Shown here: positions 1 to 64,000 of the stretch, in pieces
How positions within the stretch are numbered: position 1 is the first letter of the stretch
How the letters are laid out: each line of letters opens with the position of its first letter
Source: Microbacterium aurum
GTDB taxonomy: Bacteria > Actinomycetota > Actinomycetes > Actinomycetales > Microbacteriaceae
Reading direction: 5' to 3'
Length of the DNA stretch: 64,000 bases
NCBI RefSeq assembly: GCF_016907815.1
Contig: NZ_JAFBCQ010000001.1
Location: forward strand, 3,038,001 to 3,102,000
Translations under genes and position numbers: made by a program
The notes under the pieces: model-generated
Database searches by the model: none
Told to the model about the DNA's origin: nothing
The model's input: the letters and a program-made list of their open reading frames with translations, nothing else

Positions 1-2
1 CC

Positions 3-551
3 CTGTGGCTGCTGCGCGAGCGCATCTTCTCGGTGCTGGGGCGGTCGTCCGACCTCACCGGGCGGGAGGGGATCTGGGAGGTCGTCGCGCAGAAGGCGGC
101 CGAGCGCCCGGTGATCGGCTGGGGCTTCTCCACACCGTGGGTGCCGAGCGATCCGTTCTTCGACGGCTGGATCACCGACCACGGCGAGACCGTCATGCAG
201 GCGCACAACATGTGGCTGGACGTGTACTTCCAGCTGGGGATCATCGGGCTGGTCCTGGTCGCGCTGACGTTCCTGGCGTACGTCTGGCGGTCGTGGTTCT
301 TCGCCGTGGACCGGCCCCGGTGGGACCTCGTGGCCGACCGGCCGTACTCGGCGGTGACGCTGCTGCCGACGCTCGTCGCGGCGATTCTGCTCGTGCAGGG
401 GCTCGCCGAGTCGGGGCCGCTGCTCGGGTGGGGCTGGTTCTTCGTCATCATGCTGGCGTTCAAGATCAAGCAGGCGCCGCTCGTCGGTCGCGGACCGTCC
501 GAGCAGCGCCTGGTCGGCGAGCAGGGCGAGCTCGCACGGATGGCGCGATGA
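3..551 (+). CDS. O-antigen ligase/polymerase-like membrane protein, 5' end outside the window
   Basis: Only the last 182 residues are visible, in an open frame that enters from the left edge. The piece holds the Wzy/WaaL pattern: an Arg-Glu-Gly-Ile-Trp segment followed by a Pro-x-x-Gly-Trp-Gly motif, then a Gln-Ala-His-Asn-Met-Trp-Leu-Asp stretch, then at least two hydrophobic segments. Such proteins polymerise or ligate glycan repeat units on the outer face of the membrane. The stop overlaps the ATG of the next gene (ATGA), so the two are translationally coupled. A GTG at 33 could look like a start, but the frame is open upstream of it. The polymer it acts on cannot be read from sequence. 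Confidence 0.8.
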   Translation: MWLLRERIFSVLGRSSDLTGREGIWEVVAQKAAERPVIGWGFSTPWVPSDPFFDGWITDHGETVMQAHNMWLDVYFQLGIIGLVLVALTFLAYVWRSWFFAVDRPRWDLVADRPYSAVTLLPTLVAAILLVQGLAESGPLLGWGWFFVIMLAFKIKQAPLVGRGPSEQRLVGEQGELARMAR

Positions 552-1888
552 CGGCGGATGCCGCCGGCACCGGCCCCCGCGACGCCGGTCGCGGCCGCGA
601 CGCGAGCGGTGCGGTGCGGCGGCTCTTGGGGTCGGCCGATTTCGCGCGAGCGTTCACGCTGACGACGTTCGCGGCGCTCGTGGGGTCGCACCTGATCGAA
701 CGGCTGGCGGGGATCGTGACGCTGCGCGCGGTCGTGGCGGGACTGTGCGTGTTCGCCCTCGGCATCCTCTGGGCGCGGCGTGAGGAGATCTCGCTGCTGC
801 GCCTCGTGCCGACGACGCTGCTGCTGCTGGTGGCGTGGGCGTTCGCGAGCGTGTTCTGGAGCTCCGACCCGTTCACGAGCCTCGGGCGGTGGACCGCGAT
901 GGCGGCGGTGGCGCTGCTGGCGGTGACGATCGGGCATATCCGCGACACGCTGCAGACGGTGCGGGCGCTCGGCGATGTGCTCCGCGCCGCGCTGGGGCTC
1001 TCACTCGGGCTCGAGGTGCTCTCCGGCATTCTGCTGGACGTGCCGCTGAAGTTCCTCGGGATCCAGGGGAACATCGCGGCGCTCGGCCCCATCCAGGGGA
1101 TCTTCGGCACCCGCAACATGCTGGGGATCATCACGGTGGTCGCGATGATCACCTTCGCGGTGGAGATGCGCACGCAGTCGGTGCGGCCGGGGACGGCGGC
1201 CGCGTCGCTGACGCTGGCGGCCGCGCTCGGTCTGCTGTCGGCGTCGCCGACCGTCCTCGTGCTCGCGGTGGCGGTGGGCACGGCGACGGCGGTGCTCATG
1301 CTGGTGCGCGCCGTGCCGGCGGAGCGACGCCGCGCGGTGCAGTGGTCGCTCGCGGCGGTGGTGGCCGCGGCATCCGTCGCGGGGTACGTGCAGCGCGCGC
1401 GGATCCTCGACGCGCTCGGAGCGACCGACGACCTGTCGATGCGGACGCGACTGTGGTCGCTGGCGGGGTTCTACACGTCGAAGCGGCCGGTGCAGGGCTG
1501 GGGCTGGTTCGGGCCGTGGGAGGTCGACGAGCAGCCGTTCTTCACGATCAATCAGCTGCTGGGGCAGCATCACACGACGGCGCTGAACGCCTACGTCGAC
1601 GTGCTGCTGCAGCTGGGGTGGGCGGGCCTGCTGCTGCTGTGCGCGCTCGGGGGCGTGGCGCTTGTGCGGTCGTGGATGACCGCGAGCCAGCGGCGCTCGA
1701 TCGTCTATGCGTGGACGCCGCTGATGCTCGTGGCGCTCGCGGTGACGAGCGTGTTCGAGTCGGTCGCGTTGTTCGGGGTGGGGTGGATGCTGCTGTGCCT
1801 GTGCGCGGTGCGGGCCGGGCAGTCGCGGTCGTGGCGCGCCCGGCTGACCGGCGATGTCCCGACGGGGTCGTTCTCGCTGCCGCGGTAG
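548..1888 (+). CDS. O-antigen ligase/polymerase family membrane protein
   Basis: This 446-residue protein has about ten hydrophobic segments, a basic glycine-rich N-terminal tail and a C-terminal tail. It repeats the family motif of its upstream neighbour: Met-Arg-Thr-Arg-Leu-Trp and a Gly-Trp-Gly-Trp-Phe turn near residues 297-320, then His-His-Thr-Thr-Ala-Leu-Asn-Ala-Tyr before a long hydrophobic helix. This is the Wzy_C/WaaL-type loop. The ATG at 548 is chosen because it overlaps the upstream stop in an ATGA and matches the normal family length; the longer open frame from position 5 lies over the first gene. Two such genes in tandem suggest two linkages or two polymers. Confidence 0.82.
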   Translation: MTADAAGTGPRDAGRGRDASGAVRRLLGSADFARAFTLTTFAALVGSHLIERLAGIVTLRAVVAGLCVFALGILWARREEISLLRLVPTTLLLLVAWAFASVFWSSDPFTSLGRWTAMAAVALLAVTIGHIRDTLQTVRALGDVLRAALGLSLGLEVLSGILLDVPLKFLGIQGNIAALGPIQGIFGTRNMLGIITVVAMITFAVEMRTQSVRPGTAAASLTLAAALGLLSASPTVLVLAVAVGTATAVLMLVRAVPAERRRAVQWSLAAVVAAASVAGYVQRARILDALGATDDLSMRTRLWSLAGFYTSKRPVQGWGWFGPWEVDEQPFFTINQLLGQHHTTALNAYVDVLLQLGWAGLLLLCALGGVALVRSWMTASQRRSIVYAWTPLMLVALAVTSVFESVALFGVGWMLLCLCAVRAGQSRSWRARLTGDVPTGSFSLPR

Positions 1889-1921
1889 CCCCTCGCGCCG
1901 CCAGCGACGCGGATCGCGGCG

Positions 1922-1927
1922 TATGAT
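1922..1927 (+). promoter_or_regulatory. Candidate -10 box for a leaderless vapB transcript
   Basis: TATGAT, a full -10 consensus, lies 7 bp before the ATG at 1935. No purine-rich ribosome binding site separates them and no good -35 box was found. The geometry predicts transcription starting at or next to the start codon. Confidence 0.5.
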
Positions 1928-1934
1928 CTGGTGT

Positions 1935-2192
1935 ATGCGGCGCACGAACATCTACCTGGAGGAGCGCCAGACCCGCGCTCTCGACAGGCTCGCCGACGCA
2001 GAGGGGACGTCGAGGGCGGAGATCATCCGTCGACTCATCGACCGTGCGCTCGACACAGGCGCGGATCGGCGAAACCTTCTCCTCGCGGCCATCGACGCGT
2101 CGGCGGGTGCGGCCCCGGAGCTGTCTGTGCCCGCACGCGCAGGGAGCGAGCGCGAGCAGTGGCTCGAGCGACTGCGACAGGACACCGTGTGA
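1935..2192 (+). CDS. vapB: VapB-type ribbon-helix-helix antitoxin
   Basis: The 85-residue protein starts with a short beta strand pattern (Arg-Thr-Asn-Ile-Tyr-Leu), followed by a helix-turn-helix-like arrangement ending in Arg-Arg-Leu-Ile-Asp-Arg-Ala-Leu. This is the ribbon-helix-helix DNA-binding fold. The C-terminal part, rich in Ala, Glu and Arg, would be the toxin-binding tail. The stop overlaps the toxin start by 4 bp (GTGTGA), the usual antitoxin-first order. Known VapB proteins neutralise VapC and repress their own operon. An upstream in-frame ATG at 1923 would make a longer form, but it sits in the predicted -10 box. Confidence 0.85.
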   Translation: MRRTNIYLEERQTRALDRLADAEGTSRAEIIRRLIDRALDTGADRRNLLLAAIDASAGAAPELSVPARAGSEREQWLERLRQDTV

Positions 2193-2569
2193 TCATCGTC
2201 GACACCGACGTGCTCATCGCCCATCTCCGAGGCTCCACAAGCGCTCACGCGTGGCTCCGGCGTGTTGCTGCCGATGAGGATCTCGCGATCAGCGTCGCGA
2301 CCGTCGCGGAGATCATGGGCGGCATGCGCTCGGCTGAGCGCACAGCCGTGCGCGCGCTGCTGTCAGCGCTGCCCGCGATACCGGTGAGCGAGGTCATCGC
2401 GGCGCGCGCTGGCGATCTGCAGCGGGAGTTCCGACGCAGCCACCAAGGCATCTCCCTGGGCGACTATCTGATCGCAGGGACGGCAGACACGGTCGGAGCG
2501 ACGGTGGCGACACTGAACACCAGACACTTCCCGATGTTCGAGGGCCTCCAGCCGCCGTTTCGCCCCTGA
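2189..2569 (+). CDS. vapC: VapC-type PIN-domain ribonuclease toxin
   Basis: The 126-residue protein is a compact PIN domain. Acidic residues expected to bind metal are visible at Asp5 (in Val-Asp-Thr-Asp-Val-Leu), Glu41 and Asp92 (in Leu-Gly-Asp-Tyr-Leu-Ile-Ala), followed by the conserved Thr-Leu-Asn-Thr-Arg-His-Phe segment near residue 110. Family members cut tRNA or rRNA and are held inactive by VapB. The GTG at 2189 overlaps the antitoxin stop. The RNA target cannot be predicted. The pair sits between glycan genes and may help keep the locus. Confidence 0.88.
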   Translation: MIIVDTDVLIAHLRGSTSAHAWLRRVAADEDLAISVATVAEIMGGMRSAERTAVRALLSALPAIPVSEVIAARAGDLQREFRRSHQGISLGDYLIAGTADTVGATVATLNTRHFPMFEGLQPPFRP

Positions 2570-2576
2570 CCGCTCA

Positions 2577-2594
2577 CGCCGCCGGCTGGCGGCG
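2577..2594 (+). terminator. Stem-loop after vapC
   Basis: A perfect 7-bp GC-only stem (2577-2583 with 2588-2594) closes a 4-base loop 7 bp after the vapC stop. No T-tract follows, as is common in actinobacteria. The rest of the 185-bp gap holds a 12-bp palindrome at 2632-2643 and no gene. Confidence 0.5.
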
Positions 2595-2739
2595 GTGGGC
2601 GAGAGTGCGCGCGACCAAGCGGATGCGGTCGGCACGATCGTGCAGATTCAGAATGCTGGAGCCAGCTGCGGCGGGTCTCGGCATCCAGTTCTGCGCGTTC
2701 GCGCAGATCTTGGGCTCAGGCTCTCACAGGGCGCCGGGA

Positions 2740-2745
2740 TAGGAT
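2740..2745 (+). promoter_or_regulatory. Candidate -10 box before the GT2 gene
   Basis: TAGGAT lies 9 bp before the ATG at 2755 with no clear ribosome binding site in between, a near-leaderless arrangement. Confidence 0.35.
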
Positions 2746-2754
2746 GGTCCGGTC

Positions 2755-3750
2755 ATGACACTCACTTCTTCGCGCCCCGACGCGGCTCAGAACGAGCAGT
2801 TTGCGCCGTCGAGCGCGACGATCACGATCGTCACCTTCAACCGTTCCGGGCTGTTGACGCGCCTTCTGACGAGCATCGCGGCGATGGATCCGAAGCCCGG
2901 GCATGTCGTCATCATCGACAACGCGTCGACCGACGACACGACCGACGTCGTGGAGTCGTTCCGCGATTCGATCGGCACCGAGATCGTCTACCGGCGTCTC
3001 GACACGAACACCGGCGGGTCGGGCGGCTTCAGCGAGGGGATGCGGGTCGCGTACGAGCTGGGCTCGACGTGGATCTGGCTGATGGACGACGACGTCGAGG
3101 TCGTGCCCGATGGCCTGGCGAAGATGGGCAAGTGGGCGCCGCGGTTCCGGTCGATCCAGGGACGGCGCTACGACTTCGACGGCAGCGAGTTCTACTGGCA
3201 GTACCGGGTGGCCGAGCGCCTCGGCATCCCCATTCCCTTCGCGCCGAGCGGATTCGACGAGTCGGGGTACAAGGAGATGAACTCCGGCTGCTTCGAGGGG
3301 ATGTTCATCCACCGCGATGTCGTCGGGCAGATCGGCCTGCCGGACCCCCGGTTCTTCATCTACTGGGACGATCAGACGTACGGCTGGCTCGCGTCGCGGG
3401 TGACGACGTCGGTGATCGTCGACGAGTTCGTGCTGCGCCGCACTCGCGAGATCAAGCAGTGGGACATGGGCATCCGCCACATGAACGCGTCGAGCGACGC
3501 CTACCGGTACTACATCATGCGTAACCGCGCGCACATCAAGCAGTACTACCGGGCGCTCGGGGTCTACCACCCCGTCTCGTTCGCGCTCGGCACGGCGCTG
3601 ACCTTCGGCAAGGAGGTCATCCGGTTGCTGTTCGTCGAGCGGAAGGCGCGCGGCATGTCGAACCTGTTCCGCGGCCTGCGCGACGGCGGCACCATCGCCC
3701 GCGACCGCGACTGGAAGCCGATGCCGGCGCTGGTGCCGGCGGGCACGTAA
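2755..3750 (+). CDS. GT2 glycosyltransferase, galactofuranosyltransferase (GlfT)-like
   Basis: This 331-residue cytoplasmic enzyme has a GT-A fold start (Ile-Thr-Ile-Val-Thr-Phe-Asn-Arg, about residues 23-30), the acceptor-strand motif Thr-Asn-Thr-Gly-Gly-Ser-Gly-Gly-Phe, a metal-binding Asp-Asp-Asp near residue 111 and a Tyr-Trp-Asp-Asp motif near residue 203. The last two features are shared with GlfT1/GlfT2 enzymes that transfer galactofuranose from UDP-Galf. The locus also makes UDP-Galf (glf at 14800-15936), which supports that donor. The exact acceptor is unknown. The gene stands alone between vapBC and the broken SLH-like gene. Confidence 0.8.
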   Translation: MTLTSSRPDAAQNEQFAPSSATITIVTFNRSGLLTRLLTSIAAMDPKPGHVVIIDNASTDDTTDVVESFRDSIGTEIVYRRLDTNTGGSGGFSEGMRVAYELGSTWIWLMDDDVEVVPDGLAKMGKWAPRFRSIQGRRYDFDGSEFYWQYRVAERLGIPIPFAPSGFDESGYKEMNSGCFEGMFIHRDVVGQIGLPDPRFFIYWDDQTYGWLASRVTTSVIVDEFVLRRTREIKQWDMGIRHMNASSDAYRYYIMRNRAHIKQYYRALGVYHPVSFALGTALTFGKEVIRLLFVERKARGMSNLFRGLRDGGTIARDRDWKPMPALVPAGT

Positions 3751-3798
3751 GTCACGATCCCCCGCAGCGCGCTCTCCTCCACTATCACGGGGCCTACT

Positions 3799-3816
3799 CA
3801 GGACCCTCAGGTCCTG
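3799..3816 (+). terminator. Weak stem-loop after the GT2 gene
   Basis: A 7-bp stem (3799-3805 with 3810-3816) closes a 4-base loop 48 bp after the stop. It is not followed by a T-run. It is the only structure seen in the 131-bp gap before the broken SLH-like gene. Confidence 0.3.
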
Positions 3817-3881
3817 GTGAGCCTGGTACGTTTGCTCTGATTGCCAGGTCGGCTTTCTGGGGAATCTGACTGGAGACCACG

Positions 3882-4259
3882 TTGGTTTCATCTCACACGC
3901 ATCGTCGCGTTCACGCACTCGTCTCAGCTATCGTCTCCTTCGCGACGATGCTTTCGATCGCCGCGGTGAGCCCCGCTCCTGCCTCCGCCGTCGAAGGTAT
4001 GTCGATCGCGGGAAGAGTGACAATCCCCGCCGACGCCGACGGGGCCTGGCTACGTGGCATATCTGTCGCCGCCTCCTCGGCCTCGGGCGCCTCGTCGGGC
4101 TACGCCGCTGTGGATCCAGGTTCGGGCGCGTACATCATCTCTGGGCTCAGTCCTGATTCGTACAGGTTGCGCTTCAACGTCAGCCCTTACTGGGACGGTT
4201 CTGCCTCGGTGTCGCCGAACCTCGTGTCCGAGTACTACGACAACGTCACCGACTACAAC
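3882..4259 (+). pseudogene. 5' fragment of a secreted SLH-like protein gene, cut by an IS1634-family element
   Basis: The TTG at 3882 has a good ribosome binding site (GGAG at 3872-3875). The first 126 codons encode a basic start, a hydrophobic stretch and an Ala-x-Ala-type signal peptidase site near residue 36, then the start of a beta-sandwich repeat like those of carboxypeptidase-regulatory (CNA-B/MSCRAMM-type) domains. The frame is broken after Asp-Tyr-Asn at 4259 by the insertion; it then reads into the element and stops at 4281-4283. The continuation is found unchanged at 6112, after the element and a duplicated 204 bp. The current product would be a short secreted fragment. Confidence 0.9.
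4056..4259 (+). repeat. Left copy of the 204-bp target duplication
   Basis: These 204 bp are identical, base for base by eye, to 5908-6111 on the other side of the IS1634-family element. The repeat starts and stops exactly at the element's ends, so it is a target-site duplication and not an old internal repeat of the gene. Confidence 0.93.
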
Positions 4260-4361
4260 CTGGATCGTGTCACCGTCGGGTGATTTCGCGGGTTGAGGAT
4301 CGTTGAGGCTTGATTTTCCGGGGGTGTTGGTGCCTCGTGCGGGGCACTAACGGCGTCGATC

Positions 4362-4367
4362 TAGACT
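4362..4367 (+). promoter_or_regulatory. Candidate -10 box for a leaderless transposase transcript
   Basis: TAGACT lies 6 bp before the GTG at 4374, with no ribosome binding site. It follows the same layout seen before several host genes in this window. Confidence 0.45.
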
Positions 4368-4373
4368 CGCTCG

Positions 4374-5891
4374 GTGGGGTGGTTCGTGCGGAAGGTGCGC
4401 ACCGCGTCGGGTGCGACGGCGGTGCAGATCGCGTCGAAGACCCGTGGTGTGCGGACGATCGTGGAGCACCTCGGCTCCGCGCACGACGATGAGCAGCTCG
4501 CGGTGCTGGTCGCGATCGCGCGGGAGCGGATCGCGGAGCTGGCCGGGCATGTCCCGTTCGATCTGGACGGGCTGGGCGCGACGCCGCCGGCCACGACCGC
4601 GCCGACGGTGACCGGGTCGAGGTCCAGGTTGTTGTGGGATGTCCTCGAGGACGCCTACGCCCGTCTCGGGTTCGACGCGGTCGGCAACGACACATTCAAG
4701 AAGCTGGTCCTGGCCCGCGTCGTCGAGCCGACCAGCAAGGCGGACACGCTGCGGGTGTGGGACGAGCTCGGTGTCCCGGGTGCGCCGTCGCTGTCGACCG
4801 TGTGGCGGACCCTCGCCCGCAGCGTTGAGCAGGACTGGCGGTCGAAGATCGCCGCCGCAGCCTACGCGCATGCGACCCGATCTGGCCCGCTCACCGTCGT
4901 GCTCTACGACGTCACCACCCTCTACTTCGAGGCGGAGCGTGAAGACAAGCTCCGCAAGGTCGGGATGAGCAAAGAGCGCCGCGTCGACCCGCAGATCCTC
5001 GTCGGCCTCCTCGTGGACCAGGGCGGGTTCCCCCTCGAAGTCCACGAGTTCGCGGGCAACAGGGGCGAGACTCTCACCCTGCTGCCCGTCCTCGACCAGT
5101 TCCGCGAACGTCACTCCGCGACCGAGGTCGTGGTCGTCGCGGACGCCGGCATGCTGTCCGCAGCGAACCTGAACCGGCTGGAGGACGCCGGGTTCGGTTT
5201 CATCGTCGGCTCCCGCACCTCCTCCGCGCCATACGATCTCGCCGAGCACTACGCGACCGTCGGGAACATCGTCACCGATGGGGAGACGGTCGAGACCACC
5301 CGAACCATGGGTGCGGGTGTGAACGCGCGGGAGCGGCGAGTGGTGTGGCAGTACTCCCACAAGCGGAAGATCCGCGACAACATCACGTTGAACAAGCAGA
5401 TCGAACGCGCCGAGCAGATCGCTGCCGGCACCCGCCCGGCGAAGAAGGACCGGTTCGTCACCCTCGGCACCAAGCCCGGCGTGAACTGGGCAAGAGTCGA
5501 GAAGGCCCGCGAATACATCGGCCTCAAGGGGTACGTCACCAACCTCAGCACCGCGACGGCTTCCGCTGCAGAGATCGTGGCGGCCTACCATGACCTGTTC
5601 CAGGTCGAGGCGACGTTCCGGATGGCAAAGACCGACCTGCGGGCGAGGCCGATGTTCGCGTCGACCGCGGACTCGATCCACGCGCACCTCACCGTCGTGT
5701 TCTGCGCTCTCGCGATCAGCCGGCACCTCTACAAGACCACCGGCGTGACGGTCCGCCGTATCGTCCGCGCGCTGCGCCCGCTGCGTGACGTCACGATCAC
5801 CATCGACGGACACGAACTCACCGCGACCACCCCGCCAACGGGGGAAGCCGCCGACATCATCGCCGCACTCCGGCCGGGCGTGGGGCACTAA
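4374..5891 (+). CDS. IS1634-family DDE transposase
   Basis: The 505-residue protein has the IS4-superfamily layout: an N-terminal helical region, then Asp in Leu-Tyr-Asp-Val-Thr-Thr-Leu-Tyr-Phe (about residue 180), Asp in Val-Ala-Asp-Ala-Gly-Met (about 257) and Glu in Phe-Gln-Val-Glu-Ala-Thr-Phe-Arg followed by Lys-Thr-Asp-Leu-Arg-Ala-Arg-Pro (about 411). The spacing between the second Asp and Glu is wide, as in IS4/IS1634 enzymes. The frame is intact, so the element may be active. The GTG start is supported by the TAGACT box. The stop lies 2 bp before the right inverted repeat. Confidence 0.93.
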   Translation: MGWFVRKVRTASGATAVQIASKTRGVRTIVEHLGSAHDDEQLAVLVAIARERIAELAGHVPFDLDGLGATPPATTAPTVTGSRSRLLWDVLEDAYARLGFDAVGNDTFKKLVLARVVEPTSKADTLRVWDELGVPGAPSLSTVWRTLARSVEQDWRSKIAAAAYAHATRSGPLTVVLYDVTTLYFEAEREDKLRKVGMSKERRVDPQILVGLLVDQGGFPLEVHEFAGNRGETLTLLPVLDQFRERHSATEVVVVADAGMLSAANLNRLEDAGFGFIVGSRTSSAPYDLAEHYATVGNIVTDGETVETTRTMGAGVNARERRVVWQYSHKRKIRDNITLNKQIERAEQIAAGTRPAKKDRFVTLGTKPGVNWARVEKAREYIGLKGYVTNLSTATASAAEIVAAYHDLFQVEATFRMAKTDLRARPMFASTADSIHAHLTVVFCALAISRHLYKTTGVTVRRIVRALRPLRDVTITIDGHELTATTPPTGEAADIIAALRPGVGH

Positions 5892-5907
5892 ACTGACACG
5901 ATCCAGG

Positions 5908-6111
5908 GGCATATCTGTCGCCGCCTCCTCGGCCTCGGGCGCCTCGTCGGGCTACGCCGCTGTGGATCCAGGTTCGGGCGCGTACATCATCTCTGGGCTC
6001 AGTCCTGATTCGTACAGGTTGCGCTTCAACGTCAGCCCTTACTGGGACGGTTCTGCCTCGGTGTCGCCGAACCTCGTGTCCGAGTACTACGACAACGTCA
6101 CCGACTACAAC
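5908..6111 (+). repeat. Right copy of the 204-bp target duplication
   Basis: This is identical to 4056-4259. Homologous recombination between the two copies would remove the element and one copy and restore the upstream reading frame exactly. Confidence 0.93.
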
Positions 6112-8033
6112 TCCGCGCGACTGGTGGACGTCACTACGGCGAACGCGACCGGGGTCGACGCACTCCTTACTCGAGGACGTTCGATTTCCGGCACAGTCTC
6201 GCTCCCTGATGGCATTGACCCTGGTTGGCGGCGAGGGATCTATGTAGTCGCATCCAACAACGATGGCGGCTTTGGCAGCGCCTCCGTGGACCCGACGACA
6301 GGTCGGTACACGATTGCTGGCCTGTCGGCGGGTAAGTACGTGCTCCAGTTCGCCGTAAATGCCGTCTACGAGGAAGGAACACAGTTCACCCCCAACCTCG
6401 TCTCGGAGTATTACCCGGATTCGTTGACTCGCGACGGAGCGACAGCCGTAGATGTGACGATGACCGATGCGGCGGGAGTGGACGCGTTTCTGGCGGAGGG
6501 GACGGCAATCTCGGGCGTCGTCTCCCTTCCAGAGGGCGCCCCTTCAGAGTTGCTCCGGGAGGTTCATGTTTCTGCGGTCGGGGCAGACGGTCAATCAATC
6601 GGAGGTGGTTCAACCATCGATCCTGCGACTGGGGCCTACACGCTCGAGAGGCTTCCCGCTGGTGAGCATCGAATCTGGTTCTCCGCGAGTGGGTACTGGA
6701 ACGGCGCCGCATACTCACAGCCTCGGCTCGCCTCTGAGTACTACGACAACTCCAGAACCGTAGATGCCGCCACCCCGGTATCCACCCGAGATGGCGACGT
6801 AGCCAACATCGATGTGGAGCTCGATTACGGAGCTCGCCTGGCTGGCTCGATCGATATCACCGCCCTGCAGAACGCGGTCCCGGACGATGTACCGAGCTAC
6901 GGCACCTACCTGATGAGCGACGACGGTCTCACCATGTACTCCGGTTGGGGCGGCGATATCTCCGAGGACAGCTACAGCTTCGACTTCGCAGGTCTCGCAC
7001 CGGGCACTTACCGCATCGCTGTCACCAGCTCGACCTGGGATGAGACGAGTAGTCAGAGCACTCCGTGGTCGGCGCAGTACCTCCGCAACGGTGATGAAAG
7101 CACGTTCACAGTCAAGACTGGCGAGGAACTCACGGAAATGACGCTGACGGCGCGCCCCGTCAACGCCAGGATCTCCGGCACGATGACCACCGCAGGCTTC
7201 AGCCAGTCGCCGATTGATAACGTACTGGGCAGCGCGCTCTTCTACGAGCGGATCGGCGACCAGTGGGTTCGCCTCCCTGACGATGGCGCCCGCTTCGACG
7301 CGAATCAGAACGGTACCACCTCGTTCGCGCTCGCAGTCCCTGCCGGAACCTACACGGTCGGCTTCGAGAGCGACTTTGCGACCACGGGGACCGACACGCG
7401 TGAGCAGTGGTGGGATAAACGGGGATCACTCGGCGAGGCAACCCCGATTTCTCTCTCATCTGGCGGCGTGCATGCCAACACCGACGGCAGCATCACGCCG
7501 GCTGGCTACGCCGAGCCCTCTACCCCTCGACTGTTCACTGACATGCCCGGACACTCGTTCGAGAAGGAAGTGAACTGGCTCGCGGGCAAGGGGATCACGC
7601 AAGGGTGGGAGGTCTCTCCCGGGCGACACGAGTTTCGTCCCAACGCAGAGATACTCCGCGGAGAGATGGCAACCTTCCTGTACCGTCTAGCTGGCGAACC
7701 GTCTTACGTTCCTCCGAACGTTTCGCCGTTCCTGGATGTGTCCACGGACTTCGTTTTTTACAAGCAGATCGCGTGGCTGGCGAGCACGGGCATCTCCCGG
7801 GGATGGGAGACGCCCGGTGGCGTGGAGTTCCGCCCGTTCGCCGCGACCTCGCGCGACGTGATGGCGGCGTTCCTGCATCGCTACTACCGGCCCCCGAGTC
7901 TCGCCACAACAATCAGTCCCTTCACCGATGTGACGGGGTCGACCGTGTTCGCGAATGAGATCCTGTGGTTGGCGTCTGAAGGCATCTCCACCGGCTGGGA
8001 CACTGGCCACGGCTGCCATGAGTATCGTCCGTT

Positions 8034-8041
8034 CCAGAATG
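8034..8041 (+). repeat. 8-bp target duplication of the IS256-family element, left copy
   Basis: CCAGAATG here is repeated at 9447-9454 directly after the right end of the element. Eight to nine bp is the normal duplication length for IS256-family elements. Confidence 0.9.
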
Positions 8042-9446
8042 GGTGACGTCCCGCTGGTTGGTGGAGTTTCTCGACACCGTGCGGGTCAGCTTCTGTGATT
8101 ATGCCGCAGCGAGTTCGGGGATCGCGACCTCCTCTGCTTCGACTTGCAGGAGCTTCATGGAGTGTTCGCTGAAGTAGCGGCGGTCGGCGCCGTCCCATTC
8201 GTCGTGTTGCTCGATGAGGACGTGCCCGGCCAGGCGCAGTAGCGCGGCGGGGTTGGGGAAGGTTCCGACGACGTCGGTGCGGCGTTTGATCTCCTTGTTG
8301 ACGCGTTCGAGCGGGTTCGTGGACCAGATCTGCCGCCAGTGCTGCTGCGGGAATCCGCAGAACGCGAGGATGTCGTTCTTGGCGTCCTCGAGCATGTCCG
8401 CGACCTTCGGATGCGACCTGGCGAGCATGCGGACGACCTCGTGGAACTGCGCGAACACGTGCTCCGTGTCCGGCTGCGCGAAGATCGTGCGGATGATCGA
8501 CGCGACCATCGGGCCAGCCGTCTTCGGGACGTTGGCGAGCACGTTCCGCATGAAATGCACTCGGCAGCGTTGCCAGGCGGAGCCGACGAACACGGTCTCG
8601 ATCGCTGCGATCAGCCCGGTGTGCGCGTCGCTGATCACGAGCTTCACCCCGTCCAGCCCACGCGCCTTCAACGAGCGCAGGAACGTGGTCCAGAACGGCT
8701 GCGACTCGGTGTCTCCGACCTCGAAGCCGAGCACCTCCCGCCGCCCGTCGGCCGCGACTCCCACGGCAACGACGACCGCCTGCGAGACCACCCGCCGGCC
8801 GACCCGGGCCTTGCAATAGGTCGCGTCGAGGAACACGTACGGGTAGGCGCTGTCGGCGAGGGGCCGGTCCCGGAACGCCGCGACGTCCTCGTCGAGGTTG
8901 CCGCAGATCCGCGACACCTCCGACTTGGAGATGCCGGTGTCCGCGCCCAGCGCCTTGACGAGGTCGTCGACCTTGCGGGTCGAGACGCCGTGGACGTAGG
9001 CCTCCATCACGACCGCGAACAACGCCTGATCGACCCTCCGGCGGCGTTCCAGCAGCGACGGGAAGAAGGACCCGGCCCGCAGCTTCGGGATCCGCAGCTC
9101 CAGATCCCCGGCTGTCGTCGACAGGGTGCGGGGCCTGGAGCCGTTGCGGACCGCGACGCGGCCCTCGGTGCGCTCATACGGGGCGGCGCCGATGAACGCC
9201 GCCGCTTCCGCGTCGATCAGCTCCTGATAGAGCGTCTCGGTCGCGACTCGGATCCGGTCGGTGACATCGGTGAGTTTCAGTTCCCCGAGGAGCTCGAGGA
9301 GGGCAGACTGGTTAAGAGCCATCGTGCGTTTGTGTCTTCCTGTGAGTGACTTTGATCGGTACTCACTGACCATCGCACGATGGCTCACCAACGTCTACGA
9401 CGCCGACGACCCTGCCGGAAAACCCACCACCCCAGGGGACGTCACC
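8042..9446 (-). mobile_element. IS256-family insertion sequence
   Basis: The 1405-bp element has imperfect inverted ends of about 26 bp: the outer 11 bases are perfect (GGTGACGTCCC at 8042, complement ending at 9446), followed by partial matches. It carries one transposase gene on the minus strand and is flanked by an 8-bp direct repeat (CCAGAATG). It interrupts the third SLH-like repeat of the host gene. Removing it with one duplicate restores the host frame. It is oriented opposite to the host gene. Confidence 0.93.
8099..9322 (-). CDS. IS256-family (Mutator-type) transposase
   Basis: The protein is 407 residues from the ATG at 9322, the usual length of this family. The catalytic triad is visible: Asp in Val-Phe-Leu-Asp-Ala-Thr-Tyr (about 164), Asp in Ile-Ser-Asp-Ala-His-Thr-Gly (about 229) and Glu in Asn-Pro-Leu-Glu-Arg-Val-Asn-Lys-Glu (about 339), plus the Cys-Arg-Val-His-Phe-Met-Arg-Asn motif between the second and third. 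A longer open frame runs upstream to 9391 but reaches almost to the element's end; an AGGAAGA stretch upstream of 9322 supports the shorter start. The frame is intact. Confidence 0.93.
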   Translation of the reverse strand: MALNQSALLELLGELKLTDVTDRIRVATETLYQELIDAEAAAFIGAAPYERTEGRVAVRNGSRPRTLSTTAGDLELRIPKLRAGSFFPSLLERRRRVDQALFAVVMEAYVHGVSTRKVDDLVKALGADTGISKSEVSRICGNLDEDVAAFRDRPLADSAYPYVFLDATYCKARVGRRVVSQAVVVAVGVAADGRREVLGFEVGDTESQPFWTTFLRSLKARGLDGVKLVISDAHTGLIAAIETVFVGSAWQRCRVHFMRNVLANVPKTAGPMVASIIRTIFAQPDTEHVFAQFHEVVRMLARSHPKVADMLEDAKNDILAFCGFPQQHWRQIWSTNPLERVNKEIKRRTDVVGTFPNPAALLRLAGHVLIEQHDEWDGADRRYFSEHSMKLLQVEAEEVAIPELAAA

Positions 9447-9687
9447 CCAGAATGTGACCCGTTCCGAGATGGCCGCGTTCATCTATCGGGCGGAAACGGG
9501 TGGCACAACACCGCTCGCCGGCAACACATGCGCTCCGCCGCCGAAACCCCTCATTCAAGGCGCGGTCACCGCCGGAGCATTTTGCTCTGTTGCGGTCTCT
9601 GGTTGGTACGGGTACACGTCCGGCGGAGTCCTCGTGCGGTGCAGCGTCTCATCGACGGATGCCCGGCTGCGCTGGCGTCAGGTGTAG
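9447..9687 (+). pseudogene. 3' fragment of the SLH-like secreted protein gene
   Basis: After the second copy of the 8-bp duplication the frame resumes with Val-Thr-Arg-Ser-Glu-Met-Ala-Ala-Phe-Ile-Tyr-Arg, which is exactly the missing end of the third SLH-like repeat. A C-terminal tail of about 60 residues follows, with a Gly-Trp-Tyr-Gly-Tyr motif and two or three cysteines, ending in Leu-Arg-Trp-Arg-Gln-Val. I do not recognise this tail. A GTG at 9454 could start translation, but no separate function is likely. The gene is thus broken twice. Confidence 0.9.
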
Positions 9688-9782
9688 TAGCACGCGAAGT
9701 TGGAACCATCTAGCCACAACGGCGCGATCATCCACAGCCATGAGTGACGTCGCCGCACGTCACGCGCGCGGCGTTACCAAAT

Positions 9783-9811
9783 CTCCCGCTGTGGGCTACG
9801 CACTGCGGGAG
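9783..9811. terminator. Likely shared terminator between convergent genes
   Basis: A 7-bp stem CTCCCGC/GCGGGAG (9783-9789 with 9805-9811) with a 15-base loop is flanked by AAAT on the left and GGTT on the right. It lies between the end of the broken SLH-like gene (+) and the end of the ABC ATPase gene (-), so it could serve both strands. Confidence 0.5.
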
Positions 9812-9855
9812 GGTTGCCGCTGATAGCGGACAGTCGCGTCCGCGAGGGCGCAACA

Positions 9856-10596
9856 TCAGCCGTTGTAGTCCGCGTTGTACGCGTCGAGGACGTCGCTGAT
9901 CGAGGCATCCAGCCTCAGCGCGCCCTTGTCGAGATACAGACCGCGCGTGCAGAAGCGGCGCAGGTCCTTCTCGTTATGGCTGACGAAGAAGAGGGTGCGG
10001 CCTTCGGCGAGCAGTTCGTCGATGCGGCGGTAGCACTTCTCGCGGAATGCCTTGTCGCCGACGGCGAGCACCTCGTCGACGAGAAGGATCGGCTCGTCGA
10101 GCTGCGACACGACGGAGAACGCCAGCCGCACCTTCATGCCGTTGGAGAGGTGCTTGTAGGGCATGTCGACGAAATCGGCGATCTCGGCGAAGGCGATGAT
10201 GTCGTCGAAGCGACGCGAAACCTCGGCCTTGGACATCCCGTGCAGCCCGGCCGTGAGACGGACGTTCTCGCGCACCGTGAGGTCGCCGACGAACCCACCG
10301 GTGATTTCGATAAGCGGCGCCACTCCCCCGCGCACGTCGACGCCGCCTTCGTCGGGGAGCAGAACACCGGCGACGAGCTTGAGCAACGTGGACTTGCCCT
10401 GGCCGTTACGGCCGACCACCCCGATCGCTTCGCCGTGCGTGACGTCGAAGCTGACGCCACGGAGTGCCCAGAACTCCCCCGGGCGATTGCGGCGCGTCGA
10501 GCCCGCGAACAGGTCCTTGAGACTCCGTCGGCCGCGCCGGTTGCGGCGGAAGCGGACGCCGAGCCCATCGACGCGAATGGCGATGTCGGAGCCCAT
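9856..10596 (-). CDS. wzt: Polysaccharide ABC exporter, ATP-binding subunit (Wzt-like, short form)
   Basis: This 246-residue ATPase has Walker A Gly-Arg-Asn-Gly-Gln-Gly-Lys-Ser-Thr (62-70), signature Leu-Ser-Asn-Gly-Met (150-154), Walker B Ile-Leu-Leu-Val-Asp-Glu (170-175) and the switch His207. The Asn-Gly signature in place of Ser-Gly-Gly, and the Glu-Val-Leu-Ala-Val-Gly-Asp segment, are typical of teichoic acid and O-antigen exporters (TagH/Wzt). It has no C-terminal polymer-binding domain, unlike many Wzt proteins and unlike the second ATPase in this window. Its ATG overlaps the permease stop by 1 bp (TGATG), so the two form one operon. Confidence 0.9.
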   Translation of the reverse strand: MGSDIAIRVDGLGVRFRRNRRGRRSLKDLFAGSTRRNRPGEFWALRGVSFDVTHGEAIGVVGRNGQGKSTLLKLVAGVLLPDEGGVDVRGGVAPLIEITGGFVGDLTVRENVRLTAGLHGMSKAEVSRRFDDIIAFAEIADFVDMPYKHLSNGMKVRLAFSVVSQLDEPILLVDEVLAVGDKAFREKCYRRIDELLAEGRTLFFVSHNEKDLRRFCTRGLYLDKGALRLDASISDVLDAYNADYNG

Positions 10597-11390
10597 CACA
10601 GCTCCTTCATCACGGCGGACTCGAGGCGGCGGAAGACGAGGATGCCGAGGGCCAGGATGCCGACGCTCATGGCGGCCCCGACGCCCACAGCGAGCGTGTC
10701 CCACTCCTGCGGGAACAGCCCGACCCGATAGAGCGTGAAGATGCCGGCAAGGGGATTGAAGACCGCGAGATCGCGGAAAACGCCGGGAAGGTCGGCGACG
10801 CCGTAGATGATCGGAGTGGCGTAGAAGAGGGCGCGGAGGATGAGGCGCGTCGTGCGCTCAAGGTCGCTCCAGAGCACGCAGAGGGGAGCGACGAGCAGGC
10901 CGAGCCCCACGAGCAGGATGACCTGCAGGAGAACGGCGATCGGAAGAAGCAGCAGCCCCCAGCCAACGGTGGCGCCGGCGAAGATCGCGAAGAGCGCGAG
11001 CACCGGGAGCGAGAAGAGGAATTCGACGCCTTTGCTGAAGACGATGCGGTTGACCCAGATCGAGCGCGGGATCGCCGTCGACCGGACGAGGCGGGCGTCT
11101 TTGTTGAAGGCGCGTGTGAAGTCGGTGACGGCGGAGTTGAACCACACCCATGGGAGGAGTCCGGAGATGAGGAACACGATGTACGGCTGCGCTCCGATAT
11201 CGCCGCGCTGGAACACCTGCGTGAAGACGAACCAGTAGATGATGCTCATCACGAGCGGATCGAGCACCGACCAGAGGTATCCGAGCGCGCTCGTCGCGTA
11301 GCGGACCCGCAGGTCACGGGCCGACAGCAACCACAGCGAGTGGAGGTAGCGCCGGGCCGAGCCTGGAGCGCCGACGACGGCGGTGGTCAC
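10596..11390 (-). CDS. wzm: Polysaccharide ABC exporter, permease subunit (Wzm-like)
   Basis: The 264-residue ABC-2 membrane protein starts with GTG at 11390. It has a cytoplasmic N-terminus with Arg-Asp-Leu-Arg-Val-Arg-Tyr, the entry motif of polysaccharide exporters, then six hydrophobic segments. It would move lipid-linked glycan across the membrane with the ATPase encoded directly after it. The pair is divergent from rmlA with an 83-bp space, so the export and rhamnose genes may share a control region. Together with glf and the GlfT-like genes this resembles the mycobacterial galactan exporter layout, by analogy only. Confidence 0.9.
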   Translation of the reverse strand: MTTAVVGAPGSARRYLHSLWLLSARDLRVRYATSALGYLWSVLDPLVMSIIYWFVFTQVFQRGDIGAQPYIVFLISGLLPWVWFNSAVTDFTRAFNKDARLVRSTAIPRSIWVNRIVFSKGVEFLFSLPVLALFAIFAGATVGWGLLLLPIAVLLQVILLVGLGLLVAPLCVLWSDLERTTRLILRALFYATPIIYGVADLPGVFRDLAVFNPLAGIFTLYRVGLFPQEWDTLAVGVGAAMSVGILALGILVFRRLESAVMKEL

Positions 11391-11473
11391 GGGAATGAGT
11401 CTATGAGACGCACCCGAGACACAGCTCGCCTTGGAACACGGGGACGCCAGGTTTCCTATGTCACGATGGCCTG

Positions 11474-13341
<1,868 letters not shown>

Positions 13342-13346
13342 CCGGT

Positions 13347-14765
13347 ATGACCACGTACGGCAAGCAGCTCGGCGTCACCGAGACGAATATCCCGGGCCTG
13401 GTCGTCTTCGACCTCCCCGTGCACGGCGACGCCCGCGGCTGGTTCAAAGAGAACTGGCAGCGCGAGAAGATGACCGCGCTGGGTCTGCCTGACTTCGGCC
13501 CGGTGCAGAACAACATCTCGTTCAACGACGCGGTCGGCACCACCCGCGGGATTCATGCCGAACCATGGGACAAGTGGGTCTCCGTCGCGACCGGCCGGAT
13601 CTTCGGGGCCTGGGTCGACCTCCGAGAGGGCCCCACGTTCGGTGCCGTGTTCACGACCGAGCTGGACCCGTCGAAGGCGATCTTCGTCCCCCGGGGCGTC
13701 GGAAACTCGTACCAAACCCTCGAGCCCGACACGGCGTACACGTATCTCGTGAACGACCACTGGTCACCGGACGCCGCATACTCGTTCCTCAACCTCGCCG
13801 ACGAGACCGCCGCGATCGACTGGCCGATCCCCCTGACCGACGTCGAGATCTCGGCGAAGGATCTCGCTCACCCGCGCCTCGCCGATGTCACGCCGATCCC
13901 GCCGAAGAAGATCCTCGTGCTGGGCGCGAACGGCCAGCTCGGGCGGGCGCTCCGCGCAGAATACGGCGACGCGCCGCACATCGAGTACGCCGACCGCGCG
14001 ACCCTCGACATCTCGTCCCCCGACCTCGCCACCGCGCGTCGTTGGCGCGATTACGGCACGATCATCAACGCTGCCGCCTACACGAAGGTCGATCTCGCCG
14101 AGACCCCCGAGGGGCGCAAGGATGCCTGGGCCGCGAACGTCACCGGTGTCGCCGCGCTCGCCCGCCTCGCCGCCGAGAACGGCATCACGCTCGTACACGT
14201 CTCGAGCGACTACGTCTTCGACGGAACGCTCAACCGCCCGTACCGCGAGGACGACCCGATCTGCCCGCTCGGCGTCTACGGCCAGACGAAGGCCGCCGGT
14301 GATGCGATCGTATCGACCGTCCCCCGCCATTACATCGTGCGGACCAGCTGGGTGATCGGCGACGGCAACAACTTCGTGCGTACGATGGCTACACTCGCCG
14401 AACGCGGCGTCAACCCTAACGTCGTCGACGATCAATTCGGCCGACTCACCCTCACCGACGACATCGCCCGCGGCATCCGTCATCTGCTCGAGACCGGCGC
14501 GGACTATGGCACCTACAACCTCACCGGTGGGGGCGAACCTCAGTCGTGGGCGGACGTCGCGCGCGGAGTATTCGCTCTTCTGGGGAGCCATCCCGATCGC
14601 GTGACCGCGGTCTCGACGCCGGAGTACCACCAGTTAGACACGGGTGCGAAAGCGCCCCGCCCTCGAAACGGCACCCTCGATCTTGCGCGCCTAACACGGA
14701 CCTCATTCTCACCCCGCGATAGCTCGATGGTCCTACGGGAGTACCTGCGAAAGGATCGACGCTAG
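13347..14765 (+). CDS. rmlCD: Fused dTDP-4-dehydrorhamnose 3,5-epimerase and reductase
   Basis: One 472-residue chain holds both last steps of dTDP-L-rhamnose synthesis. Residues 1 to about 180 are an RmlC cupin (Asn-Asn-Ile-Ser-Phe-Asn...Thr-Arg-Gly-Ile-His, then Val-Pro-Arg-Gly-Val-Gly-Asn). From about 187 an RmlD reductase follows (Val-Leu-Gly-Ala-Asn-Gly-Gln-Leu-Gly, Ser-Ser-Asp-Tyr-Val-Phe-Asp-Gly, Tyr-Gly-Gln-Thr-Lys). The ATG at 13347 is preferred: AGGGG at 13331-13335 is correctly spaced for it and too close for the GTG at 13338 that overlaps the rmlB stop. Fusions of this kind are known in related actinobacteria. Confidence 0.95.
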   Translation: MTTYGKQLGVTETNIPGLVVFDLPVHGDARGWFKENWQREKMTALGLPDFGPVQNNISFNDAVGTTRGIHAEPWDKWVSVATGRIFGAWVDLREGPTFGAVFTTELDPSKAIFVPRGVGNSYQTLEPDTAYTYLVNDHWSPDAAYSFLNLADETAAIDWPIPLTDVEISAKDLAHPRLADVTPIPPKKILVLGANGQLGRALRAEYGDAPHIEYADRATLDISSPDLATARRWRDYGTIINAAAYTKVDLAETPEGRKDAWAANVTGVAALARLAAENGITLVHVSSDYVFDGTLNRPYREDDPICPLGVYGQTKAAGDAIVSTVPRHYIVRTSWVIGDGNNFVRTMATLAERGVNPNVVDDQFGRLTLTDDIARGIRHLLETGADYGTYNLTGGGEPQSWADVARGVFALLGSHPDRVTAVSTPEYHQLDTGAKAPRPRNGTLDLARLTRTSFSPRDSSMVLREYLRKDRR

Positions 14766-14781
14766 TCGTTTTGCGGGCGGA

Positions 14782-14796
14782 CTCCGTTGGCCGGAG
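14782..14796. terminator. Short stem-loop between convergent rmlCD and glf
   Basis: CTCCG/CGGAG (14782-14786 with 14792-14796) closes a 5-base loop in the 34-bp space between the two gene ends, with a TTTT run shortly before and GGTT after. The stem is short, so this is tentative. Confidence 0.3.
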
Positions 14797-14799
14797 GGT

Positions 14800-16020
<1,221 letters not shown>

Positions 16021-16114
16021 TCACTGGTCTGGGGTAGTGAACACAAGCACTGGCGAGGTGGGCGCGGGCCAGGCGCGGTCTGACGGGAGGCCACCACCAC
16101 GGATCCATTGATCG

Positions 16115-17095
16115 CTACTGACGGAGTGCGTCCGCGTGGTCGCGGTACCAGGTGACGGTGCGGTCGAGTCCTTCTTCGAGGGTGATCTTCGCGGTCCAGC
16201 CTGCGTCTGCGAGTTTTGACACGTCGAGGAGTTTCTGGGGGGTGCCGTCGGGTTTGGTGGTGTCCCATTCCGTCTCGCCCTGGTAGCCGGTGACGGTGGC
16301 GATGGTCTCGGCGATCTCCTTGATGGTGACGTCCGTCCCGGTGCCGACGTTGACCTGTTCCGGGCCGTCGTAGTGCTCGAGGAGGTGCAGGACGGCGTCG
16401 GCCATGTCGTCGGAGTGCAGGAACTCGCGGCGTGGGGACCCGGTGCCCCAGTTCGTCACCGTACCTGCCCCGGTACGGGCGGCCTCGTCGTAGCGGCGGA
16501 TCAGCGCGGGGAGGACGTGTGACCCCTTCGGGGAGAAGTTGTCGTTCGGGCCGTAGAGGTTGGTCGGCATCGCAGAGATCCACGGCAGCCCGTACTGACG
16601 GCGCACCGCTTGAACGTTGAGGATGCCGGCGATCTTCGCGATCGCGTACGCGTCGTTCGTGGGCTCGAGGTGCCCGGTGAGGAGCGAGTCTTCGCGGATG
16701 GGCTGCTCGGCGAACTTCGGGTAGATGCACGACGACCCGAGGAACGCGACCCGTTCCACGTCGTTGGCGAGGGCCGCGTCGAGGACGTTGGTCTGGATGC
16801 GGAGGTTGTCGCTGAGGAAGTCGACCGGGTAGGTCGAGTTCGCGAGGATCCCGCCGACCTTCGCCGCCGCCAGCACCAGGTACTTCGGTTTGATCTCGGC
16901 CATGTACGCGAACACCGCGTCCCGGTCCTTCAGATCCAGCTCAGCGGACGTCTTCCCGACGATGTTGCCGAAGCCCTCGGCCTCCAGTTTCCGGACGATC
17001 GCCGAACCCACGAGCCCCCGGTGCCCGGCGACGTAGAACGTCGCATCCCGGTCCAGCTCGGAGGGTGTGAAATCCAGTCCGTCAGATGCAGTCAC
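16115..17095 (-). CDS. fcl: GDP-L-fucose synthase
   Basis: The 326-residue bifunctional epimerase/reductase converts GDP-4-keto-6-deoxymannose to GDP-L-fucose. It shows NADP-binding Gly-His-Arg-Gly-Leu-Val-Gly-Ser-Ala-Ile-Val-Arg, Gly-Ser-Ser-Cys-Ile-Tyr-Pro and the Tyr-x-x-x-Lys pair in Tyr-Ala-Ile-Ala-Lys, then Leu-Tyr-Gly-Pro-Asn-Asp-Asn-Phe. The GTG at 17095 is chosen for its GAGGAA ribosome binding site and normal length; the frame is open to 17146 but that stretch lies in a repeat. It follows gmd on the same strand with a 66-bp gap. Confidence 0.94.
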   Translation of the reverse strand: MTASDGLDFTPSELDRDATFYVAGHRGLVGSAIVRKLEAEGFGNIVGKTSAELDLKDRDAVFAYMAEIKPKYLVLAAAKVGGILANSTYPVDFLSDNLRIQTNVLDAALANDVERVAFLGSSCIYPKFAEQPIREDSLLTGHLEPTNDAYAIAKIAGILNVQAVRRQYGLPWISAMPTNLYGPNDNFSPKGSHVLPALIRRYDEAARTGAGTVTNWGTGSPRREFLHSDDMADAVLHLLEHYDGPEQVNVGTGTDVTIKEIAETIATVTGYQGETEWDTTKPDGTPQKLLDVSKLADAGWTAKITLEEGLDRTVTWYRDHADALRQ

Positions 17096-17110
17096 AGGTG
17101 GTTCCTCACC

Positions 17111-17142
17111 GGTCGTTGAGCGAGCGCAGCGAGCCGAAACGC
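17111..17142. repeat. Short palindromic intergenic repeat
   Basis: The sequence around GAGCGAGCGCAGCGAGCCG folds on itself and is followed by AAACG. It resembles short palindromic extragenic repeats seen widely in Microbacteriaceae and is related in wording to the 57-bp tandem units at 42500. It sits between gmd and fcl. Confidence 0.5.
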
Positions 17143-17161
17143 CCACACTCAGCAGCCAACG

Positions 17162-18193
17162 TCACTTGAGTCCCCACGATTCCAGCGACACCTTGTCGAT
17201 CCACGGGCGCCCCTCATGCTCGAGCGCTTCCACATCCGCATCGACCATGATCCGCGCCAGCTGGGCACCGTCGATCGTCGGCGTCCAGCCCAGCTTCTCC
17301 TGCGCCTTCGTCGAGTCGCCGATCAGCGCGTCGACCTCGGTGGGACGCAGATACCGCTCATCGAACTTCACATACTTCTGCCACTCCAGCCCGACGTGAC
17401 CGAACGAGACCTCCAGGAAGTCCTTGATCGTGTACCCGACACCCGTCGCGAGGACGTAGTCCTCCGGGGTGTCGGCCTGCAGCATCCGCCACATCCCCTC
17501 GACGTATTCCGCCGCGTACCCCCAGTCCCGGATCGAGTCGAGGTTCCCCAGGTACAGGTCCTTCTGAACCCCCGCCTTGATCCGCGCGACCGCACGCGTG
17601 ATCTTACGCGTCACGAACGTCTCACCACGACGCGGGGACTCGTGGTTGAACAGGATCCCGTTGACGGCGAACAGGTCGTACGCCTCCCGGTAGTTCTTCG
17701 TGATCCAGTAGCTGTACAGCTTCGCAGCCGCATACGGAGAACGCGGGTAGAACGGGGTCTCCTCATTCTGCGGCGGCGGCGTCGCCCCATACAACTCAGA
17801 CGACGACGCCTGATAGAACCGCGGACTGATCCCCGCCATCCGCACCGCCTCCAGAAGGCGGATCGTGCCCGTCCCCGTCGTGTCCGCCGTGTGCTCCGGC
17901 TCATCGAACGACACCCGCACGTGCGACTGCGCCGCGAGGTTGTACACCTCATCCGGGTTGATCTCACCCAGCAACGTCACCAGCCGAGCGCCATCACTGA
18001 GATCACCGTAATGCAGGAACAGCTTCGCCTCGGGGTCATGCGGATCCACATACAAGTGGTCAATCCGCGACGTGTTGAACGTCGACGCCCGACGAATCAG
18101 ACCATGAACCTCATACCCCTTCGCGAGCAGAAGCTCCGCAAGATAAGAGCCATCCTGACCCGTAATACCTGTGATCAGTGCGCGCTTGGTCAC
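17162..18193 (-). CDS. gmd: GDP-mannose 4,6-dehydratase
   Basis: The 343-residue enzyme performs the first committed step to GDP-L-fucose. It has [12 protein letters not shown] at the N-terminus, Ser-Ser-Ser-Glu-Leu-Tyr-Gly and the catalytic Tyr-Ala-Ala-Ala-Lys. The GTG at 18193 gives the family start (Val-Thr-Lys-Arg-Ala-Leu-Ile-Thr-Gly) with a GAGAAG site just upstream; the longer open frame to 18247 has no such support. No GDP-mannose pyrophosphorylase is present, so GDP-mannose must come from elsewhere in the genome. The fucosyltransferase at 25779 is the likely consumer. Confidence 0.95.
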
Positions 18194-18309
18194 TTGCTTC
18201 TCGATCCCGTCGATGTACACAACTACGTAGTTCTCGCCGAATCGCAAACGCGGAAGCGGCTCCTTATCCTATCCAGGACGCCGTCGGACTACCGAGACGC
18301 ACCTGGCAA

Positions 18310-19443
18310 TCAGCGGGGGTAGAGCGACCTGGCGAGTGACGCTTTGCGTCGCGAGAGTTCTCTTACGGTATGGGCGAACGCTTTCGACGCAGCCGGGACT
18401 ACGTTGCCGGCATCTGCGATGGAGGGCTGCGCCCAGCCGGTACCGAGGGACCGCAGCGACCCATGCTTGACAGCGTAATACTCTGGGTGAAGTTCGATCG
18501 CCGCGCCGTGCGCCCCTACCGCAGCCGCGAGCAGGTGAAAATGGAAGCGCGTTGTCAGCCACTCCTGCCCAGCCCTGGCTGGTAGCCCTTCCTTCCAGAT
18601 TCGACTAAAAGGGTAAAACTCCACGTCGATGCCACGCTCCCCCAAGCGATGTAGAATCCAGGCGTCGTCAGGGGGGATGGACTCAATCAACCCAACGCGG
18701 TGACCCTTAGCTCGTCGCCGTACAAACGCCTCGACAGCATCCACAGTGTCTTCCGCGGCGTCCGGTGACATGAAATCCCCCTGGATCACCAGCATCACCT
18801 CCGGCGCATCCTCATTCGAGTAGAGCATCCGGTCATTCGCGAAGGCCAGGAAAGCGTCGTCAAACCCGGCGCCAACTCCGACGGCCGCAGCGCTGGCCTC
18901 ATCACGGGTCTCGAAGACATCGAATGCGTTCGCCCACTCGGAGACGCGTTGACGCGCTTCATCGTCAAGCGGCATGAGCCCCTGACCAGTAGCGAAAGCA
19001 GGAACGCCGAAAAGCTTCTTCAATGTCACCACAGCAGGCAGAAGCGCCAGGTGCTCCGGCCAGATGGAGTTCAGGTAGCCGCCGCCGAGAAGGTGCACCG
19101 ATTGCATCTGTCGGAGGTCGAGCAATCCCAAGTCGAATCTCGGAGAGCCCAGGCTCGACACAAGTTGCTCTGCACGCGACGCGGCCTCGTTTAGCTCAAG
19201 TCCCTTGGAGCTGAAGGCAAGGTGCCAGAGGGTATTGGTCGTTCGAAGCAGCGGATGCGCATCCGCAAAGAGGTGATTCGCGCGACCCGGCTCTGGGCAG
19301 TCCAGCCAGACAGGCGTGTTTGGCCGATTCTTTGCCAGCCAGTCTAGCCAAACACGTGTCAGGATCTCGTCACCGTAGTTAGGTAGCCCCGCTGCGGAAA
19401 CCAAGTAGTACGGGCGCGCGGGTGCTCGTCGGCGGTGGAGCAT
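18310..19443 (-). CDS. Polysaccharide pyruvyl transferase family protein
   Basis: The 377-residue protein begins, after a basic tail, with Tyr-Tyr-Leu-Val-Ser-Ala-Ala-Gly-Leu-Pro-Asn-Tyr-Gly-Asp-Glu-Ile, the N-terminal signature of the WcaK/CsaB family, followed by a Leu-Gly-Gly-Gly-Tyr strand and a C-terminal Arg-Phe-His-Phe-His-Leu-Leu-Ala-Ala segment. CsaB-type enzymes put ketal pyruvate on wall polysaccharides, and SLH domains bind such polymers; the locus encodes three SLH-like proteins. The family is clear, the acceptor sugar is inference. The ATG at 19443 has a good GAGGAAAA site; an upstream GTG at 19524 is the alternative. Confidence 0.8.
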   Translation of the reverse strand: MLHRRRAPARPYYLVSAAGLPNYGDEILTRVWLDWLAKNRPNTPVWLDCPEPGRANHLFADAHPLLRTTNTLWHLAFSSKGLELNEAASRAEQLVSSLGSPRFDLGLLDLRQMQSVHLLGGGYLNSIWPEHLALLPAVVTLKKLFGVPAFATGQGLMPLDDEARQRVSEWANAFDVFETRDEASAAAVGVGAGFDDAFLAFANDRMLYSNEDAPEVMLVIQGDFMSPDAAEDTVDAVEAFVRRRAKGHRVGLIESIPPDDAWILHRLGERGIDVEFYPFSRIWKEGLPARAGQEWLTTRFHFHLLAAAVGAHGAAIELHPEYYAVKHGSLRSLGTGWAQPSIADAGNVVPAASKAFAHTVRELSRRKASLARSLYPR

Positions 19444-19592
19444 GGTTTTCCTCAATCCGGGCCTGGTCGGGTGCGGTCCGGTGCTACCGTGCGCGTCGCG
19501 CACTGCGTTGTAAGAGATTGTCACATGTACAGACGTTGCGAGAACTCCGCTTCGAACCAGTCTGATGAGCCCAGTAGATGCTGATCAGCCAT

Positions 19593-21600
19593 TCAGCGAA
19601 TCCCCACAGCGCCTGCGATATCGTCGGCAAGCATTCTCACGTAGACCAGGTTCAAGTGGTCAGCGTCATAGTAGACCGGGACACCCCCAACGACGGCATA
19701 GCAGGTGTCGACGTCACAGAAGTGATCGGTGAGGTCGACGAGGGAGACACGTTCATCGCCCATTCGGGACACGGCGGAAACTACTGGGTCGGCGGGTTGA
19801 GCTTCGGAGCGCGGCCGCGCACACGCAACAGGATCCTGAGTATTCAGGATCACACAATCCGGATCCCTGACTTCACCGTTGAATGGCGGATCCGCCATTG
19901 CAATGACGCGCGAACCGACGGACGACCATGCCGCCCAATCGGACGTCATGCCGTCGATCATCTGTTCCGCTGCCGAGCGGCCGCTGCCATCGTCGACGAG
20001 GTACTGACGCGCGGCCATACCGGTGAAGACCATCTCCGGTCGAGCCTCCTCGACGGCACCTGTCACGGCCCGACTCCATTCGCGACATCCGCTGACCTCG
20101 CCAGCGCTCAACACCGTCCGGAAGCCGATGTAGGCCACATCGGCTGGCGGGCAGTGACCGCGGTAGGCGAGCGTCACAATCCAGCCCTCTCGTCGAGCAA
20201 GCTCGAAGACTGCCCCCTGCCACTGCTGAGCGTGCGAGTCGCCTACGACCCACACGTTGCTCTTCGGACCCGATTCGTTACTGAAGTCGCAGACAATTAT
20301 GGGGACTACATCGCCACCGTGTGGATCCGGTTGTGTTGGACCGCATTGTGGGGGGTAGAAGAAGTACTCGTTGCGCTTCCCCATGTACGGCGAGTCGGCA
20401 AGGTCGAAGACGCTAGGGCAGTCCGCTGCATTGGACAGCGCATGCGGACCGTCGCACGACCCGGTTGCTAGAGGCGCGTCAGGCCTGTCTGCGGTCGAGC
20501 GCAGCGCGGATCCGATTAGGAGCCCTCCGGCACACGCCAAGACGGCTAGTACCCCGACCACCATGAGAACGATCGACCTCAGGGTGCTGGACCGCCAGAA
20601 CACCCAGTTGCGAGCCGGGTCCTCGACCAGGGCCTTTGTGAGCCAGGCGAGGACGAGTGCAATGGCGAGTAGACCGATCCTCGACAGCCCAGTGAGTTCC
20701 GTCCCCAGCACGAACGGCGCGATCACGATGATTGGCCAGTGCCAGAGGTACAACGAGTACGACACCCCGCCCAGCCACTGAGTGAACGCATTGCCAGTCA
20801 CCCAGGAGTGCGCGAGCCCGCCCTCACGAGTCCCTGCGGCGATGATAGCGGCGGTGCCGAGCACGGGCACGAGCGCAGCCACCCCAGGGAAGGGTGTCTC
20901 CGGACCGAAAGCCAGGAGACTGAAAAGGATGCCTACGATGCCGGCCACTGCCATGATGTTCGCGACAGGCTGTGGCATTCGCAGACGGGCGCCGCCCATC
21001 GCCGCGAGTATACCTCCGACCGCAAACTCCCAGCCTCGCGTGAAGGTCACAAAGTAGGCTTGGCTCGGTTCAAACTGAGTGAACACGATGCTAGCGGCTA
21101 GCGATGAGGCGAAGACCACGGCGAGCAATCCGACGACTGTCCCACGTCGCGCTGCAGTACCCCCGATGCGGGATGAGAATATCGTCAGCGCAGCGACGAT
21201 CAGGAGCGGCCACACCAGGTAGAACTGCTCTTCGACCGAAAGAGACCAGTAATGCTGCGCGACGCTCGCAGAGTCATTGAGCGCAGAGTAATTGACGGAT
21301 AGGTGAGCCAGCCACCAGTTCTCTACGTACCCTGCGCTTGCGGCGATCTCGGTGCCGTTTCGCTCCCACCGCGTGTACGGCAGGTACACGAAAACGAGCG
21401 TCGCCGATGCAGCGAGTACGAGCAGCGCTGCCGGCAGCAACCGCCGGATACGACGTGCATAGAAGGCGCCCAGCCGGATGCCACCCGTCATCACGACTTC
21501 TTTCAGAAGATGCGCGGTGATGAGGTACCCCGAGATCACGAAGAATACGTCTACACCTACGTAGCCACCGGGAAGACGCGTTGGCCAAAGATGGTTTAGG
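19593..21600 (-). pseudogene. 3' part of a broken OafA-type acyltransferase with SGNH domain
   Basis: This piece encodes most of an acyltransferase-3 membrane protein: Gly-Gly-Tyr-Val-Gly-Val-Asp-Val-Phe-Phe-Val-Ile-Ser-Gly-Tyr, about ten hydrophobic segments, Trp-Ser-Leu-Ser-Val-Glu-Glu-Gln-Phe-Tyr, then an extracytoplasmic SGNH domain with Gly-Asp-Ser-His and a final Asp-Ala-Asp-His-Leu-Asn. Such proteins acetylate surface glycans. The first 40 codons, including the conserved Gln-Ala-Leu-Arg-Ala segment, are missing here and lie at 24431-24551, beyond the ISL3 element. The frame seems open further upstream only because it reads into the insertion. Confidence 0.9.
21593..21600 (+). repeat. 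8-bp target duplication of the ISL3-family element, left copy
   Basis: GGTTTAGG here recurs at 24431-24438 next to the right end. Eight bp is the usual length for ISL3-family elements. Confidence 0.92.
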
Positions 21601-21624
21601 GGCTCTTCGGACATTCGGTGGGGG

Positions 21625-21660
21625 TCATGGGGTGAGTCCGCCGGCGGCGAGGAGCATGCG
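21625..21660 (-). pseudogene. Detached C-terminal end of the ISL3 transposase gene
   Basis: Read on the minus strand these 12 codons give Arg-Met-Leu-Leu-Ala-Ala-Gly-Gly-Leu-Thr-Pro and a stop. They complete the Asn-Tyr-Arg-Leu end of the main transposase fragment, which has the usual ISL3 C-terminus of this type. The IS110-family element lies between the two parts. Confidence 0.88.
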
Positions 21661-21676
21661 GACTCTTCTATGTGTG

Positions 21677-22738
21677 TCAAGTCGGCGTTACGGCACGGTT
21701 CAGTTGACGATAGATCCGTCGGGCGAGGTAGCGCTTGAGGCAGCGGCGGATCTCCTTGTTGGTGCGGCCTTCGGTGCGGCGTCGTTCGACGTAGGCGCGG
21801 GTGGCGGGGTCGCAGCGCATGCGGGTGACGACGGCCATGTGCAGGGCTCGGTTCAGCCGCCTGTCACCGCCACGGTTGAGACGGTGTCGGGCGGTGTTTC
21901 CGGAAGAGGCGGGGATGGGGTTGACACCGGCGAGAGACGCGAACGCGGCCTCGGAGCGGAGCCGACCGACGTGTGACCAGGCGGTCATCGTGATCGCGGC
22001 CGTCACGACACCGATGCCAGGCTCGTCAAGCAGTGTCGCCGCTGGAGTGGCATGAACGAGCGCTTCCATTCGTAACCTGTTCTCGGCGAGTTCGTCATTG
22101 AGGGCGGTCACTCGTTTGGCGAGACGGATGGCTTCGGCGCGGGCCGTAGCGGCAGCGACTGTTTCGGCCCGGGCACGCCACCGGGTGATCTCGGTGACCT
22201 GAGTGCTGGTCAATGGTCGGCGGGCGTCGATGCCGAGGTTGACAGTCCGCAGCAGCGCGGTGAGCGCGTTGATGGTGCCGGTGCGTTCGGTGGTCATGTG
22301 TTCTCGGGCGGTGACGAGCACGCGCAGAGCGGCGCGTTCACCGTCGTCGTCGCGCGGGTTCCTCAGGTGCGTGATCTCCAGCGGCAGCGCAGCTGCTGCG
22401 ATTCGGCGGGCATCAAGCGGGTCGGACTTGCCCACCCCTCGGTTCGTGCGCGCATTCATCCGGGGTGCTTCAGCGACCTGGTAGCCGGTCTGCGCGACCG
22501 TCTGCGCGAGTCGCGCCCCGTAGGAGCCGATCCCCTCGATGACCCACAAAACGTCCAGGTCCGCGCCGGTGCGCCGCCCGGCCCAGTCGATTGCGCGTTG
22601 AAGACCCGCGTGAGTGGTCGGGAACTGTGCAGTGTCGACCAGTTCTCCCAACGGTGCAGCGAGGATCGCCAGGGTATGCGTCTTCGCGTGAGCGTCGACT
22701 CCGATGACAAATGGATGGGTATGCGCGACGATGGCCAT
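21677..22738 (-). CDS. IS110-family DEDD recombinase
   Basis: The 353-residue protein has an N-terminal RuvC-like DEDD domain: Asp in Val-Ile-Gly-Val-Asp-Ala-His, Glu in Val-Ile-Glu-Gly-Ile-Gly-Ser-Tyr-Gly, and the Asp pair in Lys-Ser-Asp-Pro-Leu-Asp-Ala-Arg-Arg. A coiled-coil-like linker follows, then the C-terminal Tnp domain with Pro-Gly-Ile-Gly, Leu-Ala-Gly-Val-Asn-Pro and the Pro-Ala-Ser-Ser-Gly-Asn segment that holds the catalytic serine. These enzymes act with a bridge RNA that pairs with target and donor DNA. The ATG at 22738 gives the normal family start; a GGAG site lies upstream. The frame is intact. Confidence 0.93.
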   Translation of the reverse strand: MAIVAHTHPFVIGVDAHAKTHTLAILAAPLGELVDTAQFPTTHAGLQRAIDWAGRRTGADLDVLWVIEGIGSYGARLAQTVAQTGYQVAEAPRMNARTNRGVGKSDPLDARRIAAAALPLEITHLRNPRDDDGERAALRVLVTAREHMTTERTGTINALTALLRTVNLGIDARRPLTSTQVTEITRWRARAETVAAATARAEAIRLAKRVTALNDELAENRLRMEALVHATPAATLLDEPGIGVVTAAITMTAWSHVGRLRSEAAFASLAGVNPIPASSGNTARHRLNRGGDRRLNRALHMAVVTRMRCDPATRAYVERRRTEGRTNKEIRRCLKRYLARRIYRQLNRAVTPT

Positions 22739-22809
22739 GGCGATCGACGCTCCTTCCTTGATCTGGGAACAGGACCGGTCGCTGAGGCCGGTGCCGGACC
22801 GGGAAGGAG

Positions 22810-22995
22810 TCACTGGGACAGCTCTGTGATGGGCCACGACCCCGCGGGATCGGGCAGTCTTCTGATCAAGTCGCCAAGTGGGCCGGGACGGCGCCGGCCA
22901 CCCGCTCAGCGTGGACATGTCCGCAATGAAGACACTCCACGAGGAGGACATAGCCGGTATGAGTCACACGCCGAGCGAGGCGGCCGACACCATCC
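22810..22995 (-). ncRNA. Putative IS110 bridge RNA
   Basis: Boundaries are approximate. Read in RNA direction (minus strand) it contains a 5' hairpin (about 22970-22984), a target loop and a donor loop. Target loop: TACCGGCT at 22959-22952 equals the left target flank (23042-23035); after a CTCC/GGAG-type hairpin (22935-22946), TGCGGA at 22925-22920 is complementary to the right target flank. Donor loop: AGAAGA at 22863-22858 equals the element's right end (21669-21664); after a hairpin (22838-22851), TCACAGA at 22829-22823 is complementary to the element's left end. Guide order and polarity match those described for IS621. Expression is inferred. Confidence 0.8.
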
Positions 22996-23021
22996 TGGCA
23001 GCCGGTCCCGGACCAGCCGGT

Positions 23022-24317
23022 TCAAGACTCACAGAGCCGGTAGTTGTCGCGGTTGCGGAAGCCGCGGGCGAGGCGGCGGTGGAGTTCGATGATGCCGTTC
23101 ACTGCTTCGGTGCCGCCGTTGTTCGCCCGGCTGGTGGTGAAGTAGGCCAGGAACGCGGCTCGCCAGCGGCGGAGGGTGCGGCCGAGGCGGGCGATCTCGG
23201 GGATCGGGCAGGTGTGGAATGTGTCGACGACCTTCTCGGCGATCCGCCGCCCCTCGGCGAGGTCCTTCTGGTGGTAGGCGGAACGCAGTTGCTGGGCGCA
23301 CTGCCATGCGACGAACACCTCGTCGTGCGCGGGGTCGGCCTCGATCGCTGCCGCGAGCCTGGTCCGCTGCTTCTCGGTGAGGTTCTCGGCGCCGGCGCGG
23401 AGGATGGTCTGGATCCCGTAGAGCGGGTCGCCGGTCCGACCGCGATGCCCGAGGGTGTCTTGCTGGACGCGGCGGCGGACCTCGTCGACGGCGGCGGTGC
23501 CGAGCTTGACGACGTGGAACGCGTCCAGCACGGCCGTGGCGTCTTCGAGCTTGTCGTCGATCGCGGTCTTGTAGCCGGCGAACGGGTCAAGAGCTGCGAC
23601 CTTCACGTTCTGCCGGAACGCTTCGCCGCGTTCGGCGAGCCAGGACGCGTAGGCCTTCCCGGAGCGGCCGGGCACGAGGTCGAGCAGCCTCGCCCGCGTC
23701 TTTCCGGTGCTGTCGCGGCTGAGATCGACCATCCCGGTCAGCTCCTTCGGGCCGCGCTTTCGGGGGTCTGTGTGATGCCAGATGTGCTCATCGACGCCGA
23801 GGGTGGTGACGTTCTCGAACCGGGACTCGTCCTCAGCCAGTTTGACCAGCTCGGGCTCGACGGCCCGCCACACCGTCTTCCACGACGTTCCGAGCTGACG
23901 GGCGATACCGTGCACGGTGGCGTGCTCGCGGCGCAGCTGCCCGATCGCCCAGCCGACGGCGCGCGTGGTGATCGACCCGCGCCGGGCCACCAGACCCGGG
24001 AGCTGCTCCACGAACGTCCGTCGCACGCATCCCACCTCGTCGCACCGCCAGACCCGCTGCCGCCACACGATCCGCACCCGCGTCACGCCGGGCACATCGT
24101 GAAGCACCCGTCGGCGACGTCCGCGGCCGGTCGCGACGACCCCGCACGACGGGCAGCCGGTCGGTGCCGCCGGGCTCGAGACGGTCACGATCAGCAGCCC
24201 GTCACGGCGGTCAACGTCCTTGACATGGACCCCATCGAGGCCGAGCAGCAAGTCGCAGCGGGAACACGGGCAGGCGGCAGAGCACGCGTCAGCGCACCCC
24301 GAACTATCGTGAGACAC
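23022..24317 (-). pseudogene. ISL3-family transposase gene, C-terminus cut off by IS110
   Basis: The GTG at 24317 has a GAGGACC site. The protein shows the ISL3 pattern: an N-terminal zinc-finger-like Cys-Pro-Ser-Cys-Gly followed later by Cys-Asp-Glu-x-Gly-Cys, then Asp in Gly-Val-Asp-Glu-His, Asp in Leu-Asp-Pro-Phe-Ala-Gly-Tyr and Glu in Gly-Thr-Glu-Ala-Val-Asn-Gly, and Arg-Gly-Phe-Arg-Asn-Arg-Asp-Asn-Tyr-Arg-Leu. It then reads three residues into the IS110 element and stops. The original chain was 439 residues; only the last 11 are lost, so some activity is possible. Confidence 0.88.
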
Positions 24318-24430
24318 GTCGAGGTCCTCGGTTGGAGCAGCAGTTGGAGCTACTGATCCTCGGGGACCTCGACCCCTACCCGCCGAACCTCACCCGGCGA
24401 GCCTCACCCCCACCGAATGTCCGAAGAGCC

Positions 24431-24438
24431 GGTTTAGG
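24431..24438 (+). repeat. 8-bp target duplication of the ISL3-family element, right copy
   Basis: GGTTTAGG, identical to 21593-21600. Confidence 0.92.
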
Positions 24439-24551
24439 AGGACCGCCGTAATCGCTAGGGCACGCAGCGCTTGGATGTCCTTACGGAACCCGCCCTTCGC
24501 AGTTTGGCGCGCCAAACCAGCGTCGGCACCAGGATGGATTCGAACGCTCAC
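24431..24551 (-). pseudogene. 5' part of the broken acyltransferase gene
   Basis: On the minus strand GTG at 24551 opens a frame that reads Val-Ser-Val-Arg-Ile-His-Pro-Gly..., then Gly-Phe-Arg-Lys-Asp-Ile-Gln-Ala-Leu-Arg-Ala-Leu-Ala-Ile and stops being colinear at the ISL3 end. Arg-x-Asp-Ile-Gln-x-Leu-Arg-Ala is the conserved N-terminus of OafA-type acyltransferases, exactly what the 3' fragment lacks. Joined with 21592-19593 it makes a 706-residue protein. It starts 12 bp after the stop of the DUF2304 gene, so the intact gene was probably in one operon with it and the GT2 gene. Confidence 0.88.
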
Positions 24552-24563
24552 GCGAGGAGGCGG

Positions 24564-24935
24564 TCAGACATCCGGCAGCGTCCGCTCGTCGCCGCGATCC
24601 GGGTAATGCACGGTATCCAGCGCGACGCGTCGAGCGAGTCGGGTGATCTGGATGTCCTGCTCACGCCGACGGCGGGCGGCGGTGAGAGCATTCGCAACGA
24701 AAACCACGATGAGACCGTAGAGGAGTAGATCGGTTCCGCGTCCGACGCCGACTGCGACGGCGACATCGTTGATGATCGTCGGAAAGATGACCGCGAGAAC
24801 CGCCGCAACGAACAACAAAAGTAGCGCGATCGTACGAAGTGCCTGCCCACGCGCCGAGCCCGTGGGGCGCAGCAACACCACTGCAAATACGACGAAGGCT
24901 GCGATCAGCAGCACCTTGATGATGAGTTGATCCAC
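24564..24935 (-). CDS. DUF2304 small membrane protein
   Basis: The 123-residue protein has three hydrophobic segments in its first 90 residues (about 5-22, 35-55 and 68-85) followed by a charged tail with Arg-Arg-Arg-Glu-Gln-Asp-Ile-Gln-Ile-Thr-Arg-Leu-Ala. This matches DUF2304, found beside polyprenyl-phosphate glycosyltransferases and thought to support them in the membrane. It starts with GTG at 24935, 9 bp after the stop of the GT2 gene at 24945-25622, and leads into the broken acyltransferase. Biochemical role is not established. Confidence 0.82.
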   Translation of the reverse strand: MDQLIIKVLLIAAFVVFAVVLLRPTGSARGQALRTIALLLLFVAAVLAVIFPTIINDVAVAVGVGRGTDLLLYGLIVVFVANALTAARRRREQDIQITRLARRVALDTVHYPDRGDERTLPDV

Positions 24936-24944
24936 GAAGCCGCC

Positions 24945-25622
24945 TTACTTAATGAACAGTTCGCTGAGGATGTTCACGGAGTTCCACATCGACTGCCCCT
25001 TTGCACGGGAGTACTCAGTGTAGAGAATCTGCACGGGCTGCTCGGCATAGCGCAGATGCTCGACACCAATCTGAGCGACAATCTCGCTCGCGTGAGCCAT
25101 CCGGTTTTGGGTAATGCGAATCCTCGTTGCCGCGGTGCGATTCAGTGCACGCAACCCGTTGTGCGCATCAGTTAGCTTCACTCCTGTTGAGACTCGTTCA
25201 AACAGAACCGCGAGGCGCAGCACAAGCCGCTTCATGGCGCTCGCGTTGGTCCCTGCAGCGAGGAATCGCGACCCCACGACGATGTCCAGCGGCTCCGAGC
25301 GCAGACGCTCCACCATGGCGAGCGCGTCCTCGACGCGGTGCTGACCATCAGAATCGAAGGTGACGAAGTAGCGGGCGCCAGCTTGCTCGAGCGCGAACTC
25401 GAGACCGGTTTGCAGCGCTGCGCCCTGGCCGAGGTTGATCGGGTGCCTGATTACGACCGCACCACCAGCCAACGCCTCGGTGACCGACTCATCCCTACTG
25501 CCGTCATCCACGCACACAACATTCGGGAAAACCCCACGAACGCCAAGAACAACCTCGCGTACGACGGCAGCCTCGTTGTACAGGGGTATGACAACCCAGG
25601 TGTCGGCGTTGGGCGACGGCAT
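24945..25622 (-). CDS. GT2 glycosyltransferase, dolichyl-phosphate mannose synthase-like
   Basis: The 225-residue enzyme opens with Val-Val-Ile-Pro-Leu-Tyr-Asn-Glu (about 10-17), followed by Val-Asp-Asp-Gly-Ser-Arg-Asp, Asn-Leu-Gly-Gln-Gly-Ala-Ala-Leu-Gln-Thr-Gly and the metal-binding Asp-Ser-Asp-Gly-Gln-His. That is the DPM1/polyprenol-phosphate glycosyltransferase pattern without the C-terminal membrane domain; the DUF2304 protein encoded next probably supplies it. It would load a sugar on polyprenyl phosphate for use outside the membrane. The ATG at 25622 has a GAGGAA site at good spacing. Confidence 0.85.
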   Translation of the reverse strand: MPSPNADTWVVIPLYNEAAVVREVVLGVRGVFPNVVCVDDGSRDESVTEALAGGAVVIRHPINLGQGAALQTGLEFALEQAGARYFVTFDSDGQHRVEDALAMVERLRSEPLDIVVGSRFLAAGTNASAMKRLVLRLAVLFERVSTGVKLTDAHNGLRALNRTAATRIRITQNRMAHASEIVAQIGVEHLRYAEQPVQILYTEYSRAKGQSMWNSVNILSELFIK

Positions 25623-25778
25623 GGATGATTCCTCGGGGCAGATATCGGGAGACTTGGGGAGATTCTAGTGATGCTGAGCCGGGAGATCCCTGCGCGCTGC
25701 GGGCAAGGCGTTCGACCGGAGGGAGTAGAGTCTCAGTTTCAGCGAATTCGCGCGAGTAGCGCCCCTCGAAAGCAATCC

Positions 25779-26699
25779 ATGACCTCGGCACGTGACATCA
25801 GCGACGGTATCTGCGCGTATCTGCAGGGCGGCTTTGGGAATCAGCTCTTCATCCTGGCTGCGGCTTGGCAGCAGGCAGACCGTCTCAGTTGCCCTCTCTA
25901 CATCGATGCTTCGCGGTTTCTCGCGGGTGACCCGCTCGAGCGGGCCAAGGAGACTCCGCGTGATTACGAACTATCAGGTCTAGAGGGACGCGGGATCCTG
26001 ATCGAAGCGGACTCTCCGTGGTATCGCAACTCACCCCGCAGGCCAGCCGTCATTCGCCGGACAGGCCGTAGTTCGCGGCACCTCAAGGTGTGGCGACAAC
26101 CAACATTCGGATATCACGAGGAGGTGAACCTCGTCACTCCAGGGACCACCCTGCTTGGCTACTTCCAGTCACCTCGATACTTCGACCGCGTCGCCGAGCA
26201 ACTAGCAACGACGCTAGAGGAAGCCGTCCTGAGCGACGAGGAGTCCCGATGGCTCCGCCCATTTGAACACGAGGCCGCCATCACCGCGCACGTGAGAAGA
26301 GGTGACTACCTGAACCCGCAGACGGCGCTGCACCACGGAATCGCCAGCGGCGCCTATTTCACCCGGGCGATTGCAACGTTGCGGGCGCTGGCCGCACCCA
26401 CTTCACATATTCGCGTGTTCTCCGATTCGCCCGAAATGGCTCGCCGCGAACTATCTCATCTCGGAGACGTGAGCTTCGTCGACGAGCCGAGCAACCTCAG
26501 AGGTCTCGCGACCATACGTGCGATGAGTCGAGGTACGGCGTTCGCGATGAGTAACTCATCCTTCAGTTGGTGGGCCGCCTGGCTGCTTACGCGAAGGAAG
26601 CCGACTGCTCCCGTCGTTGCACCTCGACCATGGCGAGCGGATGGACAGAGCGGCCACGATCAACTGCTCCCCGAATGGCTGACGCTAGACGCTCGCTGA
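25779..26699 (+). CDS. Alpha-1,2-fucosyltransferase (GT11)
   Basis: The 306-residue enzyme shows the GT11 signatures: Gly-Gly-Phe-Gly-Asn-Gln-Leu-Phe (17-24), His-Val-Arg-Arg-Gly-Asp-Tyr-Leu (about 171-178) and Ser-Asn-Ser-Ser-Phe-Ser-Trp-Trp (about 257). The His-x-Arg-Arg-Gly-Asp motif binds GDP-fucose. gmd and fcl in the same locus make that donor, so a fucosylated surface glycan is likely. The ATG at 25779 fits the family start; the frame is open upstream to 25668 with no support. The 156 bp upstream, divergent from the GT2 gene, must hold promoters but none is convincing. Confidence 0.88.
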   Translation: MTSARDISDGICAYLQGGFGNQLFILAAAWQQADRLSCPLYIDASRFLAGDPLERAKETPRDYELSGLEGRGILIEADSPWYRNSPRRPAVIRRTGRSSRHLKVWRQPTFGYHEEVNLVTPGTTLLGYFQSPRYFDRVAEQLATTLEEAVLSDEESRWLRPFEHEAAITAHVRRGDYLNPQTALHHGIASGAYFTRAIATLRALAAPTSHIRVFSDSPEMARRELSHLGDVSFVDEPSNLRGLATIRAMSRGTAFAMSNSSFSWWAAWLLTRRKPTAPVVAPRPWRADGQSGHDQLLPEWLTLDAR

Positions 26700-26799
26700 T
26701 AAGCTATACATCACGCCGGAAGGCGCGCACGAAGGCGGATCCGAGGTGTAACGCATGGTCATACCAGCGCCTCCCGTCGGCCGCGGCCGGAAGGCAGCC

Positions 26800-28038
26800 A
26801 TGAGCGTCAGTACGGCCACGAGCACCGTCTACCTACTTGGCGCACAGTTTCTGCGCAACCTCGGTCCGCTGATCATTCTCCTGCTTCTGGCTCGATTGAC
26901 CACACCCGAGACCGTCGGGACTTACTCGCTCTCACTGGCTCTGGTAACCCCGTTCTTTGTCTTCGCCCAGCTCGGCATGCGGACGGTTACGCTCACGCTG
27001 CAGCCGGAAGCCCGATTCCGCCACTACACGCTCGTGCAAGCGACTGCCGCTGCGGGCGCCCTGGTGGCCGCGCTCATTTTCGGGTCACTGGCCTCGGCAG
27101 TGGCAGTCCTGATCCTTGCGTGCGCGGGTCTGTCAAAGGTGTCCGATAATTTCGCCGATTTCGTGTCCGGATCACTGCAGCGGCACGACCGGGCGCGCAC
27201 GGTTTTTGTCGGCAGCCTCCTCTCTGCGGCACTCGTATCGATTACGACGGCCGTCGTCATCTACGCCACACGAAACCTCACCGCGAGCCTCACGGCGCTC
27301 GCGGTGTCATCGCTCATCTGCACTTATGTGCTCCTCTTCCGTCCCGCTCGAAGGGTGACTGCGGGAGCGGAGGACAGCGTGTCGTACCATGCTCCCGAAG
27401 CTGGCGAGATTCGACGCATCGTACTCGCAGGCCTTCCCTTGGGCGTTGCGATGTCTCTGATGTCGTTGATTTCCACGGCGCCTCAGTACATAGTGACGAG
27501 TGCCTTTGGTGAGGCCGAGACGGCGCGACTAGCGGTTCTCTTGTACATCTATGCGTTGGCGGACATCGTGACAGGGGTGGTCTCGCAGGCCTGGATTCCA
27601 CAGGCCCAGCGACTCGAGCTGCACACTCACCGAAGCGCGCGTTTGCTGGCGGTGACGGCACGTCACGCGGGCTCGTGGACGATAGCTTACGTCCCGATAA
27701 CAGCTGTTGGCCTGATCCTCGCATCTGTCCTGATTCCGCTCGTGTTCGGCCCTACCTACACCCTGTCGCTCCTCGAGGCGGTTCCTCTCGGCTTCGCGGT
27801 GGTTCTTCTCCCGGCCGCGCATTTCCTAGCCACCGCCGTCGCTATCCGAAACGACTACGCGCACACGCTGACACTGGCGGTGGGCTCCACCGCGCTTTCG
27901 CTGGCCGCGTGCATCGTGCTTATTCCGTCGATGGGCTTGGCCGGGGCCTTCTGGGCCGTCATGGTTGCCGTCGCGTCGCGAGCTGCCCTGGCGGCCGTCA
28001 TCCTTGCGCTGCGGGGGCGGAAGGAGACTCGGCGGTGA
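26800..28038 (+). CDS. Oligosaccharide flippase (Wzx/MATE-like)
   Basis: The 412-residue protein is almost wholly hydrophobic, with about 12 membrane segments and Phe-Leu-Arg-Asn-Leu-Gly-Pro near the start, as in polysaccharide transporters of the MOP superfamily. It would flip lipid-linked repeat units to the outer face for the Wzy-type polymerases at the left end of the window. The ATG at 26800 has GGAAGG in place and the usual N-terminus; an ATG at 26755 would add 15 non-hydrophobic residues. Its stop overlaps the next GTG (GTGA), so it starts an operon of glycosyltransferases. Confidence 0.85.
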   Translation: MSVSTATSTVYLLGAQFLRNLGPLIILLLLARLTTPETVGTYSLSLALVTPFFVFAQLGMRTVTLTLQPEARFRHYTLVQATAAAGALVAALIFGSLASAVAVLILACAGLSKVSDNFADFVSGSLQRHDRARTVFVGSLLSAALVSITTAVVIYATRNLTASLTALAVSSLICTYVLLFRPARRVTAGAEDSVSYHAPEAGEIRRIVLAGLPLGVAMSLMSLISTAPQYIVTSAFGEAETARLAVLLYIYALADIVTGVVSQAWIPQAQRLELHTHRSARLLAVTARHAGSWTIAYVPITAVGLILASVLIPLVFGPTYTLSLLEAVPLGFAVVLLPAAHFLATAVAIRNDYAHTLTLAVGSTALSLAACIVLIPSMGLAGAFWAVMVAVASRAALAAVILALRGRKETRR

Positions 28039-28823
28039 CACCCACTGTCAGCGTGATCATCCCCACCAACCGAGTGGACTCGTGGCTCGATGAAGCCGTG
28101 CAATCAGCATTGGACAGCTCCGATGTCAGCATTGAAGTGATCGTCGTCATCAACGGCCCGGCGTCCTTTGAGCCGAGGTCGTGGACCGCGGATCCACGCG
28201 TCGTTCTCGTCCACGAGCGGTCGCGGCTCGGGCCGACGCGCGCGATGATTGAGGGCGTCGCGCGCGCGAGGGGAGAATTCGTCGCGCGTCTTGATGCCGA
28301 CGACCGCATGCTCCCACTCCGCCTCTCAGAACAGGTCGCGCGATTGCGCGCGCAGCCGACAGCCCCCTTGGTCGGCACGGCGACCAGCAGGATCACACCC
28401 GAAGGGGAGCCCGCGGGCAACATCAGGATGCCATCCGGCGACGACGTGCGACGTCACCTCGTGCTTTTTAACTGCATCCCTCACTCATCCGTGATGCTGC
28501 GTCGCTCGGCACTTGAGGAGGTAGGGGGATACGACGAATCGCTGGAGCAGATGGAGGACTATGACCTCATCCTGCGATTGTCCGTCCTCGGACCGGTGCC
28601 GGTGCTCACGTCCCTGCTCACGGAGTACCGCATCCATCCCGGCCAACTCAGCCGCGGCGCAACCCCTTACGGGCTACACATCCAGCGTATCTCGGTTGCG
28701 CGCCGCACACTTGGTCGCGCGCTCGGAATGAACCGGCTCTCGGTTGCTGCCCGCGACGCCCTCTGGCGCGCGGCGCAGTACGCGCGCTACCACCGGGTTA
28801 CGAGACCTGGGCACGAATATTGA
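28035..28823 (+). CDS. GT2 family glycosyltransferase
   Basis: The 262-residue GT-A enzyme starts with Thr-Val-Ser-Val-Ile-Ile-Pro-Thr-Asn and has Arg-Leu-Asp-Ala-Asp-Asp-Arg (metal binding, about residue 87) and Glu-Gln-Met-Glu-Asp-Tyr-Asp-Leu (catalytic base region, about 175). Donor and acceptor are not predictable. The GTG at 28035 overlaps the flippase stop by 4 bp. The long open frame upstream is the shadow of the flippase gene. Confidence 0.85.
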   Translation: MTPTVSVIIPTNRVDSWLDEAVQSALDSSDVSIEVIVVINGPASFEPRSWTADPRVVLVHERSRLGPTRAMIEGVARARGEFVARLDADDRMLPLRLSEQVARLRAQPTAPLVGTATSRITPEGEPAGNIRMPSGDDVRRHLVLFNCIPHSSVMLRRSALEEVGGYDESLEQMEDYDLILRLSVLGPVPVLTSLLTEYRIHPGQLSRGATPYGLHIQRISVARRTLGRALGMNRLSVAARDALWRAAQYARYHRVTRPGHEY

Positions 28824-28846
28824 TTCCCGCCGAAAGGACGCAATCC

Positions 28847-29968
28847 TTGCGCATCGCCTTCATCGTGAACAATTACCCACCGCGCGCGGGCGGCGTCGAG
28901 TTCCACGTTCAATCGCTAGCACGCGAGCTCGCTGCCCTGGGCCACTCAGTTCATGTATACACACTCGGGCCTGATACAGGAACGCGCCGCGACGGCGCCG
29001 TCGTTGTCACTACGTTGACCGAGCGTTGGCGTATCGGGGACACGCTCGGGTTTCCGCCGCTCGGCTCGACTCGACGCCTCGCGCGTGCCCTGCGCGACGA
29101 GAGAGTGGACATCGTGTCGGTCCACACCCGGTTCTTTCCAGTCACTGCTATCGGGGTTCGCGCGGCGCGGCGAGCGCGAGTAGTAGTGGTGCACACCGAG
29201 CACGGAAGCGGCCATGTCGTTACTGACTCACCCTTGATCCGAGTCGCCAGTCGGTTGGTCGACCTTACCGTCGGACGATGGGTGCTGCGGCGGGCGGATC
29301 GTGTGCTGGCGGTCTCCGAATCCGTGGCCGCGTTTGTGATGCGCTTAGCGAGCGTGGAGGCACGAGTGTTCTACAACGCGATCGACGTCTCCACCGCAGA
29401 TGACCCAGTGCGCATCCACGACGTGAATCGTGTCGTGTTCGTGGGAAGGCTAGTCCCAGGTAAGGGTTGGGATGTGTTTCTGGAGGCTGTGGCTGCTCTT
29501 CGAACGCTGGGCGTCGCCGTCGCAGCCGACGTCGTCGGCGACGGGCCGGATATGCCCGACCTCCAACGAGCAATTGGAAGGCTCGGCTTGAAGGACGTCG
29601 TTGTCGTGCACGGACGAGTCTCGCAACCCGCGGTCCGAGCGACTCTGCGCGGAGCAACCCTCGTCAATCCGACCATCCTGGCCGAGGGGTTTCAGACGAC
29701 CTTGCTCGAGTCCATCGCCGAGTCTGGACGAGTCGTCACATTCGACGTCCCCGGCGCGAAAACGCTCCAAGACCGCGGAGCGCCGATCCGCGTCACTAGC
29801 AATGCAGATTCAAACGAACTGCTAGACGTGCTCCGTGACACCGTGGGCACTGAATGGGTACCCGCCTCGGACGCCTTGATCGCCGATTGGTTGTGGCCAA
29901 CGCGAGCGCATGAGTATGCCGAGATCTGTCGTGCGGCACTTGAAGCGACGGCCGTACCGACTCGATAG
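28847..29968 (+). CDS. GT4 family glycosyltransferase
   Basis: The 373-residue GT-B enzyme begins Arg-Ile-Ala-Phe-Ile-Val-Asn-Asn-Tyr-Pro-Pro-Arg-Ala-Gly-Gly-Val-Glu, the acceptor-side loop of GT4 enzymes, and has the nucleotide-side Val-Phe-Val-Gly-Arg-Leu-Val-Pro-Gly-Lys-Gly segment and Pro-Thr-Ile-Leu-Ala-Glu-Gly-Phe-Gln-Thr-Thr-Leu-Leu-Glu (the E-x7-E motif). The TTG at 28847 is preferred because GAAAGGA lies 8 bp upstream; a TTG at 28820 overlapping the previous stop is the alternative. It probably retains the non-reducing sugar stereochemistry of its donor. Confidence 0.86.
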   Translation: MRIAFIVNNYPPRAGGVEFHVQSLARELAALGHSVHVYTLGPDTGTRRDGAVVVTTLTERWRIGDTLGFPPLGSTRRLARALRDERVDIVSVHTRFFPVTAIGVRAARRARVVVVHTEHGSGHVVTDSPLIRVASRLVDLTVGRWVLRRADRVLAVSESVAAFVMRLASVEARVFYNAIDVSTADDPVRIHDVNRVVFVGRLVPGKGWDVFLEAVAALRTLGVAVAADVVGDGPDMPDLQRAIGRLGLKDVVVVHGRVSQPAVRATLRGATLVNPTILAEGFQTTLLESIAESGRVVTFDVPGAKTLQDRGAPIRVTSNADSNELLDVLRDTVGTEWVPASDALIADWLWPTRAHEYAEICRAALEATAVPTR

Positions 29969-30031
29969 TGTCGTCTTACACCCATTGTCAGCCCCATCGC
30001 CCGACGTAACCCACTCAGGAGGCAAGAGCGC

Positions 30032-31057
30032 ATGCGTGTACTCGTCACCGGAGGCGCCGGCTTCATCGGCTCCCACACGGTCGTCAAACTGATCGAGGCT
30101 GGTCATGAGCCAATCATTGTCGACAGCTTCATAAACAGCAGTCCCGTCGTTATCGACCGGATCGAACAGATCACCGGTCGTCGCCCGTCGTTGCACGCCA
30201 TCGATTTAACCGACCGCGGCGATACGGATCGTGCGGTCTCGGAGGCTGCCCCAGATGCCGTGATTCACTTCGCCGGCCTGAAGGCCGTCGGGGAGAGCGT
30301 GTCCGAGCCCTTGCGCTACTACCGCAACAACATTGTCTCAACCCTCAATCTGGTCGACGCCATGGAGAGTGCCGGGGTGCGCCGGCTCGTCTTCTCGTCA
30401 TCCGCAACCGTCTATGGAGACCGGCGTGTTCCTCCCTTCCGGGAGGACGCGGACCTCCTCGAGGCCACCAATCCATATGGCCAAACGAAGGTAATGATCG
30501 AGCGCATCCTTTCGGATCTTTCGCGTGCGGCGGCGAACTGGGATATCGCTCTACTGCGGTACTTCAACCCAGTCGGCGCGCACCCGTCGGGCCTCATCGG
30601 CGAAAACCCGCGCGGCATTCCAAACAATATCGCGCCGTACATCACCCAGGTAGCGGTCGGCCGGCTCCCCGAACTTTCGGTGTACGGCGGTGACTACGCA
30701 ACCGCCGACGGAACCGGTGCGCGCGATTACATCCATGTGCAGGATCTTGCCGACGGCCACATCACAGCGCTGACCACACTGGACCAGGCTCGCGGTCTGC
30801 GCATCTGGAACCTTGGGACTGGCGTCGCGACGACGGTCCTCGAGCTTGTCGATGCATTCGAGCGCGCGTCCGGAACGAAGATCCCATACACCATCATCGA
30901 ACGTCGCGCTGGAGACATCGCGAGCGCGTGGGCCGACCCGACACTGGCGCAGGAACAGATGGGCTGGTCCGCTCGCCTAACTCTGGACGACATGGCCCGC
31001 GACGCGTGGCATTGGCAGCAACTCAACCCTCACGGTTTCGACGCTCCGTCCAGCTAA
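30032..31057 (+). CDS. galE: UDP-glucose 4-epimerase
   Basis: The 341-residue enzyme interconverts UDP-glucose and UDP-galactose. It has [19 protein letters not shown] (typical of GalE), Ser-Ser-Ser-Ala-Thr-Val-Tyr-Gly and the catalytic Tyr-Gly-Gln-Thr-Lys. A strong AGGAGG site precedes the ATG at 30032. It feeds Glf with UDP-galactose. Its 3' end overlaps the convergent gene at 31054 by 4 bp, with no terminator between them. Confidence 0.95.
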   Translation: MRVLVTGGAGFIGSHTVVKLIEAGHEPIIVDSFINSSPVVIDRIEQITGRRPSLHAIDLTDRGDTDRAVSEAAPDAVIHFAGLKAVGESVSEPLRYYRNNIVSTLNLVDAMESAGVRRLVFSSSATVYGDRRVPPFREDADLLEATNPYGQTKVMIERILSDLSRAAANWDIALLRYFNPVGAHPSGLIGENPRGIPNNIAPYITQVAVGRLPELSVYGGDYATADGTGARDYIHVQDLADGHITALTTLDQARGLRIWNLGTGVATTVLELVDAFERASGTKIPYTIIERRAGDIASAWADPTLAQEQMGWSARLTLDDMARDAWHWQQLNPHGFDAPSS

Positions 31058-32991
31058 CAGCCAACCACGCGATACAGCTTCGCCTGACCTTGCTGGTCGA
31101 CCAACTCAAGCGCCGGCGATACGTCCAGGCTGGTTAAGCCCGGATAGACGTGCGACGCTCCGTGGATCTCCTGTGTTCCGAAGTCGAGCACGTAGTCGAC
31201 CCCCGTCTGGAGTAGTGCCGCGCACGTTGCACTCCCTGGCGTTGCTACGTTCAACGTGCTGAGCACTTCGTCCTCCGCCGCTGACGTGGTCGTGAACATA
31301 TGCGGTAGCACGACCCGCCGATCGGCGAGAGCATACGCGAGCGCCGTGCCGGTCCAGGGACTGCCGACGATGACGGCATCGGCCGGAACGTTTTCGTCCA
31401 ATCGGTCGATAAGAGCAAGCTCGTCGGATGTGATCAAGCGAGCCGACGGAGAAGTGCGGTAGGACTCTGCAGCCCGCTCCACTGCGGCGGGCACCGGACT
31501 GATCGTCGGCAACTGCGTCGTTACGCAGACCGCCGCAAGAAGGGCAACCGGCACCGCTCGCCTAACCAGCCGAGGGGCCTTCCGCGCGCGGTCACGAGTC
31601 CACTGACGAGAGCGGATCCACACCCACGTCGCGCCAGCTCCGTATGCACCAAGAGGAACCGCAAGGAGCGGAAGAAGCGCTGCGAGGCGGGGGCGATTGT
31701 TGTACCAACTGCCAGTGAGCGCGTCCCGCAAGTGAGGATACGGCAGCGCCGTCACCACGATGTAGAGGACGACCGCTACGGCCAGCATCGCGACGGTGAC
31801 CGTCGCGACCGGGCGACGACGCACCAGAGCCCAGGCCACCCCACAGATGACTAAGAACACGCCAGCTATCGCGGGCACTTCGTACCAGACTGCACCCGTG
31901 AGCACCTCTGCGACGGCACCGCGCACGCGCAACTCGATGGGCCAGTCCCTCCCGCTGCTCGGCCGAAGGACCATCAACAAGACGAAGCCCACCGCCAAGT
32001 AAGCGAGCAATGCACCGACCACGCCAACGCGCGTGGCCCAACCGCGCGCACGGTTGAGCGCTCGAACGCACAGAAGCGTGGCGATAGGCACCGTGAAAGC
32101 CATCCACGCGACGAACGCGCCCGGATGTGCGAGAAGAACGCCGGGGATGATCCCTAGGAGAAGCAGCCAGCTCTGCCACGTGGGCATCGACGGGTGTCTT
32201 GAACCAACTTTGACCGCTCTGAGCGTGACGGCAAGCGTAGCGGGCACCAACGCAACGCCGAGCTGGTAGGGGTAGAGAACGCCGTAGTCCATCATCAGCA
32301 GCGGGAAGGTGGGAAATGCGGCGGCGAGGACTCCGCTGGACAGCAGCACCGCACGATTCAGCCCGAAGAGTTGCCGAGTAAGCAGCACAGTGCCGGCTGG
32401 CCAGATGACGGCGCTGATGACCAACGTCATAGCATTTACTGCGACTCTGGAATCCGTACCGCTCAACTGCGCGACGAGCGACACGACATCGTGCCAGGCA
32501 GCGGGGTAGAACGCAGCAGTGCCTGAGTGGTCGGTTAAGTGGCCGACCCAGAGCGAGGATGCGTTACCGGTGTCGAGGATGAAGCGAACAACGTTTAGGT
32601 GGAAGACGTTGTCGAATGTGTTGGAGAAGTTCTCAGGTGACCCGATCGCTCCCAGGATTTGCCACGCGATGATGACCGCCGGGATCACGAGGGCCACCGC
32701 GATACGTGGCCCTGCAGCTCCCGAGACGGGCATCACGGCCCCATAACGCCGTGCGACTAGCCACACCACGGCGCCCGTAATCCCGGCCAGCGCAAGAACT
32801 GGCAGTATCGACCATGAAACTCCGGCAAGGGGCGCGATAATCGCGGCGCCGCCTACGAGCGGCACAGCGATGACCGGAGCGGTGGCGTACAGCCACAGTC
32901 CCCGAAGACCTAATCCCCAGCCGACGACACCGCCGACCGTGAGTAGGGTCGCCACCAACACGGTCGCAGCCCAGGCGAGTTCCCACCACAC
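31054..32991 (-). CDS. Large polytopic membrane protein, DUF6541-like
   Basis: The 645-residue protein has about 12-14 hydrophobic segments over the first 490 residues and a C-terminal extracytoplasmic domain of about 150 residues that ends in a cysteine. A loop after the early segments holds Asn-Val-Phe-His-Leu-Asn-Val-Val-Arg-Phe and a Ser-x-Leu-Trp-Val-Gly stretch. The overall design resembles GT-C glycosyltransferases that use polyprenyl-phosphate sugars on the outer face. I recall the DUF6541 family from actinobacteria; that match is from memory. A role in adding side-chain sugars, using the product of the GT2 at 24945, is inference. GTG start at 32991. Confidence 0.7.
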   Translation of the reverse strand: MWWELAWAATVLVATLLTVGGVVGWGLGLRGLWLYATAPVIAVPLVGGAAIIAPLAGVSWSILPVLALAGITGAVVWLVARRYGAVMPVSGAAGPRIAVALVIPAVIIAWQILGAIGSPENFSNTFDNVFHLNVVRFILDTGNASSLWVGHLTDHSGTAAFYPAAWHDVVSLVAQLSGTDSRVAVNAMTLVISAVIWPAGTVLLTRQLFGLNRAVLLSSGVLAAAFPTFPLLMMDYGVLYPYQLGVALVPATLAVTLRAVKVGSRHPSMPTWQSWLLLLGIIPGVLLAHPGAFVAWMAFTVPIATLLCVRALNRARGWATRVGVVGALLAYLAVGFVLLMVLRPSSGRDWPIELRVRGAVAEVLTGAVWYEVPAIAGVFLVICGVAWALVRRRPVATVTVAMLAVAVVLYIVVTALPYPHLRDALTGSWYNNRPRLAALLPLLAVPLGAYGAGATWVWIRSRQWTRDRARKAPRLVRRAVPVALLAAVCVTTQLPTISPVPAAVERAAESYRTSPSARLITSDELALIDRLDENVPADAVIVGSPWTGTALAYALADRRVVLPHMFTTTSAAEDEVLSTLNVATPGSATCAALLQTGVDYVLDFGTQEIHGASHVYPGLTSLDVSPALELVDQQGQAKLYRVVGC

Positions 32992-33198
32992 GTCCAGCGC
33001 ATCCTCCCGGCGAGGGGGTAGTTCACCTCAGCCGCGGGATACCCTAGCGGAATCTCCCCGAGAAACCTCTGCCACCGCGGGCCGACGCTCAGGTTGCGGC
33101 GTTCCTCGCCGAGTAGGCTTGAGTGGCGCTGGTGAAAATGCGCTGCCGCGGGGACCCCCGAACACCCGTGATGTATCCCGAGTATTGAGGTTTCCTAA

Positions 33199-34098
33199 GT
33201 GTCTGACTACCGCGAACGCGTCAGTATCGTCATTCGGACGAAGAACCGTGGCGACCTTCTCCGGCGCGCGCTCGACGACGTCCTCGCCCAGACCTGCACG
33301 GACTGGCACGTTGTCCTGGTGAACGACGGCGGCGCCACCGCACCCGTCGATCAGCTCGTAGCCGAGCGCGAAGGCGCGTTCAAGGGGCGGCTCGAAGTTC
33401 TACATGTCGAAGGCGGTTCTGGCTCCATGGAGGCTGCCGCCAATCTCGGCGCCCAGCGTGCGCGGGGGGAGTTTGTGGTTATCCATGATGACGACGACAC
33501 GTGGGCGCCAACCTTTCTCGACACGATGATCAGTGCTTTGGAAGCAGATCCTGAAGCAGTCGCCGCAACGGCACGCACGGAGATCATCTTTGAAAGGCTA
33601 CAGAGTGGGGTGTACGTGGAGACCGGCCGTGCGCCCTTCGTTCCACCGGCAGAGATGGTGTCGCTCTACGATCTTCTGCAGACGAACCGTTTTGTCCCCA
33701 TTTCCTTGCTGATCCGGCGTGCTGTATACGACGAGATCGGTTGGTACGACCCCACTCTGCGCGCCGTCGGGGACTGGGAGTTCAACCTTCGACTCATTCG
33801 TCACGGCCGAGTGATATTCGTTGGTGAAAGACCTCTGGCTTTCTGGCACCAACGACCCCATGCCACTGGCGCGGCGTCCAACAGTGTCTTTGGCGAAAGC
33901 GTGGAACACCTCCAGTTCGACCGTTTGGTCCGGGACCGCGAGATCAGCGACTACATCGACCGCAACGGGATCGGCGGCTTGCTTTATCTGTCTCGGTACA
34001 TCGAAGAGACAGCCAGGTACTATTCCCTCCAGCAAACAGTCCGCCGCGCGCTCGCTCGTTTCAAACAGAAACTACGTCCACGCCGTTTCGGTCGCTGA
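33199..34098 (+). CDS. GT2 family glycosyltransferase
   Basis: The 299-residue enzyme opens with Val-Ser-Ile-Val-Ile-Arg-Thr-Lys-Asn-Arg, has His-Asp-Asp-Asp-Asp-Thr (metal binding, about residue 97) and Gly-Asp-Trp-Glu-Phe-Asn-Leu (catalytic base region, about 193). A C-terminal basic tail follows. It starts with GTG at 33199 and begins a four-gene cluster that ends with the second ABC exporter. The 207-bp space before it, divergent from the large membrane protein gene, holds no gene or clear structure. Confidence 0.86.
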   Translation: MSDYRERVSIVIRTKNRGDLLRRALDDVLAQTCTDWHVVLVNDGGATAPVDQLVAEREGAFKGRLEVLHVEGGSGSMEAAANLGAQRARGEFVVIHDDDDTWAPTFLDTMISALEADPEAVAATARTEIIFERLQSGVYVETGRAPFVPPAEMVSLYDLLQTNRFVPISLLIRRAVYDEIGWYDPTLRAVGDWEFNLRLIRHGRVIFVGERPLAFWHQRPHATGAASNSVFGESVEHLQFDRLVRDREISDYIDRNGIGGLLYLSRYIEETARYYSLQQTVRRALARFKQKLRPRRFGR

Positions 34099-34148
34099 GC
34101 AAATCCACTCTCCACCTCAATCGTCTTATAGAGAGGTCCTTTAACACC

Positions 34149-35060
34149 GTGTCGCAACGCGTTGCAGCCGTCGTCGTCACCTTCAACCGCCTGGAGAAGC
34201 TGAAGACCGTTCTCGCCCGGCTAGACGCACAAACCACGCCCCCGGAGTGGATCGTCATCGTAGACAATGCCTCTTCGGACGGCACCGATGCGTACCTATC
34301 CGGGCTCAACGACTCGCATTTGGAGATCGTGCGACTGGAGACCAACACCGGAGGCGCAGGCGGATTCGCCACTGGCATCAAGCACGCTTATGACCTCGGC
34401 GCTGATCTCTTCTGGCTGATGGACGACGATTGCTATCCTGAAGCGTCTGCCCTGGAAGCTCTCGTCGCGGGCCATGCCGAGGCCATGACCGCGATGCCCG
34501 GCGGCGTTCCGTTCGCATGCTCGCTCGTACACTTCGGTGATGACGAACTCGCCGAGATGAACATCGCGGCTCCAGATTGGAAATGGGCCCGGCTTTGGGT
34601 CACAGGTCAGCGTGCGATTCTGGTCCAGACCTGCTCCTTCGTCTCTGCTTTGTATACGCGGCAGACGGTCGAACGGATCGGCCTTCCTCTACGCGAGTAC
34701 TTCATTTGGTTCGACGATGCGGCGTACGCACGCATGGCCAGCGTGGGTGTCGGACCAGGAGTGTGCGTGCTTGACAGCAAGGTAGTCCACGACACGCCCG
34801 ACAACATCGCGGGCGACTTCTCGCGCATCGATGAGCGGAGTCTCTGGAAGTTCGCGTATGGAGCACGTAATGAGGCATCGTTCCACCTCCACCACGAGTC
34901 GTTGATCTCGTACCTGCGCTTCTTCGCTCGAGTTGAGATTCTTATGCATCGCGGACGGCTGCCGTGGCGCATCCGCCGCCACATTACGGGACGCCTGTTG
35001 GCTGCCATAGCTTTCAATCCCCGCGCTGAGATGGTCGGCAAGACTCCGGCGAAGGACTGA
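34149..35060 (+). CDS. GT2 glycosyltransferase, galactofuranosyltransferase (GlfT)-like
   Basis: The 303-residue protein is the second GlfT-like enzyme of the window. It has Val-Val-Val-Thr-Phe-Asn-Arg, Glu-Thr-Asn-Thr-Gly-Gly-Ala-Gly-Gly-Phe, Trp-Leu-Met-Asp-Asp-Asp (about 89-94) and Trp-Phe-Asp-Asp (about 186-189). The motifs align one by one with those of the protein at 2755-3750, but the C-terminal parts differ. UDP-galactofuranose is the likely donor. GTG at 34149 follows a GAGAGG site. Its stop lies 5 bp before the exporter permease start. Confidence 0.82.
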   Translation: MSQRVAAVVVTFNRLEKLKTVLARLDAQTTPPEWIVIVDNASSDGTDAYLSGLNDSHLEIVRLETNTGGAGGFATGIKHAYDLGADLFWLMDDDCYPEASALEALVAGHAEAMTAMPGGVPFACSLVHFGDDELAEMNIAAPDWKWARLWVTGQRAILVQTCSFVSALYTRQTVERIGLPLREYFIWFDDAAYARMASVGVGPGVCVLDSKVVHDTPDNIAGDFSRIDERSLWKFAYGARNEASFHLHHESLISYLRFFARVEILMHRGRLPWRIRRHITGRLLAAIAFNPRAEMVGKTPAKD

Positions 35061-35065
35061 CACAC

Positions 35066-35929
35066 ATGCGAACGCCCGCCACAGCCGACCAACTCACGGC
35101 ACCGGGACGAACCCGCGGACTCGTCGACATCTTCACACGAAGCCACCTCCTATCGCTCATCGTGCGCAAGGAGATCCAGATCCGCTACCGCGGGTCTCTC
35201 TTCGGATGGCTGTGGTCATATGTAAAGCCGCTCGTACAGTTCGTTGTGTTTTACGTGGCTCTCGGGGTGTTCCTGTCGATGAATAGGGCCATCGACTACT
35301 ACGCGATATACATCCTGGCGGGCATCACCATTGTGACGTTCTTCAACGAGGCGATTTCTAACAGCACGCGGTCGCTGGTCGACAACGCCGCGCTCATCAA
35401 GAAGATCTATCTCCCCCGCGAGATGTTCCCGGTTTCGAGCATGCTCGTCGCTCTCGTAAACACGCTGCCTCAAGTAGTTGTTGTTGTGGCCATCGCGATC
35501 TTCTTCGGTTGGGCGCCGTCGTTCCTGCAGATCGCCGCCCTCTTGCTCGCCGTCATCATCGTGGCCGTCTTGGCGGTAGGACTGGGCCTCCTGTTCGGTG
35601 CCATAAACGTGGTGTTTCGGGACGCTCAGAGCTTCGTCGAGATCATTGTCATGTGCGCAATATGGGCCTCTCCCGTGATGTACCGCTGGGAGATGGTCGC
35701 TGCGGCTGCACCTGACTGGCTCTACACCGTCTACCGTCTGAACCCCGTAACCATGGCTGTGGAGCTTTTTCACTATGGCATCTGGGAGCCGCTAGACCCT
35801 CGAAGTTCGCCGCCGATCGACGACCTCTGGTCATTTTCTGGCTACGCCTTAGCGACGTCCGTCATTCTTCTCATTGTTGGCCAGTTCGTATTCCGTCGCT
35901 TGGAGGGTCGATTTGCACAGGACCTCTGA
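35066..35929 (+). CDS. Second polysaccharide ABC exporter, permease subunit
   Basis: The 287-residue ABC-2 permease has an N-terminal amphipathic part with Arg-Lys-Glu-Ile-Gln-Ile-Arg-Tyr-Arg-Gly-Ser, six hydrophobic segments, and Lys-Lys-Ile-Tyr-Leu-Pro-Arg-Glu-Met-Phe-Pro, as in Wzm/TagG. It is clearly different from the first permease (10596-11390), so the cell has two export routes encoded here. The gene for its ATPase overlaps the 3' end by 17 bp. Confidence 0.9.
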   Translation: MRTPATADQLTAPGRTRGLVDIFTRSHLLSLIVRKEIQIRYRGSLFGWLWSYVKPLVQFVVFYVALGVFLSMNRAIDYYAIYILAGITIVTFFNEAISNSTRSLVDNAALIKKIYLPREMFPVSSMLVALVNTLPQVVVVVAIAIFFGWAPSFLQIAALLLAVIIVAVLAVGLGLLFGAINVVFRDAQSFVEIIVMCAIWASPVMYRWEMVAAAAPDWLYTVYRLNPVTMAVELFHYGIWEPLDPRSSPPIDDLWSFSGYALATSVILLIVGQFVFRRLEGRFAQDL

Positions 35930-37181
35930 TTCGGCTGTGCGTCCTCGCATCGTCGTACGAGAAGCCCACAAACGCTTCAGGTTGCGCCACACACACTCGA
36001 TGAAGGAAACCTTCATCGCCGCCCTCAAGCGAAAGCCGCTCACCGAGGACTTCTACGCTCTCGACGGCGTGAGTCTGACGATTGACGAGGGCGAGTCAGT
36101 CGCGTTGCTCGGCTTCAACGGATCGGGCAAGTCGACGATGTTGAAGCTCATTTCAGGCGTTCTCACACCCGACAGTGGCGAGGTCCTTACTCGTGGCCGC
36201 GTTGCGGGACTGATCGAGGTCGGCGCGGGGTTCCATCCCGACCTCTCCGGCAGGGAGAACATCTACCTAAATGCGGCGATCCTCGGCATGACGCGCGAGG
36301 AAACCGACGCTCGGTTCGACGCGATCGTGGCCTTCAGCGAGATCGAACAGTTTATCGACACGGAGGTGAAGCACTACTCCTCCGGCATGTTCCTTCGCCT
36401 TGCGTTTGCAGTTGCGATTCACACGGAACTCGACGTCCTGCTGATCGACGAGATCCTTGCCGTCGGCGACGAGCCCTTCCAGAAGAAGTGCCTCGCACGT
36501 ATCCGGGAACTCCACAGGGATGGCAAGACTCTGGTGGTTGTCTCCCATGACCTCGGGATGGTTTCGCGCCTATGCACTCGCGGCATCGTCTTGAAAGACG
36601 GCAAGGTGGTGTTCGACGGACCTTCCACCGAGGCGGTCCGAGCACTCCGAGATCTCTCGCGATCGCCCTTCGTGGACATCGAACGGTCCCACCCATATTT
36701 TGATGAGATCGTCGATCTCGTACAATCAGGCGTTCTCCCTGCCTACACGGCGACAACGGGACAGACGGAGTTCCGCCCGGACGAAGCCGTAGATCTGAGA
36801 GCGGTCGAGCGTGTCCTGCGCGCTCACTTCGATCAGACTGCGAGTAGCGAGCGAGATCTCGCGGCGCAGGATCCGCTTGTGGCGGCCGCCGAGAGCGTCC
36901 GGCCCTTCAACGTCACGGGAGAGCCGATCTCCCGAGCCGCGTTCGCCAGCTACATATATGCAATCGCAGGCCGACCGCGTCCAGGCGGCCCGATCCCATT
37001 CAGTGATGTTTCCGCGGACGCACCACAAGCCGAGGCAATCGCATGGCTCTTCTATTCGGATGTTGCCCGCGGCTGGGAAGATCCGCTTGGTCCCCCAGCC
37101 TTCCGCCCCAACCAACCGATGACTCGCGAGTCACTCGTAATCATGATGAAGAGGATCCGCGAGTTGGGATTGCACGACTGA
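35913..37181 (+). CDS. Second polysaccharide ABC exporter ATPase with C-terminal SLH-like domain
   Basis: Residues 1 to about 250 are a Wzt/TagH-type ATPase: Walker A Gly-Phe-Asn-Gly-Ser-Gly-Lys-Ser-Thr (67-75), signature Tyr-Ser-Ser-Gly-Met (155-159), Walker B Val-Leu-Leu-Ile-Asp-Glu (175-180), switch His212. Where Wzt proteins may carry a polymer-binding domain, this one has SLH-like repeats: 251-305 (Phe-Val-Asp...Phe-Asp-Glu-Ile...Gly-Val-Leu...Glu-Phe-Arg-Pro), a half repeat at 329-354, and 361-414 (Phe-Ser-Asp-Val...Ala-Ile-Ala-Trp-Leu...Ala-Arg-Gly-Trp...Phe-Arg-Pro...Met-Thr-Arg-Glu). There is no signal peptide. TTG at 35913 follows GGAGGG at 35902-35907; GTG at 35937 is the alternative. 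Confidence 0.88.
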   Translation: MHRTSDSAVRPRIVVREAHKRFRLRHTHSMKETFIAALKRKPLTEDFYALDGVSLTIDEGESVALLGFNGSGKSTMLKLISGVLTPDSGEVLTRGRVAGLIEVGAGFHPDLSGRENIYLNAAILGMTREETDARFDAIVAFSEIEQFIDTEVKHYSSGMFLRLAFAVAIHTELDVLLIDEILAVGDEPFQKKCLARIRELHRDGKTLVVVSHDLGMVSRLCTRGIVLKDGKVVFDGPSTEAVRALRDLSRSPFVDIERSHPYFDEIVDLVQSGVLPAYTATTGQTEFRPDEAVDLRAVERVLRAHFDQTASSERDLAAQDPLVAAAESVRPFNVTGEPISRAAFASYIYAIAGRPRPGGPIPFSDVSADAPQAEAIAWLFYSDVARGWEDPLGPPAFRPNQPMTRESLVIMMKRIRELGLHD

Positions 37182-37191
37182 CGAATGCTTC

Positions 37192-39270
37192 TCATTCCTC
37201 GAGGATTTGCTTGAAGCGGTGGAGAAAGGCCGCCATTACGTCGCGCGATACAGTCTGGAACGGGCGATACTCACTCCGAGTTTCCGAGACAGACCACCCG
37301 GAACTGATACCGCTCGAAGCCATCCACGCGATCTCCCGATAGAAGGAACCATCCACCGCGACGTCAACGAAAGCGGGAGATCCGGACGGGCTGGATTCTG
37401 GCGAGCCTGCCATGCGATAGAGGAACGCCGCCATCACGTCGCGAGAGACGGGCTGGGCAGGCCGAAATACTCTTGTCGCGCCCTCTTGCCAGCCCTCGCT
37501 AATGCCTTCCGCGGCGAGCCAACTGATCTCCTTGTAGAACACCTGTCCAACCTGAACGTCTGCAAATGGTGAGATCGACGGGGCCGAAAAATCGGGGGAA
37601 CCCGCGAGCCTATAGAGGAAGGCGGCCATAACGTCACGGGTGACCGACTCGAAGGGGCGGTACACGCGAGTGCGGTCGCCTACTTCCCAGCCTTGCGTGA
37701 TGCCAGCCGAAGCCAGCCACGCAATGTCATTGGCAAATACGCTGTACGTCGCGAGGGAGGTCATGGACGCAACATCCGTGAACGGGTTGAGATAGTTGTA
37801 CATCCGGCGCAGGAACGCGGCCATTACGTCCCTCGTCACCGGCGCAGCAGGTCGGAACGCTCGCCCCGCAGCCTCATCCCATCCGCTGCTAATCCCCGCC
37901 GCCGCAAGCCAAGAAATCGATCTGTAGGAGGGTGACGATACCGCAACATCAATGAATGGCGACTGCGCAGCCGCGGCGTGGGGCGGCTGACCGGCAAGGT
38001 CGTAGAGAAACCCCGCCATGTCTTCGCGCGTGACCGGCTCACTCGGACGGAACCTCTCGTCGGACGAAAGCGAGGGAGAGTTGATAGTCAGCCATGCAAT
38101 CTCTTTGTAGAACACATCGGCCGGAGAGACGTCGGCGAAGGGAGACACGGATGGCGGGCTGAACGACGGGGATCCAGCTAAGCGGTACAAGAACGCTGCC
38201 ATGACGTCACGAGTAACGCTCTGCGTGGGGAGGTACTCCTGGTACCCCGGCGCTAACCGCCAGCCCTGCGAAATGCCGGAGTTGAACATCCAGACGATGT
38301 CGCTCGAGAACACGCTGAACCAGGTGGAGTTGGCATCCGACGAAACGTCAACGAATGGCGTATCCGTCTGGGGATACTGCGCGGACCCGAACCACGCCGT
38401 GAAGTAGTTGTAGAAGTTGCGGTTGCCGTAGCTGGAGCACCCATCGCCCAGGCCGTAACCTGCCGCGAGTGCGGCCGCATTCGGCTGGTACGGGGTGTAG
38501 CTGTACAGCGCTGCCGTCGCGTAGTTCTGGATGTTCAGGTAGGTGCCACCGCAAGATTCGGTTGGGCTGTAGCCAACGTAGTTGCGACCCGGCTGCTTCG
38601 CGAACTTAGCCGCCTTGTACGTCTTCAGCTGCTGCGTCCCCTTGAGGATCTGGGGACCGACTCCCGCGAAGGCCGGGTCGCACGGCGCGGTGTCGGGGCA
38701 GGAAGCGCCCATGGCGGCCTTGAGGTTCCAGTCCGACGGCTCCTTACTCGTCGTCAGGCCCTGTTCCTTCTGCAGCGTTACGAGGATGACCTTTGCGGAA
38801 ATACCGCAGGCCACCTGCACCCGATAGATGAGCTCCGAAACCTTCATCGAACCACCTTGGATGGCGGAACAGATGAGATTTCCCGTGGACTGCGAATACA
38901 CCGCATCCCGAGAGGAGATTCCGGTCGTCAGTACGTTCAGGCACTTGCCGTTTCGACAAGTACCGATCTTCGAATCGAGGAAAGTCTGGATCTCCGCCGA
39001 CGTCATCGCATTGCCGTCATAGAACAGCGCGTCGGAGATGATGTTCTCGGGGTTGAAGCCGACCACGGCCGCGGCTTTCACCATTCCGGTGTCCGCCAGG
39101 GAGCCTCCGCCTACAGCTGTCGTGGCATCAGTCGTTGCGCCGGGCGCCGCAATTGCGGGGTTCGCAGCGATGAGCGACCCTATCAGCGCGATTGACGCCA
39201 CAATCGCCGCGACAGCCGTGCGTGGCGCTGTCCAGACTGCACGACGGGGGGCTTGGCTTCGGGGGACCAT
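37192..39270 (-). CDS. Secreted protein with six SLH-like repeats
   Basis: The 692-residue protein has a basic start, a hydrophobic stretch and an Ala-x-Ala site near residue 42. Residues of about 65-300 form a cysteine-containing domain (Asn-Ile-Ile-Ser-Asp-Ala-Leu-Phe-Tyr, Gln-Thr-Phe-Leu-Asp-Ser-Lys, Leu-Gln-Lys-Glu-Gln-Gly-Leu) that recurs in actinobacterial secreted proteins; its function is not known to me, though a lysozyme-like fold is possible. Six SLH-like repeats fill the rest. The fifth and sixth are nearest the pattern Phe-Tyr-x-Glu-Ile-x-Trp...Gly-Ile-Ser. The gene is convergent with the SLH-bearing ATPase, only 10 bp apart. An ATG at 39270 is chosen over 39306 because a -10-like box sits 6 bp before it. 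Confidence 0.86.
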   Translation of the reverse strand: MVPRSQAPRRAVWTAPRTAVAAIVASIALIGSLIAANPAIAAPGATTDATTAVGGGSLADTGMVKAAAVVGFNPENIISDALFYDGNAMTSAEIQTFLDSKIGTCRNGKCLNVLTTGISSRDAVYSQSTGNLICSAIQGGSMKVSELIYRVQVACGISAKVILVTLQKEQGLTTSKEPSDWNLKAAMGASCPDTAPCDPAFAGVGPQILKGTQQLKTYKAAKFAKQPGRNYVGYSPTESCGGTYLNIQNYATAALYSYTPYQPNAAALAAGYGLGDGCSSYGNRNFYNYFTAWFGSAQYPQTDTPFVDVSSDANSTWFSVFSSDIVWMFNSGISQGWRLAPGYQEYLPTQSVTRDVMAAFLYRLAGSPSFSPPSVSPFADVSPADVFYKEIAWLTINSPSLSSDERFRPSEPVTREDMAGFLYDLAGQPPHAAAAQSPFIDVAVSSPSYRSISWLAAAGISSGWDEAAGRAFRPAAPVTRDVMAAFLRRMYNYLNPFTDVASMTSLATYSVFANDIAWLASAGITQGWEVGDRTRVYRPFESVTRDVMAAFLYRLAGSPDFSAPSISPFADVQVGQVFYKEISWLAAEGISEGWQEGATRVFRPAQPVSRDVMAAFLYRMAGSPESSPSGSPAFVDVAVDGSFYREIAWMASSGISSGWSVSETRSEYRPFQTVSRDVMAAFLHRFKQILEE

Positions 39271-39276
39271 GGGACC

Positions 39277-39282
39277 ATTGTG
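39277..39282 (-). promoter_or_regulatory. Candidate -10 box for the secreted SLH-like gene
   Basis: On the minus strand CACAAT lies 6 bp before the ATG at 39270. The same spacing and a similar hexamer precede the PH-domain gene (CACAAT) and lpdA (GACAAT). Confidence 0.4.
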
Positions 39283-39351
39283 ACGGAAGTAATCTGCTGT
39301 TACCACCTAACCGCCGCCCGACACGCCAAAGACACGCCGATCGAAGCGACC

Positions 39352-40455
39352 TCAGAGGTCCGCGTGCAGCTGCCAGACGCGCTCCGCGGCGCCCAGCCAC
39401 GAGAACGCGCGGCCCCGGTCACCGGCCAGCACGGCGTAGCGCTCGACGGCCGCGGTCGACCCGAGCACCTCTGCCAGCCCTGCCGCGATGTCGCCGACCA
39501 CTCCCCCATCGAGCACGACTTCGCGGTGTGATTCCGACTCCGCCGCCACGACGGGAACGCCGACGGCGAGCGCCTCCACCACGCGCCACGGGAACGCCGT
39601 CAACTCCGACGGTGCCACCAGCGCCACAGCGGCGCCCAGTACCGCGGCCCGATCGGCATCCTCCAGCGCACCGCGCACGTGCACCCGCTCCTGTGCGACG
39701 CCCGCCGCGGCGGCCAGATCGAGCACCGCCGGCTCGTCCCCCTCGGGCGCGCCCAGCACGACGACCGGCAGATCCGCGCCCGCCGCAGCGATGGCCGCGA
39801 AGCCCGCCGCAAGTCCCGCCGACGGAGCCGACGAGCCGGACATCACGACGCACCCGTCCGGCACGGTCAGCGCCCGCCGACGCCCCACCTCGTCGGTCGG
39901 CACTCGGAACCCTGCCGGCGCCGCCCCCGAGATCACGCGGATCCGATCCCCGAAACCACCGAGCTCCGCCACCCGAGACGCCGCGGCATGGGTCGGCACG
40001 ACGACCGCATCGGCGTGCTTCGCGGCCCGCTTGAGCATCGCCTTGTGCCAGGTCACCGCGCCCCGTGCGAGCTCCGCGGGGCGCTCCCACGCGTCCAGAT
40101 CCCACAGGGTCACGACGGTCTGATCGTGATCGTGCACCCGATCGTGCTTGACGAGCGGCGCGAGCAGCGTCGGAGAGTGGATCATCCCGCCCCCGACCCC
40201 GGGCGCGACACCCAGCTGCCATGACGCGGCGAGCTCCCGCCGCGCGAGCGGCATCCGCGCAAGCGAGGCCAACCCCGGCACCGCGCCCTCCACCGTCCCG
40301 GCGACATCCGCGCCCGACGGGACGATCGCCGCCACCTCGCACCCGCTCGGCGTCGACGCCACCAGCGCCCGCGCAAGCTCCCCCGACGCCATCGCCAAAT
40401 CGGCATCCGTCGGGGACACCACCTGATCCAGCACGACCCGCAACACGGCTGACAC
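39352..40455 (-). CDS. GT4-like glycosyltransferase
   Basis: The 367-residue GT-B protein has an N-terminal half with Leu-Asp-Gln-Val-Val-Ser and His-Ser-Pro-Thr-Leu-Leu-Ala-Pro, a central Val-Val-Val-Pro-Thr-His-Ala-Ala segment, and a C-terminal Ala-Pro-Ser-Glu-Leu-Thr-Ala-Phe-Pro-Trp-Arg-Val-Val-Glu-Ala (E-x7-E-type motif). Donor and acceptor are unknown. GTG at 40455 is 3 bp after the stop of the LCP gene, so it is the last gene of a purE-LCP-GT operon. It marks the change from the accessory locus to conserved chromosome. Confidence 0.8.
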   Translation of the reverse strand: MSAVLRVVLDQVVSPTDADLAMASGELARALVASTPSGCEVAAIVPSGADVAGTVEGAVPGLASLARMPLARRELAASWQLGVAPGVGGGMIHSPTLLAPLVKHDRVHDHDQTVVTLWDLDAWERPAELARGAVTWHKAMLKRAAKHADAVVVPTHAAASRVAELGGFGDRIRVISGAAPAGFRVPTDEVGRRRALTVPDGCVVMSGSSAPSAGLAAGFAAIAAAGADLPVVVLGAPEGDEPAVLDLAAAAGVAQERVHVRGALEDADRAAVLGAAVALVAPSELTAFPWRVVEALAVGVPVVAAESESHREVVLDGGVVGDIAAGLAEVLGSTAAVERYAVLAGDRGRAFSWLGAAERVWQLHADL

Positions 40456-40458
40456 GGC

Positions 40459-41931
40459 TCAGCCCTCCGGGGTGGGCGTCGGCGACGGCGGATACAGCGC
40501 CTGCTGGATGAGCTCCCGCACGTGCGCATACGCCTCCGGCGTCGGCTCGTCGGTGTCGATCCCCGCGCCGTCGAGCGTCAGCTCCAGCGTCTGCACGGGC
40601 TGGTCCTTCGCCTTCACGGCCAGGTTCACGAAGAAGCCCAGCAGCGACGACGGAATGTCCGTCTGCACGAGGTCCTCCCCCGCCGCCGCGACCTCCTGGA
40701 AGCGCGTCAGCACGTTCGCCGGGTTCGCCTGCGCGAGGATCGCCTGCTGCAGTTCTCGCTGCCGCCGCATCCGATCGGCGTCGCTCGTCGTGTACCGCGA
40801 CCGTGCGTACCACTGCGCCGTGTCGCCGTCCATGTGCTGCGGCCCGGCCTCGATCCAGCCGATCGCCCAATCCTCGGCGCTCTGCCCGTCATACGCGGGA
40901 CCGCCGCCCTTCGGCAGCCGCTCCTGCACCGTGATGTCCACCCCGCCGAGCGCGTCGACGATGTCCGCGAACCCCTTCATGTCGACGAAGGCATAGTACG
41001 GAATCTCGATCCCGAGGATTCCTTCCGCGGCATCCTTCGTCGCCTCGATCGCCGGCGTGGAACTGTTCGCCGCGGCATCCGGATACAGACCCGCGCCACG
41101 ATCCTCGCGACAGACCTCCACCGCGTTCATCAGCTGATTGATCCCGGGACCCCAGCCACACGTCTGCGAGATGTGCCCCTCGAGCCCGTCGGGATACAGA
41201 TCCTGCATCGGCCCCGCCGAGAACGGCACGTGCGCGAGATCGCGCGGGATGCCGGTGATGTGCACCGCCCCGGTATCGGCATTCACCGACACCACGGAGA
41301 TGCTGTCGAACCGCATCGAATCGCGCCCAAGGCCACTGTCGGCCCCCAGCAGCAGGATGTTGTAGTACCCGTTGGACGGCGGCACCGGCGGCGCGTTGTT
41401 CGTGAAGATGGATGCCAGGGCCTCCCGCGCGGGCGCGAGAAGCTGCTGCGCGGCGTAGACAGCGCCGCCCGACCCGAGGACGAGCCCCAGGATCGCCGTC
41501 ACCGCGACAAGCGGACGCGCCCCCGGCCGTGTCTTCACCAGCCGCACGAGCCGCAGCGTGTCGACGGTCAGCACGACCCACAGCACGGCGTACGCCAGCA
41601 GCACGAGCTGCACCACGAGGAGGACGAACCCGTTGACGCCCAGGTCGACGATCAGCGTCGGCCACACCAGCGCCGCGACGAGCGTCAGCACGACCAGCAC
41701 CCACATCACGAGGGTCGCGGCCAGCCCGACCCGGCCGAGCCGACGGTTGCCCGCGAGCACCTGAGCAGAACCGGGCACGAGGAAGTTCATCGCGACGAGC
41801 CACCACGCCCGCCGTGTCATCACCTTCGGCGAGCGCGTGTCGGGGCGCCGGATCGGCTGCTCGCCCAGGATCACCCCAGCATCCGCTCCCCGTGCAGGCG
41901 CCGGCGGACGGGGCGGAGCCGACACGCTCAC
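40459..41931 (-). CDS. LytR-CpsA-Psr family wall-polymer ligase
   Basis: The 490-residue protein has a proline-rich cytoplasmic start, four or five hydrophobic segments (about 45-175) and an extracytoplasmic LCP domain (about 190-440) with [21 protein letters not shown] and, near the end, [10 protein letters not shown]-x-Asp-Arg-Met-Arg-Arg-Gln. Those Arg and Asp residues bind the polyprenyl pyrophosphate head. LCP proteins attach glycans to peptidoglycan, so it may anchor polymers made by the neighbouring locus. It overlaps the purE stop by 4 bp. Confidence 0.93.
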
Positions 41932-42443
41932 AGCGAGTCCTTCAGGCGGCGGTTCTTCTCCTCGACCTGCTCCTCGAGCGCCCGGGCGTACTGCTCGACG
42001 CGATCGGCGAGGCGATCGTCGGCGGCACCGAGGATGCGCGCGGCCAGCAGTCCGGCGTTCTTCGCGCCGTTGATCGAAACGGTCGCCACGGGGATGCCGG
42101 CGGGCATCTGCACGATGCTCAGCAGCGAATCGAGCCCGTCGAGGGTCGCCAGCTGCACCGGGACGCCGATCACCGGCAGCGCCGTCACCGACGCCAGCAT
42201 GCCCGGCAGATGCGCGGCGCCGCCGGCACCGGCGATGATCACCTTCAGGCCACGCTCACGCGCCTCACGCCCGTAGCGCAGCAGCTTGTCGGGAGTGCGG
42301 TGCGCCGAGACGACCTCGACCTCGTGCGCGATCGTGAACTCGCTGAGCACCTGCGACGCGTCACTCATGACGCGCCAGTCCGAATCCGATCCCATGACGA
42401 CGCCGACGAGAGGGGATGCCGAGGAATGCAGGAGCCGTGTCAC
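41928..42443 (-). CDS. purE: N5-carboxyaminoimidazole ribonucleotide mutase
   Basis: The 171-residue enzyme of purine synthesis shows Met-Gly-Ser-Asp-Ser-Asp-Trp (about 17-23), Ser-Ala-His-Arg-Thr-Pro and [11 protein letters not shown], the PurE active-site loops. GTG at 42443. It uses the product of PurK, encoded about 230 bp upstream on the same strand, with a tandem repeat array in between. A TAACCT box 6 bp before the start suggests its own leaderless promoter. Confidence 0.96.
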
Positions 42444-42449
42444 CCGACA

Positions 42450-42455
42450 AGGTTA
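42450..42455 (-). promoter_or_regulatory. Candidate -10 box for a leaderless purE transcript
   Basis: On the minus strand TAACCT lies 6 bp before the GTG at 42443, with no ribosome binding site between. Confidence 0.4.
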
Positions 42456-42499
42456 GGGCGGCAGGCTGGAAGATCGCCGGAGCGGCGCGCGGCGCGGGA

Positions 42500-42665
42500 C
42501 GGGTCACGCCGTTTCGTCTCGGTCGCTGGCGCTCCCTCGCGGGGCGACCAGCGGGGCGGGTCACGCCGTGTCGTCTCGGTCGCTGGCGCTCCCTCGCGGG
42601 GCGACCAGCGGGGCGGGTCACGCCGTGTCGTCTCGGTCGCTGGCGCTCCCTCGCGGGGCGACCAG
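42500..42665. repeat. Three tandem copies of a 57-bp palindromic unit
   Basis: Units start at 42500, 42557 and 42614; the third is short by about 5 bp. They differ at one visible base (CCGTTTCG in the first, CCGTGTCG in the others). Each unit holds GGTCGC and GCGACC about 16 bp apart and can fold as a hairpin. The array fills most of the purK-purE gap. It looks like an amplified extragenic palindromic repeat. Confidence 0.9.
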
Positions 42666-42673
42666 AACGGGGG

Positions 42674-43789
42674 TCAGTCGGCGAAGAAGGCGGCGGCGGC
42701 GCGGGCTTCGTAGACGACGGCGTCCAGATCGTCGCCGACGGCGTTGACGTGGCCCACCTTGCGACCTGGCCGCGGTGCCTTGCCGTACGTGTGCACCTTC
42801 ACCGCCGGATGTGCCTCGAGAACGGCGGGGAACCGGCTCTCGAGCGTGCCGTCCGCGGGACCGCCCAGGATGTTCACCATCACCGACCACGGCTGCCGCG
42901 GCGCAGGATCGCCGAGCGGCAGGTCGAGCACGGCGCGCACATGCTGCTCGAACTGTCCCGTCACGGCCCCGTCCTGCCCCCAGTGCCCGCTGTTGTGCGG
43001 ACGCATCGCCAGCTCGTTCACCAGCAGCCGGTCATCGGTGGTCTGGAACAGCTCCACCGCCAGCATCCCCGTCACACCCAGCCCTTCCGCAATCGCAGTG
43101 CCGATGGATGCCGCCACCTCCGTCAGCCGCGTCGACCCGTGCGGTGCGGGCGCGATGACCTCGGCGCACACCCCGTCGCGCTGCACCGTCTCGACGACCG
43201 GATAGGCGACGAGCTGACCCGACGGCCGCCGCGCCACCTGCTGCGCGAGCTCGCGCGTGAAGTCCACCAGTTCCTCGGCGAGCAGTTCGCCGCCGTCGAA
43301 CCAGTCGGCGACTTCCTCGGGGTCCGCGACGACGCGCACGCCCTTGCCGTCGTACCCCCCGCGCGGCGTCTTCACGACAGCCCGCCCGCCGTGCTCGTCG
43401 AGGAAGGACTGCAGGCCCGCGGCATCCGTCACCCTCGCCCACTCCGGCTGCGGCATGCCGAGCCCGGCCAGCCGCGCCCGCATGAGCAGCTTGTCCTGCG
43501 CGAACTGCAGCGCATCCGGACCGGGATGAACCCGGACCCCGTCCGCGACGAGGGCTCGCAGCACCTCCTGCGGCACGTGCTCGTGGTCGAAGGTCAGCAC
43601 GTCGACGCCCCGCGCGAACGCGCGCACCGTCTCGAGGTCGCGGTAATCGCCGGTCGCGGTCGCCGCCAGCGCCGCGGCCATGCCGGGCTCCTCGGCGAGC
43701 ACGCGCACGTCGACGCCGAGCTCCACCGCCGGAGCGATCATCATTCGGGCCAGCTGCCCGCCCCCGACGATCCCGAGTGTCAGCGCCAT
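42674..43789 (-). CDS. purK: 5-(carboxyamino)imidazole ribonucleotide synthase
   Basis: The 371-residue ATP-grasp enzyme has the PurK start Gly-Ile-Val-Gly-Gly-Gly-Gln-Leu-Ala-Arg-Met, Phe-Asp-His-Glu-His-Val-Pro, Lys-Thr-Pro-Arg-Gly-Gly-Tyr-Asp-Gly-Lys-Gly and Glu-Leu-Ala-Met-Arg-Pro-His-Asn-Ser-Gly-His. It converts AIR, ATP and bicarbonate to N5-CAIR for PurE. The ATG at 43789 has an AAGGGAG site at good spacing, unlike most core genes here. Confidence 0.96.
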   Translation of the reverse strand: MALTLGIVGGGQLARMMIAPAVELGVDVRVLAEEPGMAAALAATATGDYRDLETVRAFARGVDVLTFDHEHVPQEVLRALVADGVRVHPGPDALQFAQDKLLMRARLAGLGMPQPEWARVTDAAGLQSFLDEHGGRAVVKTPRGGYDGKGVRVVADPEEVADWFDGGELLAEELVDFTRELAQQVARRPSGQLVAYPVVETVQRDGVCAEVIAPAPHGSTRLTEVAASIGTAIAEGLGVTGMLAVELFQTTDDRLLVNELAMRPHNSGHWGQDGAVTGQFEQHVRAVLDLPLGDPAPRQPWSVMVNILGGPADGTLESRFPAVLEAHPAVKVHTYGKAPRPGRKVGHVNAVGDDLDAVVYEARAAAAFFAD

Positions 43790-43857
43790 ACGTGCTCCCT
43801 TTCGTCACCCCCATCCTCCCAGGTCTGCAGGCGGGATACCGCGCCATCCCCCGCGAG

Positions 43858-43916
43858 AGAACAACTGCGCGCCGAGAGCACGGGCAACACCCGTTCCCTC
43901 GGCGGGCAGTTGTTCT
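43858..43916. repeat. Long near-perfect hairpin element
   Basis: Two 27-nt arms with three mismatches enclose a 5-base loop (43885-43889). The outer 11 bases are perfect (AGAACAACTGC). One more partly paired stretch extends outward. It lies between the PH-domain gene and purK, both on the minus strand, so it could be a terminator for the former or a small palindromic mobile remnant. Confidence 0.8.
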
Positions 43917-43996
43917 TTCGGCGCGTGAGCGTCGCGGCCGAACCTCGCCGGGCGGGCCGGCACAGGCGAGGCGGATGCCGGTGCCGGCGGCGCGGA

Positions 43997-44560
43997 TCAG
44001 GGAAGCGGCGGCGGATCGCCGATGACCGGGATGCTGTGCGAATCGCGGTGGGCGAGGATCTGGCTCACCTCGACCTGGTCGCTGAGCACTTCGTGCACGA
44101 GCCGCACGGCCGGGATGTTCGCCATCCGCAGCGGCTCGTCCACACCGTTGGACAGGGTGAGCGTGCCCGCTCCCCACATCCGCTGCAGCGGCCCGCGACG
44201 CTCGGAGATCGTGTACCCGCGGGCGTGCAGCAGCTCGCGCCGGTTCCGGCCGAACAGGCCCGCCTGCGCGATCACCCGTCGCGTCGTGACGGTGTAGGTG
44301 TGACCGAGCCATCGCAGGTACGGCAGCACCACCAGCAGCAGCACGACGGCACCGGCCACAGCCCACAGCATCCAGTCCTCGAAAGGCTCGGGCAGGTTGT
44401 CGGTGAAGTACCCGACCGCCGCGGCGGCGGCTACGAGCACGAGAGCCGACCAGAACAGTCGGCGCGCGTGCGGCCGCACGCGCGCGATGCGCAACTCGGG
44501 CGTCGCGGCGCCCGGAGCAGGGGCCGCGGGGCGGCCCGGGTACGCCATCGGCTGGGTCAC
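43997..44560 (-). CDS. PH-domain membrane protein
   Basis: The 187-residue protein has a proline-rich start, two hydrophobic segments (about 36-52 and 64-82) and a bacterial PH-like domain after them: Thr-Tyr-Thr-Val-Thr-Thr-Arg-Arg-Val-Ile, Gly-Leu-Phe-Gly-Arg-Asn-Arg-Arg-Glu, and Gly-Thr-Leu-Thr-Leu-Ser-Asn-Gly. A gene of this kind between birA and purK is common in actinobacteria; its role is not known. GTG at 44560, with CACAAT 6 bp before it. Confidence 0.82.
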   Translation of the reverse strand: MTQPMAYPGRPAAPAPGAATPELRIARVRPHARRLFWSALVLVAAAAAVGYFTDNLPEPFEDWMLWAVAGAVVLLLVVLPYLRWLGHTYTVTTRRVIAQAGLFGRNRRELLHARGYTISERRGPLQRMWGAGTLTLSNGVDEPLRMANIPAVRLVHEVLSDQVEVSQILAHRDSHSIPVIGDPPPLP

Positions 44561-44642
44561 CCCACCATTGTGGCGGCAGATGGGTCACGACCGCCGGATC
44601 CCGCCGGGCGCGGCGTGCCCGCGTCGGCAACGCGCCCGCAGG

Positions 44643-45431
44643 TCAGCGCACGTGCACCACGTCGCCGGCGGACACGACGGCTTCGACCCCGTCGGCCGAG
44701 ACGACGAGCCGCCCGTCGGCGTCGAGGCGCACCGCCGTGCCGTGCAGCGTCGTGCCGTCCGGCAGCGACACCGTGACCCTTGCGCCGAGCGTCGCGCAGT
44801 GCGCGGCCACGTCGTCGGCGACCGCCGCCGAGCCGTCGACGGCCAGGCGCGCGATGCCGTCGCGCAGACCGGTGAGGAAATCGGCGAGCAGCCGGTCTTC
44901 GTCCGCGGTCGCCCCGAGCGCGGCGAACGACGTCGCGGTCGGCACCGGGAGATCCACCTTCGCCATGGTCGTATTGACGCCCGCGCCCAGCACAACCGTG
45001 TGCGGGTCGGTCGGCAGCACCTCGGCGAGGATGCCGCTGATCTTCAGCCCCTGAACGAGCACATCGTTCGGCCACTTGAGCTGTACATCGCGACCCGCCC
45101 GCATCGACGGGAGCTGTGCGGCGACGGCATCCGCCATCGCCACTCCCGCGAGGAGCGGAATCCACCCGCGATCGCTCGTGGCGACGGCGCCCACCCGCAG
45201 CAGCACCGAGACGGCGAGCGCCGACCCGGGCGGGGTCGTCCAGGCGCGATCGAGCCGGCCCCGGCCCGCGCGCTGGTCGCGCGTGACCACCACGGACAGG
45301 TGCGGATGCCCGTCGGGGTCCTCCGCGGCATCCCGCAGCAGCTTCGCGTTCGTCGAGTCCACCGTCTCGATCACGTGCACGCGGGGCGAGACGGCGGCGG
45401 ACAGCGGGAATCCCTCAGACGGAATCGGCAT
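44643..45431 (-). CDS. birA: Biotin-[acetyl-CoA-carboxylase] ligase
   Basis: The 262-residue enzyme lacks the N-terminal DNA-binding domain of the E. coli protein, so it is a monofunctional ligase. It has Ser-Thr-Asn-Ala-Lys, the biotinyl-AMP loop Gly-Arg-Gly-Arg-Leu-Asp-Arg-Ala-Trp, and Leu-Lys-Trp-Pro-Asn-Asp-Val-Leu. Its substrate in this window is Lys563 of the carboxylase alpha subunit (52889-54682). It is divergent from the beta subunit gene with 122 bp between starts. Confidence 0.94.
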
Positions 45432-45437
45432 GCCGCC

Positions 45438-45443
45438 ACCCTA
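45438..45443 (-). promoter_or_regulatory. Candidate -10 box for a leaderless birA transcript
   Basis: On the minus strand TAGGGT lies 6 bp before the ATG at 45431 with no ribosome binding site. Confidence 0.5.
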
Positions 45444-45540
45444 CGCCGGGGGTGCAGACCGCGCGATCGAGTGGCATACCCCACAGCGGATCGCCGTTCC
45501 CGTTGTCGCAGGTCCCCAACCGCGCGCACGGCCCGCTCGC

Positions 45541-45546
45541 TAGGGT
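45541..45546 (+). promoter_or_regulatory. Candidate -10 box for a leaderless accD transcript
   Basis: TAGGGT lies 7 bp before the GTG at 45554. The same hexamer serves the divergent birA gene. Confidence 0.5.
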
Positions 45547-45553
45547 GGAATGC

Positions 45554-47179
45554 GTGCCACAGCAGCCCGACCAGCCCGCGCCGTCCGCCTCGTCCGACCA
45601 GCCGGACCTGTCCACGACCGCCGGCAAGATCGCCGACCTCCGCGCGCGCTACCAGGAGGCCGTCGTCGACGCCGAGGTCGTCGCCCGCGAGAAGCAGCAC
45701 GCCAAGGGCAAGATGACCGCGCGCGAGCGGATCGAACTGCTCGTGGACCCGGGCTCGTTCGTCGAGCTCGACGAGTACGTGCGCCACCGCACGAGCGCCT
45801 TCGGCATGGACCGCTCCCGTCCGTACGGCGACTCGGTCGTCACCGGCGTCGGCACGATCCACGGCCGCACCGTCGCCGTCTACGCGCAGGACTTCACGAC
45901 CTTCGGCGGATCGCTCGGCGAGGTCGCCGGCGACAAGATCATCAAAGTCATGGAGTTCGCCCTGCGCGGCGGCATGCCGATCATCGGCATCCTCGACTCG
46001 GGCGGCGCCCGCATTCAGGAGGGCGTCGTGGCCCTCGGCAAGTACGGCGAGATCTTCCGCCTGAACACCGCGGCATCCGGCGTCATCCCCCAGATCTCGA
46101 TCATCATGGGTCCGGCCGCCGGCGGTGCGGTGTACTCCCCCGCCCTCACCGACTTCGTCGTCATGGTGGACAAGACGAGCCAGATGTTCGTCACCGGCCC
46201 CGACGTCATCAAGACCGTCACCGGTGAGGACGTCGGCATGGAGGAGCTCGGCGGCGCCTACACGCACAACACCCGCTCCGGCGTCGCGCACTACCTCGCC
46301 GAGGACGAGGACGACGCGATCGACTACGTCCGCACCATGGTCGGGTACCTCCCCGACAACAACATGGCCGAGATCCCGGTCTACGAGAACGGGTTCGAGT
46401 GGGAGACGACGGATGCCGATCGCGTGCTCAACTCCGTCATCCCCGACTCTCCGAACCAGCCGTACGACATCCACCAGGTGATCTCGCACATCGTCGACGA
46501 CGGCGACTTCCTCGAGGTGCAGCCGCTGTTCGCGCCGAACATCGTCATCGGCCTGGGCCGCGTCGAGGGGCGCACCGTCGGCGTCATCGCCAACCAGCCG
46601 TCGCAGATGGCCGGCACGCTCAACATCGAGGCGGGCGAGAAGGCGAGCCGGTTCGTGCGGTTCTGCGACGCGTTCTCCATCCCGATCCTCACCCTCGTCG
46701 ACGTGCCCGGCTACCTTCCCGGCACCGATCAGGAGTGGACGGGCGTCATCCGCCGCGGCGCGAAGCTGCTGTACGCGTATGCCGAGGCGACCGTGCCCCT
46801 CGTCACCGTGATCCTCCGCAAGGCGTACGGCGGGGCGTACATCGTCATGGGCTCCAAGCAGCTCGGCGCCGACGTCAACCTCGCCTGGCCCACCGCCGAG
46901 ATCGCGGTCATGGGCGGGCAGGGCGCCGTCAACATCCTCTACCGCGGCGAGATCAAGCGCGCCGAGGAGTCCGGCGAAGACGTCGCGGCCGTCCGCGCGC
47001 GTCTCGCGAGCGAGTACACCTACAACGTCGCGTCGCCCTTCCTCGCGGCCGAGCGCGGCGAACTCGACGGCATCATCGAGCCGGCGCAGACGCGCGTCTC
47101 GGTGGCCAAGGCCCTGCGCGCACTCCGCGGAAAGCGGGCGAGCCTGCCCGCGAAGAAGCACGGGAACATCCCGCTGTGA
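45554..47179 (+). CDS. accD: Acyl-CoA carboxylase beta subunit (carboxyltransferase)
   Basis: The 541-residue protein has two crotonase-like halves. The first holds [11 protein letters not shown] and [11 protein letters not shown]; the second [11 protein letters not shown] and [11 protein letters not shown]. This is the AccD/PccB type that carboxylates acetyl- or propionyl-CoA. Asp or Cys/Ile at the substrate gate decides chain preference and is not resolved here. GTG at 45554 fits the N-terminus and the promoter. The stop overlaps the epsilon subunit start. Confidence 0.95.
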
Positions 47180-47436
47180 GCCCGGCAGAGCAGCGCCCCG
47201 CAGGGGCCCCGACGTCGACCCCGGCACCGGATGCCGTGCGTCTCGACGTGCTGCGAGGGGACCCGACTCCCGAGGAGCTCGCCGCCGTCATCGCCGTCGT
47301 CACCGAAGCGTACGAACGCGAGGCGTCCGCCGCCGTCGCCGAAGAGGAGGCCCGCCCGTCCGCGTGGCAGGTCTCGGCGCGCGCGCTGCGCGCCCCGCTG
47401 CGGCGCGACGTCGCCTGGGGCCGCTTCGCCGGCTGA
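47176..47436 (+). CDS. accE: Acyl-CoA carboxylase epsilon subunit
   Basis: The 86-residue protein starts with GTG at 47176 inside the accD stop (GTGA). After a disordered Ala/Pro-rich start it reads [13 protein letters not shown], the conserved epsilon motif, and ends with Ser-Ala-Trp...Ala-Leu-Arg. Epsilon subunits are small actinobacterial proteins that stabilise the alpha-beta holoenzyme. Confidence 0.9.
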
Positions 47437-47446
47437 GCCCGTGCCC

Positions 47447-47528
47447 GGTGCGCGCGCTGGCCATCGCAAGGCCTGCGCGGGTCGCGATGGGCTTGTCCCC
47501 CAAAATACCTACAGACAGCGCGCGCACC
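47447..47528. repeat. Nested inverted repeat after accE
   Basis: A perfect 13-bp outer stem (GGTGCGCGCGCTG at 47447-47459 with its complement at 47516-47528) encloses an inner 7-bp stem (47461-47467 with 47484-47490). It lies in the 304-bp space between accE and the next gene, which otherwise holds only the terminator at 47633 and no gene. Confidence 0.75.
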
Positions 47529-47632
47529 AGCCGCCAAACTGGAACCGCTGGAACGCTTCTGCGTTCGGCTGACCGCGCTGATCTCAGCGTGTTCAGCCCT
47601 CGCGAGCCGGTTTTCGGGTAACCGCTCGCACG

Positions 47633-47663
47633 GCGAGGGGCGGGCGGCTTCGCCGCCCCTCGC
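47633..47663. terminator. Strong GC-rich stem-loop between convergent genes
   Basis: GCGAGGGGCGG (47633-47643) pairs perfectly with 47653-47663, leaving a 9-base loop. It separates the acc genes (+) from the kinase-like membrane protein gene (-), and its symmetry suits both strands. Confidence 0.65.
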
Positions 47664-47740
47664 CTCCCTCTCCTCCACGCATGAGCTCCTCGATGCACGA
47701 GCCTCGCCGCACGCGCGCGCAGGCGCTCACGCCTCCCGGC

Positions 47741-48775
47741 TCACGCCTGCCGGGCGATCTCGTGCCAGAGGTCGACGCGGTCGTCTCCGTCGTCGGATGC
47801 CGACCGCCCGACGACCGTGACCGCGATCTCGTCATGCCGCGACGCCCGCACGTAGAGCCGCTCCGATATCGCCCCGGTCAGCACCCGCGCGAGCTCCGCC
47901 CGGATCCGGGCGCGCTCCTCGATGGACAGACCCTCGAGCCCGCCCTCATCGAGCACGGACACCACGGCCCCGCGATCACGCGCCGCCCCCAGCGCGTGCC
48001 GCACCGCGTCGTCGAGCAGCGCCGCGCCCCGCAGCTCGTCGCGCAGCGCCTCCTCGGCGATCCGCGCCCGCTGCTTGTCCGCGGCATCCAGCCGGCCCTG
48101 CTGCTCGATCGTGCGTGTGAGGACGGGACCGGCCAGCGCCAGCGCCCGCTGCACCTGCGTGCGGCGCTCGCGACGCGTGCCCTCCTGCGTCGCGAGCCAC
48201 TCCGACGCCGCCCGCTGCAGCTCGGTGAGCGCGGCGGTGTCCGATGCCGCCCGGTCGACCAGCCACGTCAGCAGCTGCGCGATCGCCACCCACAGCACCG
48301 CCCCGACAACACCCAGCGCCAGTGCCGCCGCCGGGCCGATCCAGGCCGTCGCCTCCACCGCGAGGATCACGACCCCCGTCCACGCCACCCAGGGGCGGCC
48401 CCGCACCATGACGATCGCCATGAGCGCCCCGATCGCCCCGAGACTCCACGTCGCGAAGTCCAGCGACCGCGCCTCGGGGCCTGCGGCCACCCAGCTCGCG
48501 TTGGGGACGAGCACCGCCGCCGCGAGCGCCAGCACGGCCGCCCACGCCGGCAGCAGCGCGCCGCGGCCGAGCTCCCCGGTGATCGGGTCGGCGCGAGCGG
48601 TCCGCTGCGCCTTCCAGAAGATGCACAGCCACGTCGTCACGAGGTAGCACGCCACCGCCACCAGCTGCACCATCGGATTGGCGGGCGGTGTCGTCCACAG
48701 CAGCGCCCCGACGGCGAGGTAGCCGGTGAAGCCGACCGCGAGCACCGACAGCGCGGCGCGGATGCCGACACTCAC
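47741..48775 (-). CDS. Membrane protein with degenerate kinase-like C-terminus
   Basis: The 344-residue protein has about six hydrophobic segments, then a cytoplasmic helical region and a C-terminal part. I see no clear phosphorylatable histidine and no intact N or G1 box, so if the C-terminus derives from a histidine kinase it has lost activity. GTG at 48775 overlaps the upstream histidine kinase stop by 4 bp (GTGA), so it is the third gene of a response regulator-kinase-membrane protein operon. A sensory or regulatory partner role is inference. Confidence 0.6.
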   Translation of the reverse strand: MSVGIRAALSVLAVGFTGYLAVGALLWTTPPANPMVQLVAVACYLVTTWLCIFWKAQRTARADPITGELGRGALLPAWAAVLALAAAVLVPNASWVAAGPEARSLDFATWSLGAIGALMAIVMVRGRPWVAWTGVVILAVEATAWIGPAAALALGVVGAVLWVAIAQLLTWLVDRAASDTAALTELQRAASEWLATQEGTRRERRTQVQRALALAGPVLTRTIEQQGRLDAADKQRARIAEEALRDELRGAALLDDAVRHALGAARDRGAVVSVLDEGGLEGLSIEERARIRAELARVLTGAISERLYVRASRHDEIAVTVVGRSASDDGDDRVDLWHEIARQA

Positions 48776-50034
48776 GCGCGCCGCCCCCACTCCAGCGTGA
48801 CGACCGTGCCCGATGCCGTCGTCTGCACCCGTGCCCGTCCGCCGACGGCGGCGGTGCGCGCGACGATCGAGCCGCGGATCCCGAGGCGGTCCTCCGGGAT
48901 CGCGGCGGGATCGAAACCGCCCCCGGCATCGGCGATGCGCACCCGGATGCCGGCGGCGCGCGCCTGCACCGTGACCTGAAGTCCCGCGGCGCCCGCGTGC
49001 TGCACCGCGTTGGCGATCGCCTGGGTCGCCGCGAGCACGAGCGCGCGCGCGACGCGGCCGGGGAGCGCCCCGGCATCCGACGCCACCTCGGCGCGGACGG
49101 TGAGCGCGGCACCGAGCTCCCGCGCCGCCGCCTGGATCCCCGCCGCGACACCGGCGGGCGCGACCGGGTCATCCGGGCCCTCACCGGAGTCGTGGTCCGC
49201 GTTGGCGAGGCGGGTGAGCGCCTCCCGCGCCATCGCGGCGGCGAGCGCCTCTTCGCGGGGCGTCTCTGCGCGCTCGGCGGCGATCAGCGCGGCCAGCACG
49301 CTGTCGTGCATGAGGGCCGCGACGGCGATGCGCTCGGTCTCGGCGGCGTCGGCCGCGGCCGCCGCCGCGTAGGAGTCGACCGCGTCGCGGCGCGCCCGGT
49401 CGATGCCGAGGGCGACGGTGCGCAGCATCCACGCCAGCGCGATCACGACCCCGGCGAGGATCATCGCGAACACCGCGTCGAGGATCACGGCGGCCGTCAC
49501 GGCGGCGGCGGCGTCCATCTGCAGGAGGCGCGCGGCGGCGTACAGCACCGGGACGAGCACCGCCCAGGCGATCTGCAGCGGCATGCGGAAGGCCATGACG
49601 GCGGCGACCGTCGCAACGTTGAGCAGGTACCAGACCCAGGGATGCTCGGTGACAGTCACGGCCGCGTCGACTCCGGCATCCGCCCCGCGCCCGGCCGTCG
49701 CGACCGGCCACGCGATCACGGCGAGCGGCAGCACGACCGCGAGCAGCCCCGTGCACACCCGCACGCCGATCCCGGTCGCGCAGGCGAGGATCGCGAGCGC
49801 GAGCGGGGCGAACACCCCGATCATGAGCGCGAGGTGCCACGGCGGGCTCTCCTGGGTGGAGCCGAGCGCGTTCAGGAACGCCTGGACGCCCAGCACGGCG
49901 AAGCCGAGGGCGACGACGACGCCGATGATCCGCTCGACGCGCGCCTGCGTGAAGCGCTCCGCACCGGCGGCGATGTCGCCGAGGGGCCGGCGCACCGCCG
50001 GATCGACGGCGATCGGCAGGGGTTCAGCGGTCAC
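48772..50034 (-). CDS. Sensor histidine kinase
   Basis: The 420-residue protein has about six hydrophobic segments in its first 220 residues, a helical region with Ala-Leu-Met-His-Asp-Ser-Val-Leu (His near residue 242, likely the phospho-acceptor), and an ATPase domain with Gln-Ala-Ile-Ala-Asn-Ala-Val-Gln-His-Ala (N box), Ile-Ala-Asp-Ala-Gly-Gly-Gly-Phe (G1) and Arg-Leu-Gly-Ile-Arg-Gly-Ser-Ile (G2). This resembles NarL-partner kinases. The start overlaps the response regulator gene by 11 bp. The signal is unknown. Confidence 0.88.
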   Translation of the reverse strand: MTAEPLPIAVDPAVRRPLGDIAAGAERFTQARVERIIGVVVALGFAVLGVQAFLNALGSTQESPPWHLALMIGVFAPLALAILACATGIGVRVCTGLLAVVLPLAVIAWPVATAGRGADAGVDAAVTVTEHPWVWYLLNVATVAAVMAFRMPLQIAWAVLVPVLYAAARLLQMDAAAAVTAAVILDAVFAMILAGVVIALAWMLRTVALGIDRARRDAVDSYAAAAAADAAETERIAVAALMHDSVLAALIAAERAETPREEALAAAMAREALTRLANADHDSGEGPDDPVAPAGVAAGIQAAARELGAALTVRAEVASDAGALPGRVARALVLAATQAIANAVQHAGAAGLQVTVQARAAGIRVRIADAGGGFDPAAIPEDRLGIRGSIVARTAAVGGRARVQTTASGTVVTLEWGRRA

Positions 50035-50689
50035 CGTCGCCGCCGGCGCCGCCCGTGACGAGTCCGTCTTCCATGGCGCGGTGCAGCAGGTCGATCTTGG
50101 TGCGCGCCGGCCGGCCCACGTCGACGTACTTCACCCGCACGCGGGTGATGTTCTCCTTCGCCGTGGAGTACGCGATGCCCAGGCGCTCGGCGACCGCCTT
50201 CAGCGGCAGGCCCGCCGCGTACAGGCGCAGCACGTCGCGTTCGCGCTTGGACAGCTGCGCGTCGGCGAACGCGCGGTCGCCCTCGACGGCGCTGGCCCAC
50301 TCGATGTTGTCGAGCGCCTCTCCCGCCGCGATCGTGCGGATCGCCGCGAGCACGTCGTCGATGCGGGACGCCTTGCTGATGACGCCGGCTGCGCCCGCGG
50401 CGAGCGCCTCACGCACAGCGGTGGGCCGGTCGGCGACGCTGTGGATCAAGACCGGCGATCCGTCGGCGACGAGCCGCTGCACGTTCTCGGTCACGGTGGT
50501 GCCGTCGCCGAGCGTCAGGTCGAGCACGATCACGTCGGCCGGCGCGCCGCCGTTCTCGGCGTGCCAGCGGAGGTAGGCGCGAACCGTGCTCCCCGAGAAC
50601 ACGACGCGCGTCGTCCCGGCTCGGGCGCAGGCGGCCTGGAGGCCGAGCCGCACCGACTCGTGGTCGTCGATCAGGGCCACCCGCGTCAT
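50024..50689 (-). CDS. NarL-family response regulator
   Basis: The 221-residue protein has a receiver domain with acidic pair Asp8-Asp9, phospho-acceptor Asp57 (Val-Leu-Asp-Leu-Thr) and Lys near 107, and a LuxR-type helix-turn-helix at about 148-200 (Leu-Ser-Lys-Arg-Glu-Arg-Asp-Val-Leu-Arg-Leu). It is the first gene of the three-gene operon. A TAGGCT box lies 6 bp before its ATG. Confidence 0.93.
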   Translation of the reverse strand: MTRVALIDDHESVRLGLQAACARAGTTRVVFSGSTVRAYLRWHAENGGAPADVIVLDLTLGDGTTVTENVQRLVADGSPVLIHSVADRPTAVREALAAGAAGVISKASRIDDVLAAIRTIAAGEALDNIEWASAVEGDRAFADAQLSKRERDVLRLYAAGLPLKAVAERLGIAYSTAKENITRVRVKYVDVGRPARTKIDLLHRAMEDGLVTGGAGGDGDR

Positions 50690-50695
50690 GGGGTC

Positions 50696-50701
50696 AGCCT
50701 A
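50696..50701 (-). promoter_or_regulatory. Candidate -10 box for a leaderless response regulator transcript
   Basis: On the minus strand TAGGCT lies 6 bp before the ATG at 50689. It falls over the last codon region of the upstream methyltransferase gene. Confidence 0.5.
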
Positions 50702-52105
50702 TCGAGCGCGACCGTCGCGGCTCAGGACGGCGACCCCCTCCAGATGATGCGAGTGGGGGAACAGGTCGAGCGCGTCGATGCGCTGCGGCTGATATCCGTG
50801 GGCGCGGAAGGTCCCGATGTCGCGCGCGAGCGCGACCGGGTCGCAGGCGACGTACACGACGGATGCCGGGGACAGCGCCGCCACCCTCTCGACGACCTCG
50901 CGTCCCGCGCCCGCGCGCGGCGGATCGAGCAGCACGACGCCGTGCGCCAGGCGGGCGCGCTCCGCCGCGCCGGCCTGGGCGAGCAGCCGCGTCAGGTAGC
51001 GCTCGGTGCGGTCGGTCTCGGCGCGCGCGCCGACCCACGCCGCGAGATTCTCGCCGGCGTGCTCGGTCGCCCGCGGATCGGATTCGACGCTGGTCACGCG
51101 GGTGGCCGGTCCCCCGGCATCCGCCAGCGCCGCCGCGAACAGGCCGACCCCGCCGTAGAGGTCGAGGTGGTGCGCGTCGGGATCGACGCCGATATCCGCG
51201 AGCGCGTCGGCGACGAGCGCGCTGAGGGAATGCGCGGCGAGCCGGTGCACCTGCCAGAAGCCGCCGGCGTCGACGCGGAAACTCCGGTCGCCGACCCGCT
51301 CGAGCACGACCTCACGGGCCGGGTCGTGCGGTGCTGGGGGGTGGGCTGCCGGGGTGTGCGGCGCGGGGGCGGATGCCGCGGTGCGGCCGCGGGGCCGCTT
51401 TCCGCGGCGGGGGCCGGCGCGGCGACGGGCCTCCGCTCCGCGGCGCGCGGACTCCGGGCGCGGGAGGACACGCACCCGCCCGTCGGCGGGCTGGACGAGG
51501 TCGATCCGCCCCGGCGCGTGATCGGCGCCGGACAGGGCGCGCGCGGCATCCTCGATCTCGGCCGTCGCGAGCGGCAGCTCCTCGACGGGGATGACGCGGT
51601 GACTGCGGGCGGCGAACGGACCGACACGCCCGTCGGCGTCGACGTGGAGGCTGACGCGGGTGCGCCAGCGGGTCGCATCGGGGGTCTCCTCGGCGAGGAC
51701 CGCGCCGTCCACCGCGCGCACGGGAGTCGCTCCCGCGACGGTGATGGCGGGCGGGGTGAACCCACCGAACCGCTCCAGCGCCTCGAGGAGCACGCGCTGC
51801 TTCAGGTCGCGCTGGTGGGGCAGCGCGATGTGCCCGAAGTCCGCGCCGCCGGGACGGTCGTCGGGGTCGACGGCGACATCGGCCGCCGTCCAGACATGCG
51901 GGCGGCGATGGGACGAGGCGTCCAGGACCTCGACCGTCTCCGCGCGCCAGAAGGAGCTCTTCGCGGTGTCGGTGAGGCGGACGCGCACCCGCTCGCCGGG
52001 GATCGCGTCGGAGACGAACACCACCCGCCCCTCGTGACGCGCCACGAACACACCGCCGTGGGCGACACCGGTCACGTCGAGGTCGAGGAGGTCGCCGGGC
52101 TGCAT
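50699..52105 (-). CDS. TrmA/RlmD-like RNA (uracil-5-)-methyltransferase
   Basis: The 468-residue protein starts with a TRAM-like domain, then has a low-complexity Arg/Ala/Pro/His-rich linker (about 225-265) and a SAM-dependent methyltransferase domain: Asp-Leu-Tyr-Gly-Gly-Val-Gly-Leu-Phe, Leu-Leu-Asp-Pro-Pro-Arg-Ala-Gly, Val-Tyr-Val-Ala-Cys-Asp-Pro (nucleophilic Cys) and Leu-Phe-Pro-His-Ser-His-His-Leu-Glu (catalytic Glu). No iron-sulfur cysteine cluster is visible in the N-terminal half. It probably makes 5-methyluridine in rRNA or tRNA; which one is not clear. Confidence 0.88.
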   Translation of the reverse strand: MQPGDLLDLDVTGVAHGGVFVARHEGRVVFVSDAIPGERVRVRLTDTAKSSFWRAETVEVLDASSHRRPHVWTAADVAVDPDDRPGGADFGHIALPHQRDLKQRVLLEALERFGGFTPPAITVAGATPVRAVDGAVLAEETPDATRWRTRVSLHVDADGRVGPFAARSHRVIPVEELPLATAEIEDAARALSGADHAPGRIDLVQPADGRVRVLPRPESARRGAEARRRAGPRRGKRPRGRTAASAPAPHTPAAHPPAPHDPAREVVLERVGDRSFRVDAGGFWQVHRLAAHSLSALVADALADIGVDPDAHHLDLYGGVGLFAAALADAGGPATRVTSVESDPRATEHAGENLAAWVGARAETDRTERYLTRLLAQAGAAERARLAHGVVLLDPPRAGAGREVVERVAALSPASVVYVACDPVALARDIGTFRAHGYQPQRIDALDLFPHSHHLEGVAVLSRDGRAR

Positions 52106-52111
52106 CCCTCA

Positions 52112-52117
52112 ACGCTA
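52112..52117 (-). promoter_or_regulatory. Candidate -10 box for the methyltransferase gene
   Basis: On the minus strand TAGCGT lies 6 bp before the ATG at 52105. The divergent maf gene uses the same hexamer 25 bp away. Confidence 0.5.
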
Positions 52118-52141
52118 GCTCCCCCGCCGTCCGGGGGCGGA

Positions 52142-52147
52142 TAGCGT
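52142..52147 (+). promoter_or_regulatory. Candidate -10 box for a leaderless maf transcript
   Basis: TAGCGT lies 6 bp before the ATG at 52154 with no ribosome binding site. Confidence 0.5.
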
Positions 52148-52153
52148 GGTCCC

Positions 52154-52810
52154 ATGCGCGTGTGCCTGGCCTCCACCTCACCCGCCCGCCTCATGCTGAT
52201 GCGGCAGGCGGGCATCGAGCCGCTGCTGCAGGCGCCGGACGTCGACGAAGAGGCCGTGATCGCCGCCGCCGAAACCGCCGAGGGCCGCACCCTGCCGCCG
52301 GACGAGCACGTGCTGCTGCTCGCGCGTCGCAAGGCGGCGGATGTCGCGGCATCCCTCGCCGCTGCCGACCCCGCTTTCGACGGTGTCGTCGTCGGCGGGG
52401 ACTCCATGTTCGAGATCGACGGCCAGGTGCTCGGCAAGCCCCACCTCCCCGACATCGCGACCGCCCGCTGGGAGCAGATGCGCGGGCGCACCGGCATCCT
52501 CCACTCCGGCCACAGCGTCATCCGGATCGAGCCCGGTCGGGCGCCGCGCGAGGAGTCCGCGGTGGCCGCGGCATCCGTCACGTTCGTCTCCGACATCACG
52601 GATGCCGAGATCTCCGCCTACGTCGCCTCCGGCGAGCCGCTGCAGGTCGCCGGCGCATTCACCGTCGACAGCCTCGGCGGCGCGTTCATCGAGCGCGTCG
52701 AGGGCGACCCGTCCACGGTCGTCGGGATGTCCCTGTCGACCGTGCGGCACCTGTGCGGAAGGCTCGGCATCTGCTGGACCGACCTGTGGAACCGCCCCCA
52801 CGCGTCGTAG
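52154..52810 (+). CDS. maf: Maf-family nucleoside triphosphate pyrophosphatase
   Basis: The 218-residue protein has the Maf start Leu-Ala-Ser-Thr-Ser-Pro-Ala-Arg, Ala-Arg-Arg-Lys-Ala, Val-Val-Gly-Gly-Asp-Ser and Gly-Lys-Pro, then Gly-Ala-Phe-Thr-Val-Asp-Ser-Leu-Gly-Gly near the end. Family members hydrolyse non-canonical or m5U/UTP-type nucleotides and can slow septum formation. It precedes the carboxylase alpha gene by 78 bp. Confidence 0.92.
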   Translation: MRVCLASTSPARLMLMRQAGIEPLLQAPDVDEEAVIAAAETAEGRTLPPDEHVLLLARRKAADVAASLAAADPAFDGVVVGGDSMFEIDGQVLGKPHLPDIATARWEQMRGRTGILHSGHSVIRIEPGRAPREESAVAAASVTFVSDITDAEISAYVASGEPLQVAGAFTVDSLGGAFIERVEGDPSTVVGMSLSTVRHLCGRLGICWTDLWNRPHAS

Positions 52811-52875
52811 CTTTCCGCCCACGATTTCTCGGGGATCTTGTGCGAGTGATCCAAAGCAGGCGGTCCACTGCTGGG

Positions 52876-52881
52876 TAGGCT
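52876..52881 (+). promoter_or_regulatory. Candidate -10 box for the carboxylase alpha gene
   Basis: TAGGCT lies 7 bp before the ATG at 52889 with no ribosome binding site. Confidence 0.5.
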
Positions 52882-52888
52882 GGCATCC

Positions 52889-54682
52889 ATGCCTTCACTG
52901 GACACGGCGCCCGCGCGTCCGCAGATCACCAAAGTGCTCATCGCGAACCGCGGCGAGATCGCCGTCCGCGTGATCCGCGCCGCCCGCGACAGCGGCAGGC
53001 TCTCGGTCGCCGTCTACGCCGACCAGGACCGCGACGCGATGCACAGCAAGCTCGCCGACGAGGCTTACGCCCTCGAGGGGTCCACGAGCGCCGAGACGTA
53101 CCTGTCGATCGAGAAGATCCTGTCGGTCGCGCGCCGCTCGGGCGCCGACGCCGTCCACCCGGGCTACGGATTCCTCGCCGAGAACGCCGACTTCGCCCGC
53201 GCCGTGCAGGCGGCCGGGCTCGTCTGGATCGGCCCCTCGCCCGAGGCGATCGAAGCGCTGGGCGACAAGGTCACCGCCCGCGCGGTCGCCGAGAAGGTCG
53301 GCGCCCCGCTCGCCCCCGGCACCCCGGGTCCCGTCTCCGGCGCCGACGAGGTCGTCGCGTTCGCCCAGCAGGTCGGCCTCCCCATCGCGATCAAGGCCGC
53401 CTACGGCGGCGGCGGCCGCGGCCTCAAGGTCGCCCGCGAGCTCGACGAGGTCGCCGAGCTGTTCGAATCGGCGACCCGCGAGGCGATCACGGCCTTCGGC
53501 CGCGGCGAGTGCTTCGTCGAGAAGTACCTCGACAAGCCGCGCCACGTCGAGACCCAGTGCCTCGCCGACGCCGACGGCAACGTCGTCGTCGTCTCCACGC
53601 GCGACTGCTCGCTGCAGCGCCGTCACCAGAAGCTGGTCGAGGAGGCGCCCGCGCCGTTCCTGACGGACGAGCAGAACCGCATCCTGTACGACGCGTCGAA
53701 GGCGATCCTGCGCGAGGTCGGCTACGTCGGCGCCGGCACGTGCGAGTTCCTCATCGGCGCCGACGGGACGATCTCCTTCCTCGAGGTCAACACCCGCCTG
53801 CAGGTGGAGCACCCGGTCTCCGAGGAGGTCACGGGCATCGACCTCGTCCGCGAGCAGTTCCGTCTCGCCGAGGGCGGCACGCTGGACTATGACGACCCGA
53901 CCCCGGTCGGTCACTCGATCGAGTTCCGCATCAACGGGGAGGACCCGGGGCGGAACTTCCTGCCGCAACCCGGCCGGATCCACCAGTTCAAGACGTTCGG
54001 CGGCCCCGGCATCCGTCTCGACTCGGGCGTCACCGCCGGCGACAGCGTCTCGGGCGCGTTCGACTCGCTGCTGGGCAAGCTCATCGTCACGGGCCGCAAC
54101 CGCGCCGAGGCGCTGGAACGCGCGCGCCGCGCCCTCGACGAGTTCGAGGTCGCCGGCATGCCGACGGTGCTGCCGTTCCACCGCAAGGTCGTGCGCGACC
54201 CCGCCTTCACCGCCGAGGACGGCCGGTTCGGCGTGTTCACGCGGTGGATCGAGACCGATTTCGACAACGACATCCCGCCGTGGGACGGCGAACTCGAGTC
54301 GCCCGAGAACGCCGAGCCGCGCCACACCGTCGTCGTCGAGGTGTCGGGCAAGCGGCTCGAGGTGAGCCTGCCCGACCGCATCGCCGTGGCACCCACGAAG
54401 ATCGGCCGCCCCGCCGCGGTGCCGCCGTCGCGGCGCTCGCACGCGCCGACGGTGTCTGCCGGAGCCTCGGGCGACGCCGTCAAGGCGCCGATGCAGGCGA
54501 CGATCGTGAAGGTGGCCGTCGCCGACGGGCAGCAGGTCGTCAAGGGCGACCTCGTCGTCGTGCTCGAGGCCATGAAGATGGAGCAGCCGATCCAGGCGCA
54601 CAAGGACGGCGTCATCGGCGCGATCAACGCCGACCCCGGCACGACGGTGTCGGCCGGGCATCAGCTGCTGACCATCTCCTGA
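52889..54682 (+). CDS. accA: Biotinylated acyl-CoA carboxylase alpha subunit
   Basis: The 597-residue protein joins a biotin carboxylase (Ala-Asn-Arg-Gly-Glu-Ile-Ala, ATP-grasp loop [17 protein letters not shown]) and a C-terminal biotin carrier domain with Glu-Ala-Met-Lys-Met-Glu, biotin site Lys563. This is the AccA3 type. It works with the beta and epsilon subunits at 45554-47436 and is biotinylated by BirA at 44643. It likely makes malonyl- or propionyl-derived units for lipid synthesis. Confidence 0.95.
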
Positions 54683-54685
54683 GGC

Positions 54686-54761
54686 GCGGGCGCGCCCGCC
54701 GTCGCGGCGGTGCTCATCCGACGCAAAGTGCGTCATCACGCGGCCATAGCCGCGATTTGCG
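54686..54761. repeat. Cluster of palindromes between convergent genes
   Basis: A perfect 14-bp palindrome (GCGGGCGCGCCCGC, 54686-54699) overlaps a 5-bp stem (54696-54700 with 54706-54710). A second structure pairs CGCAAA (54722-54727) with TTTGCG (54756-54761) around an inner 6-bp stem CGCGGC/GCCGCG (54739-54744 with 54749-54754). The 151-bp gap between the carboxylase (+) and lpdA (-) holds nothing else. It probably ends transcription on both strands. Confidence 0.6.
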
Positions 54762-54833
54762 ACGGACGAAGGATTGCCGGGCGCGGGGCTCCCGCGGAAC
54801 GGCGGCGGATCCCCCCGGCGGCGCCGGGTGCGA

Positions 54834-56285
54834 TCAGCCGAAGAAGTCGTCGTCGCGGTTGACGAGGTGCATCGCGCGCGTGGCATCGGTGATCGACCCG
54901 GTCAGCGACGGGAAGACCGCGAACACGCGGGAGACCTGGTCGACCGTGAGGCGGCGCTCGACGGCGATCGCGATGGGGTAGATGAGCTCCGACGCGCGCG
55001 GCGCGACGATGACGCCGCCGATGACGGTGCCGCTCCCCTCCCGCGCGATGATCTTGACGAACCCGTCCTTGATGCCCATCATCTTCGCCCGCGCGTTCGC
55101 GGCGAGCGGCAGCTTGTGCACGTAGCCGTTGATCGCGCCCGTCTCGAGGTCCTTCTCCTGCCGCCCGACGGTCGCGATTTCGGGAGCGGTGAAGATGTTC
55201 GCGGTGATCCGGCGACGCTCCAGCGGGATCACGGTGTCACCGAGCGCATGGAAGATCGCGGTGCGTCCCTGCATCGAGGCGACGGATGCCAGGGGCACGA
55301 AGGTCGTGCAGTCTCCCGCCGCATAGATGTTGGGCACCGAGGTGCGGGCGACCCGGTTGACCCGGATGTGCCCCGAGTCGGTGAGCTGCACGCCCGTCTC
55401 GGCGAGCCCGATGCCCGCCGTGTTGGGGATGGATCCGACCGCCATCAGGCAGTGGCTGCCCTCGACGGTGCGCCCGTCGGAGAGGGTCACGACGACGCCG
55501 TCGCCGGCCCGCTCCACCGTCTCGGCGCGGGAGCGCGACATCACCGTCATCCCGCCGCGCGTGAAGACCTTCTCGAGCACGGCCGCGGCATCCCGGTCCT
55601 CGCCGGGGAGGACGTGGTCGCGGCTGGAGATCAAGGTGACCTTCGCGCCGAGGTTCATGTAGGCGGAGGCGAACTCCGCGCCGGTGACGCCGGATCCCAC
55701 GACGATGAGATGCTCGGGCAGCGACGTCATGTCGTAGAGCTGGGTCCAGGTGAGGATGCGCTCCCCGTCGGGCATGGCGCTCGGCAGCTGGCGGGGCGAC
55801 GCCCCGACCGCGACGACGAGAGTGTCGGCCTCGACGCGGTCGAAGTCGGTCCCGCCGGGGCCGGTGGCCACGATGATCGAGTGGTGATCGTCGAGGCGGC
55901 CGTGCCCCGAGATGATGCGCACGCCGGCATCCACGAGCTGGGCGCGCATGTCGTCGGACTGCTGGCGCGCCAGCGACATCAGCCGCTTGTTGACCGCGGC
56001 GAGGTTGATCGCGATCTCGGGCTTGAGAGGGCGCCCCGACTCCCCGTGCGCGAACAGCTGCACGCCGAGATCCGACGCCTCCGCGATCGCGACGGCGGCA
56101 TCCGCCGTGGCGATGAGGCTCTTCGAGGGCACGACGTCGGTGATGACCGCCGCGCCGCCCACCCCCGCACGCTCGACGAGGGTCACCTCCGCCCCGAGCT
56201 GTGCGGCGGCCAGCGCCGCCTCGTATCCCCCGGGGCCGCCGCCGAGGACGGCGACCGACTGGGTGTTCACGAAGCTCGAAGACAT
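54834..56285 (-). CDS. lpdA: LpdA-type NAD(P)H:quinone reductase
   Basis: The 483-residue flavoprotein has the lipoamide dehydrogenase fold: FAD loop Gly-Gly-Gly-Pro-Gly-Gly-Tyr-Glu, NAD loop Gly-Ser-Gly-Val-Thr-Gly-Ala-Glu, Tyr-Ala-Ala-Gly-Asp-Cys and a dimerisation domain. The redox-active disulfide of true dehydrogenases (Cys-x4-Cys) is absent; the place reads Gly-Val-Gly-Gly-Ala-Ala-Val-Ile-Thr-Asp. That loss is known from mycobacterial LpdA (Rv3303c), which reduces quinones. ATG at 56285; GACAAT lies 6 bp upstream. Confidence 0.9.
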   Translation of the reverse strand: MSSSFVNTQSVAVLGGGPGGYEAALAAAQLGAEVTLVERAGVGGAAVITDVVPSKSLIATADAAVAIAEASDLGVQLFAHGESGRPLKPEIAINLAAVNKRLMSLARQQSDDMRAQLVDAGVRIISGHGRLDDHHSIIVATGPGGTDFDRVEADTLVVAVGASPRQLPSAMPDGERILTWTQLYDMTSLPEHLIVVGSGVTGAEFASAYMNLGAKVTLISSRDHVLPGEDRDAAAVLEKVFTRGGMTVMSRSRAETVERAGDGVVVTLSDGRTVEGSHCLMAVGSIPNTAGIGLAETGVQLTDSGHIRVNRVARTSVPNIYAAGDCTTFVPLASVASMQGRTAIFHALGDTVIPLERRRITANIFTAPEIATVGRQEKDLETGAINGYVHKLPLAANARAKMMGIKDGFVKIIAREGSGTVIGGVIVAPRASELIYPIAIAVERRLTVDQVSRVFAVFPSLTGSITDATRAMHLVNRDDDFFG

Positions 56286-56336
56286 TGCTCCATTGTCTCA
56301 GCCGGCCCGCTCTGTCCGAACACCGGCCGGGTTTCC

Positions 56337-56342
56337 TAGAGT
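56337..56342 (+). promoter_or_regulatory. Candidate -10 box for the purine nucleoside phosphorylase gene
   Basis: TAGAGT lies 7 bp before the ATG at 56350. A GGGAG run sits between them, so a short-leader start cannot be excluded. Confidence 0.45.
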
Positions 56343-56349
56343 GGGAGCC

Positions 56350-57183
56350 ATGTCCGACTCGTACAGCAACCCCCTCGACGACCCCGCGGCCGACCCGTTC
56401 GAGATCGCCGCCGCCGCGGCATCCGACATCGCCCGCCTCACCGGAGTCGAGCGTCACGACATCGCCCTCACGCTCGGCAGTGGCTGGGGCAAGGCCGCCG
56501 AACTCGTCGGCGAGACCACCGTGACGATCCCCGCGACCGAGGTCACCGGGTTCAGCGCACCTGCCCTCGCCGGCCATGTCGGGTCGCTGCGCAGCATCCT
56601 GACCCCCTCCGGCAAGCGGGTGCTCGTCATCGGCGCGCGCACGCACTACTACGAGGGCCACGGCGTCCGCCGCGTCGTGCACAGCGTGCGCACCGCCGCG
56701 GCGACGGGCGCGAAGACGATGGTGCTCACCAACGGCGCCGGCGGCATCAAGCCGACCTGGAAGGCCGGCACCCCGGTCCTCATCAGCGACCACATCAACC
56801 TCACCGGCGACTCGCCGCTCGAGGGCGCCACCTTCATCGACCTCACCGACCTGTACTCCACGCGCCTGCGCGACCTCGCCCGCACGATCGACCCCACGCT
56901 CGACGAGGGCGTGTACTGCCAGTTCCGCGGGCCGCAGTACGAGACGCCCGCCGAGGTGCGCATGGCCAAGACGATCGGCGGTCACATCGTCGGCATGTCG
57001 ACGGCGCTCGAGGCGATCGCCGCGCGTCAGGCCGGAATGGAGCTCCTCGGGTTCTCGCTCATCACCAACATGGCCGCCGGCATCCAGACGACGCCCCTCA
57101 GCCACCGCGAGGTCATCGAGGCCGGACAGGCCGCGGAGCCCGTCATCTCCGCGCTCCTCGCCCGCGTGATCGGCGCGCTGTGA
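56350..57183 (+). CDS. punA: Purine-nucleoside phosphorylase
   Basis: The 277-residue trimeric-type enzyme has Leu-Gly-Ser-Gly-Trp-Gly (phosphate loop), His-Tyr-Tyr-Glu-Gly-His, Leu-Thr-Asn-Gly-Ala-Gly-Gly-Ile, Phe-Arg-Gly-Pro-Gln-Tyr-Glu-Thr-Pro-Ala-Glu and Val-Gly-Met-Ser-Thr. It splits purine nucleosides into base and ribose 1-phosphate. The stop overlaps the mutase start by 4 bp; the mutase may handle the sugar phosphate. Confidence 0.94.
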   Translation: MSDSYSNPLDDPAADPFEIAAAAASDIARLTGVERHDIALTLGSGWGKAAELVGETTVTIPATEVTGFSAPALAGHVGSLRSILTPSGKRVLVIGARTHYYEGHGVRRVVHSVRTAAATGAKTMVLTNGAGGIKPTWKAGTPVLISDHINLTGDSPLEGATFIDLTDLYSTRLRDLARTIDPTLDEGVYCQFRGPQYETPAEVRMAKTIGGHIVGMSTALEAIAARQAGMELLGFSLITNMAAGIQTTPLSHREVIEAGQAAEPVISALLARVIGAL

Positions 57184-58856
57184 GCGACGTGCGGGCCGCC
57201 GCGCGGGCCTGGCTCGCGCAGGACCCCGACCCCGACACGCAGGCGGAGCTGACCAACCTGATCGCGCGCGACGAGGCGGGCGATGCGGATGCCGCGGCCG
57301 AGCTCGCCGACCGGTTCAGCGCCCGACTGCAGTTCGGCACGGCGGGCCTGCGCGGCCGGCTCGGCGCCGGCAGCAACCGGATGAACCGGGTGCTGGTGTC
57401 GCAGGCCGCCGCAGGCTTCGCCGCCTACCTGCGGGAGAAGGCGGCCCCCGGGACGACGCCCACGGTGGTCATCGGCTACGACGGACGCCGGAACTCCGAC
57501 GTGTTCGCCCGCGACTCGGCGGAGCTGTTCGCCGGAGCGGGCCTGCGCGCCGTGCTGCTGCCGCGGCTGCTGCCCACCCCGGTGCTCGCGTTCGCGGTGC
57601 GGCACCTCGGCGCCGCCGCGGGCGTCATGGTCACCGCGTCGCACAACCCGCCCGACGACAACGGCTACAAGGTGTACCTCGGCGGCGCCGACGAGGGGTC
57701 GCAGATCGTCGCGCCGGCCGACGCCGAGATCGCCGCGCACATCGATCGGGTGGCCGCGGCATCCGTCGTCGCCGACCTGCCCCGCGGCGCGTACGAGACG
57801 GCGGACGAGTCCGTCGTGCAGGCCTACATCGCGGCGACCGCGACCGTCGCCCCGGCGTCGGCGGGAGCGGCGGGGATGACCTGGGTCTACACCGCCATGC
57901 ACGGCGTCGGCTACGAGACGCTGCGCGCGATCCTGCATCTCGCCGGCTACCCCGAGCCGACCGTCGTCGAAGCCCAGATCGCGCCCGACGGGCGCTTTCC
58001 GACCGTCGCGTTCCCCAATCCCGAGGAGCCGGGCGCGATGGACCTCGCCTTCGAGACCGCGCGGCAGGCGGATGCCGAGTTCGTCATCGCCAACGACCCC
58101 GACGCCGACCGCCTGGCGGTCGCGATCCCCGACGCCGCCGCCGACGGTGGCTGGCGGCGCCTGACCGGCAACGAGATCGGCCTGCTGCTCGGCTGGCGCG
58201 CCGCCGCGCGCGCGGCCGGCGAGGCCCGCCCCGGAGCCTCGCTCGCCTGCTCGCTCGTCTCCTCCCCCGGCCTGCAGACCGTCGCGGAGCACTACGGCCT
58301 GGACTTCCACGCGACCCTCACCGGTTTCAAGTGGATCTCCCGCGCCCCCGGGATCGTCTACGGCTTCGAGGAGGCCCTCGGCTACCTCGTCAATCCCGAG
58401 ACGGTGCGCGACAAGGACGGCATCTCCGCGGCTGTCGCGATCCTCGGCATGATCGCCGAGGCGCGCGAACAGGGTCACACGCTCGCCGACCTGCTGACCC
58501 AGTTCCAGGAGACCTTCGGGTTCTTCCAGTCCGGGCAGGTGTCGCTGCGGGTGGAGGACGTGTCGGTGATCTCCCGGATCATGGCGGTGCTGCGCGCGGC
58601 CCCTCCGGCCGCCCTCGGCACCGTGGCCGTCACGCGCATCGACGACCTGCTGACAGGCGTGGACGGCTTCCCGCCCGGCGACGTGCTGCGGCTGTGGCTG
58701 GCCGACGGGTCGCGCGTCATCGTGCGCCCGAGCGGCACCGAGCCGAAGCTCAAGGCGTACCTCGACGTGCGCGGCGAGACCGCGGCCGACGCCGCCGCCC
58801 GTCTGGCCGCACTCGACGCCGCCGCGCGGGAGCTGATCGCGGCGGCGCAGAGCTGA
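57180..58856 (+). CDS. Phosphohexomutase/phosphopentomutase (PGM2/ManB-like)
   Basis: The 558-residue mutase has the phosphoserine loop Thr-Ala-Ser-His-Asn-Pro-Pro-Asp-Asp-Asn-Gly-Tyr-Lys, metal site Asp-Pro-Asp-Ala-Asp-Arg, sugar loop Gly-Phe-Glu-Glu-Ala-Leu-Gly and phosphate loop Pro-Ser-Gly-Thr-Glu-Pro-Lys. The Asp-Asp-Asn-Gly-Tyr-Lys-Val-Tyr variant and N-terminal extension fit the PGM2-type subgroup, which can act on pentose 1-phosphates, in line with the overlapping phosphorylase gene. GTG at 57180. The 3' end lies in a 20-bp tandem repeat. Confidence 0.9.
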   Translation: MSDVRAAARAWLAQDPDPDTQAELTNLIARDEAGDADAAAELADRFSARLQFGTAGLRGRLGAGSNRMNRVLVSQAAAGFAAYLREKAAPGTTPTVVIGYDGRRNSDVFARDSAELFAGAGLRAVLLPRLLPTPVLAFAVRHLGAAAGVMVTASHNPPDDNGYKVYLGGADEGSQIVAPADAEIAAHIDRVAAASVVADLPRGAYETADESVVQAYIAATATVAPASAGAAGMTWVYTAMHGVGYETLRAILHLAGYPEPTVVEAQIAPDGRFPTVAFPNPEEPGAMDLAFETARQADAEFVIANDPDADRLAVAIPDAAADGGWRRLTGNEIGLLLGWRAAARAAGEARPGASLACSLVSSPGLQTVAEHYGLDFHATLTGFKWISRAPGIVYGFEEALGYLVNPETVRDKDGISAAVAILGMIAEAREQGHTLADLLTQFQETFGFFQSGQVSLRVEDVSVISRIMAVLRAAPPAALGTVAVTRIDDLLTGVDGFPPGDVLRLWLADGSRVIVRPSGTEPKLKAYLDVRGETAADAAARLAALDAAARELIAAAQS

Positions 58857-58890
58857 TCGCGGCGGCGCAGGGCTGATCGCGGCCGCCAGG
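58832..58890 (+). repeat. 20-bp tandem repeat across the mutase stop codon
   Basis: Three copies of GCTGATCGCGGCGGCGCAGR start at 58832, 58852 and 58872; the last is diverged and one base short. The unit is not a multiple of three. The stop (TGA at 58854-58856) lies in the second copy. The remaining 222 bp to the next gene are G-rich with GGGTGGCGG-type motifs and no gene. Confidence 0.85.
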
Positions 58891-59099
58891 GCCTGAGCGC
58901 CCGGGCGGGTGACGGCTGGGCGGGTGGCGGTCGGGTGGCGGGCGCGCGGGTGAGGGCCTGGCCGGGTGGCGCCGGGGCGGGTGGCGGGCCGGGCCCGGGC
59001 CGTATTCAGTCTCCTCGCCGCGGGCCCGGCAGCCTCAGCCCGGAATCCCGGGAGCGAGCGCGCGGGCCTGGCACGGGCGGACTGAGTTAGGAACACGCG

Positions 59100-59105
59100 T
59101 AGGCT
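59100..59105 (+). promoter_or_regulatory. Candidate -10 box for a leaderless acetyltransferase transcript
   Basis: TAGGCT lies 7 bp before the GTG at 59113 with no ribosome binding site. Confidence 0.5.
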
Positions 59106-59112
59106 CGAACCC

Positions 59113-59685
59113 GTGCTGCTGACCGACCCCGCCGTCCTCGAGAACCCGTTCGTCCGGCTGGAACCGCTCAGCCACGCCCACGCGGACGACCTCACCGACG
59201 CTGGCGAGGGGCTGGAGTACGCGTGGTACACGTCGGTCCCGGCATCGGTGCCCGACGAGATCACGCACCGTCTCGCCGAGCGGGATGCCGGGAGGATGAA
59301 CCCCTTCGCCGTCATCGTCGGCGGCCGCGCCGTGGGCATGACGACCTTCTGCGGGATCGACCTCGACAGCCCGCGGGTCGAGGTGGGCTACACGTGGCTG
59401 TCGCCGACGGTGCAGCGCACCGCCGTCAACACCGCCGCGAAGCTGCTGATCCTGGGCCACGCGTTCGAGGCGTGCGAGGTGATCGCGGTGCAACTGTGCA
59501 CCCACTGGCACAACCGCCAGTCGCGCGCGGCGATCGAGCGGCTCGGCGCCAAGCGCGACGGCGTGCTGCGCAATCACCGCCGCGGACCCGACGGGTCGCT
59601 GCGCGACACCGTCGTGTACTCGATCCTCCCGCACGAGTGGCCCGCCGTCCGCAACGGACTGCAGGCGCGCCTCGCCCGCGGCTGA
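59113..59685 (+). CDS. GNAT-family N-acetyltransferase (RimJ/RimL-like)
   Basis: The 190-residue protein begins with Phe-Val-Arg-Leu-Glu-Pro-Leu-Ser-His-Ala-His, has Val-Glu-Val-Gly-Tyr-Thr-Trp-Leu and the Asn-Arg-Gln-Ser-Arg-Ala-Ala-Ile-Glu-Arg-Leu-Gly-Ala segment that ends GNAT folds of the RimJ/RimL group. Substrate is unknown. It stands alone; the 199-bp gap after it holds no clear structure. Confidence 0.85.
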   Translation: MLLTDPAVLENPFVRLEPLSHAHADDLTDAGEGLEYAWYTSVPASVPDEITHRLAERDAGRMNPFAVIVGGRAVGMTTFCGIDLDSPRVEVGYTWLSPTVQRTAVNTAAKLLILGHAFEACEVIAVQLCTHWHNRQSRAAIERLGAKRDGVLRNHRRGPDGSLRDTVVYSILPHEWPAVRNGLQARLARG

Positions 59686-59884
59686 CGCGCCCGTCGCCCC
59701 GCCTCATCGCGCTGGCCGCGCGCTAACTGCAAGGGATCGTCAGCGGCACGCCGCTGCCGCCCCGGCATCCGCGGCGTGTCGCCCACGCGACCTTGCAGTT
59801 CGCGGGCACGGGCGGGCACGGCGGCGGGCACGGGCACTCGCGCACAGTCACCGGCAGGCGCAGCACCCCACCCCACCGCGCTCC

Positions 59885-61831
59885 TCAGCCGTCGACGACG
59901 GCGACGAGCTCATCGAGGAACGGCCCGAACGCCGTGCCGCGGCGGACGATCCGCTGCACGCTCTCGCGCTCGCTGAACACCTCGACGAGCTGCTCGAAGA
60001 CCGTCTGGAACGCCTCGCGGTCGCTCTGCGAGAACGCGACCATCGCGATCACCTGCACGCGCCCCTGATCTCCCGCCGGTGACGGCGGGCCCCACGGCAT
60101 CGAAGGATCGGCGAGCGCCACAGCGATCGCGGTGCGGCTCGCGGTCATGCCGAGCGCGTGCGGGACGGCGAGCGCGTCGGTGAACGCCGTCGACGACAGC
60201 CGCTCGCGTTCGAGCGTGCGCTCCACGTAGTCCTCGTCGATGACGCCCTGCGCGACCAGTCGCGCCCCCAGCATCCGGATGACGCTCTCTTCGTCGGCAT
60301 CCGGCGGCACCTCAGCGACGAAGGCGTCGGCCGAGAAGTACCGCTCCAGCTCCGCCCGCAGCCGCGCCAACCGGCGGGCACGGCGCACGCGGCCGGCGGC
60401 GGCCTGCACCCGTTCGACGTCGCCCTCCGTGAGGAACGGCTGGATTCGCACGACGCGGTCGCCCGCGAACGGCGGGTCGATCGTCGTGAGGATGAGGTCG
60501 GTGTCGATGGCGTCCCAGTCGGGGTCGGCGCGCGTCTGGACCCCCACGACGTCCACGGCCTGACCGAGCGAACGGTCGACGCTCGAGCGCAGCAGCTCGT
60601 GCAGCTCGTAGTACCCCGGGCAGACGATCGTGGCGGTCAGCTGCGTGCCGCCGCGGCGGCTGCGCTCCAGCCGTCCACCCACGTGCATGGCGATGTACGC
60701 GATCTCGTCGTCGAGGATGGGGATGCCGAGGAGCCCGCGCAGTCCGTCGGCGATGTACACCGCGACCTCGAAGATCATCGGGTACGACGACTTCAGCGAC
60801 CGCGTCAGCGGATTGCGCGACCATGCCTGCTCCCGCGCGCGCAGACGGAGGTTCTGCACGTGCAGGGCGAGGCGCAGCACGAAGTCCTCGTGCGCGATGT
60901 CGACGAGGAACTCTGCGGCCGCGCGCTGCACGACATCGCGGACGGCCTGTTCGACATCGGGCTGCAGGCGGGAGCGGATGACGGATGCCGGCTCCCCCGC
61001 TCCCGGCGCGACGACGCGACTGAGCACCAGCGCGGCGAGGTGCCGGCGGTCGCCCGCTCCCAGCTGCACGCCGAGGTACTGGGCGCACAGCCGGTCCAGC
61101 AGCTCCCCCACCTGCTCCTGCGCGGGCGGCACGACGGCGGCGAGCGTCGTCGCCAGTGCGCGGTCGTGCGCCACCCGGTCGGCGGTGATCGCGATGTGCA
61201 TCATGACGTCGCCGATGCCGAACTCGTTGACGAAGTAGCCGAGGTCGCCGAGGCCCGAGACGAGCTCGGCCTTGAAGGGGCCGAACACCGCTTCGCCGAT
61301 CGAGCCCTCGCCGAGGCTGCGTCGGAGGGCCTCAAGGTCGAAGGTGCCGTCGTCGGTCTCGTCGTGGGCGAGCCTGCTGAGCAGGCGCCGCTGCGCCATC
61401 TCGGTGCCCCGCAGCCGCGCCCGCGCGCCGGTGCGCTCGAGCGTCAGCTCGCTGTCGCCGAGGAGCGCCCGCACCCGGCCGAGGTCGCCCTCGAGGGTCG
61501 CGGGGCTGACGTGGAACTGCTCCGCGACCTCGAACACGTCGATGCCGTCGCGACCGTCGAGCAGCGCGCGCACCAGCCGGTGCACGCGCTCGCGGGGGGT
61601 GGCCGTGTCGACGGCGGCGCGCAGCGCGGTCGTCGCGTCCGGCCCGGCGCGGTAGCCGAGCGGTCCCGACTCGACGACGAGACCGCCGGGCACGCGCGCG
61701 TTCAGCGCCGTGACGTAGCTGCGGATGCTGCGAGGCGTGACCCCGACGACGTCGGCGAGCTCGGCGGCGGTGACCCAGTCGCCCTCCCGGGAGAGCAGCG
61801 CGATGACCCGGTCCTGGCGCGCTCTGCTCAC
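59885..61831 (-). CDS. PRD-domain transcriptional activator with PTS IIB- and IIA-like domains
   Basis: The 648-residue protein has an N-terminal winged helix (about 1-65), a second helix-turn-helix (about 85-135), two PRD domains (about 175-285 and 295-405), a GatB-type IIB region (about 410-495) and a C-terminal IIA-like domain with Ala-Val-Pro-His-Ala-Leu-Gly-Met (phospho-His). This is the MtlR/LicR layout: DNA-binding activators controlled by PTS phosphorylation, not RNA antiterminators. It is divergent from the PTS operon at 61941 and probably controls it or a sugar-specific permease. Confidence 0.9.
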   Translation of the reverse strand: MSRARQDRVIALLSREGDWVTAAELADVVGVTPRSIRSYVTALNARVPGGLVVESGPLGYRAGPDATTALRAAVDTATPRERVHRLVRALLDGRDGIDVFEVAEQFHVSPATLEGDLGRVRALLGDSELTLERTGARARLRGTEMAQRRLLSRLAHDETDDGTFDLEALRRSLGEGSIGEAVFGPFKAELVSGLGDLGYFVNEFGIGDVMMHIAITADRVAHDRALATTLAAVVPPAQEQVGELLDRLCAQYLGVQLGAGDRRHLAALVLSRVVAPGAGEPASVIRSRLQPDVEQAVRDVVQRAAAEFLVDIAHEDFVLRLALHVQNLRLRAREQAWSRNPLTRSLKSSYPMIFEVAVYIADGLRGLLGIPILDDEIAYIAMHVGGRLERSRRGGTQLTATIVCPGYYELHELLRSSVDRSLGQAVDVVGVQTRADPDWDAIDTDLILTTIDPPFAGDRVVRIQPFLTEGDVERVQAAAGRVRRARRLARLRAELERYFSADAFVAEVPPDADEESVIRMLGARLVAQGVIDEDYVERTLERERLSSTAFTDALAVPHALGMTASRTAIAVALADPSMPWGPPSPAGDQGRVQVIAMVAFSQSDREAFQTVFEQLVEVFSERESVQRIVRRGTAFGPFLDELVAVVDG

Positions 61832-61863
61832 GTCGTCCAGTCAACCATGCGACCCGCCGGGAG

Positions 61864-61881
61864 TTTCCGCCCCCGCGGAAA
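61864..61881. promoter_or_regulatory. Inverted repeat, possible operator, between the PRD regulator and PTS genes
   Basis: TTTCCGC (61864-61870) and GCGGAAA (61875-61881) form a perfect 7-bp inverted repeat with a 4-base CCCC spacer in the 109-bp divergent region. It is well placed for a regulator acting on both promoters. Confidence 0.45.
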
Positions 61882-61890
61882 GGAGAGTGG

Positions 61891-61919
61891 TTGTCCGCTC
61901 CCAGCGCTTTCACAAGAAT
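61891..61919 (+). promoter_or_regulatory. Candidate promoter of the PTS operon
   Basis: TTGTCC (61891-61896), a 17-bp spacer and AAGAAT (61914-61919) form a plausible sigma-70-like promoter just after the inverted repeat. It precedes an AAGGAGG site at 61927-61933. Confidence 0.4.
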
Positions 61920-61940
61920 GGCCGTGAAGGAGGCGGATCG

Positions 61941-62315
61941 ATGAGGATCCTCGTGGTGTGCGGCGCGGGAGCGTCGAGCACGTTCGTGGCGCAGCGCATC
62001 CGCCATGCCGCGCAGGCGGCCGGGCGCGGGTTCAGCGCCGTCGCCGGAACGGAGCAGTCGCTGCCGATCGACCTCGATGCGGCCGATGTCGTGCTCGTGG
62101 GTCCTCACCTGCAGCACGCCCTCGAGCGCATCCGTCGGGAGGCGGAACCCCGCGAGACCCGCGTCGTGCTGCTGCCGCCGGACATCTTCACCGACCTCGA
62201 CGGCAGCCGCACGCTGGCGCTCGTCGAGGCGGCACTGGCCGCCGGCGCGCCGGACGTCCCGGCGCCGAGCCCCCTGCAGACCGAGAACGCCCCCACCGAG
62301 AGGAACCCCGCATGA
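61941..62315 (+). CDS. Stand-alone PTS IIB component (lactose/cellobiose type)
   Basis: The 124-residue protein begins Arg-Ile-Leu-Val-Val-Cys-Gly-Ala-Gly-Ala-Ser-Ser-Thr, the phosphocysteine loop of IIB(Lac/Cel) proteins with Cys7. A proline-rich tail of about 25 residues follows the domain. AAGGAGG is well spaced for the ATG at 61941. It overlaps the HPr gene by 4 bp. No membrane IIC gene is in the window, so its sugar is unknown. Confidence 0.88.
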   Translation: MRILVVCGAGASSTFVAQRIRHAAQAAGRGFSAVAGTEQSLPIDLDAADVVLVGPHLQHALERIRREAEPRETRVVLLPPDIFTDLDGSRTLALVEAALAAGAPDVPAPSPLQTENAPTERNPA

Positions 62316-62587
62316 CCGCTGTGACGCGCACGATCCGGATCGGATCGTCCAATGGCCTGCACGCCCGCCCCGCCAAGCTGTTCGCGCAGGCGGTCAAGGA
62401 CTCCGGCATCCCGGTCACCATCTCCAAGGGCTCGGGGGCGCCGGTCAACGCCGCCAGCATCCTGGGCGTCATCGCCCTCGGCGCCGAGAAGGGCGACTAC
62501 GTCACCCTCGCGGCCGACGGCGACAACGCCGAGCAGGTGCTCGACACCCTCGCCGAACTGCTGACCACCGATCACGACGAGAACTGA
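62312..62587 (+). CDS. ptsH: Phosphocarrier protein HPr
   Basis: The 91-residue protein has Asn-Gly-Leu-His-Ala-Arg-Pro-Ala with phospho-acceptor His17 and a Ser49 in Ala-Ala-Ser-Ile-Leu-Gly, the place of regulatory Ser46. It passes phosphate from EI to sugar-specific IIA domains. The ATG at 62312 overlaps the IIB stop, and EI follows after 19 bp. Confidence 0.95.
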
Positions 62588-62606
62588 AGCCGAAGGAGAC
62601 GAAGAG

Positions 62607-64000
62607 ATGGCACAACTGCGTGGAGTCGGGATCGGACTGGGAGTGGCCCAGGGGCCGGTCGCCCGGATGGCGGAGCCGTTGCCGGCGCCGTCGGATGCCG
62701 CGAGCACCCTCACTCCGGAGGAGGAGCTCGCCCGGGTGCGCGAGGCGGTCGCCGCCGTCGCCCGCGAGCTCGAGGAGCGCGGCTCCCGCGCCGGCGGAAT
62801 GGCCCGCGAGGTGCTCGAGGCGCAGGCGATGATGGCAGAGGACCCCACCCTCGACGCCGAGGTCCAGACCCGGGTGAACGCCGGCAAGACCGCTGAGTTC
62901 GCCGTCCATGACGCCTTCGCGAGCTTCCGCGACACCCTCGCGGCGATGGGCGGCTACCTCGGTGAGCGCGCCGCCGACCTCGACGACGTCGCCCAGCGTG
63001 TCATCGCGCGGCTGCGCGGCCTGCCGGCGCCGGGCGTCCCCGACCCCGGCCACCCGTTCGTGCTCGTCGCGAAGGATCTCGCCCCCGCCGACACGGCCCT
63101 GCTCGACCTCGACAAGGTGCTGGCCCTCGTCACCACCGAGGGCGGTCCCACCTCGCACACCGCGATCCTCGCCCGCGAGAAGTCGATCCCCGCGGTCGTG
63201 GGCGTCGCGGGCGCGGAGGACCTCGTCGACGGTGACACCGTCATCGTCGACGCCGCCAAGGGCGTCGTGACGACCGACCCGACCCCCGACGAGCTGGCGC
63301 AGGCGCAGCACCGTGCCGACGCGCGGGCGGCCGCGGCATCCGCCCCCGTCACGCCCGGCGCACTGAAGGACGGCACGCGCGTCCCGCTCTTGGCGAACCT
63401 CGGCAAGCCCAGCGGCGCCGCCGAGGCGGTCGAACTCGGCGCCGAGGGCGTGGGCCTGTTCCGCACCGAGTTCCTCTTCCTCTCCGCCACGCAGGCACCG
63501 ACCGTCGAGGAGCAGACGAAGGCCTACACCGAGTTGCTGCAGGCCTTCCCCGGGAAGAAGGTCGTCGTGCGGACGCTGGATGCCGGCGCCGACAAGCCCC
63601 TCGCGTTCCTCAACGACGCGCACGAGGACAACCCGGCATTGGGCCTCCGGGGCCTCCGTGCCCTCCGCGCGAGCGAGGACATCCTGCGCGAGCAGCTGAC
63701 CGCCCTCGCGAACGCGGATGCCGCAACCGAGGCCGACCTGTGGGTCATGGCTCCCATGGTCTCGACCGTCGAGGAGACACGGTACTTCGTCACCCTCGCG
63801 AAGGAGTACGGCATCAAGACCGCCGGCGTCATGGTCGAGGTGCCCTCGGCGGCGCTCATGGCCGACCGTGTGCTGGAGATCGCCGACTTCGCCTCGATCG
63901 GCACGAACGACCTCACGCAGTACACCATGGCCGCCGACCGTCTGCTCGGGTCGGTCGCCTCGTTCCAGGACCCGTGGCATCCCGCCGTGCTGCGCCTCAT
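62607..64000 (+). CDS. ptsI: PTS enzyme I, 3' end outside the window
   Basis: The frame is open from ATG 62607 (GAAGGAG site) to the window edge, 464 codons. The visible part has the N-terminal domain, phosphohistidine His184 in Gly-Gly-Pro-Thr-Ser-His-Thr-Ala, then [11 protein letters not shown] and Gly-Thr-Asn-Asp-Leu-Thr-Gln-Tyr-Thr of the PEP-binding domain. It starts the PTS phosphate relay. About 90-100 residues should be missing. Confidence 0.95.

Follow-up and report, generated by a model that had tools for sequence, protein, structure and literature searches.

A predicted bridge RNA with readable guides in an IS110 element of Microbacterium aurum, and a possible one-base shared core in its clade

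Bridge RNAs were described in 2024, and IS621 is the system with which our locus can best be compared. According to PMC11208158, IS621 has a CT core at positions 8-9 of both target and donor, with a near-invariant second base and a looser first base. The same paper places the top-strand cut after the second core base, the bottom-strand cuts between 9* and 10*, and the handshake covariation at position 7, and in its post-exchange model the guides pair with the incoming core. ISEc21, an IS110 element with a seekRNA, targets conserved codons of IS3-family transposases according to PMC11187229, and hence landing of IS110 elements in transposase genes is already known. IS110 elements targeting REP repeats are named in PMC11208160.

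The window analysed here is a stretch of 64,000 nucleotides from Microbacterium aurum. It contains, on the minus strand, an IS110 element of 1,373 bp (21661..23033), whose ends were set by the junctions of copies in two different genes. The recombinase gene (21677..22741, minus strand) is intact and encodes 354 aa. In the profile search PF01548 (9.5e-22) and PF02371 (1e-20) both scored above cut-off, so that the DEDD RuvC-like domain and the C-terminal Transposase_20 domain of the IS110 family are present, and NF033542, the NCBIfam model of the IS110 RNA-guided transposase, scored 178.8 bits against a cut-off of 140. The residues D16, E69, D107, D110, S279 and S280 were unchanged across 15 aligned sequences and provide the catalytic D, E, D, D and serine. 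By our own count S280 aligns with chain position 243 of 8wt6, which would be S241 if that chain carries two extra N-terminal residues. The solved chains that match the recombinase by sequence are those of IS621 (36.9 bits) and ISCro4 (32.7 bits). The left end is noncoding over 293 nt and holds the bridge RNA region, while the right end lies 16 nt from the recombinase stop codon (21677-21679); a long noncoding left end with a short right end marks the IS110 group as opposed to the IS1111 group. Two further stretches of IS110 recombinase were seen in the genome searches (G000 C1 142816-143060, L005, and 146466-146710, L004), which are 67% similar, in opposite orientation and about 3.4 kb apart.

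The IS110 element lies inside the transposase gene of an ISL3 element (21601..24430, minus strand), which was recognised by PF01610 and NF033550 matches and by its terminal repeats, and of which a transposase fragment is read at 23022-24317 (minus strand). The sequence GGTTTAGG flanks ISL3 on both sides (21593-21600 and 24431-24438) as an 8-bp duplication. ISL3 in turn interrupts an acyltransferase-3/SGNH gene (fragment 19593-21680), and the locus is therefore a nest of two transposons in one gene.

Very probably, the minus strand at about 22793-23017 encodes the bridge RNA of this intact IS110-group element and works by the mechanism proposed below. Bridge RNAs are an already known kind; this one is previously undescribed. 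The initial annotation had placed four guide segments upstream of the recombinase on its strand, and each was found as described, in an order and place that agree with the bridge RNA of PMC11208160. The left target guide (LTG), TACCGGC plus a position-8 T (22952..22959), reads TACCGGCT at 22959-22952 and matches the left flank at 23042-23035 in 8 of 8 bases. The left half of the target is thus TACCGGC (23042-23036), T8 (23035) and the shared C9 (23034), together 23034..23042, and the right half is CGCA (21657..21660), both on the minus strand and both read from the copies and the empty site L125. TGCGGA (22925-22920) is complementary to TCCGCA (21662-21657, minus strand), as had been claimed, but the T at 21662 belongs to the element and not to the flank. 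The right target guide (RTG, 22920..22925) is accordingly given as TGCGG plus an A that pairs with the element T at 21662. AGAAGA (22863-22858), the left donor guide (LDG, 22858..22863), equals the right end of the element at 21669-21664. This end, AGAAGAGTC (21661..21669), is the left donor, with its last two bases at positions 8-9. TCACAGA (22829-22823) is indeed complementary to TCTGTGA (23035-23029), but here too one base changes sides, the T at 23035 being of the target and not of the element end; the right donor guide (RDG) is TCACAG (22824..22829), complementary to the left end CTGTGA (23034-23029). The handshake bases, which had been missed, are a C at 22919 in the target loop, pairing with element base 21663, and two bases at 22822..22823 in the donor loop, pairing with target bases 23035 and 23036. 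All of these features are on the minus strand.

Each of the words TACCGGCT, TGCGGA, AGAAGA and TCACAG occurs once in the 293-nt left end. Singly, they appeared in 0.15, 11.5, 1.4 and 7 per cent of 4,000 shuffles, respectively. In dinucleotide-preserving shuffles of the left end TACCGGCT appeared in 18 of 20,000, none of which had TGCGGA within 60 nt downstream. Plain shuffles gave both target words in order in 14 of 200,000 cases, and AGAAGA after them in none. Chance is thus excluded as an explanation of the ordered guide words.

The consensus fold of 17 left ends consists of an outer stem and two stem-loops, and the outer stem was used to predict the ends of the RNA (22793..23017). The internal loop of the first, target-binding stem-loop (22907..22973) holds the two target guides, and that of the second, donor-binding stem-loop (22811..22880) the two donor guides, as is characteristic of a bridge RNA. 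In each loop an inner hairpin (22931-22949 and 22833-22855) splits the pair of guides, which agrees with the small hairpins that had been noted from the single sequence. Two-sided changes were seen in at least one sequence at 39 of 70 consensus pairs, and the single-sequence fold had a z of -3.66. The covariance check suggested at the outset came out in two ways: the consensus fold of the relatives fits, but Rfam gave no match. At gathering score there were 0 Rfam matches in the window, which says little because Rfam 15 possibly lacks a bridge RNA model, and a loose scan returned two weak miRNA models only, nothing usable. A candidate promoter lies across the joined ends of the excised circle, with TTGACA (21675..21680, minus strand, overlapping the recombinase stop codon) as a possible -35 and GAGTCT (23025..23030, minus strand) as a weak -10 candidate. 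TTGAC is kept in relatives at 17-18 nt from a GAGTCT-like hexamer, across joined ends only, and the arrangement resembles the circle promoter of IS621 in PMC11208160.

The genome (3.41 Mb, one contig) has three copies of the element. The two others (L002, L003) have one and the same element sequence, which departs from that of the window copy at 1 base in 1,373, and sit in an IS21 istB gene (PF01695, 6e-67). The initial annotation had proposed the flanks of other copies as a test, and both remaining copies, in the unrelated istB, are flanked by the same target words: in both ISL3 and istB the C stands between TACCGGCT to its left and CGCA to its right. Neither of these two copies sits in a target unrelated to the guides, and relatives with other guides sit in matching targets. 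To the left of the element the two istB copies are the same through the entire 1,501 bp that were compared, and to the right their agreement continues for 127 bp past its end; with ISL3 we therefore count two independent events, not three. L002 and L003 are two IS21 copies of one genome with this IS110 in istB, and the two elements may have moved jointly. The target guides had also been said to be testable on the ISL3 target, and the empty site that they predict was found as CAACTACCGGCTCCGCATGCTC in L125, an ISL3 without insertion from a plasmid of Microbacterium paraoxydans. For istB, a near-identical empty site, TACCGGCTCCGCC, is seen in L129 from a Corynebacterium plasmid. In L126, another ISL3 without insertion and 90% identical to the target, the word is one base off, which was counted against the bridge RNA reading. 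The exact unoccupied sequence TACCGGCTCCGCA was not found in the genome, where 12 sites are one base off. A 94%-identical relative (L019) has the ISL3-type right flank, its left end being outside the record, and an 87%-identical one (L020) sits elsewhere, with a full fit of the left guide and 2/6 of the right guide. A draw of 396 genomes across the phylum, searched at 1e-120, gave no match beyond the element's own genome.

Relatives from genome searches and plasmid records provided 59 element records with a left end, of which 56 were usable and represent 25 guide types; L117, L100 and L102 were dropped for missing anchors, and copies with identical ends and flanks were merged. Left uncounted were 30 hits (29 loci) without a recognised left end, 19 of them at most 52% identical and 11 either 58-71% identical or cut short. 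A first pass covered 23 types. The left guide agreed with the flank of its own insertion at 5.87 of 7 positions, against a mean of 3.2 and a maximum of 4.4 in shuffled pairings (with the best of three offsets taken in both cases), and the right guide at 4.43 of 5, against a mean of 1.6 and a maximum of 2.9. For either guide, 0 of 20,000 shuffled pairings equalled the observed fit. With 25 types, each represented by its site of middle left-guide fit, the left guide fitted at 5.92 of 7, and positions 10-15 of the right guide paired in 25, 23, 20, 22, 17 and 4 of 25 types; the common descent of the types means that these figures should not be read as probabilities. The two target guides hence covary with the target, as in a bridge RNA. 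The two donor guides pair with the joined ends, as in a bridge RNA too. The left donor guide agrees with the right end at positions 1-6 and at position 8 in 25 of 25 types, at position 7 in 3 and at position 9 in 0, and the right donor guide is TCACAG or TTACAG against a left end CTGTGA or CTGTAA; donor guides vary so little that they give little covariation evidence.

Poor fits, which count against the bridge RNA reading, were found for the left guide in L079 (1/8) and L116 (3/8), for both guides in L069 (5/8 left, 2/6 right) and, as given above, for the right guide in L020. The left guides of L097, L098 and L099 match at 8/8, but these loci have no recognised right end and are therefore outside the 25-type counts. 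In L116, L119, L121 and L123, all on one Streptomyces plasmid record, the left junctions are shifted, slipping by a few bases between copies, which likewise counts against it. The left target word contains TTGACA, resembling a promoter -35, in these four and in L042, L043 and L122. The left guide GAAGCAAT (L022, L023, L039, L059, L068, L080 and kin) mismatches its target at codon third bases (GAG/GAA, GCG/GCC), as though these guides tolerated silent differences in the transposase gene.

At position 7 the handshake guides are complementary to the non-cognate DNA, another property of bridge RNAs. In 25 of 25 types the base in the target loop forms a pair with element base 7 (C:G, A:T and T:A), where shuffling gave a mean of 8.8 and a maximum of 18; with its cognate target base 7 it does so in 1 of 25. 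For the base in the donor loop, pairing with target base 7 was seen in 16 of 25 types (1 of 20,000 shuffles as good), or in 21 of 25 when wobble is allowed (0 of 20,000), and pairing with its cognate element base 7 in 2 of 25. Pairing with the cognate partner was as low or lower in 169 (target loop) and 1,318 (donor loop) of 20,000 shuffles, and in 492 and 66 with wobble. Across the 25 types the handshake bases thus vary along with the partner DNA, and their pairing with the wrong partner is rarer than expected by chance, in agreement with published work in which pairing of this kind blocked strand exchange. A third handshake position gave no clear signal among 23 types, with 7/23 for the target loop and donor base 6 and 2/23 for the donor loop and target base 6. 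A tree of 23 recombinases requires at least 6 changes of state for the main handshake pair, and at least 9 and at least 13 for the other two. A test on independent pairs found 1 or 2 pairs on supported branches and none against, too few to reach significance.

The core had been read as an apparent TC/GA of ambiguous register. TC holds for this copy, but in the clade as a whole only the C is common, and a core dinucleotide shared by target and donor, as in IS621, was not found; one base is shared. Before this C the 56 target sites have A in 22, T in 19, G in 8 and C in 7. The first two right-end patterns demanded TC, and when the reading was repeated without that demand no exception was found: at 56 of 56 element right ends positions 8 and 9 were T and C, and position 9 was also C at 51 of 52 left ends. 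In the TC-demanding data set, target-side position 8 is not T at 37 of 56 sites, whereas the right side keeps T. All 20 empty repeats, 9 in genome G504 and 11 in G517, read ATTACT-A-C-CTGACGG, and the five inserted copies in G504 have A before the C on the left and T before it on the right. The right target guide always has A at position 8, which pairs with the element T in every one of the 25 types and with the target base in 5 of them. At the same position the right donor guide pairs with the target base in 18 of 25 types, or in 23 when wobble is allowed; shuffling gave at most 17 and 20, respectively. Target and donor thus have one base in common, and position 8 acts like a handshake position.

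We therefore lean towards the view that this actinobacterial IS110 clade uses a one-base shared core, that position 8 joins position 7 in the handshake, and that copies keep the top-strand base on each side; a change of the core rule at the level of the clade is probable. The post-exchange model predicts handshake pairing at position 8, which the shared CT of IS621 cannot reveal. The published bottom-strand cuts would imply an overlap at positions 6-9, with the bases kept on each side following the top strand. In the search listings and text passages of the IS110 literature that were covered, a one-base or split core is nowhere stated. If true, a one-base core frees target choice from the core rule and leaves a natural record of Holliday junction resolution; if confirmed, it also relaxes a design rule for bridge recombinases.

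The sites themselves are often in transposase genes. For 20 disrupted frames that were profiled, 15 were transposase or IstB (ISL3, IS21, IS481, IS3), although several of these matches were below the NCBIfam full-length cut-off, the frames being cut, and the sites were chosen for a readable frame, so that 15/20 is not a rate for the clade. Counted by guide type, at least 8 of 25 have one or more insertions in a gene for a transposase or IstB that belongs to another IS family. Another frame (L067) is an ABC solute-binding protein gene, and four (L060, L092, L120, L041) had no family in profile searches. The frame at L086 was rejected as a disrupted gene, as it is the neighbouring gene. Two related groups, in G504 and G517, insert in a dispersed palindrome-like repeat. 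No empty IS481 site was found in the three genomes searched. The right flanks of L077, L079, L086, L105, L106 and L100 share CCCGGGTTT or CCCGGGATG-like words beside TGAA(T/C)CGC. These words look like ends of IS3-family elements, and this sub-group may, we presume, target IS termini. Transposase genes are common sites in mobile DNA and are probably cheap to hit.

Because the case for a bridge RNA here rests on sequence, it could be argued that the target is recognised by protein contacts of the recombinase alone and that the guide-like words are chance or the scar of earlier insertions. The shuffles exclude chance as the source of the words. In the 25 types the words track the flanks at two separate places and the handshake bases track the other DNA, all within a covarying fold, and closely related recombinases have different words and sites; we regard recognition by protein alone as very improbable. 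Just as little credence is given to the proposal that the targets have their common words through homology between related transposase genes carrying the element. Many sites of one guide type are similar ISL3 genes, and the two istB copies, agreeing over 1,501 bp on the left and 127 bp on the right, may be one event. However, the ISL3 transposase and istB are unrelated and the words are common to both, and other guide types sit in dispersed repeats and elsewhere. L067, which has ISL3-type guides, lies in a gene of another kind, for an ABC solute-binding protein, with the same left word, which indicates that the word decides and not the gene family.

A one-base shift in the register of the same bridge RNA is a more serious alternative, though still an unlikely one. 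The core would then be CT in the donor and CN in the target. In its favour, the variable base is followed by CT in many left target guides, and each loop would have two handshake bases right after the shared C. On the other side, IS621 has a near-invariant second core base, a top-strand cut after that base and handshake covariation at 7 (PMC11208158). The NC register reproduces this pattern, with an invariant second base, junctions that follow that cut, a signal at position 7 and none clear at 6.

Under the preferred reading of a guide-carrying bridge RNA in the NC register, a promoter across the joined ends of the excised circle would transcribe the RNA. Its first internal loop would pair with both strands of the target TACCGGC-TC-CGCA and its second with the joined ends of the element. 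The DEDD/serine recombinase would exchange the two DNAs beside the core, and after top-strand exchange the right-hand guides would pair with the partner DNA in the handshake. Guides, targets, covariation, fold, handshake pairs and filled and empty sites are demonstrated at the level of DNA sequence, and for transcription, the RNA ends, RNA-protein binding, the order of strand cuts and present activity we infer agreement with this scheme. The locus provides a full readable set of guides, target and donor of an intact IS110 element in a high-GC bacterium, with filled and empty sites, and hence its recombination is directly testable.

Compared with IS621, the element has its RNA in the left end upstream of the recombinase, and the guides follow in the order LTG, RTG, LDG, RDG in two internal loops (PMC11208160). 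The handshake pairs at position 7 are also alike, and the IS621 top-strand cut site fits the junctions found here (PMC11208158). It differs from IS621 in that the CT core of that element is present in both target and donor, whereas here the donor end is TC, the target NC and only C is common, and in that the position-8 guide bases here pair with the post-exchange partner. The similarity of the recombinases is low (36.9 bits over residues 202-349). With ISEc21 the element shares a target in conserved codons of transposase genes of another family (PMC11187229). However, the host group is another one, the window element targets ISL3 and IS21 and its relatives IS481 and IS3, and handshake bases are present here, while none were seen in the sections consulted of the ISEc21 account (PMC11187229), which treat target matches. 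The G504 and G517 groups resemble the REP-targeting IS110 elements in their use of a dispersed repeat, which the window element does not share.
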